Position numbers and translations under genes: made by a program
The notes under the pieces: model-generated
What the model saw: only the letters and a program-made list of their open reading frames with translations
Told to the model about the DNA's origin: nothing
Database searches by the model: none
Assembly (NCBI GenBank): GCA_030765625.1
Contig: JAVCCF010000026.1
Coordinates: forward strand, 1-40,674
Length of the DNA stretch: 40,674 nucleotides
Direction of reading: 5' to 3'
Source: Candidatus Tenebribacter burtonii
Lineage (GTDB): Bacteria > Cloacimonadota > Cloacimonadia > Cloacimonadales > TCS61
Shown here: piece by piece, positions 1-40,674 of the stretch
Numbering within the stretch: position 1 is the stretch's first letter
How the letters are laid out: every line of letters begins with the position of its first letter

Positions 1-2
1 AT

Positions 3-656
3 CATCTAGGGGAAGGAGAATTCGTTATCTACCCATACGGTGATATCAGCGAAAGAATCCCGGGAGAACCCGTAAATATTACATTCACATATCCTCTGGA
101 ATTCGCTAATGTTATCATGCATTGGAGAACAAACAGAGAAATTAATCTTAACCTTTTAGAAATGACTCCTACAGAAGCTAATGAAGATATTTATGAAACT
201 GACGTTCCAGCTCAAGGTGAAGGAACGATGGTGGAATTTGAAATAACTGCAACCGATACTAGTGGCACTGAATTCACTTTTCCCGAAGAAGATACGGGAC
301 TTCTATATTATCCTTATTATTATGATGCAGTTTCCCATATTGCAGTTTTGAACATTCCAGCCAAAGCATTCAATCCATATTCTGGTGAAAAATTCCATAT
401 TGAATTTGGTGCAGAACAGAATGATAAAGCGATCTTAAGAATATACAATGCCGAAGGGAAACTTGAAAGAACACTTTTCAATGATATTATAACCAATTTA
501 ACAGGGATCAACCAATATGATTGGGATGGCAGAGACAAGGAAAACAACCTGTTACCACTTGGACTTTATATTTGTTTCTTAGAAGTTATAGATACCGAAG
601 CAGGCAATAAAAAAACTGCCAAGGCTCCGATTGTAATCGGTGCACCACTTAAGTAA
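3..656 (+). CDS. C-terminal part of a secreted surface protein with FlgD-like Ig domain (5' end outside window)
   Basis: The reading frame is open from the left window edge, so the ATG at 117 is internal and this is the C-terminal ~217 residues of a longer protein. The last ~80 residues read LRIYNAEGKL...WDGRDKENNLLPLGLY, the typical fold signature of FlgD-like/CHU_C-type Ig modules that end many exported FCB-group proteins. It lacks the PNPFNP motif seen in the 12528-14828 protein, so I do not call it a type IX cargo. It stops 10 bases before the PorV/PorQ-like gene, which suggests co-transcription. Upstream domains and function cannot be seen. Confidence 0.7.
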   Translation, partial: HLGEGEFVIYPYGDISERIPGEPVNITFTYPLEFANVIMHWRTNREINLNLLEMTPTEANEDIYETDVPAQGEGTMVEFEITATDTSGTEFTFPEEDTGLLYYPYYYDAVSHIAVLNIPAKAFNPYSGEKFHIEFGAEQNDKAILRIYNAEGKLERTLFNDIITNLTGINQYDWDGRDKENNLLPLGLYICFLEVIDTEAGNKKTAKAPIVIGAPLK

Positions 657-665
657 GGGGGGGGG
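657..665 (+). promoter_or_regulatory. G9 homopolymer forming the ribosome binding site region of the barrel gene
   Basis: Directly after the TAA of the upstream gene comes a run of nine G, then A, then ATGATG. The run occupies the Shine-Dalgarno position of the next gene. Nine G in a row is striking in such AT-rich DNA. Gain or loss of G would change spacing and SD strength, so it may tune translation by slipped-strand mispairing. That role is inference. Confidence 0.5.
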
Positions 666-666
666 A

Positions 667-1509
667 ATGATGAGAAAGATAATAATTGCATTATGTTTAG
701 TGTTGTTAACTATAAATCTATCAGCAATGTTCGATGATTATGAACCTTCCCCGCGAGCCAGAGCAATGGGTGGTGCTTTCTATTCAATTAGTAATGATGC
801 TAATGCGGTCTTCTACAATCCGGCAGGATTGGAAAGTGCGGAAAATAATATTATAATCGGATATTCGAGTTTATTCGGTAATGATTTTCAGATACTTAAT
901 ACAGTTTCCCTTTCCATACAACTTCCCCACAAATTTGGTACAGTTGGAATTGGCTTGCAGTCTATGGATGTTGATTTCCAGGAAGTGAATCTAATGAGTG
1001 AGAAAATTTATGCTTTATCACACTCATTTAATATCCTCAACGATATACATTCGAATCTGGATATCGGCTATACACTTAATATGTACCATCTTTCGATTGA
1101 TGGCTTCGGTGAACAACCAGCTTTTGGTATAAACCTTGGAGCTCTTGCTAATGTGCATCAGCGTACTCAGATCGGATTTACAATCACAAATTTGAATAAT
1201 CCTTCTGTTGGTGAAGATAATGCCCACGATTTACCGCAGAAGATGGCAATGGGAATCTCTTACCATCCCTATACAGATGTGATCACCTCTTTAGAACTTA
1301 AGAAAACCATGAATGCCAAAACAGAAATTCATGCCGGTACTGAAGTAAAAATTATTGAAATGCTAACTATCCGTTGTGGAGTCCGCAGTGAACCGACCAG
1401 TTACTCGATGGGTGCCAGTTTTAACATGTACAACATTATAATTGATTATGGATTCAACACACACACAATTGATGCAACTCATCATTTCAGTATTGGATAT
1501 AAATTTTAA
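667..1509 (+). CDS. PorV/PorQ-family outer-membrane beta-barrel protein
   Basis: About 280 residues from the ATG at 667; the ORF-track start at 640 lies inside the previous gene and would precede the G-rich ribosome binding site. A signal peptide (MMRKIIIALCLVLLTINLSA) is followed by SPRARAMGGAFYSISNDANA and FYNPAGL, the N-terminal signature shared by PorV/PorQ and FadL-type barrels. The rest alternates short amphipathic strands with turns and ends in an aromatic C-terminus (IGYKF), as expected of an outer-membrane barrel. PorV shuttles type IX cargo to the attachment complex, whereas this protein is shorter than typical PorV, so PorQ-like or a generic family member is equally likely. It sits last in a + strand transcription unit closed by a terminator. 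Confidence 0.72.
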   Translation: MMRKIIIALCLVLLTINLSAMFDDYEPSPRARAMGGAFYSISNDANAVFYNPAGLESAENNIIIGYSSLFGNDFQILNTVSLSIQLPHKFGTVGIGLQSMDVDFQEVNLMSEKIYALSHSFNILNDIHSNLDIGYTLNMYHLSIDGFGEQPAFGINLGALANVHQRTQIGFTITNLNNPSVGEDNAHDLPQKMAMGISYHPYTDVITSLELKKTMNAKTEIHAGTEVKIIEMLTIRCGVRSEPTSYSMGASFNMYNIIIDYGFNTHTIDATHHFSIGYKF

Positions 1510-1528
1510 GAAGAAGTCATTATAATAA

Positions 1529-1563
1529 AAGAGCCATCTGACATTTTGCCAGATGGCTTTTTT
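1529..1563 (+). terminator. Rho-independent terminator after the barrel gene
   Basis: Perfect 9-bp stem AGCCATCTG/CAGATGGCT with a short loop, followed by six T, located 20 bases after the stop codon. The A-rich left side makes it potentially bidirectional. Confidence 0.85.
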
Positions 1564-1636
1564 GATTCTAATTATAGTTACCAAGTTCAAGTTTAGTAAC
1601 TAATTCATTTTTGTTAATAAGTTATTCATCAACACA

Positions 1637-1706
1637 ATTGCTTAAGCAATTTAGCAATTACCGGATGCTAAAAAGTACTGAAGCATCAGTCCCGAGTGAC
1701 AATAAA
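1637..1706. repeat. Intergenic palindromes between convergent genes
   Basis: A perfect 14-bp palindrome ATTGCTTAAGCAAT is followed by GATGCT...AGCATC and CCCGAGTGACAA. The last part resembles the outer end of the CCCGAGTG/GGATGACAA repeat family seen at 8393, 31045 and 37697. It lies just beyond the 3' end of ssb and may contribute to transcription termination on the minus strand. No T-run was seen, so this is weak. Confidence 0.3.
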
Positions 1707-1714
1707 ATTTTTGA

Positions 1715-2089
1715 CTATTCTTCTTCTTTTTCCTTCTCTTCTTTTTCCGGATAGACCAGCACATGAATTTTGGTTGCACGAACTACAACTTTCGAGTGAC
1801 CCTTGCCTTCCTTATCTTTCCACTGATTTCCTTTTAGGACTCCTTCAACAATTACAGGAATACCCTTTTTATAATAGGCATCTCTTTCAGCAAGAGCACC
1901 CCATACTTCCACATCAATGAAAGAGACTTTCTCCTGCCATTTTCCATTTTTAGCTTTGTAACGTTGATTGTGTGCTACCGTAATGGTTGTTACGGGCGTA
2001 TCAGCATCACCTACATGATTGATCTCGGCATCACGCACAATATTGCCTGATATGGAAACTGAATTAATACTCGGTGTTCTAAAGCTCAT
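1715..2089 (-). CDS. ssb: Single-stranded DNA-binding protein
   Basis: 124 residues with the OB-fold order of SSB: INSVSISGNIVRDAEI at the N-terminus, then VTTITVAHNQRY, VSFIDVEVWGALAE and IPVIVEGVLKGNQW. The C-terminal ~12 residues are almost entirely Lys/Glu. The protein lacks the classical acidic DDIPF tip through which SSB recruits partner proteins, so it may be a secondary or divergent SSB. The start is well supported by AAGGAGGAATT just before ATG. It stands alone on the minus strand, convergent with the barrel gene. Confidence 0.9.
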   Translation of the reverse strand: MSFRTPSINSVSISGNIVRDAEINHVGDADTPVTTITVAHNQRYKAKNGKWQEKVSFIDVEVWGALAERDAYYKKGIPVIVEGVLKGNQWKDKEGKGHSKVVVRATKIHVLVYPEKEEKEKEEE

Positions 2090-2490
2090 AATTCCTCCTT
2101 TTTAATTTTTAATAGTAAAATGCCTAGTCGTTATTCTGACTTGATATTTTTTAACATTTCTATTCAATATAGAACAATATATTAATCATATTTATTCAAA
2201 AGATTTTCTTCAGAAGAAATAATTGGAATTTGCATTAACTTAATAACTAAAATAATTGTATGATAATAACCTGTCAATTTTTTTATCATAATGAAGAAAT
2301 AAAAAAGCCGGTGAATTAATTTTCTCCGGCTGATAATATATTCTGCTCTAATTTTTTAATCTATTCTTCCTTAAAAGAACTATGTACATGATACGTTAAA
2401 AGGACTATAGATTGAGAGTAAAATGCAAGATTTAACCAACTTCCTCCAAATACCACCTGCTACGCAATTGCAGGTTAGATAACTATATTT
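2090..2490. other. Noncoding AT-rich interval
   Basis: No open frame with a plausible ribosome binding site. It holds the minus-strand terminator at 2301-2331 and presumably the ssb promoter near 2100-2280, but no convincing -35/-10 pair was identified. Confidence 0.6.
2301..2331 (-). terminator. Terminator downstream of the epimerase gene
   Basis: On the minus strand AGCCGG-A-GAA...TTC-A-CCGGCT forms a hairpin followed by six T (the A-run 2301-2306 on +). It lies ~160 bases downstream of the 2491-3441 gene stop. Confidence 0.75.
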
Positions 2491-3441
2491 TTAATTTTTC
2501 ATTAGCCAAACTATAAATTTATCAACACCTGTTTTGAATTTGGTTTTTGGATTATATCCAAGCAATCTATTAGCTTTGGAAATATCGGCAAACGTTTGAT
2601 CTACATCACCAGATTGTAATTTTAGAATTTCTTTCTGTGCAGTTTTTCCTAAAGCATTCTCGATTATCTTTATCATCCGGGAAAGTGAAATTGTTTTCGC
2701 TTCTCCTAGATTAAATATCTCATAACAGTAGTTTTCGTTCACAAAATCTACCGATCTTAAGATGCCGTCAATAATATCATCAATATAAGTATAATCTCTT
2801 TTGGTAGAGCCATTGCCGAAAACCGGGATCACTTCATCAGCTATAATTTTCCGGGCAAATTTATGAATAGCCAGATCCGGCCTTTGTCTTGGTCCGTAAA
2901 CTGTAAAGAACCTCAAAATCACCATTGAAATATTTTCCAGATGATGATAGGTATGACAGATGAGTTCTCCAGCTTTTTTTGTAGCAGCATATGGAGAAAT
3001 AGGAAAATCCACAGAATCAGTTTCAGTAAATGGAACCTTCTTATTATTCCCATAAACAGAAGAAGAAGAAGCAAAGATGAATTTATTAATACCGTGTTTC
3101 TTACACTGCTCCAGCATATTGACAGTTCCATTGATATTAACCTCGGTGTAAAGAACTGGATCAATAATAGAGGGACGTACTCCAGCCATAGCAGCCAGAT
3201 GGATGACAAGATCAAATTTGTGATGACTGAAAATGTCTTCCAGTTCATCCTTACTGCGAATATCTGCTTTTATAATTTGAAAGTTATCGAAATGTGCCAG
3301 TTCTTTTAAGTTGTTCCTTTTAATTTTTATGTCATAATAATCACAAAAATTATCGAGTCCAACGACATCATGTTTTTTTACTAACGCTTCACACAAATGT
3401 GACCCAATGAACCCTGCAGCACCTGTTATTAGTATTTTCAT
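2491..3441 (-). CDS. NAD-dependent nucleotide-sugar epimerase, UDP-glucuronate 4-epimerase-like
   Basis: 316 residues of the extended SDR family. The Rossmann motif GAAGFIG is at residues 7-13, SSSSVYG at 125-131 and the catalytic pair Y151-x3-K155 (YAATK). The segments AAMAGVRPS and FPISPYAATKKAGEL, plus RFFTVYGPRQRPDLA, are characteristic of UDP-GlcA 4-epimerases (UDP-GlcA to UDP-GalA). UDP-glucose dehydrogenase at 5219-6541 would supply the substrate, which supports the assignment. A related UDP-GlcNAc(A) 4-epimerase is the main alternative. It is preceded by a modest ribosome binding site (AAGGAT) and followed by a terminator, so it is probably transcribed alone. Confidence 0.82.
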   Translation of the reverse strand: MKILITGAAGFIGSHLCEALVKKHDVVGLDNFCDYYDIKIKRNNLKELAHFDNFQIIKADIRSKDELEDIFSHHKFDLVIHLAAMAGVRPSIIDPVLYTEVNINGTVNMLEQCKKHGINKFIFASSSSVYGNNKKVPFTETDSVDFPISPYAATKKAGELICHTYHHLENISMVILRFFTVYGPRQRPDLAIHKFARKIIADEVIPVFGNGSTKRDYTYIDDIIDGILRSVDFVNENYCYEIFNLGEAKTISLSRMIKIIENALGKTAQKEILKLQSGDVDQTFADISKANRLLGYNPKTKFKTGVDKFIVWLMKN

Positions 3442-3548
3442 TATAGTATATCCTTTTTTATATTTTATTAGTTAAGTATTGTTTTTCTTGTACAGTGGAA
3501 TAAGAATTTTCATAATTTGTTTTCCTTTATAATTATTACTTAATCTAC

Positions 3549-3703
3549 CGTCACTCTGAGGAGTATCCTTGCTGTTTCTCTTAACGAAGAGTTGAAGGAA
3601 AGACTGTGTGATTGTTTTATTAAAGCATATCCTTCCTTAAGAGAACAACGCAAAAGATTCGTCCAGCCTTCGCCAGCTTCGGCTTGGCAAGCAGGATGAA
3701 GAT
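3549..3703 (+). repeat. Dispersed palindromic element, family P1, with an extra hairpin module
   Basis: It starts CGTCACTCTGAGGAGTATCC, has the internal CTTAACGAAGAGT and ATCCTTCCTTAAGAGAAC blocks and ends GCAGGATGAAG. The ends are imperfect inverted repeats of each other. Between TTCGTCCAG and GCAGGATG a variable stem-loop (CCTTCGCCAGCTTCGGCTTGG) is present. The rest of the 3442-3862 interval holds nothing else I recognise apart from upstream signals for the + strand gene at 3863. Confidence 0.7.
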
Positions 3704-3862
3704 AGATTATTTTCCCCATCTCACTATAAGATATGCCTAAAAAAGAATATTGACATATTTTATAGCCTTCTTATTAACTGAGTAGAGTTAATTAATAAGA
3801 TGAAAATGTGTTCCAAATATTTTTTTTATTTACCCAGTAATTTCATTTTAAAGGAGGCTAAG

Positions 3863-4609
3863 ATGAAAAGAACTTTAATACTCATCCTACTCATTATTGT
3901 TACTTTTTCGGTAAATTCCTTTGCCCAGCAGATTAAGGTCAAAAAGGAAAAGGAATCCGTTACGGAAGAAGAGAAAATTAAAGAGGAAGATAAAAAGATC
4001 GAACAGCAGGAAAAGCGGGAAATCCAGAAAAAAGAAGAGAAAAAAAATACCCAGAAAAAAATGACACAAGCAAAAACTAAAAAAAGACCACGCAATATTT
4101 CTACTTTCAGTAAAAACAAACAAACTCAGCCTAAAACTACCAAAATCAACAAAATCAAATTACAGAAAATAAAGAAAACCAAACATAAACCATATGCTAA
4201 AAAAAAATTCACTCAAAATGTTTTCTACAACAAACCTATTATGTATCATTATTCCATTCCTCCACGATTCATTTACCGCGGTATCTGGATCCGTTATTAT
4301 TTCGTTTACGATAACGGCTTTTACTTCTTCAATGGTTATCCCTACTTTGTTTATCATAACTACATACACCGTTACAGCTATACCGATCCCGGTTCTTATG
4401 ATCTGGTGGACAGTGTTACTGACAAAGTGTATGCAACCTTTTACGGATTCAGCCTGAAGCAGAGTTATGACCGTTCTGCTGATTTGCGTGATCGCTTAAA
4501 TAGTGAAGAAGGATTTTACAGATATTTTTGTGCAGAAAGATTTGAGTATGATACGAACTACAAATATGACTGGGATCCTGATGACTATTCCGACTGGTAC
4601 TGGGATTAA
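3863..4609 (+). CDS. Secreted Lys/Glu-rich protein with aromatic C-terminal domain, function unknown
   Basis: 248 residues from the ATG at 3863, which follows AAAGGAGGCTAAG. This start gives a clean signal peptide, MKRTLILILLIIVTFSVNSFA then QQ, and replaces the ORF-track start at 3800. Residues ~22-120 are low-complexity Lys/Glu/Gln (probably charged helix or disordered). Residues ~130-248 are rich in Tyr, Phe and Trp (FIYRGIWIRYYFVYDNG, YDWDPDDYSDWYWD) and look like a small beta-rich domain. I do not recognise the family. A periplasmic or cell-surface role is inferred from the signal peptide. It is on the opposite strand from both neighbours. Confidence 0.7.
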   Translation: MKRTLILILLIIVTFSVNSFAQQIKVKKEKESVTEEEKIKEEDKKIEQQEKREIQKKEEKKNTQKKMTQAKTKKRPRNISTFSKNKQTQPKTTKINKIKLQKIKKTKHKPYAKKKFTQNVFYNKPIMYHYSIPPRFIYRGIWIRYYFVYDNGFYFFNGYPYFVYHNYIHRYSYTDPGSYDLVDSVTDKVYATFYGFSLKQSYDRSADLRDRLNSEEGFYRYFCAERFEYDTNYKYDWDPDDYSDWYWD

Positions 4610-4752
4610 TTAAATAATAAGTAGTATAGAGTAAGGAGTATGTAGTAGGTAGAAAATAAATTTAGCTATTGTAGCAAAATTTCTCGGGATTATTAATCCG
4701 ACTTAGTGACTCGGTGAAGTGGAGACTTGGCGATAATGTGATGTTGTAATCA

Positions 4753-5124
4753 TTATAATGTCCATTTTCCAGGTTGATTTATCATATTTACAATCATCGC
4801 AATAATATGGTCATATTTATTAAAAAGCATATCATGAATTTCTTTATCAATATATTTACACGAAAGTGAAAAATCAAGCCAGACCTGAGTCTCAGCGGCT
4901 TCACCTTCAGAATCAGAGAGTTTTGAGATAAAAGCTTTTTCATATCTTCTTTTTCTAAAAGCTTCAGATATATTAGCAGCAACAGAACGGGAGCTTCTAC
5001 GCATTTGATCAACTAAGGAATATCGTTCTTCTCTTGGAAATGATTTTGTAATTTCAAGTATTTCCATCGCTGCTTCAAATGCTAATTGATAAACTTTCAA
5101 GTCTTTATGTGTTTTTATCTTCAT
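4753..5124 (-). CDS. Four-helix-bundle protein (S23/IVS family)
   Basis: 123 residues opening KTHKDLKVYQLAFEAAMEI and containing LVDQMRRSSRSVAANISEAF, the signature of the four-helix-bundle family first noticed as ORFs in 23S rRNA intervening sequences. Family members are small helical proteins of unknown biochemical role; a related fold is the Avd accessory protein of diversity-generating retroelements. No reverse transcriptase or 23S rRNA gene is in the window, so this is a stand-alone copy. Such genes are scattered singly in many genomes. Here it lies between a secreted-protein gene and the UDP-glucose dehydrogenase gene, without overlap. The ribosome binding site AAAGAGA is modest. Confidence 0.85.
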   Translation of the reverse strand: MKIKTHKDLKVYQLAFEAAMEILEITKSFPREERYSLVDQMRRSSRSVAANISEAFRKRRYEKAFISKLSDSEGEAAETQVWLDFSLSCKYIDKEIHDMLFNKYDHIIAMIVNMINQPGKWTL

Positions 5125-5218
5125 ATTCTCTTTTTCGCCTTATCTCACAGTCTATTATTCTTCCTGCATCCCTTTCAACATAATCACCCTATTGCCCTTT
5201 CGCAAACCGCTCAGTCGT

Positions 5219-6541
5219 TCATTTCCGTCCTATTCCGTAGTAAATAAAGCCTTTTTCTCTCAATTCTTTGGGATTATATTGATTACGCCCATCAAAGATA
5301 ACTGGGTTTTTCAGGAGATTTTTCATCTTATCAAAATCTGGATCACGAAACAGATTCCATTCTGTTATAAGCAATAAAGCATCTGCATTTCTAAGAGCAT
5401 CATAATTTCCATCTGTATATTTTATTTTGGGATTTTTACCAAAAATACGATTTGCTTCATCTATTGCAACTGGATCATAAGCTTGTACAACAGCTCCAGC
5501 TTCTATAAGACCATTAATGATTGTAATAGCTGGAGCTTCCCGCATATCATCAGTTTTTGGTTTGAAAGCAAGACCCCAGATAGCAAAAGTGAATTTTGAA
5601 AGATCTTCACCAAAATGCTTTTTTACTTTATGCACAAGCACGCTCTTCTGATCCTCATTCACATCTTCTACAGCCTGCAAAACTCTCGTCTTAATTCCAA
5701 TTCCCTCTGCCATCTTGATGAGTGCTTTCACATCTTTCGGGAAGCAACTGCCACCGTAACCTACACCAGGATAAATAAATTTATATCCAATCCGTGAATC
5801 TGATCCGATCCCGCTACGTACTTCGTTAATATCGGCTCCTATAAGTTCACAAAGATTTGCAATATCATTCATAAAAGAAATCTTGGTCGCCAGCATAGCA
5901 TTAGCTGTATATTTGGTCATTTCAGCCGAGCGAACAGACATGATGATAAGCTTTTCATGACTACGGGCAAATGGTGTATATAATTCACGCATAAGTTCTG
6001 CACACTCTTCCGAATCTGTTCCTACAACAATCCTGTCAGGCTTCATTGAATCATTGATGGCATCTCCCTCTTTTAAGAACTCAGGATTGGATACAACATC
6101 AAATTTATGATCTACTCCACGTTCGCCCAGAACTTTCTGAACTACAGCTGCTACTTTTTCGGCTGTTCCGACCGGAACTGTTGATTTATCAATGATCACC
6201 TTATAGCCATTCATATATTGAGCAATATCTTTAGCAACCGCCAGAACATACTGAAGATCTGCCGAACCGTCTTCACCCGGTGGAGTTCCAACCGCTATGA
6301 AACAGATATCACTCTTTTCTACAGCATCTTTAATATCGGTAGTAAATGATAATCTCCCACCTTGTTTATTGCGGTGAACCATCTCTTCGAGTCCGGGTTC
6401 CCAGATTGGGATATTCCCATTATTTAACCCATTGATCTTGTTTTTGTCGTTATCCACACAGATAACAGCGTTACCCATTTCGGCGAAACAGGTACCGCTG
6501 ACTAGACCGACGTAACCTGTTCCTATTATTGCTAATTTCAT
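5219..6541 (-). CDS. ugd: UDP-glucose 6-dehydrogenase
   Basis: 440 residues, normal length for the family. The N-terminal Rossmann motif GTGYVG is at 7-12, [12 protein letters not shown] near 85, and the catalytic cysteine is C266 in [12 protein letters not shown]. The C-terminal UDP-binding domain includes [13 protein letters not shown]. The enzyme oxidises UDP-glucose twice to UDP-glucuronate in the cytoplasm, feeding acidic glycan synthesis. A good ribosome binding site (AGAGGT) precedes the ATG. Downstream of the second nucleotide-sugar dehydrogenase by ~160 bases, so the two may share a transcript. The substrate could be another UDP-sugar, but sequence similarity to canonical Ugd is strong. 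Confidence 0.93.
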
Positions 6542-6699
6542 TTTATACCTCTAATGATTATTGGTTTAATTTAATTTCTAGAATGTTCTTAACTCCAATC
6601 TCACGTTGTTCTTGTGAAGTCAAGTCCAGGACATCTTTTCTCCTTTTCGCATCATCTCCCAGTCGTATTGTCGCAAACCACCTAATACCCGCTTTCTTC

Positions 6700-8238
6700 C
6701 TACAAATTATCAATATGACCCTTACCTACACCTTTCACCTTGCAGCCAAGTTCTTTATATTGTTTTATTCTTTCATCGCTCAAGAAATTCGAGCAGTCGA
6801 TTATAAGTGGTTTAGTCCCACATTTCGCTACAAGATCTGTAGGTTTTATATTTTTATAATCAGAATGTCCGACTGCCATTATAACAACTTCTGCACCATT
6901 CAAAACTAACCCAAGATCATTATGTACTTCTTCAGTTTCCAATTCTGCCCAAAATTCCACATATGTATCATGACAAATTACTTCAGCCCAATTTTCTCTG
7001 AGTAACCGCACAAGAGTGAAAGAAGGCGAGTGTCTTGTGTCACCGACATCTTCCAAATAGGAAACACCCAATACCGTTACTTTTACATCACGTAATTCAG
7101 GGATTTCTTCTTTGATAATATCTACTGTATGGGTGGGCATTGTATCATTAACATTCACAGAATTCACGGCGATCGAGAGTGTGTCATCAATTTCAAATAC
7201 ATCTTTCATAGACCAATTTGCCAACACTGGATCTTTGGTTAAACAATACCCTCCCACTCCCAGGCTGGGTCGAAGCAGATTATCATGAGTTCCTTTACGT
7301 TTGCGAATGGCATCACGAACTTTAAAAATATCAACTCCAGCTTTTTCTGCAAATCTTGCCCACTCTAAAGTTAAGGCAATATTAGTAGCACGGTAGGAAT
7401 TTTCCATCACCTTTGCCATCTCGGAAGCATTTGTATTATCCAATTCAGTTAGAGGAAAATTTTCTACATTTAATACACTACTCAAAAATTCACGAGCCAG
7501 TTTTTTACTCTCTTCATTAACTCCAGAGAATACTCGCCAAAAATCACGAATTGAACTCACATATTTTGCACCGGGCATAACTCGTTCATAAGAATGAGCA
7601 ACAAGTGCAGGATTATTATTAATATCAATTCCACGTTTTACAAATTCTTCTTCAATTATCGGTTTAACTATTTTTTCGCATGTTCCAGGAGGAACAGTTG
7701 TCTCTACCAAAACAAGGCATTCTGGTTTGATATGCTGCCCTAAAGTGCGCATTCCATCTCTAAAATGTGTTATGTCACAATAACCTTTTTCAGCTTCACC
7801 AAAAGCCGGTTTTGTAGCATCCAATTGGATATCAACCACAACCACATCTGCAACTTCATAAGCAATGTCGTGCCAAGTCGCTCTAAAATTCTTCTTCTGA
7901 TTTACACATCTTTCAAATAGTTCAGGCACTTCTTTATCTGATGAACTCACTGGTGGAATCCCAGTATTGATAACTGGTACTTTCCAGAAGGAACGTTTAG
8001 AAGATCTTTGATGACCATGAACATAATAGATAGGTTCACCATTTTCATCCACTGCATCAGCAATAACAACTGCCATTACGCAGCCCACAAAACCCAAGCC
8101 CTGTACGGTTACTATTTTGCGTCCAAGTTTTCTTTGCTCTTCAGTTATTCTGAGAATTTCTTCTCGTTCAATTCTACTCTGTTCTTCACTTGGAAGATTA
8201 TATTCTGTTCCATCTGGTGATAGTGACAAATTATGCAT
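6700..8238 (-). CDS. Nucleotide-sugar dehydrogenase, WecC/TviB-like
   Basis: 512 residues of the UDP-glucose/GDP-mannose dehydrogenase superfamily. It has an unusual ~40-residue charged helical N-terminal extension before the Rossmann motif GLGFVG (47-52). ETTVPPGT (~179-186) and the catalytic cysteine C332 in GVGGYCLTKD are intact. The C-terminal domain contains GVSYLEDVGDTRHSP. Likely product is a hexuronic or N-acetylhexosaminuronic acid nucleotide; UDP-ManNAc or UDP-GlcNAc dehydrogenase are candidates, but the substrate cannot be fixed by eye. A clear ribosome binding site (TAGGAGC) supports the start. It is longer than WecC (about 420 residues) because of the extension and internal insertions. 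Confidence 0.85.
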   Translation of the reverse strand: MHNLSLSPDGTEYNLPSEEQSRIEREEILRITEEQRKLGRKIVTVQGLGFVGCVMAVVIADAVDENGEPIYYVHGHQRSSKRSFWKVPVINTGIPPVSSSDKEVPELFERCVNQKKNFRATWHDIAYEVADVVVVDIQLDATKPAFGEAEKGYCDITHFRDGMRTLGQHIKPECLVLVETTVPPGTCEKIVKPIIEEEFVKRGIDINNNPALVAHSYERVMPGAKYVSSIRDFWRVFSGVNEESKKLAREFLSSVLNVENFPLTELDNTNASEMAKVMENSYRATNIALTLEWARFAEKAGVDIFKVRDAIRKRKGTHDNLLRPSLGVGGYCLTKDPVLANWSMKDVFEIDDTLSIAVNSVNVNDTMPTHTVDIIKEEIPELRDVKVTVLGVSYLEDVGDTRHSPSFTLVRLLRENWAEVICHDTYVEFWAELETEEVHNDLGLVLNGAEVVIMAVGHSDYKNIKPTDLVAKCGTKPLIIDCSNFLSDERIKQYKELGCKVKGVGKGHIDNL

Positions 8239-8392
8239 GTGTTTGCTCCTATTTTATTATTATTTGAATTATTTATTTAGAATTATTAGAAATATTGATT
8301 ATAAAGCATTAAATCATTCTTCTTTCGCAAAAGTATGCAGTAAGCAAAAAAAAGTATGTAGAAAAAGAGAATAATATTTTTTATTTATTCTC

Positions 8393-8439
8393 TATCCTTC
8401 GATACTTTCCTGCAGTTGCCGGAAAACTCTGGATGACAA
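8393..8439 (+). repeat. Dispersed repeat, family P3 (TATCCTTCGATAC...GGATGACAA)
   Basis: 47-bp element with an inner hairpin around TCCTGCAGTTGCCGGA. Related copies are at 31045-31091 on the same strand and 37697-37741 on the opposite strand. Confidence 0.65.
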
Positions 8440-8472
8440 TAACTGATTATTTCTGAACGAAGGTAAGGCAGG

Positions 8473-8583
8473 CAGGATGACGATATATTAATCCTCAAAT
8501 AAACACTTTACCAGGATGACGTATGTTTTCCGTCACTCTGAGGGATCTTCTTGCTGTTACTCTTAACGAAGAGTCAGGAACTT
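8473..8583 (+). repeat. 111-bp direct repeat, copy 1
   Basis: Reads identically, base for base as far as I can compare, to 8787-8897, at an offset of 314 bases. It contains the left half of a P1 palindrome. Confidence 0.85.
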
Positions 8584-8644
8584 TATAATATACTTTGTCT
8601 ATCCTTCCTATGGAGAACAACGTGCAAGACTCGTCAGGATGACG
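8531..8644 (+). repeat. Full-length P1 palindromic element
   Basis: 114 bp. The left end CGTCACTCTGAGGGATCTTC and the right end GCAAGACTCGTCAGGATGACG are imperfect inverted repeats, so the unit can fold into one long hairpin. This is the simplest, module-free copy in the window. Confidence 0.75.
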
Positions 8645-8674
8645 AATGTGGATGGAGAGCAACGTGCAAGGTTT

Positions 8675-8754
8675 GTCCAGTCTACAATAAATCGGCTTTG
8701 CGAAGCAAAACGATTCTTCTTTTACTAAGCTTCGACGAGGCAGGCAGGATGACG
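8675..8754 (+). repeat. 80-bp P1 right-end module, shared with 31867-31946
   Basis: GTCCAGTCTACAATAAATCG through GGCAGGATGACG. The two copies differ at only a few positions and contain a small inner hairpin formed by the AAGC/GCTT blocks. It looks like an extra stem-loop placed between CTCGTCC and AGGATGACG of the simple palindrome. Confidence 0.7.
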
Positions 8755-8786
8755 TGTGTGGATGGAGAACAACGTGCAAGACTCGT

Positions 8787-8897
8787 CAGGATGACGATAT
8801 ATTAATCCTCAAATAAACACTTTACCAGGATGACGTATGTTTTCCGTCACTCTGAGGGATCTTCTTGCTGTTACTCTTAACGAAGAGTCAGGAACTT
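8787..8897 (+). repeat. 111-bp direct repeat, copy 2
   Basis: Identical to 8473-8583. It ends within the P1 unit, so only the left half of the palindrome is present here before the sugar-transferase gene. Confidence 0.85.
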
Positions 8898-8928
8898 CTT
8901 GATTTCTTTCACTTCTCCGAAAACTCTC

Positions 8929-10485
8929 TCACTTACTTCTCGCTCCTCTTACAATAATATTCCACCAGGCTTTAAAGAAGTATTCAAATTGAGTGCTGAC
9001 GGGTCTTTTCTTTCTTTTGAGTAGATATTTTCTTTCTGATTCTATGATCTCATCAAAACTGGAAGGCATATCTGCATAATAAGGTGGCACTAACCCGGGT
9101 TTGAACTGAACACGTAATTTCTGCATATCTTCCGGATACAAGCTGAAGTAATGAAAACTGAGTGCTCGAACACCAACGAGAGAAACATCTCCCCGTATCC
9201 AATTAAGAAGCTGAGGTAATTCATCTATCCATAACTTACGGAAAACTTTTCCCCAACCAGTGATCCTGAAATCATCCATAAATTTACCACCTGCTTCCAA
9301 CTCATTTTCATCATGAATATATTGCTGTAAATACTCAGAATAAGGATGCATTGTACGGAATTTATAGATAAAAATAGTTTCAGCATCCTGCCCGATTCTT
9401 TTCATTTTAATAAATGGACCATAAGAAGGATCTGTATCATGGCTGGGAACACCTACTTTACGTGTGATAAAATATAGTTTATCTTCAATTTGTTTTACTG
9501 CTTTAACCTTAAAACCACAATATTGCAATCTGCCCAAAGTTTCAGCTTTAGACAGCGTTCTGTTCCTACCTTTAGTAAATGCAAAATAGAAGACCTTAAA
9601 AACAGGAAGCTTGGGAAGAACCCTGTGAAAAAACGATTCTGATATATGAAGAAGGACTGCGAGAGGATAGGGGTATTTATGAAAGAGATAGTTGTACCGC
9701 ACATGAATTGAACGTACACAATCTACAAAATATGCTCCAAATTTCAAATTCTTATTCACTTGAATAAAATACTGGTTCAACCTGCGGAAATCATTGATAC
9801 GATGCAGATTCATGAAAAATTCCTGAGATTCTGATTCAATGTTTTCCAGATTATACAACGTGTGAGTATTAAGAACAAGAGAATCCTTTTTATAAATAGA
9901 AGCAAGGGGAATTTGACTATTTAAAAATTCAAAAACATCATGCTGAGTTACCAGGTATTTGATGCCAAGTTTATGTTCAATACTGTCTTTAACTTTTTTT
10001 AACTTTACAGGTATTGCAAAATCTGCTTCATCATAAGAAATATGCGGAAAAACATAACGGGGCTTAATTGAAAATGTGATCGGAATATCTAGTCCGTACT
10101 TATTTTTCTTCCTTAGGAAATAAAAGGCAGCAAAAATAATTTCCAACATACTAGAAAGAAGAATTGTCCCAAATACAATTAATCTGGAATATCCAAAACG
10201 TCCAAAAAAATACATAGCAATTAGAACCATGCTAACTACAATAAAATCTACTCGTATGATAGAATAAAATAAGTTAATGAGTTTATTAAATTTGTTAATA
10301 TTATATTTATCGCCAATAATGGATGCAACTAACCAGACAAAAGCAAAACCTAGGAATGGTTGTATGTATTGAGGAAGATATGTTTTTAGACTGGAAGGTT
10401 TAAGATAGATCATGAAAAAAAATGCAATTGTTATAAAGAGAAGATCGAAGAATAAAAAAGTTAGAAAAGTTTTTTTGCTAGTCAT
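8929..10485 (-). CDS. Initiating sugar-phosphate transferase (polyprenyl glycosylphosphotransferase family), variant architecture
   Basis: 518 residues. About four N-terminal membrane segments (to residue ~125) are followed by a soluble middle region with KGRNRTLSKAETLGRL...CGFKV, and then the sugar-transferase core: KMKRIGQDAETIFIYKFRTM, RITGWGKVFRKLWIDELPQL and GDVSLVGVRALS. Enzymes of this family transfer a sugar phosphate from a nucleotide sugar to undecaprenyl phosphate to start O-antigen or capsule repeat units. Two oddities: the hydrophobic re-entrant helix that normally precedes the core is not visible, and the Asp-Glu pair of the PglC-type core reads DD (FMDDFRITG). It lies 4 bases after the deacetylase gene, at the 3' end of the glycan operon. 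Confidence 0.8.
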   Translation of the reverse strand: MTSKKTFLTFLFFDLLFITIAFFFMIYLKPSSLKTYLPQYIQPFLGFAFVWLVASIIGDKYNINKFNKLINLFYSIIRVDFIVVSMVLIAMYFFGRFGYSRLIVFGTILLSSMLEIIFAAFYFLRKKNKYGLDIPITFSIKPRYVFPHISYDEADFAIPVKLKKVKDSIEHKLGIKYLVTQHDVFEFLNSQIPLASIYKKDSLVLNTHTLYNLENIESESQEFFMNLHRINDFRRLNQYFIQVNKNLKFGAYFVDCVRSIHVRYNYLFHKYPYPLAVLLHISESFFHRVLPKLPVFKVFYFAFTKGRNRTLSKAETLGRLQYCGFKVKAVKQIEDKLYFITRKVGVPSHDTDPSYGPFIKMKRIGQDAETIFIYKFRTMHPYSEYLQQYIHDENELEAGGKFMDDFRITGWGKVFRKLWIDELPQLLNWIRGDVSLVGVRALSFHYFSLYPEDMQKLRVQFKPGLVPPYYADMPSSFDEIIESERKYLLKRKKRPVSTQFEYFFKAWWNIIVRGARSK

Positions 10486-10489
10486 TATT

Positions 10490-11293
10490 TCAGATTTTGT
10501 TTCGAATTATTAATTTTTTGACTGTGTTTTTTGCTTTTCGAATTACCCATATCTTATACCATTCAGTCTGAGAATCAGCCCAATGTTCAGGGTGAATATT
10601 AATCATTATTTTATTAGGAAGCTTATCTTGATTAAGTGCTTGAATTATATTTTCGGTGTGATTGAAAGTAAAATTAAATTTAGATTCTACCTTATCACGT
10701 AGATTAACCCTCTCATTATTCCAGGAACGTCCGGCATCGGTAATGTAGAAAACTTTATTAAAATCAATATCAAAATAAGGTTCAGATAAGATCCCATATT
10801 TTTTATAATTATACTTATTCCATAGTAGACGACTATCCCACTTCGAGGTTGGTCTGCCATGCATGGCAATATTTTTTATCGGAACAATCTGACGAAGTAT
10901 AGCTAAATTCTCAATAAAATCTTCTAGTGCAAGTTTGTAAATTTCCTTTTCACTTTTCCCCTTTACCTTATCACCTATCTCACATAAGTTCTCATAGTGA
11001 TACCCAATTTCATGCCCGAGTTCAGCAATTTCTTTAATTATTTCTGGTTTGAACGTTTTAGGTATGGTTCGAAAATAGTAAGTAGCTTTTACACCTAATT
11101 CATTTTCCAGTTTTGCCATGCGTAAAGAATTATTCGGTTTACGATCAACATCATGACGCATTAATATGAATGGGCGATTGGGCGACTTAGAGACATAAAG
11201 CTTGAAGTATTCTTCGACTGTAAAAAAAATATAGTTTTTTGAAATAAGTATTTGAAGTAATTGCTTATAAATATTTAGCGTGAAATCTTTCAT
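10490..11293 (-). CDS. Polysaccharide deacetylase-like protein (NodB fold)
   Basis: 267 residues. NodB-type motifs are visible: RHDVD at 46-50 (base and metal Asp) and GHEIGYHYE at 93-101 (metal His residues), with MHGRPTSKWD and a late NIHPEHW as candidates for the remaining catalytic motifs. There is no signal peptide, so it probably acts on a cytoplasmic, lipid-linked or nucleotide-linked substrate. Deacetylation of an N-acetylated sugar in the repeat unit is the natural guess from context. Its ATG directly abuts the TGA of the upstream glycosyltransferase (TGAATG), which shows translational coupling in the operon. Confidence 0.75.
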   Translation of the reverse strand: MKDFTLNIYKQLLQILISKNYIFFTVEEYFKLYVSKSPNRPFILMRHDVDRKPNNSLRMAKLENELGVKATYYFRTIPKTFKPEIIKEIAELGHEIGYHYENLCEIGDKVKGKSEKEIYKLALEDFIENLAILRQIVPIKNIAMHGRPTSKWDSRLLWNKYNYKKYGILSEPYFDIDFNKVFYITDAGRSWNNERVNLRDKVESKFNFTFNHTENIIQALNQDKLPNKIMINIHPEHWADSQTEWYKIWVIRKAKNTVKKLIIRNKI

Positions 11294-12340
11294 TCAACTA
11301 TTCTCTATTTCAGAAAATATTATCTGATTGTATTTCTCATTAATGTCAGTAACCGATGTTTTCAATCTATCAGAATTGAACTTATTTATTTTTTTTACTA
11401 CTAATACAAAATCACTCGGTTTTGAATAGAAAACATTACCGTAATCATTTCCTAAAAAAAAATTTGTACTCTCAAATTTTGTTGTAAGTACAGGAATACC
11501 GCAAGCACGAGCTTCTAAAATTGAAAGAGGTAAACCAATAGAACTGCAATTATTTATAACAGGAAAAATATACAAATCTGAAAGTTGATATATTTCACTG
11601 ATTTTTTCTAGATACTTATCTATTATTATAATTCCTGTGTTCATCAATTTTTGTTTCAATTGATCAGAACCCAATGAATCTTTTGGAGTAGAACTACTAC
11701 CTACAATTACGATTTGATAACCAGCTTTCTGTAGAGGAATTAATGATTCTAAGTTTCGTCCTTCATTCAAATGTCCCATATGGGAAATCACATATTTATC
11801 AAGTGGGATATTATATTTTTTTCGTAATAAAATTTTAGTTGAGTTGTCACCAATCGGTTTAAAATCATTAAGTTCTGTATATAAAGGTAAAAGTTTATTA
11901 TTGAATTTTAATCTATCCCAAAAATCCTTTAAAAGAAGTGATGGAGTAAGAGCAACTGTCGGCTTAATAAATTTTATAATTGATTCCTGCCATTTAGATA
12001 AAGATTTAGGTTGAAGTGCAAAAATAATTGATTTAATTTTACTTGTATATTTTTTCAAAACAAAAAGCCTTAAATAACTAGCAAAAGTCATTGAGGCAAA
12101 AGGTAAATACAATAATATCTCTGGCTCAAAATCTCTGATGATTTTTTTTATCGCACTATCAAAAAATAAAGGATTAGTATTAACAATATGTATATTTACT
12201 TTTTTAAAGCCATACCGGCAAATCACACAAAGGTCATACTTTTTATCCAACTCTTTGAACAAGTTAAAAACTGTTTTCTTAATCCCTTCATCATAAGGTG
12301 GGTTTAGATATTCAGTTATTAAAAGTATCTTTTTTTTCAT
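11294..12340 (-). CDS. Glycosyltransferase, GT-B fold (family 4-like)
   Basis: 348 residues. N-terminal KILLITEYLNPPYDEGIKKT is a typical GT4 opening, the middle has SHMGHLNEGRNLESLIPL, and the C-terminal donor site has LPLSILEARACGIPVLTT (the E-x7-E-like region). It is expected to add a sugar to the growing lipid-linked repeat on the cytoplasmic membrane face. Donor and acceptor are unknown. The gene is followed without gap by the deacetylase gene. The 187 bases upstream (12341-12527) are noncoding and contain an AAAAGCTTTTAAAAGC palindrome and CCCC/GGGG complementarity that might attenuate transcription. Confidence 0.82.
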   Translation of the reverse strand: MKKKILLITEYLNPPYDEGIKKTVFNLFKELDKKYDLCVICRYGFKKVNIHIVNTNPLFFDSAIKKIIRDFEPEILLYLPFASMTFASYLRLFVLKKYTSKIKSIIFALQPKSLSKWQESIIKFIKPTVALTPSLLLKDFWDRLKFNNKLLPLYTELNDFKPIGDNSTKILLRKKYNIPLDKYVISHMGHLNEGRNLESLIPLQKAGYQIVIVGSSSTPKDSLGSDQLKQKLMNTGIIIIDKYLEKISEIYQLSDLYIFPVINNCSSIGLPLSILEARACGIPVLTTKFESTNFFLGNDYGNVFYSKPSDFVLVVKKINKFNSDRLKTSVTDINEKYNQIIFSEIENS

Positions 12341-12527
12341 TATTTATACCTGGAAAAACGATTTAGATATAGATTTACACTAATTAGTATTTATCGGTTC
12401 TCTGAAAGTCTGTATTGTTAACAGAAAAGCTTTTAAAAGCAAAATAAAGGGATTGCCCCAACCTTAGGGGAGTACCGACATTTGATGATAATTTTAGTAC
12501 AGTCAGAACTTTAAAATTAGTAGGAAT

Positions 12528-14828
12528 CTACTTCAATAAAATCATCCTTTTAGTTTTCTCATGATTCTCTGTCTTAAGTTTATAGAAATAGATCCCTGAT
12601 GAAACTTGTTTACCTGAAGTATCATTCCCATCCCATACAGTTATGATATTATGGTCAGCATAAACATGATCTTTGAATATTGTTTTGATCTTTTCACCTT
12701 TTATATTGTAGATAACAACTTCTACATCATTCTCTTCTTCCAATTTAAAACTAATTGAAGTATGGGGATTAAATGGATTAGGATAATTTTGATACAATCC
12801 ATACATATCAGGTATTGTAGGATTATCAGTTAAAGGAATAGTAAGCGTTATTGGATCATGAACTTCCGTAGAACCATTTAATGAGACATCTTCAATCCAA
12901 TACCAGTAAGTTTGATTTTGAGTAACAGGTACATCATCAACATAAACATAATCAGATGGATAGTTGGTAGCTCCATTACCTAGGACTGGATTATCTACAT
13001 TAAGTAATATAGCTGTCTCAAAACTATTGCTTAAACCACGATATACATTCCAATATGCATTATTAATTTCTGTTTGTGTCGTCCAATAAATGGTTGGTGT
13101 ACTATCTAAGTATAGGGCATAGAAAGATGAAAGATTAACAGGAAGCGGCTCATCATATTTCTTCATTTGCATTCCCGTAACTTTTACATCTTCATCAGAA
13201 GAATCATAACCATAAATATAAATGTGGATAAAGGATGTATTTTCATAAATTTCAACAGCTTCGGTTTTTATTATCCAACTGGTTGAGTTAGCATCAAAAT
13301 AAAACCAATTTTCACCTAGATAAACATGACCCGTACCAAAACTATTATTATATTGTCTTATACGAACTCCAACACCATCACCAGTTCCACCTTTAACCCA
13401 TAATCCAAATGTATTCCAACCTTTTTCTATTCCCATTAAATAATCTATGTAAGCAAGTATAAAATTACCATTGTTAGGCGTAGCAAAACATAGGCTATCA
13501 GTTTCAATTATACCATCGGTAGAATCTAAATATGTCGCACTATAGTATCCATCTGGAATTCCATTTTCATCTAAATCTACCCTAATATCTGGTATTATAT
13601 TTATATTTGGATTAGTTGGAGTTACATATAGAGAATCAGTCCATTGTCCAAATGTTCTTACAGGAATATTATTTTCATTACAGAAATATAAGACAGAATC
13701 TAAACTTGCAAAATATTCCATATATGAACTGTGATGTCCGCTAGGTACAATACTATGTGGATGAAGTCCATCAATCAATAATTGATGTTTAGCTATCCCA
13801 TCAGCAATTTTCGCAATATTCCATTTAGCACTGTGATCTTCTGTATTTAGTGGAGATTTCCAACCGTATCTCCATTGTCTTAAATACTCTGGTGGCTCAT
13901 TATATCCAAATGGATTGAGACCACAATCTGTTGTATTTGTATATCCAAGTTCTGTTCCTGCAATCATCGCTTCAAAAGGATGAACTTCAACATTACCACC
14001 ATTATTTGTAAATGTAGTTGGTGGTTCAAGTCCCATAGCTTGTGCATTTAAAAGATGTCTTCTAAATATATTTCTAGTTCCATCAACAGTAACCTTTAAT
14101 AGACATGGTGGAATAACATACCTACTATGTGCATATAAAGGTATAACAAAGTTAGATTGGTCATCATTTAGAAACTCAAAGCCATTATAGCAATATCTGA
14201 AATTCAGAGTTGCTATATCCCCATTCCATTCAGAAACTTTATACCAGCCATAATCAGCAGTTCCATCACCATTTAAATCAGGAACCCCATCGCCATAAAG
14301 ATATACTAAAATATTTTGTTCTGAGTATCCCGTAATTCTGACTGTATTTGTCCCTGCAATAAGTTCAGCTGTTGCACCTTCAATTCTACAACCTGATGAA
14401 TCAGAAAACTCAATCATTCCTCTTGGTAGATCAAAATTGATATCATCAACAAATTGAAATCCATCCAGCCATTCACCATTACCATTTTGCCAATTTAGTG
14501 TATCATACATTGGAACATAGGTTTGTGAAGATCCCCCCATATATTGATAAACATTGTGTCCGTTTTGTTGCATTTCACGTATCAATATCTCATATGAACC
14601 ATTTTCATCCCAAATCTCTCTTGATTTGCTAAAAGCCCAGTTAACTTTGAATCCATATGTATCAAACAATTGCTTCCAAATTTCTAGATTAACAGGATCT
14701 GTCCATCCAGCATCTACTCTGAATGCTACACCACCAATTTTTGATGTTAGTGATAATAATAGTGTAGAGCCAAGAAATAATAATATTAATAATGAAATTA
14801 TTATTTTTTTCTTTAAGTATAGTTTCAT
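12528..14828 (-). CDS. Secreted deacetylase-like protein with type IX-type C-terminal sorting domain
   Basis: 766 residues. A signal sequence (KKKIIISLLILLFLGSTLLLSL) is followed by a region resembling the NodB deacetylase fold: VAFRVDAGWTDP with GHNVYQ ~50 residues later, and LHPHSIVPSGHHSSYMEYFA near 360. Whether the catalytic metal site is intact is uncertain because RVDAG departs from the usual Asp-Asp. A carbohydrate-binding-like beta domain (~400-560) and an Ig/fibronectin-like stretch follow. The last ~90 residues carry YQNYPNPFNPHTSISFKL and end SSGIYFYKLKTENHEKTKRMILLK, the classic type A sorting signal of type IX secretion. Ribosome binding site GAGGGG. Finding such a cargo inside a glycan operon is unusual. 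Confidence 0.8.
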   Translation of the reverse strand: MKLYLKKKIIISLLILLFLGSTLLLSLTSKIGGVAFRVDAGWTDPVNLEIWKQLFDTYGFKVNWAFSKSREIWDENGSYEILIREMQQNGHNVYQYMGGSSQTYVPMYDTLNWQNGNGEWLDGFQFVDDINFDLPRGMIEFSDSSGCRIEGATAELIAGTNTVRITGYSEQNILVYLYGDGVPDLNGDGTADYGWYKVSEWNGDIATLNFRYCYNGFEFLNDDQSNFVIPLYAHSRYVIPPCLLKVTVDGTRNIFRRHLLNAQAMGLEPPTTFTNNGGNVEVHPFEAMIAGTELGYTNTTDCGLNPFGYNEPPEYLRQWRYGWKSPLNTEDHSAKWNIAKIADGIAKHQLLIDGLHPHSIVPSGHHSSYMEYFASLDSVLYFCNENNIPVRTFGQWTDSLYVTPTNPNINIIPDIRVDLDENGIPDGYYSATYLDSTDGIIETDSLCFATPNNGNFILAYIDYLMGIEKGWNTFGLWVKGGTGDGVGVRIRQYNNSFGTGHVYLGENWFYFDANSTSWIIKTEAVEIYENTSFIHIYIYGYDSSDEDVKVTGMQMKKYDEPLPVNLSSFYALYLDSTPTIYWTTQTEINNAYWNVYRGLSNSFETAILLNVDNPVLGNGATNYPSDYVYVDDVPVTQNQTYWYWIEDVSLNGSTEVHDPITLTIPLTDNPTIPDMYGLYQNYPNPFNPHTSISFKLEEENDVEVVIYNIKGEKIKTIFKDHVYADHNIITVWDGNDTSGKQVSSGIYFYKLKTENHEKTKRMILLK

Positions 14829-14868
14829 AAATCATACCCCTCTATCTTTTCTATTCAGCTTTAATAAA

Positions 14869-16608
14869 TTATTTATATCTGAAAGAAACAACTTTATAAC
14901 ATTTATATTTTTCAGGATGTTTATCAAACAACTTCTTTAGAGAAATTGTAGTTAGATTCGAATTCACGGAATTGAAATCATTATTGTTATTAATTTCAAT
15001 TACATCTTTGGTTGATAAGAATTTTTTATAATGTTTCTCCTTTGCAGCTAATTCATCTCGGGATTCATCTACTCCTCTTGATATAATATTATCGAGATTA
15101 ACGTTTAGATTAAAAATAACATCCGGTTTAGGTGTTAATAATTCTAATAATTTATAGATAGGTCTATTGTATTTCGCTGAATTGCTCAAAATTTCCATAT
15201 CTATAATCGAATCATATATATATCTGTCAGCAATAATAGATTTACCAAATATCAAAGGAATTCTAATTTTAATAAAATACCATAATATCATTTCCCAAGA
15301 ATTAAGTAAACGCCATAAATAAATAGTTACCGGATTCTTTGGTAAGCTTTTTTTCTTACGAGAATCTTGCTTTTTAATTTCTTTTTTTTCAGAATTACTT
15401 TTAAAAAACCGAGCCATTTTTAATAATTTGTTAATAACTGGTAAAGATCCAGCTCTACTCCAAATAACATTAGTCTTAATATCACATGTCCTATGATTTT
15501 CTAATAATGTATTAATGTGTGAAGATTTCCCACAACCATCTATTCCACTAAATACTACAAATAATGGAGGATGAGGTTTTATTTGCAATTTATTGTGGAT
15601 AAAACCATCAAATAGATGTGTAATAACGATATAAAACCTATCAAATTTTGAACCAAAAGTTTCATCTTTCAAAATTCTTTTCGAAGAATGAAATCTTGTC
15701 CAAAGATGTGGAATTGAAAAGGGCATTTTAACTTCTTTTATTAAAATATTTTTTAACTTTTTAGAAATCCAACCAATTTTATTTATAAAGTTCCATGAAT
15801 TTTCTATCACTTTTTTTGGAAACATCTCTTCTTGAAAAAGTTTAAAATATAGATGATTAAATATTATAAAACCAGTATGAAGACTTTGCCGCCAATTTAG
15901 TTTTTCTGCTGTTTTATAGATATATTCCCAATTAACATCAATATTGTTCATGCAACTTTTAATTGTTAATAAATCATAAATTTTAATTAAGTGATCTTCA
16001 AGAAAACAGTGTGCAGTATTTATAAGAAGAGCATCATCATAACAAGGATAATGCACCAGTTCATCATCAGAAGAGACAAGATAATTTTTCCAAAGATGTT
16101 TGTTATCTTCATAGGGAACACTCCAACAAACCCTTTCATGTAGATGAATCGGACATACCACTCTATTTCCATCAAATTTCCTGTAAAATTCTTTATGTGC
16201 TTCTTGTATATTCCTGAGATCAACATAACCTATTTCTACTAAAATTTCACCGGCTCTTTTAAAATCTTTTTGTTTTACTAAAATATCCAAATTATCACTT
16301 AAATATGGGAATTTACCTACCGATTTATGAAAAATATAATCAATCCCTTCAACTTCCCATTTCTTTTTTATTATGAAAAATTCAGATCTCCAATTATTGT
16401 AGTGAACAATTTCAGCATTATTAGCTTTTGTAAATTCTTCACATTCAAAAAAGGAACGGTTTACTTGATTTGTATCTAATAACTCAATAAAACTGATCTT
16501 ATTCTTTTTAAGTTTTTTTATTACTTTTGGATACTCTTCCTTAAGTAATTCAATTTTGTTCTCTTTATCAAATATCAAATCGATAGTATATTTATCTATT
16601 CTATTCAC
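14869..16608 (-). CDS. Nucleotidyltransferase-like plus thymidylate-kinase-like fusion protein
   Basis: 579 residues, GTG start overlapping the upstream TAG by one base. Residues ~1-330 resemble the uncharacterised nucleotidyltransferase family (NTP_transf_5), with YLSDNLDILVKQKDF where active members have a D-x-D; here the first Asp appears to be Asn (N106-L-D108). Residues ~348-579 are a P-loop kinase of the thymidylate-kinase fold, with Walker A SGIDGCGKSS (354-363), DRYIYDS (461-467) and KPDVIFNLNV. Such kinases in glycan clusters are thought to phosphorylate a precursor rather than dTMP, but the substrate is unknown. A Lys/Ser-rich insert (~400-425) precedes the lid. Confidence 0.72.
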   Translation of the reverse strand: MNRIDKYTIDLIFDKENKIELLKEEYPKVIKKLKKNKISFIELLDTNQVNRSFFECEEFTKANNAEIVHYNNWRSEFFIIKKKWEVEGIDYIFHKSVGKFPYLSDNLDILVKQKDFKRAGEILVEIGYVDLRNIQEAHKEFYRKFDGNRVVCPIHLHERVCWSVPYEDNKHLWKNYLVSSDDELVHYPCYDDALLINTAHCFLEDHLIKIYDLLTIKSCMNNIDVNWEYIYKTAEKLNWRQSLHTGFIIFNHLYFKLFQEEMFPKKVIENSWNFINKIGWISKKLKNILIKEVKMPFSIPHLWTRFHSSKRILKDETFGSKFDRFYIVITHLFDGFIHNKLQIKPHPPLFVVFSGIDGCGKSSHINTLLENHRTCDIKTNVIWSRAGSLPVINKLLKMARFFKSNSEKKEIKKQDSRKKKSLPKNPVTIYLWRLLNSWEMILWYFIKIRIPLIFGKSIIADRYIYDSIIDMEILSNSAKYNRPIYKLLELLTPKPDVIFNLNVNLDNIISRGVDESRDELAAKEKHYKKFLSTKDVIEINNNNDFNSVNSNLTTISLKKLFDKHPEKYKCYKVVSFRYK

Positions 16609-17726
16609 TAATTTTGTCCCTGCAGTTTTTTGTATAAGTTCAACGTCATCTGCCCGATGCTATCACTATTAAATTCTAATGCTCTTTTTCTACCTGCAAA
16701 CTTACCTCTATTATTCAGAATATTAATAAGTTTTGAACTAAAATCTGTTATATCTCTTTCAGCAAGAAAACACCCGTCTAGATCATTTATCATGGATTTC
16801 ACATCTCCTACATTAACGGAGACTATTGGAATATTACAAGCTAAAGCTTCTTTAATAACAGTCGGGCTCCCTTCGTATAATGATGAAAAAGCAAAAACAT
16901 CAGCACAATTTAATAATTCCGGAATGATCTCATTTGCAACTTCACCCTTAAAAAAAACATCTTTTATTCCTTTTTGGGAAACATATGCTTTATATTCCTC
17001 TTCTTGCCTGCCAGAGCCAACCAATAACAACTTAACATTTCCGATTTTTTTTTGAACATGAACAAAAGAATCTATAATGAATTTTACATTTTTTTCTTTT
17101 TCTATACGTCCGACAAATATTATTATTTTATCTTTTTTTGAAAAATGATATTTTTTTCTTATCATTTCACTATCCATAGGGAAAAATTTATCTGTATCTA
17201 CAGCAATAGGAATTAATTTGATTTTATTTTTTATTGAAGGATATTTTCTAACATAATAATCTTTTGTATTCTTATCAACCGCAATTAACAGATCAGCGAA
17301 TCTGAAAGCAATTGATTGTAAAAGTTGATAAATAATCCCTTGAATGAACCCTTTCTTATCATAAACAGCGAGATCGTGTGCACCGTGCAAAGAACAAACT
17401 AATTTTGTCTTTCTAAAAAAAAATATTGCTGGAATTAACATATCCGGACGCTGTGCATGAATTATAGTTTCGTCCGTTACGCTTAATTCTTTGAGCTTAG
17501 AGAACAGGGCAAAAATATATTTATAATTTGAAGGATCAGATTCCGGTAATATTTGCTTGAATTCAGTAAATACTTGATTTGATCCGTTATTCTCTTTACC
17601 GACTCCACATAAAACAGTTTCAACATTTTTGGTTCTGAGAAACTTCGATAAATTCATTAAATACGACATTATCCCACCGGATGAAGTCCTGTATGGATTC
17701 TCATTTTCAATAAAATAAACTTTCAT
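16608..17726 (-). CDS. Glycosyltransferase family 4
   Basis: 372 residues. ENPYRTSSGGIMSYLMNLSK is the N-terminal acceptor-domain opening of GT4 enzymes; IIFVGRIEKEKNVKFIIDSF starts the nucleotide-sugar domain; and FSSLYEGSPTVIKEALACNIPIVS contains the conserved donor-binding E-x7-E. It is probably cytoplasmic, adding a sugar to the lipid-linked repeat. Its start codon overlaps the TAA of the upstream gene by one base, so it is translationally coupled to its neighbours on both sides. Confidence 0.9.
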   Translation of the reverse strand: MKVYFIENENPYRTSSGGIMSYLMNLSKFLRTKNVETVLCGVGKENNGSNQVFTEFKQILPESDPSNYKYIFALFSKLKELSVTDETIIHAQRPDMLIPAIFFFRKTKLVCSLHGAHDLAVYDKKGFIQGIIYQLLQSIAFRFADLLIAVDKNTKDYYVRKYPSIKNKIKLIPIAVDTDKFFPMDSEMIRKKYHFSKKDKIIIFVGRIEKEKNVKFIIDSFVHVQKKIGNVKLLLVGSGRQEEEYKAYVSQKGIKDVFFKGEVANEIIPELLNCADVFAFSSLYEGSPTVIKEALACNIPIVSVNVGDVKSMINDLDGCFLAERDITDFSSKLINILNNRGKFAGRKRALEFNSDSIGQMTLNLYKKLQGQN

Positions 17727-18745
17727 TATTTAATGAACTCGTTAATATGTTCTAATATTACTTCCGTAGTATCTGCCCATTCATTTTCAATCTTTACATT
17801 AATTTTGTTAGATAATTCCTGACTAACAGAATTATTGATAAGTAAGTCAATTCTTTCAAATATCGATTCAACACTATCTTCTTTATACATAATTTCAATT
17901 TCAATTAATTCATTATTCATAACCATCTCTCTGCCACCGGTATATATGCATGGTGTTCCAAGCAGGCATGCTTCCCGTGCCATTGTGTCACCTGAGGATA
18001 AAGCAAATTGTGCATATTTCAAGATTGAATATAAGTCTTCAACCGGTTCTTTTAAAACTATACATTTATCTTCTAAAACTTTTTTCAGATCATCATCTTC
18101 TAAAGAGATAACTACCTTTTTCCCTTTATTCACAATATAGGATACAATATCTATTATGCTTTTGTTTTCTTCTTTATAGTTAAGGCTCACATTAGATATT
18201 TCACGAATAAAAACATAATCACTTTCAATTAAATTGAGTTTCTTTAATGAATTTTTATTTGCCCTAAATGTACCTGGATAAAGATATGCCAATTCTTTAA
18301 AACCTTTATACTTCCAAGTTCTCTTATTACTGAAATTAATATAATCCGGCATAATATGACGAGTAGCAAAAATATTTGCATGATAAAACGGTATTTTATA
18401 TTCAACATCATCTTCAAAAGCTAAATATGGTATTCTGTTAAACCAGGAAGATATTGCATTTGTAGGACCGAAACATACAGAAAGTTCTATTTTATTTTTA
18501 CGCTGAAACCTAAACATTAAAAGGTCTCTAATTAGTTGCCCAAAAAATTTTGAAAGGAATCTTTTATAATGTTTTCCTATTGGTGTTGAATTAAGATCAC
18601 TCAATTCATAATCTACAATTTTTTGTAATTTGCCTCTGGAACGATAAGTTATAATTATTCTATGCCCTTGTTCTTTAAGTATTAATATCGTGCTTTTAAA
18701 AAAATTTACATCCACCGGATGATTTAAATCAAATAATATATTCAT
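17726..18745 (-). CDS. DUF354 protein, GT-B-like
   Basis: 339 residues opening with FDLNHPVDVNFFK, the hallmark of DUF354 proteins, which have a UDP-GlcNAc 2-epimerase/GT-B-like fold and are common in archaeal and bacterial surface-glycan loci. GDTMAREACLLGTPCIYTGG near 260 corresponds to the nucleotide-sugar binding region of the GT-B C-terminal half. The biochemical activity of the family is not established; a glycosyltransferase or epimerase role is inference. One-base overlap with the downstream GT4 gene. Confidence 0.82.
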   Translation of the reverse strand: MNILFDLNHPVDVNFFKSTILILKEQGHRIIITYRSRGKLQKIVDYELSDLNSTPIGKHYKRFLSKFFGQLIRDLLMFRFQRKNKIELSVCFGPTNAISSWFNRIPYLAFEDDVEYKIPFYHANIFATRHIMPDYINFSNKRTWKYKGFKELAYLYPGTFRANKNSLKKLNLIESDYVFIREISNVSLNYKEENKSIIDIVSYIVNKGKKVVISLEDDDLKKVLEDKCIVLKEPVEDLYSILKYAQFALSSGDTMAREACLLGTPCIYTGGREMVMNNELIEIEIMYKEDSVESIFERIDLLINNSVSQELSNKINVKIENEWADTTEVILEHINEFIK

Positions 18746-18756
18746 AAATACTCTTA

Positions 18757-19761
18757 TTAAAATTTTTGCTTAATTTTAAGCCCAATCTTACCAATTTTCA
18801 TGAACAAAGGTTTATTCACTTTCTCAAACCTGCCGTAATTAACTAAATTACCACCAAATTTTTTCTTATAATCACGTACCCCATAAGGAACATCAGGTTT
18901 TCCCGCTCCTCCAAAATCAAAAGTTTCAAAATTATTTCCCCCCCCCCATTTAAAAACTTCCCAAGGGATTAAATCATTAGGATATTTATTATAGAAATCA
19001 AATATAGCTCCAGCATAAAAATCATAAATTGTTTTTTTATATAATAACGCAATCATACATCCAATTATTCTATTTTCGTATTTAGCACAAAACAATTGTA
19101 GTCCCATTCTACTATCAGAAAATCCAAGAATATTTTCAAATAAACTGAAATCTGGTAAAGGAAGTTTTGCTCTATCATAAACAGATTGAAGAATTGAATA
19201 ACATTCTCGCAGTTCGTTTATACTTTTTTCAGTATAAAAAGAAGTTCCTTCCTTTATTGCTCTTCTAATCTCATTACGTCTTTTTGAATGGACATCTTTC
19301 CACAATTCATCTTCACTTTTATTTAAGTTCACTAGTATATTCAAATGCTCTTCATATTCAAATCCATTATTTATAAAAATATCTTTTAAGTTTGTCCAAT
19401 TCCACATATTCCGAAATTGAGAATAAATGGCTTTTCGTTTGATTGTTTTATTATATTCTTGTAAAATAATATTCAATACATCAGCATTTTCATTCCGGAT
19501 TAACGGACCACCATAAATGATTGATCGAGCAGTAAAGTTTCCTAAAAATCCAGAATACTCTCTTTGGATAACTGCTAATAATAATCCCAATATATCATCA
19601 TCATTATCAATAACTGCTAAAAATACCGGTTCATATTTTTTTGTATCTTTATAAACCTTATACATTTCATGTGTTTGAAATATGTTTCCATTCCCATGAT
19701 TTGAAACAAATTCAGACCATCTCTTATTATCTAATTCGCGTACTATTCTATAATTAACCAT
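18757..19761 (-). CDS. FemAB/GNAT-type acyl or aminoacyl transferase with internal G10 tract
   Basis: 334 residues from the ATG at 19761; the ORF-track start at 19773 is a TTG, and GGAT upstream fits the ATG better. The pattern WSEFVSNHGNGNIFQTHEMY, SKRRNEIRRAIKEG, FCAKYENRIIGCMIALL and NDLIPWEVFKW...FDFGGAGKP matches the FemAB-like/BioF2-like GNAT proteins that attach amino-acyl or acyl groups to cell-wall or glycan precursors. In this operon it most likely decorates a sugar of the repeat unit. The codons for Trp-Gly-Gly-Gly before NNFETFDFGG contain ten consecutive G, and the frame is intact in this sequence. Confidence 0.78.
   Translation of the reverse strand: MVNYRIVRELDNKRWSEFVSNHGNGNIFQTHEMYKVYKDTKKYEPVFLAVIDNDDDILGLLLAVIQREYSGFLGNFTARSIIYGGPLIRNENADVLNIILQEYNKTIKRKAIYSQFRNMWNWTNLKDIFINNGFEYEEHLNILVNLNKSEDELWKDVHSKRRNEIRRAIKEGTSFYTEKSINELRECYSILQSVYDRAKLPLPDFSLFENILGFSDSRMGLQLFCAKYENRIIGCMIALLYKKTIYDFYAGAIFDFYNKYPNDLIPWEVFKWGGGNNFETFDFGGAGKPDVPYGVRDYKKKFGGNLVNYGRFEKVNKPLFMKIGKIGLKIKQKF
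18938..18947 (-). repeat. G10 homopolymer inside the FemAB/GNAT gene
   Basis: Ten C on the + strand, read as TGG GGG GGG GGA in the gene. Slippage by one base would shift the frame ~60 residues before the C-terminus and destroy the conserved FDFGG region. This is a typical contingency-locus configuration. Confidence 0.8.
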
Positions 19762-19779
19762 TAATAAATCCAATTGATT

Positions 19780-21210
19780 TTAAGGTTGAACACCGGCATT
19801 TCCAACTACTTGTGAAAACCAATTTGAATAATTTACAGTTCCGGCATCATCACCACCGGGTTCATCTGTTTCATCCAAGATTAAGTCTTGAATTTCTGTT
19901 TCTACTGTAGTTCCCCACCAGTTGTTTTGAGCCAAAACATTGTTCCCACCATTATAGTATTCAAGATGAAATATATAACCTTCATTGATCAAAAAATTAT
20001 TATATTCAGCAACAATATCTGCACTTCTATAACATCTAATGAATGCAAATGTATTATCATCAATGAATTCACAATAATTAATTGTAATCTGTCCATCATA
20101 ATTATATTCTTTCTCAGAATAAATGGCATATAGTTCACTGTTTTCAAAAGTGCAATGCTCAAACAAAGGGTAAGAATTATATTGAGCTTTAACATGAGTA
20201 CTATTACCATAATAATAGCAATTAGTAATAGCAGGGGAAGATTCATACAATTGCAAACCATGATAATCGTTATTCATAAAAATACTATTATTAATAATGA
20301 TTTCTTCAGAATCTTCTTTTGTCCAGGTACCATAAATCCCATCACGACAATCATAAATAGTACAATTATTAATAATACCTGAATTATTATCAAAAATTAC
20401 TCCGTACACCAAACTGTTTAACAGTGCTGTATTTTCCACTTCTAAATTACCTTCATTATCAATTCCTGTACCTGCCCATTGAATTATGCAATATGTTAAA
20501 TCACAGTTTCCTAAAGAACTTGTTACTCCCTCCCAATCACCTTTTGCTGGTTGGGTTTCGCTTGAAGTTAATATTACAGGTAATTCTGCAGAACCATTAA
20601 TTTCCAATTCACCTATCACAGAGAAATCTGAACTACTTATTTCAATTACGGTATTCTCTAAAATAATTAAAGAACCATCAGTAAGTATAGCAAAATTATC
20701 ATCAATAATAATATGCTGATCCGGTCCCCAGGTTAAGCTATTGCTTACAGGTTGTTCAGCAATTATTGTCTCACGCATATTCAATTCAACGTATTCATCA
20801 TCATGAATATCAATGATTCTTTTATGCCAGCCAAATCCATCCGCAGAATAGACAAGGATATATTTATTCTCTGCTATATCTTTAATCTCAAATTCACCAT
20901 TACTACCTGTTATTGCTGATTTAACCGGCTCACCAAGTAAACGGTGATCACTGAATAAACCTGAATCCATATTTGTACCAAGAGAACTATGATCACTTTT
21001 TAGCTCTTTTATCTTCTCAAACTCTGTACCAACAGCATAGAGATCAATTTGTGCGGAACTATTATTTTCAATTATTTGCCCGGATGAATCCATGAAGATT
21101 ATTTTCCCAGATAATTTATGGGTAGAAGGAGGGGAAGTTGGATCACTATTGCAACCAAAGAATAAAAAAAAGACACAACAAATCAGGAGAATTTCAATTT
21201 TTCTTTTCAT
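19780..21210 (-). CDS. Lipoprotein with right-handed parallel beta-helix
   Basis: 476 residues. MKRKIEILLICCVFFLFFGC followed by NSDPTSPPS is a lipoprotein signal with lipobox FFGC. Residues ~30-150 look like a carboxypeptidase-regulatory/Ig-like beta domain (TGSNGEFEIKDIAENKYILVYSADG). From ~190 onward short repeating segments such as GIINNCTIYDCRDGIYG, EIIINNSIFMNNDYHGLQLY and SPAITNCYYYGNS form NosD/pectate-lyase-like parallel beta-helix coils, and NNWWGT appears near the end as in many such proteins. A surface glycan-binding or lyase role is possible, but no catalytic residues can be assigned. It sits inside the glycan operon, 18 bases upstream of the FemAB-like gene. Confidence 0.78.
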   Translation of the reverse strand: MKRKIEILLICCVFFLFFGCNSDPTSPPSTHKLSGKIIFMDSSGQIIENNSSAQIDLYAVGTEFEKIKELKSDHSSLGTNMDSGLFSDHRLLGEPVKSAITGSNGEFEIKDIAENKYILVYSADGFGWHKRIIDIHDDEYVELNMRETIIAEQPVSNSLTWGPDQHIIIDDNFAILTDGSLIILENTVIEISSSDFSVIGELEINGSAELPVILTSSETQPAKGDWEGVTSSLGNCDLTYCIIQWAGTGIDNEGNLEVENTALLNSLVYGVIFDNNSGIINNCTIYDCRDGIYGTWTKEDSEEIIINNSIFMNNDYHGLQLYESSPAITNCYYYGNSTHVKAQYNSYPLFEHCTFENSELYAIYSEKEYNYDGQITINYCEFIDDNTFAFIRCYRSADIVAEYNNFLINEGYIFHLEYYNGGNNVLAQNNWWGTTVETEIQDLILDETDEPGGDDAGTVNYSNWFSQVVGNAGVQP

Positions 21211-21217
21211 ATTACCC

Positions 21218-22189
21218 TCACTTAACTAAATTGTAACGAATGTTTTCACTTTTAACCTTCTTTATAGGTAAGAAAAAAAAGGCACAAATTAATGATATAT
21301 CCCGCAACACATAATACAGAAATAATTCAAAATTTTTATTAAAAACATTTCTTCTGTTTTTATATACTTTTATAATTAGAAAAAAAACATAACCGGATAA
21401 CCACATATAATCATTTGTAAACAAACTTATAACTAGAAAGAGCATAAGAGATATAGTTGTATAATTAAATTTTATAAGCCCTTTATAAATATAAATATTC
21501 GATAAGTGTTTTCGTAGAAGGAATACATTTGGATAAAAAATATTACCAGAGAAAATTGTATTCCACATCCTTTTTTCATTTAGATAATCTATGGTATGAT
21601 GATTTGCTATTATCTCAGATTTTCTAAGAAGCGGATAACCCAGTTTGGTTAATCTTAAGGCAAAATCATGGTCTTCTCCTTGCCTGAAATTAATATCCAT
21701 TCCTTTAGTCCGGGTCCACAGTTCTTTTTTTACTATGAAAATACCACCTGTTGTAGAGTGATATTCATCTTTTGATAATATTTTAAATTGGTATGAATTC
21801 CCAAGAAATTCATTATTGATATTGTAGTTATAATTCTTAACTTGTCCAGATACAAAATTGTATTTTAATCCATTATCCTGATCATAAACAAGCTGGAGAT
21901 ATTCCGGTATGATTTCCATATCACCATCAATAAAAAAAAGCGAATCTCCTGTGGATTCTTTTGCTCCGATATTTCTTGCTATTGCAGCATTGCACTCTCC
22001 GGTTATTTTAAATATTTTGATGCTATTAAATTCTTTTGCTCTTTCAATGCTGTCATCAGTAGAGTTTGAATCGACATAGATAATCTCACACTTTTTAAGC
22101 AAATTGAATTCGATAGTATCAAAAACACTTTGGAAGCATTTTGTAAGTTTCCAGCCTTCGTTATGACCAATTATTATGAATGAAATCAT
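21218..22189 (-). CDS. Glycosyltransferase family 2, membrane-associated
   Basis: 323 residues. GT-A opening ISFIIIGHNEGWKLTKCFQS, then IIYVDSNSTDDSIERA, AAIARNIGAKES and the metal-binding FIDGDME. FRQGEDHDFALRL holds the catalytic E-D-H-type motif. Two hydrophobic segments near the C-terminus (FNYTTISLMLFLVISLF and YMWLSGYVFFLIIKVY) suggest membrane anchoring. It has a strong ribosome binding site (GGGGGATC). It starts a sub-run of genes after a 179-base noncoding gap at 22190-22368. Confidence 0.88.
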   Translation of the reverse strand: MISFIIIGHNEGWKLTKCFQSVFDTIEFNLLKKCEIIYVDSNSTDDSIERAKEFNSIKIFKITGECNAAIARNIGAKESTGDSLFFIDGDMEIIPEYLQLVYDQDNGLKYNFVSGQVKNYNYNINNEFLGNSYQFKILSKDEYHSTTGGIFIVKKELWTRTKGMDINFRQGEDHDFALRLTKLGYPLLRKSEIIANHHTIDYLNEKRMWNTIFSGNIFYPNVFLLRKHLSNIYIYKGLIKFNYTTISLMLFLVISLFTNDYMWLSGYVFFLIIKVYKNRRNVFNKNFELFLYYVLRDISLICAFFFLPIKKVKSENIRYNLVK

Positions 22190-22368
22190 TCATGATCCCC
22201 CACCACTTATTACTCAATTTCGTTGTACCAATAATTGTTTTGAGAACTCTCAACGAAGTATTTTTTAATTTGGTAATCCGGGCAAATTTATATAATCATT
22301 TGTCTTTTTTAAATTCATCAATAATTAATTTAACTTAATCCAATACAATTCAAGCTTAAAACCAGTAA

Positions 22369-23319
22369 TTATAACCTATAATAATCTTTCATCCAATCAA
22401 TTGTTTTCTTTACACCCTCTTCCAAACTAATAGTCGTTTTATGATTCAATTCTTTTATAGATAGCTCTATGTTTACTCTTTTATCCTTTGTTGTAAGAAC
22501 TTCACTTTCCTTAAATGTTATTAATTCATGTGATGCACTTGTGTAATCCCATATAATTTTTGCAAGGGTTTCAATATCATGGTAATCATTGCTTCCAATA
22601 TTATAGATCCTTCCGGGAATAAAATTTTCAGAGATATTAGCAACTGTACGAACACAGTCATCGACATATGTACTTGAACGATAATGTCCTTTAAAAACTT
22701 CAATCGGGAGCTTATGTAGTGCATGATAGCAAAACTTGCAATTTACTGATCTGTATGGGTGATAATATTCACCTGGTCCATAAGTATTAAAAAGACGAAC
22801 TATTACGGTCTCTGTATTATACATTATTTGTGAATTTTTAATTTGCATTTCATTCGCTCTTTTTGAGATAGCATAGTCATTCATCTGATAGATTACATGT
22901 TTCTCTAATACACTCTCTTTCATAATATCTAAATAATCTCCATAAACTTCTGAACTGGAGAAATGAATTAATTTAAACTTGTGTTTTTCTTGAAGTCTAA
23001 TAATGTTTTTTAAACCTATTAAATTACTTTTCCACATTTGTTCATAATAATCTTCTCCATTCCATCTACCAAATTCTGCAGCACAATTATAAACTAAATC
23101 AAATGGTCCAGCTTCTAAAACAACCCTCTCAATTTGACGATATTCTCCAATATCACATCTTGAATATGTCCACTTTTCATGGCTCATCTTTTGGATATAT
23201 CCAATTTCTCCTGAATGGTGAAGTAAATCAACTCCAAATACTTGATGTCCCCTATTTTCTAATTCTATAATTAATTTTTGCCCGATAATTCCTTTTGAGC
23301 CCGTTACTAAAATTTTCAT
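22369..23319 (-). CDS. NAD-dependent nucleotide-sugar epimerase/dehydratase
   Basis: 316 residues of the extended SDR family. TGSKGIIG (6-13) is the NAD motif, SSSEVYG (121-127) carries the catalytic Ser, and Y149-x3-K153 is in NDYAISKRANE. RLFNTYGPGEYYHPYRS and FKGHYRSSTYVDD resemble dTDP-glucose 4,6-dehydratase and UDP-glucuronate decarboxylase relatives. The lack of the D-E dehydratase pair next to the Ser makes an epimerase or decarboxylase more likely, but the reaction cannot be fixed by eye. The ribosome binding site AAAGGAGAG is excellent. Confidence 0.8.
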   Translation of the reverse strand: MKILVTGSKGIIGQKLIIELENRGHQVFGVDLLHHSGEIGYIQKMSHEKWTYSRCDIGEYRQIERVVLEAGPFDLVYNCAAEFGRWNGEDYYEQMWKSNLIGLKNIIRLQEKHKFKLIHFSSSEVYGDYLDIMKESVLEKHVIYQMNDYAISKRANEMQIKNSQIMYNTETVIVRLFNTYGPGEYYHPYRSVNCKFCYHALHKLPIEVFKGHYRSSTYVDDCVRTVANISENFIPGRIYNIGSNDYHDIETLAKIIWDYTSASHELITFKESEVLTTKDKRVNIELSIKELNHKTTISLEEGVKKTIDWMKDYYRL

Positions 23320-23397
23320 GTTCTCTCCTTTACTGATTTCAATATAAATTTATTAATAATTTTTTCTATTGGTTATGTAATTAATTAACAGAAATAA

Positions 23398-24636
23398 TTA
23401 ATTATCATTTTTAAAAATAACATCTTCTACTTCGTTTAATATTTTCATGAATCTAAGTTTATTTATTTTTACGTCATGTCGTTCTTTTGCTAACTCGATG
23501 GCATTTCTTGAATATTCATGCTGTAAATCAATATCCTCAAATAGATTCATTACACTTTTCAAAATAATTTCCTTTTTATTAGTTGTTAAAGTATGACCCC
23601 ATTTAGATCTTTTTGCATATTGGGAAAGTGCTGTTCGTTCTGGAGCATAAACAATTATTGGAACTCCGCTAACCATATATTCCGCAGTTTTTGTTGGCAT
23701 TGATAAATACGTAAATTTAAACTTACTTTCAAAAGATAAAGGTAATAATAAGAAATTTGCCTTAGTTAATGTCTCTGGTAATTTTTCTTGTGACACATAG
23801 TTATTTATTTGTACAAAAGAATATGCTTCAATTCTATCTCTCACTTCCTGTGAACTAAACTTTGAATAAAGAGTAAATGTTATTTGATATTGAAATTCAT
23901 TTAGACTTTTGATAATTTCACAGAATTCAAATATTGGCACGGATGTTGAGCCTATCCAACCAGAGTAAAGTATGGTTTTCTTTCTATTTTTTAATGCCGA
24001 TATTGATTTTATATGAGGTTTCCACTTTTCAACATCAACAGGATTGTGAAACGTATGAAATTTTTTACTATATCTTTTATAAAATTCTTCTGCCATTAAG
24101 TCAGAAATGCTTAATCGTACACTTGATTTTTTCACTAAGTTATAAAACTCTCTATTGAATTTCCTTTTATAGAAAAAACCTAATATCCCCGTGTATTTTA
24201 CTTTTACTTTATCATCCATTACATGAATAATAATTTTAGCATTACAATAATTTACAATTTCTTGTGCAAATAAAATTATAGATAATCTGTCCGGATTAAA
24301 ATAGAGATAATCAGGTTTTATTCTATCTAGCCACTTTTTTATTGAACTATCTAAAGTTAATTTATTAAAATAACTTTTTTTACCTATGATATTTCTTAAG
24401 ATTATCTTTAAGCTATTTCTTTTACCATTTCTCTTTTTAATTGTAACTTCCAGAACTTTACAAATTTGGTATTTATCAGCAAAAATATCTATATTTGATT
24501 GTTCCGCTCTAGTACTTAATAAAAATAAATTCTCCTTTGGTAGATGATCAACCAGTTTTGATACGGTGATTCCTGAACTATTATCATAGCGAAAATCAAT
24601 ATTAATAAATAGGATTTTTTGTTTTACATTTTTCAT
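23398..24636 (-). CDS. Glycosyltransferase, GT-B (family 4-like)
   Basis: 412 residues. ILFINIDFRYDNSSGITVSKLV opens the acceptor domain; YSGWIGSTSVPIFEFCEII begins the second domain; and FTYLSMPTKTAEYMVSGVPIIVYAPE is the donor-binding region with P-T-K-x-x-E-Y, a pattern frequent in GT4-like enzymes of glycan clusters. It is probably cytoplasmic and membrane-associated. Its ATG overlaps the stop of the polymerase gene by one base. Confidence 0.83.
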   Translation of the reverse strand: MKNVKQKILFINIDFRYDNSSGITVSKLVDHLPKENLFLLSTRAEQSNIDIFADKYQICKVLEVTIKKRNGKRNSLKIILRNIIGKKSYFNKLTLDSSIKKWLDRIKPDYLYFNPDRLSIILFAQEIVNYCNAKIIIHVMDDKVKVKYTGILGFFYKRKFNREFYNLVKKSSVRLSISDLMAEEFYKRYSKKFHTFHNPVDVEKWKPHIKSISALKNRKKTILYSGWIGSTSVPIFEFCEIIKSLNEFQYQITFTLYSKFSSQEVRDRIEAYSFVQINNYVSQEKLPETLTKANFLLLPLSFESKFKFTYLSMPTKTAEYMVSGVPIIVYAPERTALSQYAKRSKWGHTLTTNKKEIILKSVMNLFEDIDLQHEYSRNAIELAKERHDVKINKLRFMKILNEVEDVIFKNDN

Positions 24637-25883
24637 TATAAAGATGTCTCTTTTAATCTGTTATTATATCTATCTTGAAAATACTTATCAAACACAAAAG
24701 CAATAATCAAACCATAATGAAATATTGAAAAATGTACCAAAGTTGCATTTGCCCATAAAAAAGTTAGAAAAGCGAAAAATGAGCCCCAATAATTTGTTTT
24801 AGTTGCGGTATTATATAGTTTTTTTGCTAGAAGAAACCAAAAAACAAAAAGGAAAAAACTTCCAATCAAGCCCCAATAGACAAGATGTGCTAGATATCCT
24901 ATATGTATTTGGCTACTACCTACAGCATTTGAAGCAGCTTCTATAGCATCTGTCATGCCCACACCGGTTCCAAACCAAATATGTTCCGGAAAAAATATCA
25001 TAAAATTTCCCATTGCCTTATAACGTGTATTTTCTTGAATAGATCCTTCAGCAAAAAGACGCGTATAATACCAATCTCCTGTATTATATCCAAATGAATG
25101 TAATATAACATAACCAATAATTAGTAACAACAATGTAATAAAAAGATACTTAGATATTTTTTTTATCTTTATTTTCTTATCTATTGCTATTTGTAAACTA
25201 AGAATTGCAAAACTTATCATTATATATCTGGAATTTGTTAAAACTGCTGATATTCCACCAAGTAGAAAAAATATTGTAAGTGTACTTTTACGTAAAAATA
25301 TATATACCCCAAGAAAGACAGCAAATAGTGGTATAAATGTCAAACCCATCTCATTAGGCAAATATCCAAAAATAGAAGCTCTTCGAACACTATATATTGA
25401 ACTATGATCTAAATTATAACCGATATATTCCGTTGCTTTCATAAAATTAGGATTTACTGCCTGAATTAAAGATACTAAAGCAACTATAATAATAGTAACT
25501 TTAATTATTAATACTGTTTTCTTTATAAATCTTTCACTAAACTTTGTATTATAGATTATAATAATTGCAAATAATATAGTTAACTGCACATTATTAATAA
25601 TAATATTAATAATACCTCTTCGTTCAAGATTACCATTCCCAAAATCCCATATAATTAAAAAAAGAACGTAGGCAAGCAAGTAGTATATTGCTTTAGGTAT
25701 CTCAAGTTTCTGTTTATTTATATATGCGATAAATATAAAAATAAAACCATAAATAAAAAAAAATATTTGAAAGTAAAAGGTAATACTTCTAGAATAAAAA
25801 AAGCTTTTAAAAACATGTGCAATTACAGGAGAAATAAGGAATAATAGCAATAAGCTATAAGTAAATTTATTCAATTCTTTCAT
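24636..25883 (-). CDS. O-antigen polymerase/ligase-like membrane protein (Wzy/WaaL type)
   Basis: 415 residues with about eleven hydrophobic segments. A large loop at ~265-330 (HSFGYNTGDWYYTRLFAEGSIQENTRY...HIWFGTGVGM) sits between late membrane segments, as in the O-antigen ligase/polymerase (Wzy_C) family. GxGVG after a predicted turn and RxxMWxxA-like spacing are consistent. In a locus with a flippase but no ABC exporter, Wzy polymerase is the expected role; the sequence alone cannot exclude a WaaL ligase. Very AT-rich, as is usual for wzy genes. Confidence 0.82.
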   Translation of the reverse strand: MKELNKFTYSLLLLFLISPVIAHVFKSFFYSRSITFYFQIFFFIYGFIFIFIAYINKQKLEIPKAIYYLLAYVLFLIIWDFGNGNLERRGIINIIINNVQLTILFAIIIIYNTKFSERFIKKTVLIIKVTIIIVALVSLIQAVNPNFMKATEYIGYNLDHSSIYSVRRASIFGYLPNEMGLTFIPLFAVFLGVYIFLRKSTLTIFFLLGGISAVLTNSRYIMISFAILSLQIAIDKKIKIKKISKYLFITLLLLIIGYVILHSFGYNTGDWYYTRLFAEGSIQENTRYKAMGNFMIFFPEHIWFGTGVGMTDAIEAASNAVGSSQIHIGYLAHLVYWGLIGSFFLFVFWFLLAKKLYNTATKTNYWGSFFAFLTFLWANATLVHFSIFHYGLIIAFVFDKYFQDRYNNRLKETSL

Positions 25884-25903
25884 ATAAAATCATAATAAGA
25901 TAA

Positions 25904-27145
25904 TTATTTATTGTTTATTATTACTTGTTTATAGATACCTAATAATTGATTACGTATAGTATCAGTGTTATGACGTTTTAGTGCTTTTTGTCTTGCTAAT
26001 TTTCCCATTTTTATTGCATTATTATACTTATTCATCGTCTCAATAATACTTCCTGCCAAAGAATATGGATCTCCAGGTTGGATCATTAATCCTTCTTTGC
26101 CATCCTGCAAACGCGAACTCGTTCCTCCTGCTAATGTAGTGATGACTGGTATGCCTGTTATCATTGCTTCACTCAAAACGATTGAACCATTCTCAATATG
26201 TGATGGCATAATATATATATGCGATATTTTCAACAAATCAATGATTGCTTTCTCATCTATAATACCCTCAAATTTAATATTATCCGAAAGACCAATTTTC
26301 TTACTCAAAATTTGAACAATTCCGTTATATTTCTCCAATCCTGCGATATGCCATTTAAAATTCAAATTCATTTTATCTAATAATATTGCTGTCTTAACAA
26401 CAGTTTCAAATCCCTTATAAGTTACTCTACCGGTAACTGTAAATAAGTTTATCGTAGTTGAATTAGGTATTTTCCATTGTTCTGAATAAAATATTTTGCG
26501 TAAAGTTTCTTCGTTAGAATAATATTCTGAATTAGGTGCTAACACTCTTGTTATTCTTCTGTCCCAATCGGTTCTTCCAATAATATATTTAGATCTAAGC
26601 AATATTTTTTTTTCTATGAAACTATTATTTACAAAACGTCTGAATCCTAAATATATTTTTTTTTTAATTCTAAAATTTGAATATCTTATAATATCTATTG
26701 TGGAAATCCCTCTAAAGTAAAATGGTACATATGCTGTTAAATTACCCTGTATTGAAATAACTACAGGGATATTAACATAATCCTGAATAATTCCCCATGG
26801 CAATTCAGTACCAAAGACATGTATTATATCGGGTTTTAATTCTTTTATAATTTTCAAACATTTAGATTTAATAAAATTTATATCTAATCGTAAAGGGATA
26901 ATTCTATTTCTAAATTTCTGTAATAGATTCCGATTATGCATTTTAATTTGATAATACTTCGTGTTTTTGTATGCAAAGTTGATATTCGTTTTCCCTGGGA
27001 ATATTATATGTAAATCGACTAATTCAGCCATCTTTTCATTAATCAAATTCATCCATGAACCAGTTTTCAGGCTATCGTTTTTATTTAGATATTCATTAGC
27101 CAAGCCTGGTGTATTTGAAAACCAAAGAACTTTAAGCTTTTTCAT
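25904..27145 (-). CDS. Glycosyltransferase family 4
   Basis: 413 residues. VLWFSNTPGLANEYLN is followed by LKPDIIHVFGTELPWG in the acceptor domain; VTGRVTYKGFETVVKTAILL and SHIENGSIVLSEAMITGIPVITT (donor site with E-x7-E-like spacing) mark the second domain. SxIENGSIVLSEAM closely resembles GT4 enzymes acting on lipid-linked oligosaccharides. A run of ten A occurs in the RIKKKIY codons, although A-runs are less remarkable in such AT-rich DNA. The gene overlaps the flippase stop codon by four bases (ATGA), a classic coupled junction. Confidence 0.88.
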   Translation of the reverse strand: MKKLKVLWFSNTPGLANEYLNKNDSLKTGSWMNLINEKMAELVDLHIIFPGKTNINFAYKNTKYYQIKMHNRNLLQKFRNRIIPLRLDINFIKSKCLKIIKELKPDIIHVFGTELPWGIIQDYVNIPVVISIQGNLTAYVPFYFRGISTIDIIRYSNFRIKKKIYLGFRRFVNNSFIEKKILLRSKYIIGRTDWDRRITRVLAPNSEYYSNEETLRKIFYSEQWKIPNSTTINLFTVTGRVTYKGFETVVKTAILLDKMNLNFKWHIAGLEKYNGIVQILSKKIGLSDNIKFEGIIDEKAIIDLLKISHIYIMPSHIENGSIVLSEAMITGIPVITTLAGGTSSRLQDGKEGLMIQPGDPYSLAGSIIETMNKYNNAIKMGKLARQKALKRHNTDTIRNQLLGIYKQVIINNK

Positions 27146-28497
27146 TTATTCCATATTCCTTTTGCGGTTTTATTTATTATTTTATAATACTGTACTGGTC
27201 CAATTACTATCCAAATAGCCAAGCAAGAGATTGTTCCCAATATAATCCCTGAAATACCCATATCTAAGTACTTTGCAAAAAAAATTGATAGTGGTATATT
27301 TAATAATGCAGTAATAATTGATAAATTTCTTTGTAATCTTACTTTCCCTACACCATTAATAAAATGAACGAAGATTGTATTCCAAGATAACATAATTACA
27401 TAAAAAGCCATAAACACTGATAATAACAATGGAACTTTTATCTTACCACCAAGCCAAAAAGCATAAAATGGATTTGCTATGATAAGCATTATTATTACTC
27501 CCAGAGCTAATACAATCCAACTACTAATCAATTTTTTAATTGATTTTTTTATCCAATTAAAATCTTCTTTTGTATATGCTTCAGTAAATGCAGACCAAAA
27601 AGGAGCTACAATTATTATAAATCCCATCATTGCCATTCCAAAATATTTATGCGCGATATTATAGGGTGTTACTTCTGCAGGACCAAATAATTGCGTGATA
27701 ATCATATTATCAGTTGAGAAAATAATTATCGCAGATATTTGAATAATAAAAAAATCAACTCCAAGCTTCATAAGATCTTTTGAATATTTGAAATCTATAT
27801 ATTTAATAGATGGAATATATGCCGAATAATACTTCGAAAAAAAGAACAATGAAGCTATTAATAAAACAAAAACAGGAGTTGCACTATAAACAAAAGCTAA
27901 TTTAAAAAGAGAGCCTTCTGTTGTTTTTAAAAGTAAAAAAATTAATCCCAAATTCATTATTTTAGCAATTAAATCTAAAGAATCTCGTATTGCTGATTTT
28001 TGATCTGCTAATAAAATATTTGTTATTAGCTTTGTTATGAAACGTATGCAAAAGAAAGCAAAAACCACTATCACCATATTGTTCAAATCAGTTTGCAAGT
28101 TGGGTAATGTATTTAAAATTTTTGTCCAATCTAAAAAATTATTAACGATAAAAAACAATATAAACAGAGAAATCATTATAGTTGCCACTAATGCATAAGT
28201 AGTAGAAACATAGATTTTTACTAATTTATTATCACCATTTGCTTTTGCTTCGGCAAATTTATTTCTAAGACCATTCCCAAGTCCAATATCAAAAAAGCCA
28301 AACCAAGCAAGTATGGAACTTAAAGTTAACCAAATACCATATCGTGTTGCATCCAAATACTCTAAAGCCAAAGGAACTAACAAAAAACCAGCAAAGATAC
28401 TTAGTCCTTTTATAACAATTGATATCGCAATATTTTTTTTAGCCTTAATAGAGCGTTCATGGCCTTTGGAGAAAAAATCAATTACTTTTGAAACCAA
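27142..28497 (-). CDS. Polysaccharide flippase (Wzx-like, MOP superfamily)
   Basis: 451 residues with ~12-14 hydrophobic segments. The opening NIAISIVIKGLSIFAGFLLVPLALEYLDATRYGIWLTLSSILAWFGFFDIGLGNGLRN is characteristic of Wzx/polysaccharide biosynthesis proteins, which flip undecaprenyl-linked repeats across the inner membrane. The start is a TTG, preceded by AAGGT at good distance; an in-frame stop lies just upstream, so no ATG is available before it. Four-base overlap with the downstream GT4. Together with the Wzy-like protein it defines a Wzx/Wzy pathway. Confidence 0.9.
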   Translation of the reverse strand: MVSKVIDFFSKGHERSIKAKKNIAISIVIKGLSIFAGFLLVPLALEYLDATRYGIWLTLSSILAWFGFFDIGLGNGLRNKFAEAKANGDNKLVKIYVSTTYALVATIMISLFILFFIVNNFLDWTKILNTLPNLQTDLNNMVIVVFAFFCIRFITKLITNILLADQKSAIRDSLDLIAKIMNLGLIFLLLKTTEGSLFKLAFVYSATPVFVLLIASLFFFSKYYSAYIPSIKYIDFKYSKDLMKLGVDFFIIQISAIIIFSTDNMIITQLFGPAEVTPYNIAHKYFGMAMMGFIIIVAPFWSAFTEAYTKEDFNWIKKSIKKLISSWIVLALGVIIMLIIANPFYAFWLGGKIKVPLLLSVFMAFYVIMLSWNTIFVHFINGVGKVRLQRNLSIITALLNIPLSIFFAKYLDMGISGIILGTISCLAIWIVIGPVQYYKIINKTAKGIWNK

Positions 28498-28536
28498 AAG
28501 ATATTACCTTCATTTTTTTTACTTCTTATATATTTT

Positions 28537-29754
28537 TTATGCTTCATAGTATCTATTATTAATTACTGCTCCAAATTTTCCTTTTGTAGTTTTTTTTGAA
28601 TTTGTAATATTCTTCATACTTTTTTTTCTAAAATTATTAAGCTTATATGCAGTTTCTTCTAAAAAAGATCCTACTTTCCAAATTCTGTCTTTTTCTGCTC
28701 TTAATTCAAGATAAACATTTTCTACTTTATCCCAATATGGATAATAGTATATCTCATTTAAATTGTAATATCCTAACCTATTGCGATCATACCATTTATT
28801 AATTAACAAATTCACATTTTCGCTTGGATCAAAATCTAAATCGTAAAGTTCTTCTGTGTTATCTTTTTTATTGAAGATGTATTTATATTTATCATTAATT
28901 ATTGCGAGTTTTCTGTTTTCTTGTAAATAGTATTGAGTATCGGAATAAACATAATTTAATTTTTCAATCTTATTGTTTAATATTATATCTTTTAACTGGG
29001 TATTACTGGTTGGAAAATCTATCGTTTTATTATTACCAATTCTTGGGGATATAAGGAAAATACTAATCGTTCCTTGATATGCATGGAAACCATAAACAGG
29101 AATTCCTTTATCTCCGTTCATATGTCCATGATCGGCGCTTATGTAAATGGAGTTATCGTCAAAGCTTTTTCGTATTTCTCCAACGAAACTATCCAAAAGA
29201 TCAATATCACTTCCATAACTCGTTCTACCATTTATTACGTGAGGTAGATGAACCCAAAGAAAAAAATGTTCATTATTATTTATGATATAAGCAATTTTAT
29301 TTAGAATAAGATTTATAGTACTTAACGCTTTGTTGTCGTCTTTCACAATTTTTCTTTGTACATTTCGAATAATATTTTGCGAAATATTCTTAAGAAGAAT
29401 AACCGTTGTTTCTTTTGGAAAGACTTTGGAATATTTCCAAGCTAATTCCTTCCATTCAAAAGGCCAAATCACAAAAGTTTTGTATCCTTTCTTGTGAAAT
29501 TCATCAAATAGCGTTTCCCCTTCTTTATACTCATCAACTTCTTCATATTTTTTTCTTTTAACTTCGAAAGAATTCTTTCCAGCAAACATAGAGGTTATAG
29601 ACATAGCTGTTGATGTACCTGCAGTATAATGTTTATTGAAAATTGTACCTTTTACGGCTAGTTCATCTATATTCGGAGTATTCCAGTATTTATTTCCATA
29701 ACAAGGTAAATGATCTTTTCTCAATGCATCTTTAGTGATTAATATTTTTTTCAT
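28537..29754 (-). CDS. Alkaline-phosphatase-superfamily protein, sulfatase/phosphoethanolamine-transferase-like
   Basis: 405 residues. ITKDALRKDHLPCYG with NTPNIDELA is the N-terminal metal-binding opening of the sulfatase family, and ISADHGHMNGDKG supplies later metal ligands. At the position of the sulfatase C-x-P-S-R the sequence reads T49-A-M-S-I, which resembles the Thr-nucleophile motif (T-A-x-S) of lipid A phosphoethanolamine transferases more than a formylglycine site. There is no signal peptide or membrane domain, unlike EptA-type enzymes. It may transfer or remove a phospho-substituent on a cytoplasmic glycan intermediate. First gene of the minus-strand glycan run; good ribosome binding site AAGGAAG. 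Confidence 0.72.
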   Translation of the reverse strand: MKKILITKDALRKDHLPCYGNKYWNTPNIDELAVKGTIFNKHYTAGTSTAMSITSMFAGKNSFEVKRKKYEEVDEYKEGETLFDEFHKKGYKTFVIWPFEWKELAWKYSKVFPKETTVILLKNISQNIIRNVQRKIVKDDNKALSTINLILNKIAYIINNNEHFFLWVHLPHVINGRTSYGSDIDLLDSFVGEIRKSFDDNSIYISADHGHMNGDKGIPVYGFHAYQGTISIFLISPRIGNNKTIDFPTSNTQLKDIILNNKIEKLNYVYSDTQYYLQENRKLAIINDKYKYIFNKKDNTEELYDLDFDPSENVNLLINKWYDRNRLGYYNLNEIYYYPYWDKVENVYLELRAEKDRIWKVGSFLEETAYKLNNFRKKSMKNITNSKKTTKGKFGAVINNRYYEA

Positions 29755-29835
29755 TGGTCTTCCTTAAAATGTTCTTCATAATTTTACATTTTAAATTTTC
29801 AATTTTAAATTGTTCTTTCTATTCTTTCTCCGACA

Positions 29836-29859
29836 TCCCTCTACTGGATAGGAGAGGGA
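29836..29859. repeat. Short palindrome TCCCTCT...AGAGGGA
   Basis: Seven-base complementary arms with a ten-base loop in the 151-base gap between the heptose kinase and the glycan operon. It resembles the hairpin core (CCCTCT/AGAGGG) of the repeat inserted in the kinase gene, so it may be a degenerate relative. Confidence 0.45.
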
Positions 29860-29905
29860 ACGTGGATGAGGTGGATTTTGCTTTTCACATTTCCCTTCTC
29901 ACATC

Positions 29906-31012
29906 TCACTTATTTTCTTGAAACTCTTTCACAAGCTCTTCCAAGAAAATTGGAGCCGTTCCAATTTTACCTACTTTTATGCCGGCTGCATGATTTGCCA
30001 GAATGGCTGCATTATTAAGAGTAGCTCCGCAACTTAAAGCCAGGGCAAGTACGGCAATAACTGTATCACCTGCACCGGAGACATCGTAAACTTCTTTGGC
30101 AATCGTAGGGATGTGAGAAACTGATAAGTGTTGAGTGGTGATTGTTGATCCTTCCTTAAGAGAACTACGTGAAAGATCCGTCAGGATGACATCATTTTTC
30201 TTTAACTCCCCCTCTTTGTTCAAGAGAGGGGCTGGCCTGTCGGGGCGTAGCCTTGGCGAAGACCGAGGGGTAAGTCGCTCAAACACATACATCCCATCAG
30301 CACCGGCTGTAATGATAATATCGGAATCAAATTTATCAACAAGTACTTTTCCTGCTTTAATAAGATCTTCTTCTGATTCAATAATAATTCCGCTCATCTC
30401 TTGAGCTTCTTTTTTATTAGGAGTTACCAGAGTTGATCCGGAATACCATTCTTTATGCTTCGGTTTGGGATCAACAATTAGTAAAATATCATTTTCTTTA
30501 GAGAACTGGATCAGTTGTAATATCAATTGTTTGGTTATTGCACCTTTAGCATAGTCAGATATAATAATAGCAGAAAGATCTTTAACTTCTTTTAGCTTAT
30601 AAATAAATTTGTCTTCCACATGTGTCTCGATGTAATCTGTATTTTCATAATCAATTCTAAGCAATTGTTGATTGAGTCCAATTACACGAGTTTTACGGAT
30701 CGTTGTTTTATTATTATCTGTAATAATACCCAAAGTTGGAATATTCATTTCCGCTGTCTTACTTAAAAGAATATCTTTGTACTGATCATTCCCCACAATA
30801 CCAAATAGGAAAGGATTCCCACCCAGAGTAGAAATATTTGCAGCAACATTAGCTGCACCACCCGGAACATATTTTTCTCTTAATACCCGAACAATAGGAA
30901 CAGGCGCTTCTGGTGATATACGGTCAACTTCTCCATAGACGTATTTATCCAGGATGAGATCACCGATCACAGCAATTTTCTGGTTTTTAAATTTCTTTAT
31001 TATTTCTTTCAT
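29906..31012 (-). CDS. D-glycero-D-manno-heptose-7-phosphate kinase with in-frame repeat insertion
   Basis: 368 residues of the PfkB/ribokinase family, kinase half only (HldA-like, no cytidylyltransferase domain). IAVIGDLILDKYVYGEVDRISPEAPVP is the RfaE signature; GGAANVAANI (51-60) and VSGAGDT (311-317, catalytic Asp316) are intact. It phosphorylates heptose-7-phosphate for LPS core ADP-heptose. Residues ~246-299 (RLTPRSSPRLRPDRP...TTQHLSVS) have no counterpart in the family, and the flanks GMYVFE and HIPTIAKEVYD join normally across them. This accounts for the protein being ~45-50 residues longer than usual. The insert coincides with intergenic repeats (see 30116-30277). Ribosome binding site AGGTAAT. 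Confidence 0.9.
   Translation of the reverse strand: MKEIIKKFKNQKIAVIGDLILDKYVYGEVDRISPEAPVPIVRVLREKYVPGGAANVAANISTLGGNPFLFGIVGNDQYKDILLSKTAEMNIPTLGIITDNNKTTIRKTRVIGLNQQLLRIDYENTDYIETHVEDKFIYKLKEVKDLSAIIISDYAKGAITKQLILQLIQFSKENDILLIVDPKPKHKEWYSGSTLVTPNKKEAQEMSGIIIESEEDLIKAGKVLVDKFDSDIIITAGADGMYVFERLTPRSSPRLRPDRPAPLLNKEGELKKNDVILTDLSRSSLKEGSTITTQHLSVSHIPTIAKEVYDVSGAGDTVIAVLALALSCGATLNNAAILANHAAGIKVGKIGTAPIFLEELVKEFQENK
30116..30277. repeat. Composite repeat inserted in frame within the heptose kinase gene
   Basis: About 162 bases, a multiple of three. 30148-30190 is a P1 right half (ATCCTTCCTTAAGAGAAC...GTCAGGATGAC), which matches 3630-3660 and 8600-8644. 30200-30275 (family P2, CTTTAACTCCCCCTCT...GACCGAGGGGTAAGT) matches 32937-33015 with few differences and a three-base length change. 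No stop codon arises in the kinase frame. Confidence 0.85.
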
Positions 31013-31044
31013 ATTTATTACCTGGATTTTTTTTATAGTTGCTC

Positions 31045-31091
31045 TATCCTTCGATACAATCCGGTACTTACCGTATCACTCAGGATGACGA
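31045..31091 (+). repeat. Dispersed repeat, family P3
   Basis: TATCCTTCGATAC, an inner CCGGTACTTACCG hairpin, then CACTCAGGATGACGA. Same layout as 8393-8439. Confidence 0.65.
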
Positions 31092-31101
31092 TAAATTTCC
31101 C

Positions 31102-31275
31102 CGTCTCTCTGAGGAATCTACTTGCCCTAGTGGAATTGTGCTTCACACACCTGTTTCACAGGATTCCACAGGGCTTGCTGTTACTTCTAACGAAGAGTCT
31201 GGAAAAAGATTAAATATTTCTTTTTTAGTCTCTCCTTCCTATGAAGAGCAGCGTGCGAGACTCGTCAGGATGACG
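31102..31275 (+). repeat. P1 palindromic element interrupted by a nested hairpin
   Basis: Left end CGTCTCTCTGAGGAATC and right end GACTCGTCAGGATGACG, with the internal CTAACGAAGAGTCTGGAA block. Compared with 8531-8644 it has an extra 48-base hairpin after CTTGC. Confidence 0.75.
31126..31173. mobile_element. 48-bp hairpin insert with 5-bp flanking duplication
   Basis: CCTAGTGGAATTGTG and CACAGGATTCCACAGGG are terminal inverted repeats. The insert is flanked on both sides by CTTGC (31121-31125 and 31174-31178), while uninterrupted P1 copies have a single CTTGCTG there. This looks like a minimal non-autonomous insertion with target-site duplication. Confidence 0.6.
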
Positions 31276-31358
31276 ACAACTTATAACTTAAAATTCACAA
31301 CTTAACACTTAAAACTTAACACTCACAACTAGATAAAGCTTCGCTCCGTAACTTACAC

Positions 31359-31391
31359 AACAAGTTTTTTATAATTTAGTTAAAACTTGTT
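31359..31391. repeat. Perfect 10-bp inverted repeat AACAAGTTTT/AAAACTTGTT
   Basis: Arms separated by 13 AT-rich bases. It could be an operator or an AT-rich hairpin, and it lies in the promoter-bearing region upstream of the heptose kinase gene. No function is assigned. Confidence 0.45.
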
Positions 31392-31710
31392 ATAATAACT
31401 ATTAGGTCAATATATTATTTATATAATAATTTTTTATGGTAATTTGTATTTGCAATATTTTGACTTATTAAAAATAATTAATTTAAATGTAAATAATTTA
31501 TAAAATACCTGATATTATTTTTACCGTTGCAATCTTCTGTATTAACTATTAAAATAAGATTCTTAAAATAAAGATATAATATCAAAGTATTTTTATCTTT
31601 TTTATTAACATTTTTCAGTTGAAAGTTCCAATGCGGAATATATTAAGTTTGTAAGATTTTACTTAATGTAATGTTATGGATAATTTATATAACCTATTCT
31701 TCTTTTTCTC

Positions 31711-31947
31711 CATCACTCTGCTTGCCAAGCCATAGTTCACAACAAAGTCTGGAGAAATCTTTTTACTGATCTTTGAACGAAGAATCTGGGAAAAGATTGA
31801 ATAATTGTTTTTAACTTATCCTTCCTTAAACACCTGCCCTTCTGAATAACTTGGGGTGAGAGACTCGTCCAGTCTTCAATAAATCGGCTTTGCGAAGCAA
31901 AACGATGCTTCTTTCGCTAAGCATCGACTTGGCAGACAGGATGACGA
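31711..31947 (+). repeat. Long P1-family palindromic element with inserted modules
   Basis: Starts CATCACTCTG and ends GGCAGACAGGATGACGA. It keeps the AACGAAGAATCTGGGA and ATCCTTCCTTAA blocks and includes the 80-bp right-end module (31867-31946) shared with 8675-8754. An extra segment after CTCTG (CTTGCCAAGCCATAG...) marks it as another variant. Confidence 0.65.
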
Positions 31948-32031
31948 TAATATCTGTTCTTCTATAAAATTATTGACATAAATTCTCAACATTTTGTAAA
32001 TGCAAATAGAATAAAATTTCAGGGAGTTTAG

Positions 32032-32319
32032 ATGAAAAACAAGAATGACATACAGAAAAGTGGTCCTATTCTGAGTGGATTGATAAATATTTTTTTTGAT
32101 ATGATAAAACACTTTATCAAAGATTTTGATTATATGCGTAAAGTAAAAAAAATTGATACAACAGCAGAAAAATTCTCTGCTCTGGAACACATGATAGTAC
32201 GATTAGAAAATAAGATAAATGACAACTGGAAAGATATAGAAGAGCTGAAGAGCAGATTATTCTGGGGTAACGCCATTAATATTGTTCTATTACTTGTTGT
32301 GATCTATCTTCTTATATGA
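32032..32319 (+). CDS. Small coiled-coil protein with C-terminal membrane anchor, function unknown
   Basis: 95 residues. A hydrophilic N-terminus (MKNKNDIQKSGPILSG) precedes an amphipathic helical region with heptad-like spacing (FSALEHMIVRLENKINDNWKDIEELKSRL) and a C-terminal hydrophobic segment AINIVLLLVVIYLLI, i.e. a tail-anchored topology. GGGAG lies seven bases before the ATG and a terminator follows 27 bases after the stop, so it looks like a real, independently transcribed gene. It is the only + strand gene among minus-strand neighbours here and is enclosed by repeats. I do not recognise a family. Confidence 0.68.
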   Translation: MKNKNDIQKSGPILSGLINIFFDMIKHFIKDFDYMRKVKKIDTTAEKFSALEHMIVRLENKINDNWKDIEELKSRLFWGNAINIVLLLVVIYLLI

Positions 32320-32346
32320 TAAGATTAAATTTTTAAAAATATCTAC

Positions 32347-32375
32347 AAGCCTTTTACAATTGTATAAGGCTTTTT
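32347..32375 (+). terminator. Terminator of the small membrane-protein gene
   Basis: AAGCCTTTTACAA/TTGTATAAGGCTT forms a near-perfect hairpin (one T-T mismatch) followed by five T. Symmetric enough to work in both directions. Confidence 0.75.
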
Positions 32376-32383
32376 CTATAAAC

Positions 32384-32510
32384 TACTTCATAATTAACCC
32401 TAAATAATGTCACTCCGTCTTTCTGAGAGATTCTTCATACTTTTCCCTCGAAGAATCTGGAGTGCTTAGACTCTTCGTCGAATGCCTTTGTAAGAGTTCC
32501 TCAGAGAGAC
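32384..32510 (-). repeat. Palindromic repeat flanking the nuclease gene, copy A
   Basis: 127 bp, ~90% identical and in direct orientation to 32802-32929. It contains, on the minus strand, GTGACATTATTTAGGGTTAATT-ATGAAGTA, i.e. a duplicate of the nuclease ribosome binding site and first eight coding bases; here the frame ends at once (ATGAAGTAG). Its outer end GTCTCTCTGA supplies the last codons and stop of the nuclease gene. Inner arms GTCTTTCTGAGAGATTCTT and AAGAGTTCCTCAGAGAGAC are inverted repeats. Confidence 0.85.
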
Positions 32511-32809
32511 ATAGGTTTCTCATGTATCAAATCTAAATACAAATCCCGCCATTCTGGATTTACTTTTTCAATTAATGCGATCTTCTTCTTTCTCAATTTT
32601 TCCTTGATTTGTTTTTCTCGGAATATTGTACTATAAATATCTTCACCTTCTTCATAGTAAACAAGCTTTGTTACATTATACTTTTTAGTAAAACCTGCAA
32701 CAACATGGTTCTTATGCTCCCACACTCTTTTAAGAAGATCAGAAGTAACTCCTGTATACAAAATTTTATTATTTGCATCACTTAAAATATATACATAAGA
32801 ATACTTCAT
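32501..32809 (-). CDS. Small GIY-YIG family endonuclease bracketed by repeats
   Basis: 102 residues, a single-domain GIY-YIG nuclease. The GIY strand is YSYVYILS (4-10), YIG reads YTG (18-20), the conserved Arg is R28 (LLKRVWEH) and the metal-binding Glu is E65 in FREKQIK, so the active site appears complete. The family cuts DNA; members of this small class (COG2827-type) have no well-defined role. The ribosome binding site (AGGG) and ATGAAG lie in repeat copy B and the terminal M-S-L-stop is encoded by repeat copy A. Upstream and downstream genes are not co-oriented partners. A role in moving or processing the repeats is inference. Confidence 0.88.
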   Translation of the reverse strand: MKYSYVYILSDANNKILYTGVTSDLLKRVWEHKNHVVAGFTKKYNVTKLVYYEEGEDIYSTIFREKQIKEKLRKKKIALIEKVNPEWRDLYLDLIHEKPMSL

Positions 32810-32929
32810 AATTAACCCTAAATAATGTCACACCGTTTTTCTGAGAAACTCATCTTGCTTTTCCCTCGAAGAATCTGGAGTGTTTTAGACTCTTCGTCGA
32901 ATGCCTTTGTGAGAGTTTCTCAGAGAGAC
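32802..32929 (-). repeat. Palindromic repeat flanking the nuclease gene, copy B
   Basis: 128 bp. Differs from copy A by about ten substitutions and one indel, mostly in the loop-side segment. The period between copies is 418 bp. CTGAGAAACTCAT and GAGAGTTTCTCAGAGAGACG form the outer arms. It resembles the P1 layout (CGTC..TCTGAG, CGAAGAATCTGGA). Confidence 0.85.
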
Positions 32930-32936
32930 GATTAGT

Positions 32937-33015
32937 CTTTAACTCCCCCTCTAATGGGTTTAAGAGAGGGGCTGGACTGTCGGGGCGTAGCTTTGGCGAA
33001 GACCGAGGGGTGAGT
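32937..33015 (-). repeat. P2 repeat, intergenic copy
   Basis: CTTTAACTCCCCCTCTAATGG through GACCGAGGGGTGAGT. It is the sister of 30200-30275 inside the heptose kinase gene. CCCCTCT and AGAGGGG form a hairpin stem. On the minus strand one frame is open in both copies (LTPRSSP.LRPD.PAPLL), which is why ORF 32850-33050 appears in the track. Confidence 0.8.
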
Positions 33016-33053
33016 TCAGTAAAACATTTTGTTTCTTTTCCACATTTCACATT

Positions 33054-33464
33054 TCACATTTTTATAGTTACTTTTCTATTCTGGTTAATGAACTCAAAAT
33101 AAATATGAATTGTATTTTCGGGTAGCATCCCATCAGCAATTTCCGGCCATTCAATAATAGTTATCGCATCATTATAAAGATCATACAAACCCAGTTCCAG
33201 AACTTCTTCAGCTGCATCTAATCTATAAAGATCCAGATGTCTGATAATGCAAATTCCCATATATTCATTCATCAGCACATAACTGGGACTGCTTACATTT
33301 TCTCTAACTCCTAGAAATTTACAAAGTTGTTGTGTGAAAAACGTCTTCCCCGTTCCCAATTCGCCATAAAGAGCTAACACATCACCTTCCTTCAGCTTTG
33401 GAGCAAGCTCTTTTGCAAATGTTATTGTATCATCTTCACTTTTTAGAATTCTTTCTTCCTGCAT
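33054..33464 (-). CDS. tsaE: tRNA threonylcarbamoyladenosine biosynthesis ATPase
   Basis: 136 residues, normal for TsaE (YjeE). Walker A GELGTGKT at 34-41, SPSYVLMNEY (59-68), HLDLYRL (76-82) and IIEWPE (103-108) are all family hallmarks. With TsaB and TsaD (not in the window) it makes the t6A modification at position 37 of ANN-decoding tRNAs. It starts six bases after the porX stop codon, so the two are probably co-transcribed; the ribosome binding site is weak, consistent with coupling. Confidence 0.95.
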   Translation of the reverse strand: MQEERILKSEDDTITFAKELAPKLKEGDVLALYGELGTGKTFFTQQLCKFLGVRENVSSPSYVLMNEYMGICIIRHLDLYRLDAAEEVLELGLYDLYNDAITIIEWPEIADGMLPENTIHIYFEFINQNRKVTIKM

Positions 33465-33470
33465 ATTTAT

Positions 33471-35024
33471 CTATTTCTTCGGTTTGCAGACCGCCAACGG
33501 TAGAAGCATCTCTTCCATGGAAATTCCGCCATGCTGGAAAGTTCCATTAAAAAGATTCATATACTTGTGAAATGAGTTAGGATAAACAAAATAATAATCA
33601 TCTTTGGCAATTACATAATTATCGATAATACCACGTGTCGGTAAACCATATTCTTCAGGATCTTCTATATAAAGTGCATGCTTACTATTACAAGATAGAT
33701 TTTTACCCTGTTTGTATCTTACTGTTGTGGTTGTCTCTTTATCTGCTATAAGCTGGCTGGCTCTGTTAACTCTTATCGAGCCATGATCCGTTGTGAGAAT
33801 AACAGTTGCATTTTGTTTCGCTATATTTTTTAGAGTTTCATAAAAACTTGAGTGCAAAAACCAGTGTTTTGTGAACGCTCTAAGTGCCTGTTCATCCGGA
33901 ATTGCTTCCTTTAAAATCTCATCTTGAGAACGGTGATGTGCTAATAAATCCAGAAAATTATAAACCAGAGTTACCAGTTTTTCATTATGCCATGATGCGA
34001 TCTTCCTGACCACAAAATTACCTTCATCAATATTGAGGATCTTAATATATTTACTCTGGCCGATATTACTTCCCAAATCACTTATATGCTCATCCAGAAG
34101 CTGATGTTCATTCCTGTTCCTGCTGCTATCCATCTCGCTGGACCCTACCCAGTATTCCGGGAAATTCTTAGCAATATCATTTGGAAGTAGGCCGCTGAAA
34201 ATTGCGTTGCGTGAATAGGGAGTTGCAGTCGGCAATATTGAATAATACATATTCAAATCAACATCGAAAAGCTCTTTTATATATGGTTCAATGGCACGGT
34301 ATTGATCTAATCTCATGCAATCCAGAACAATTAAGTACACTGGTGCTTTATTATTTAATCTTGGAATAACGTAATTTGAAACTACATCGAAAGAGAGTCG
34401 CGGTCGGTCATCAGAACTCAACCAGTATTTGTAATTTTGTGCTACAAAATTAGAAAACTCCACATTGCAGTTCATCTTTTCCAGAAAATGAGTATGAATC
34501 AATGTCTGATCACTTATATCATCAAGAATAAAATCCCAATTATTCAAATCCTTATAAATGTCAATCCAATCCTCACTTTTAAGATCTGTAAATAACTTTT
34601 GATTTAATTTCGCTGAGAATTCTGCATATTGTGCGCCGATCTTATTCCTCTTAATTTTATCTGATTCAAATAGTTTTTTAATTGCCATGATAAGTTGATT
34701 TGGATTGATCGGTTTTATTAGATAGTCGGCTATCTGTCCAGCAATAGCACCTTCCATAATACCTTCTTCCTCGCTTTTTGTAACCATGATAACCGGCAAG
34801 GAACTGCTGATTCTTTTAATTTCGCGCAGGGTAGAAAGTCCATCCATACCGGGCATCATTTCATCGAGGAAAACCAGATCAAAATCTTCTTTAGAAACCA
34901 GATCAATAGCATCTGAACCATTAGATATGGTTTTTACATGGTAACCCCGTTCGGTTAGAAAAAGTATAAAGGGTTTTAAGTGTTCAATTTCATCATCGAC
35001 CCACAAAATTCTTAACTGTTGCAT
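33471..35024 (-). CDS. porX: PorX-type response regulator with PglZ/alkaline-phosphatase-like domain
   Basis: 517 residues. The receiver domain (~4-118) has the acidic pair at D10-D11, phospho-acceptor D54 in LVFLDEMMPGMDG and K104 in YLIKPI. A helical linker precedes the PglZ domain (~210-515), with LIVLDCMRLDQYR, SILPTATPYSRNAIFSGLLP (candidate Thr nucleophile), LTTDHGS and FQHGGISMEEMLLPL as metal-site motifs. PorX with sensor PorY controls type IX secretion genes and, in studied species, its PglZ domain hydrolyses oligoribonucleotides; extrapolation to this organism is inference. AAAGGAGAC precedes the ATG. No porY is in the window. Confidence 0.88.
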   Translation of the reverse strand: MQQLRILWVDDEIEHLKPFILFLTERGYHVKTISNGSDAIDLVSKEDFDLVFLDEMMPGMDGLSTLREIKRISSSLPVIMVTKSEEEGIMEGAIAGQIADYLIKPINPNQLIMAIKKLFESDKIKRNKIGAQYAEFSAKLNQKLFTDLKSEDWIDIYKDLNNWDFILDDISDQTLIHTHFLEKMNCNVEFSNFVAQNYKYWLSSDDRPRLSFDVVSNYVIPRLNNKAPVYLIVLDCMRLDQYRAIEPYIKELFDVDLNMYYSILPTATPYSRNAIFSGLLPNDIAKNFPEYWVGSSEMDSSRNRNEHQLLDEHISDLGSNIGQSKYIKILNIDEGNFVVRKIASWHNEKLVTLVYNFLDLLAHHRSQDEILKEAIPDEQALRAFTKHWFLHSSFYETLKNIAKQNATVILTTDHGSIRVNRASQLIADKETTTTVRYKQGKNLSCNSKHALYIEDPEEYGLPTRGIIDNYVIAKDDYYFVYPNSFHKYMNLFNGTFQHGGISMEEMLLPLAVCKPKK

Positions 35025-35438
35025 TTTTGTCTCCTTTGATCTTTTTTTATAACTAAAAAATCAAATTATCAAGTTGCTATATTCCCTCCAGGTAATTATC
35101 TTCACTCGTTATTTAATATCTTTCGCTCATAGTACTCATAAAAATCTGAGTCAAATTTATAAAGCCCTATTAATCCTTCATTTATCAACATCTACAAAGC
35201 AATCAATTACAGTTATTGCTGTCAAATGAATTTATATTTTAGAATTATTTTGTGCCCAAATGCAACAAATATTGAGTTTATAATTTTTTAACCATTATCT
35301 AAAACTTGAGCGGTTATTTGAAAAATGTAATTCTTATTATTTAAAAGAAATATTCCTATTAGACTTATTTCAATATAATTCTTGCCATCACAAAGAAGAT
35401 AAATAAATTATTCACAAGTTTTTTTGGGATAGAATAGA
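35025..35438. other. Noncoding divergent promoter region between porX and uvrB
   Basis: Very AT-rich, no ORF, no repeat family recognised. It must hold the divergent promoters of porX and uvrB; TTGCCATCACAAAG...ATAAAT around 35380-35410 is a possible uvrB promoter, but I cannot define boxes with confidence. Confidence 0.5.
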
Positions 35439-37424
35439 ATGAATGAATTTAAATTAGTATCTAATTATCAACCAAGAGGTGACCAACCTCAGGCAATATC
35501 TGCTTTAGTTGAAGGCATTGAAAATAAAGAAAGATTCCAAACTTTACTCGGTGTAACCGGTTCAGGAAAAACTTTCACGGTAGCTAACGTGATTAAGGAA
35601 GTTAATAAACCAACACTGGTAATTTCCCATAACAAAACTCTTGCAGCTCAATTATATGGTGAATTCAAACAACTTTTCCCAGAAAATGCAGTTGAGTTCT
35701 TTATAAGTTATTACGATTATTATCAGCCGGAAGCTTACATTCCAGGTCAGGATGTATATATAGAAAAAGATTCAGATATAAATAGCCAGATCGAGAAACT
35801 GCGGTTGCGTGCGACCATGAGTTTAATGGAGCGCAGAGATGTGATCATTGTAGCAAGTGTGTCATGCATTTATGGTTTGGGAACTCCAGAGAATTACCGT
35901 GATGCTCTTGTCCGGTTAAAGGTGGGTGATATAATTGAGAGAGATGAACTTCTTAAAAAACTTATAGAAATTCATTATGGCAGGAATGATGTTGCTTTTG
36001 AACGTGGAGCCTTCAGGGTGCGGGGAGATATTGTAGATATCTATCCCGCTTATTTGGAAAATTCCATTCGAATAGAATTCTTTGGTGATGTGATAGAAAA
36101 TATTTCACGGATAAATCCTTTGAATAATAGAATTCTGGAAGAGGTTGAAGAATATCCAATTTATCCTGCAAATCACTTTATTATTTCTAAAGATACATTG
36201 AAAACAGCTATTGAGCAAATAAAAATTGAATTGAAAGATAGAATAAATTATTTTGAGAAACATGGGAAATTATTAGAAGCTCAGCGAATAAATCAACGGG
36301 TAAATTTTGATATTGAAATGCTTAATGAGCTTGGATATTGTTCTGGTATCGAGAATTACTCACGACATCTTACAGGTGGTAAAAAAGGTGATCCTCCATA
36401 TTGTTTATTGGATTATTTCCCTGATGATTTTCTTATGATCATAGATGAATCACACGCTTCAATTCCCCAAATTCACGGAATGTTTGGTGGTGATTATACA
36501 CGAAAGAAAAATCTAATTGATTACGGTTTCGGGCTTCCTTCTGCTTTTGATAATCGGCCCCTTAAATTTGAAGAATTTGAGAAAAAAATAAATCAGGTGA
36601 TTTTTCTTTCTGCTACTCCGGCAGATTATGAACTTGAGAAAACTGAAGGTGTAATCGTTGAACAAGTGATCCGCCCAACAGGATTAACAGATCCGATAAT
36701 TGAAATTAAACCAATAGAAACACAAGTTGATGATCTAATAAAACAGATCAATGAACGAACGGTTAAAAAAGAAAAAATATTAGTAACGACTCTCACCAAA
36801 CGGATGGCAGAAGACTTAAGTGAATATTTAAGCAAGGCAGGAATTAGAACAAAATATTTGCATAGTGAGATTGGTACAATGGAGCGATCACAGATAATTA
36901 GGGAATTACGTATGGATGAATTTGATGTTCTTGTTGGAATCAATTTACTTCGTGAAGGTCTTGACCTTCCTGAAGTATCGCTGGTAGCAATTTTAGATGC
37001 CGATAAAGCAGGTTTCTTACGCTCAGCAAGATCACTCATACAAACTGCTGGAAGAGCTTCCAGAAACGTAGAAGGAAAAGTAATTTTTTATGCTGATAAA
37101 ATCTCTTCAGCAATGCAGATCGCTATCACAGAAACAGAACGTAGAAGAGGTAAACAAATTCAGTTCAATTTAGATAATAATATTACCCCAAAAACTATTG
37201 AGAAAGACATTAATGACATAATGATCTCTACAAGTGTTGCCGACGGTTATAAAAAACCTACAAAGAAGACAGATAAAGACAAATTTAAAGAATATTTAGA
37301 ATTAGATTCCATTGAAAGTATCATTGAATTATTGGAAAAAGAAATGCATGAAGCATCGGAAAATCTAAATTTTGAGAAAGCTGCACAACTCAGAGATAGG
37401 ATCTTTGAGCTTAAAGAACTATAG
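35439..37424 (+). CDS. uvrB: UvrABC system protein B (nucleotide excision repair)
   Basis: 661 residues, full length. NYQPRGDQPQAI opens the protein, Walker A GVTGSGKT is at 38-45, the DNA-clamping beta-hairpin reads YYDYYQPEAYIP, the Walker B-like IDESHAS is at ~333-339, LREGLDLPEVSLV and QTAGRASRN are helicase motifs V-VI, and the C-terminal UVR motif EKEMHEASENLNFEKAAQLRD binds UvrC. UvrB verifies damage loaded by UvrA and recruits UvrC. uvrA and uvrC are not in the window. No terminator was seen after the stop. Confidence 0.98.
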   Translation: MNEFKLVSNYQPRGDQPQAISALVEGIENKERFQTLLGVTGSGKTFTVANVIKEVNKPTLVISHNKTLAAQLYGEFKQLFPENAVEFFISYYDYYQPEAYIPGQDVYIEKDSDINSQIEKLRLRATMSLMERRDVIIVASVSCIYGLGTPENYRDALVRLKVGDIIERDELLKKLIEIHYGRNDVAFERGAFRVRGDIVDIYPAYLENSIRIEFFGDVIENISRINPLNNRILEEVEEYPIYPANHFIISKDTLKTAIEQIKIELKDRINYFEKHGKLLEAQRINQRVNFDIEMLNELGYCSGIENYSRHLTGGKKGDPPYCLLDYFPDDFLMIIDESHASIPQIHGMFGGDYTRKKNLIDYGFGLPSAFDNRPLKFEEFEKKINQVIFLSATPADYELEKTEGVIVEQVIRPTGLTDPIIEIKPIETQVDDLIKQINERTVKKEKILVTTLTKRMAEDLSEYLSKAGIRTKYLHSEIGTMERSQIIRELRMDEFDVLVGINLLREGLDLPEVSLVAILDADKAGFLRSARSLIQTAGRASRNVEGKVIFYADKISSAMQIAITETERRRGKQIQFNLDNNITPKTIEKDINDIMISTSVADGYKKPTKKTDKDKFKEYLELDSIESIIELLEKEMHEASENLNFEKAAQLRDRIFELKEL

Positions 37425-37567
37425 CTAAGGGTAATTGATACCAAAATGGACTCGCAAGATATCTATTTTAATCTAAACAAGCCACAGAATTCAAATAATA
37501 ACAAATTAATAAAAATAAATATCCAGAAAATGGATCATAATGATAGATAGCACTATTATATCTATAC

Positions 37568-37692
37568 GGAGCTGTAATGCCGATAGTAAAGGAACAGCAA
37601 AAGAGAAAATGGATGCTTTGTAAGCAGCAGGTGTGTATGTTGTTGTCTCGCCTGCCAATATTGGTAGGAAAGTGAAAGAGGTACTGGGATAA
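37568..37692 (+). pseudogene. Relic of the C-terminus of succinyl-CoA synthetase alpha subunit (sucD-like)
   Basis: In one frame from 37579 the DNA reads NADSKGTAKEKMDAL-stop-AAGVYVVVSPANIGRKVKEVLG-stop, which matches the layout of SucD C-termini (GTAxEKxxAL.AAGV.VV.SP..IG..VKE.L). One in-frame TAA interrupts it, and GGA GCT GTA just upstream (Gly-Ala-Val) appears shifted by one base. Nothing further upstream is recognisable, so ~85% of the gene is gone. SucD makes ATP or GTP from succinyl-CoA; its relic next to fumarase fits a former citric-acid-cycle cluster. Recognition is by eye only. Confidence 0.6.
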
Positions 37693-37696
37693 ATTG

Positions 37697-37741
37697 TTGT
37701 CATCCCGAGTGTTCGGCAACTGCCGGATGTATCGAAGGATA
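37697..37741 (-). repeat. Dispersed repeat, family P3, inverted orientation
   Basis: TTGTCATCCCGAGTGTTCGG, CAACTGCCGGATGTATCGAAGGATA. This is the reverse complement of the 8393 and 31045 copies. It begins five bases after the final stop of the sucD relic. Confidence 0.65.
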
Positions 37742-37843
37742 ATAAATGGATTCAATGTTGTTCCGCCACTTCGATACTTCGTAAGTTCCTACTCAATGTA
37801 GCATAAATAATGTAAAAATAAATTAAATAAACGAGGTGTTTTT

Positions 37844-38689
37844 ATGCGAGAAATAAATGTTAAAGATTTGATACCAATTGTTAAAAAACTCTGCATCGAG
37901 GCCAATTATTACATAGGTGAAGATATAATTTCTAAGATTAAAGAATTCAAAGAAAAAGAAGAATCTCCAACTGCAAAAAATGTTTTGGATATTTTATTGG
38001 AGAATTACGAATTGGCTGAGAAAGAGCAAATGCCTATTTGCCAGGATACAGGTGTTGCAGTTTATTTTGTGGAATTAGGACAAGATGTTCACATTGTGGG
38101 TGGTGATTTTACGGAAGCGATAAATGAAGGTGTTCGTCAGGGTTATAAAGATGGTTATTTACGTAAATCCATGGTCGATGATCCGATCATAGATCGAATT
38201 AATACAAAAGATAATACACCGGCGATTATTTATACAGATATCGTACCGGGTGATGAGATCAAAATCACGATTGCTCCTAAAGGTGGAGGCTCAGAAAACA
38301 TGAGTGAAGTAAAAATGATGAAAGCTGCTGATGGAATCGAAGGTGTTATCGATTTTGTAGTAGATCGCATTAACAGATCAGGGGGAAACCCATGTCCACC
38401 GATAGTTGTTGGTGTTGGTTTAGGCGGAAATTTTGAACAAAGTGCATTATTGGCAAAAAAATCTCTTCTACGTTCACTCACAGAAAAAAATCCTGATCCT
38501 AAATGGGCAAAGGTAGAAGACGAAATTTTAGAAAAGGTGAATAATCTGGGGATTGGTCCGCAGGGACTGGGAGGTAGGACCACTGCTCTTGGTGTGTTTA
38601 TTTTATCCAAACCATGCCACATTGCTTCCATGCCGGTTGCCGTGAATGTTCAGTGTCATGCTGCCCGTCATAAAAGTGTTGTGATTTAG
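37844..38689 (+). CDS. Class I fumarate hydratase (or related tartrate/fumarase-type) alpha subunit
   Basis: 281 residues, the N-terminal iron-sulfur half of the two-subunit class I fumarase. Family motifs: EKEQMPICQDTGVAVYFVE (Cys cluster ligand), IAPKGGGSENMSEVKM, GGNPCPPIVVGVGLGGNFEQ (second Cys), and NNLGIGPQGLGGRTTALGV...PCHIASMPVAVNVQCHAARH (third Cys). It hydrates fumarate to malate in the cytoplasm using an oxygen-sensitive 4Fe-4S cluster, which fits an anaerobe. The beta-subunit gene follows after a repeat. L-tartrate dehydratase is the close alternative, disfavoured by the nearby malic enzyme and sucD remains. Ribosome binding site GAGGTG. Confidence 0.93.
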   Translation: MREINVKDLIPIVKKLCIEANYYIGEDIISKIKEFKEKEESPTAKNVLDILLENYELAEKEQMPICQDTGVAVYFVELGQDVHIVGGDFTEAINEGVRQGYKDGYLRKSMVDDPIIDRINTKDNTPAIIYTDIVPGDEIKITIAPKGGGSENMSEVKMMKAADGIEGVIDFVVDRINRSGGNPCPPIVVGVGLGGNFEQSALLAKKSLLRSLTEKNPDPKWAKVEDEILEKVNNLGIGPQGLGGRTTALGVFILSKPCHIASMPVAVNVQCHAARHKSVVI

Positions 38690-38703
38690 AAAAGAAGAGA
38701 TCA

Positions 38704-38841
38704 GACAGGATCAACAAGATTAACTGGATAAAAATTAATGAAAAATGACTTTTGTAAAGTTTGGATTTGGCAAGTTGAAAATTGTGACATGATGTTGTTT
38801 CTTATTTTCCAAAAAATCCTGTTGATCATGTTAATCTTGTC
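38704..38841. repeat. Palindromic repeat between fumarase subunit genes (family P4)
   Basis: Left arm GACAGGATCAACAAGATTAAC and right arm ATCCTGTTGATCATGTTAATC...TTGTC are imperfect inverted repeats enclosing ~90 AT-rich bases. The GATCAACAGGAT/GATTAACAGGAT motif is a widespread dispersed intergenic repeat in bacteria. ORF 38701-38889(-) is its translation, not a gene. Confidence 0.7.
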
Positions 38842-38867
38842 GAAAAAGATGTTATAGGAGAAAAAAA

Positions 38868-39416
38868 ATGGAAGTACATTTAACCACACCTTTAAAAACT
38901 GAAGATCTGGAAAAATTGAAGATAGGAGATCAGGTTTATATTACCGGAACAGTTTACACAGGAAGAGATGCTGCCCACAAAAGACTTGTGGAACTTCTAA
39001 AAAAAGGAGAAAAATTACCCTTTGATCCCAAGGGACAAATCATATATTATGTAGGACCTGCTCCCGCACCTCCCGGAAAACCAATTGGCTCTGCAGGACC
39101 AACCACGAGCTACAGAATGGATCCTTACGCTCCTGCACTTCTCGATGTAGGAATGAAAGCAATGATCGGAAAAGGACCAAGAGATCAATCAGTGATAGAT
39201 TCAATGATAAAAAACAAAGCAGTTTACTTAGCAGCGGTTGGCGGTGCAGCAGTTGTTGTAGCCAAATCTATCAAAGAATCAAAAGTGATTGCTTACGAAG
39301 ATCTGGGACCAGAAGCTATCCGTGAAATGAGAGTGGAAAATTTTCCATGTATTGTTGCAAATGATGTTTATGGAAACGATATTTACAAAGCAGGTGTTGA
39401 GAAGTATAAAAGATAG
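38868..39416 (+). CDS. Class I fumarate hydratase beta subunit
   Basis: 182 residues, the C-terminal half of class I fumarase. Signatures are LKIGDQVYITGTVYTGRDAAHKR, IIYYVGPAPAPPGKPIGSAGPTTSYRMD and GKGPRDQSV...AVYLAAVGGAAVV. It forms the catalytic complex with the alpha subunit. GGAG lies before the ATG. It is separated from the alpha gene by 178 bases, nearly all repeat, which may have inserted into a formerly tighter operon. Confidence 0.95.
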   Translation: MEVHLTTPLKTEDLEKLKIGDQVYITGTVYTGRDAAHKRLVELLKKGEKLPFDPKGQIIYYVGPAPAPPGKPIGSAGPTTSYRMDPYAPALLDVGMKAMIGKGPRDQSVIDSMIKNKAVYLAAVGGAAVVVAKSIKESKVIAYEDLGPEAIREMRVENFPCIVANDVYGNDIYKAGVEKYKR

Positions 39417-39450
39417 TGAACCTCCTTTTGATTTTCCCCTTATGAAGGAG

Positions 39451-39567
39451 CTTAAGGCAGGACTTGACTTGCAATGAGTAGAGCGAATATGAGTCGAAAA
39501 CTGCAACGATTATGGTTTAGTTCTCGCCCCAAGCTATACATCGGTGCAAGTCCGAAATCCTGCATAA
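39451..39567. repeat. 117-bp imperfect palindrome (family P5)
   Basis: CTTAAGGCAGGACTTGACTTGCA and TGCAAGTCCGAAATCCTGCATAAG are inverted repeats at the two ends, with ~70 bases between them. It lies in the gap between the fumarase beta gene and the broken malic enzyme gene. No second copy is in the window. Confidence 0.6.
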
Positions 39568-39621
39568 GTTGGACAAAGGGATTAATAAAAATTGTAAAAT
39601 TGTAAAATAAAGGAGAAGTTT

Positions 39622-40344
39622 ATGGAAAAATTAAAAATGGATTTCACAAATTTAAACGAGGTTTTTCCTGATGATTTTTCACAGGAACAAATTGCCACAG
39701 GTAAAACATTATTCCTGAAAAAAATATCGGAAGACGCTCACAAATTTTACGGTGGAAAGATCCAGACCGTTCTCAAGGCAGGCGTGTTTGGATTTAACTG
39801 ATTTAACGTCTGGTACACACCAGGTGTATCCAAAATTTCCACTACGATCCGTGATGATAACGATACTAGTTTTGATCTTTCTAACAGAGGAAATCTGGTA
39901 GCTGTTGTCAGTGATTCCACACGTGTTCTGGGTGATGGAGATTGTACTCCTCCCTGTGGCTTAGGAGTTATGGAAGGAAAAGCATTCCTGATGAAATATC
40001 TTGGTGGTGTGGATGCCGTTGCTCTTTGTGTAGACAGTAAAAATGAGAATGGCAAGAACGATCCACAGAAGATCATTGACTTCGTAAAAATGTGCCAGCA
40101 TAGTTTCGGTGCAATTAACTTGGAAGATATTTCTCAACCTAATTGTTATAAAGTACTCGATATTCTGCGTGAAGAATGTGATATACCTGTTTGGCATGAT
40201 AATGCTCAAGGAACTGCTTGTGTAACTCTTGCCGGTCTTCTGAATGCTTTAAAATTAGCTGGGAAAAAAATCGGTGATGTGAGAATTGTTCATTTAGGTG
40301 CCGGAGCTTCTAATACAACAATTGCCCGATTAAGCAATTTTTAA
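39622..40344 (+). pseudogene. NAD(P)-dependent malic enzyme, disrupted by an in-frame TGA and truncated
   Basis: From ATG 39622 (AAAGGAGAAG upstream) the frame reads to FGFN, then TGA at 39799-39801, then FNVWYTPGVSKISTTIRDD, where the family region ...FxVWYTPGV is expected; TGG to TGA would explain it. After the stop the frame stays clean: VVSDSTRVLGDGD, GLGVMEGKAFLMKYLGGVDAV, PVWHDNAQGTA and VHLGAGASNTTIARL. It then departs abruptly (SNF-stop) at ~40333, so the NAD-binding half and C-terminus are lost (about 240 of an expected 400+ residues). Malic enzyme converts malate to pyruvate, the step after fumarase. ORF 39970-40344 is the downstream remnant. Confidence 0.85.
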
Positions 40345-40430
40345 CTTAATTGATTTGTAGGCAGTGTATTAAAAAGTGATTTAAAATTGATTAAATGTAA
40401 GCAGCTCAACATAGAATGCCTTATTGCTGA

Positions 40431-40674
40431 TTATTTTTTCGATCTACTGAACACTTTATCAAGATTAAATGTCTGATGTAGTAATACTGCGAGGATCGTA
40501 GTTGTTGGCAATGGATCTGTAAAAAATGTTTTAATGAATTCAGGAGCACGTGCATACAGCTCGGGTAACATAGCAGTACTCAACCCGAAAATGAGTGAAA
40601 TGCCCACTACAAATGTTTTTCTGGAATCCCAACTATGACTGAACATCTCTTTCAATCCGACACAGATCATAAAG
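40431..40674 (-). CDS. Nucleobase:cation symporter-2 (uracil/xanthine permease), C-terminal part
   Basis: The last ~81 residues of a membrane transporter whose 5' part lies beyond the right edge; the frame stays open to 40674, so the ATG at 40670 is internal. KEMFSHSWDSRKTFVVGISLIFGLSTAMLPELY and TDPLPTTTILAVLLHQTFNLDKVF match the last membrane segments of NCS2 permeases. It imports a purine or pyrimidine base with H+ or Na+. It is convergent with the truncated malic enzyme gene, 86 bases away. Confidence 0.75.
   Translation of the reverse strand, partial: FMICVGLKEMFSHSWDSRKTFVVGISLIFGLSTAMLPELYARAPEFIKTFFTDPLPTTTILAVLLHQTFNLDKVFSRSKK

Follow-up and report, generated by a model that had tools for sequence, protein, structure and literature searches.

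A putatively slippage-capable, lineage-specific G10 tract in a FemX-like transferase gene of Candidatus Tenebribacter burtonii

Does a run of ten G inside a transferase gene of an AT-rich surface-polysaccharide cluster act as a phase-variation switch, or did it arise and persist for other reasons? The window, i.e. the whole stretch of 40,674 nucleotides analysed here, carries C10 on the plus strand at 18938-18947, which corresponds to G10 in the sense (minus-strand) orientation of a FemAB/GNAT gene. A sequence-only reading of this DNA had put the gene forward as a candidate for phase-variable surface decoration. The explanation that we favour, with about even confidence, is that of a real, lineage-specific G10 tract capable of on/off slippage, whose switching would more likely be incidental than evolved. 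The features to which the analysis refers are listed below, with the basis for each in brackets.

8929-29754, minus strand: run of genes, mostly for surface-polysaccharide synthesis, that includes the FemX-like gene (Pfam, NCBIfam)
14869-16608, minus strand: NTP_transf_5/thymidylate-kinase-like fusion (Pfam; same order in L058)
16608-17726, minus strand: glycosyltransferase (Pfam; same order in L058)
17726-18745, minus strand: DUF354 protein (glycosyltransferase-like), next gene downstream (Pfam; syntenic in L058)
18757-19773, minus strand: FemX-like FemAB/GNAT transferase gene, probable start ATG at 19761 (Pfam, NCBIfam, fold, alignment)
18757-18937, minus strand: C-terminal part predicted to be lost or replaced upon a one-base slip (translation, alignment, model)
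18938-18947, minus strand: G10 homopolymer in sense, encoding W-G-G-G, in the ON frame (sequence, genome count)
19780-21210, minus strand: beta-helix protein directly upstream of the FemX-like gene (Pfam)

The FemX-like gene and its surroundings

The FemAB/GNAT family assignment made from the sequence alone is correct, given that the product passes the Pfam gathering thresholds for both FemAB (PF02388; 46.7 bits versus 24) and Acetyltransf_6 (PF13480; 41.4 bits versus 22). The alignment of homologues begins at M5, encoded by the ATG at 19761, and the listed TTG start is therefore probably four codons too early. The top NCBIfam match is TIGR03019, the XrtA/PEP-CTERM-associated FemAB family, over residues 18-307; with 60.7 bits versus a cut-off of 260, the window protein is a relative and not a member. 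The FemX equivalog NF047883 scores 52.3 bits versus a curated cut-off of 500, which likewise places the protein outside that family.

To look beyond sequence families we turned to an AlphaFold model based on an alignment of 42 homologues (pLDDT 95.4, pTM 0.91), which has a FemX-type fold. The eleven best PDB matches of the model are all FemX, FemA or aminoacyl-tRNA-dependent peptide synthases, followed by MprF-type amino-acid lipid synthases. The match to FemX from Weissella viridescens and to other FemA/FemX transferases (PDB 1ne9, 7z6a, 6snr, 1lrz) is near full length (E 2e-21, TM 0.72) and is accompanied by a match of the sequence profile, although identity is 18-19% and the window gene is located in a polysaccharide cluster. 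The aminoacyl-tRNA-dependent peptide synthases Sbb17 and Sba18 (9wqw, 9wqy) share the fold with a TM of 0.84-0.85 over the target, but they have 14-15% identity, are complexed with streptothrisamine and belong to another pathway. As judged by the model, the gene product is a FemX-like transferase. Since the solved structures closest to it are those of FemX and aminoacyl-tRNA-dependent transferases, the protein may transfer an amino acid from tRNA onto an amine; we consider this chemistry no less likely than acyl transfer.

The proposed setting in a surface-polysaccharide cluster was borne out by Pfam, NCBIfam and synteny with L058, from another member of the Cloacimonadota family. Besides glycosyltransferases, the cluster encodes a protein resembling sugar-phosphate transferases and one that matches a flippase weakly, and the order FemAB, DUF354, glycosyltransferase, NTP_transf_5/kinase is common to the window and L058. 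Because the DUF354 gene starts 11 bases past the normal stop of the FemX-like gene, a slip in the tract could also reduce DUF354 translation.

A separate observation in the window concerns the HldE-like kinase gene at 29906-31012, which has an in-frame insertion of approximately 40 residues at 30155-30275. It consists of a dispersed repeat that the genome matches, fully or in part, at 19 places, including 32936-33015.

The G10 tract and the effect of a one-base slip

Read in sense, the sequence across the tract is AAA TGG GGG GGG GGA AAT, i.e. K-W-G-G-G-N. In the numbering of the TTG-started ORF, the G10 encodes W276-G-G-G279 (codons 276-279), shortly ahead of an FDFGG motif at 285-289, as the earlier reading had described; its remark that the gene is AT-rich also holds, with a GC content of 28.4% for the FemX-like gene and 32.2% for the window.

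Pattern searches of the assembly (2,808,146 bases, 181 contigs) provided genome-wide statistics. There is a single G10 in the assembly, and it is the genome's sole sense-coding G run of at least 8; runs of length 6, 7, 8, 9 and 10 number 40, 3, 1, 2 and 1, respectively. Extrapolation from short runs gives 0.02-0.45 expected runs of at least 9 and 0.0015-0.09 of at least 10, versus 3 and 1 seen. Within the window, G8 is matched 5 times (two tracts, overlapping registers) versus 0.15 expected from dinucleotide shuffles. Two of the three tracts of at least 9 are inside the window, a clustering that was left out as evidence because the window was selected for one of them. With K-W-G-G-G fixed and glycine codons used as in the window, the chance of a run of at least 10 is approximately 1.6%. 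Chance composition was rejected as the source of the G10, since long runs exceed both the shuffle and the short-run expectation.

The assembled tract is in the ON frame, with 338 codons. On translation, the slipped G9 version comes to 309 codons and ends in a foreign tail of 30 residues, and the G11 version comes to 280 codons; G7 or G13 preserve the reading frame. A change of one unit thus shifts the frame of a full-length gene, as in a contingency locus. The tract lies in the final sixth of the gene, and the spacing between its Trp and FDFGG matches that of nearly all homologues. In the AlphaFold model it forms the end of helix 265-279, ahead of strand 284-289. Both G9 and G11 lose this strand together with nine of the eleven residues that are invariant in the alignment of 42 homologues, including D286, G289, G291, P293, R300, K303, G307, G308 and R315. 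Because the strand and the nine invariant residues are all beyond the tract, the G9 or G11 product is very likely inactive. The earlier claim that a slip inactivates the enzyme therefore stands for the predicted loss of the conserved C-terminus, while the inactivity itself is something that we infer from it.

In other bacteria, G runs exceeding 7 are placed in a hypermutable class, with rates of 1e-5 to 1e-2 per division (PMC4235727), and by its length the G10 falls into this class. Campylobacter jejuni has 12-27 such poly-G genes with demonstrated length variation, and its very high rates have been attributed to missing mismatch repair (PMC4235727). The window gene resembles the capsule and LOS contingency loci of C. 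jejuni in that a surface-polysaccharide gene of an AT-rich genome contains a G tract longer than 7 within its reading frame, and in that a one-base slip is predicted to truncate the product. Unlike C. jejuni, the window genome has one coding sense tract and encodes both MutS and MutL. The two proteins are also found in the majority of relatives, among them G022, G028 and G013, which are rich in G-runs. Mismatch repair reduces slippage rates; its loss as a cause of the long G-runs was rejected for this genome since MutS and MutL are present. We regard the tract as probably mutable in this organism and infer frequent slippage. The open literature that we searched contained no phase-variation reports for Cloacimonadota.

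G-runs in homologues and in family relatives

Is the tract shared? None of 80 homologues has a run above G6 at the tract site, and a contingency tract conserved among homologues was rejected on this ground. In these homologues the Trp-Gly motif mostly reads TGGGG and is followed mostly by K/R/S/A and then E/Q/N/K, which led us to reject a protein-level need for three glycines. The syntenic relative L058 has TGG GGA AGT GAA AAT where the window has TGG GGG GGG GGA AAT, and the length of the window protein around the tract equals that of homologues exactly. The comparison covered one genome per species; the closest within-genus copy is a 51%-identical C-terminal fragment, present in G004 only, and a search of viral contigs for a same-species copy of the tract locus did not find the exact flank. 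The extra glycines are thus dispensable to the protein. The tract originated in the window lineage, and by these comparisons it is lineage-specific. It combines the TGGGG of the conserved Trp-Gly with G-rich sequence at the next two variable codons, giving ten G with unchanged protein length.

At the level of the family, runs of at least 10 G occur in 20 of 40 genomes, the longest being G22, and most of the tracts examined sit between genes. In-frame sense coding tracts are present in the window gene and in genes for a histidine kinase (G11), PheT, an AlbA/Schlafen protein and two beta-helix-like proteins. The run within pheT is an in-frame G10 (L247, G063). Since pheT is an essential gene, a G-run in a gene is by itself no sign of selected switching. 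A TrkH transporter gene in G004 is split at a G11 (L036, around 1501-1511), and G10 would rejoin its two TrkH-matching halves, so that the split is either a real off state or an assembly error. The L206 and L243 beta-helix genes are also split and carry coding G-runs. As the relatives are represented by consensus assemblies, in which sequencing errors are possible, the splits point to slippage or else to assembly error.

Tracts of at least 10 G are found within 200 bases of contig ends in 13 of 72 cases, versus 2.0 expected. This approximately six-fold enrichment indicates that assemblies tend to break at such tracts, and it fits slippage and assembly error alike. The enrichment is seen in family genomes such as G004, G013, G018, G022 and G028.

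The beta-helix PMP-like repeat proteins of L206, L243, L244 and L245 have G10 to G14 at GGGI-type repeats, and some of the genes are split at these tracts. They recall the poly-G tracts of chlamydial pmp genes.

Competing explanations and poly-G ribosome-binding sites

If the tract behaves as its length suggests, slipped-strand mispairing would generate a fraction of cells with G9 or G11 and hence a truncated, presumably inactive enzyme. The change would be reversible, so that the G10 would work like an on/off contingency tract. Whether selection maintains it for that purpose is a different matter. An evolved contingency locus, in which FemX-like decoration is switched on and off to diversify the surface, e.g. 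against phages, would account for the genome's only sense-coding G run of at least 8 being in a surface-polysaccharide gene, assembled in the ON frame and placed at a variable, tolerant site, and it has a precedent in the capsule and LOS genes of C. jejuni (PMC4235727). However, the tract is present in 0 of 80 homologues, the genome has a single coding tract and mismatch repair genes, and the family's G-runs are mostly intergenic and occur even in pheT. Evolved use of the tract is thus possible but unsupported, as the tract is lineage-unique, is the only such sense-coding run of its genome and has counterparts in relatives where switching makes no sense; we rate selection for switching as unlikely, if not markedly so. 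Of the original phase-variation proposal, the gene family, the cluster setting, the ON frame and the predicted effect of a slip hold up, whereas the homologue comparison, the family's G-runs and the mismatch-repair genes count against a selected switch.

At the other extreme, the run could be passive and effectively stable, with G10 having arisen by mutation at a tolerant site and being held by mismatch repair and purifying selection against frameshifts, without meaningful switching. The TGGGG seed in most homologues, the presence of MutS and MutL, and the other in-frame runs in relatives (pheT G10, histidine kinase G11) are in line with this, but runs this long are unstable wherever measured (PMC4235727) and homologous sites differ between species in G-run length, which leaves a stable run quite improbable. 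A sequencing or assembly artefact, i.e. a true run that is shorter, longer or interrupted, has to be considered since the organism is uncultured and its assembly is in 181 contigs, the more so given the contig-end enrichment in relatives. Yet the run is internal to a 40.7 kb contig, its flanks code in one frame and the local protein length is identical to that of homologues, and we consider an artefact very improbable.

Beyond the incidental on/off tract that we prefer for this gene, a wider reading is that the Cloacimonadota family broadly uses poly-G slippage for heterogeneous expression, via surface and beta-helix genes as well as G5-G12 Shine-Dalgarno tracts, and that the FemX-like gene is one such switch; we think this rather unlikely. 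If natural populations vary in tract length, a phylum lacking phase-variation reports in the literature searched would join the simple-repeat switchers, and tract length in metagenome reads would provide a culture-free marker of surface-polysaccharide heterogeneity. If the tract is invariant instead, it would show that the presence of a long G-run does not suffice to call a surface gene a contingency locus. The more interesting lead is the family-wide G-run pattern, especially the poly-G ribosome-binding sites of variable length.

Shortly upstream of ATG, G8 has 93 matches versus 32 in the reversed control (summed, with overlapping registers counted). In three species of the genus, runs of G12 (L256, G003), G11 (L259, G004) and G10 (L257, G002) immediately precede the TATG of a sigma-factor-like gene, and within-genus orthologues of the window ORF at 670-1509 have G5, G6, GGGAGG or GGAGAG at the Shine-Dalgarno position. 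As run length differs between species at these two orthologous ribosome-binding sites, G-runs evidently change length in this group, by sequence comparison mostly outside reading frames. In the window itself, a G9 at 657-665 is the Shine-Dalgarno tract of ORF 670-1509, which we label outer-membrane PorV-like from its sequence appearance, without a Pfam match; 657-665 is a candidate ribosome-binding site of variable strength.
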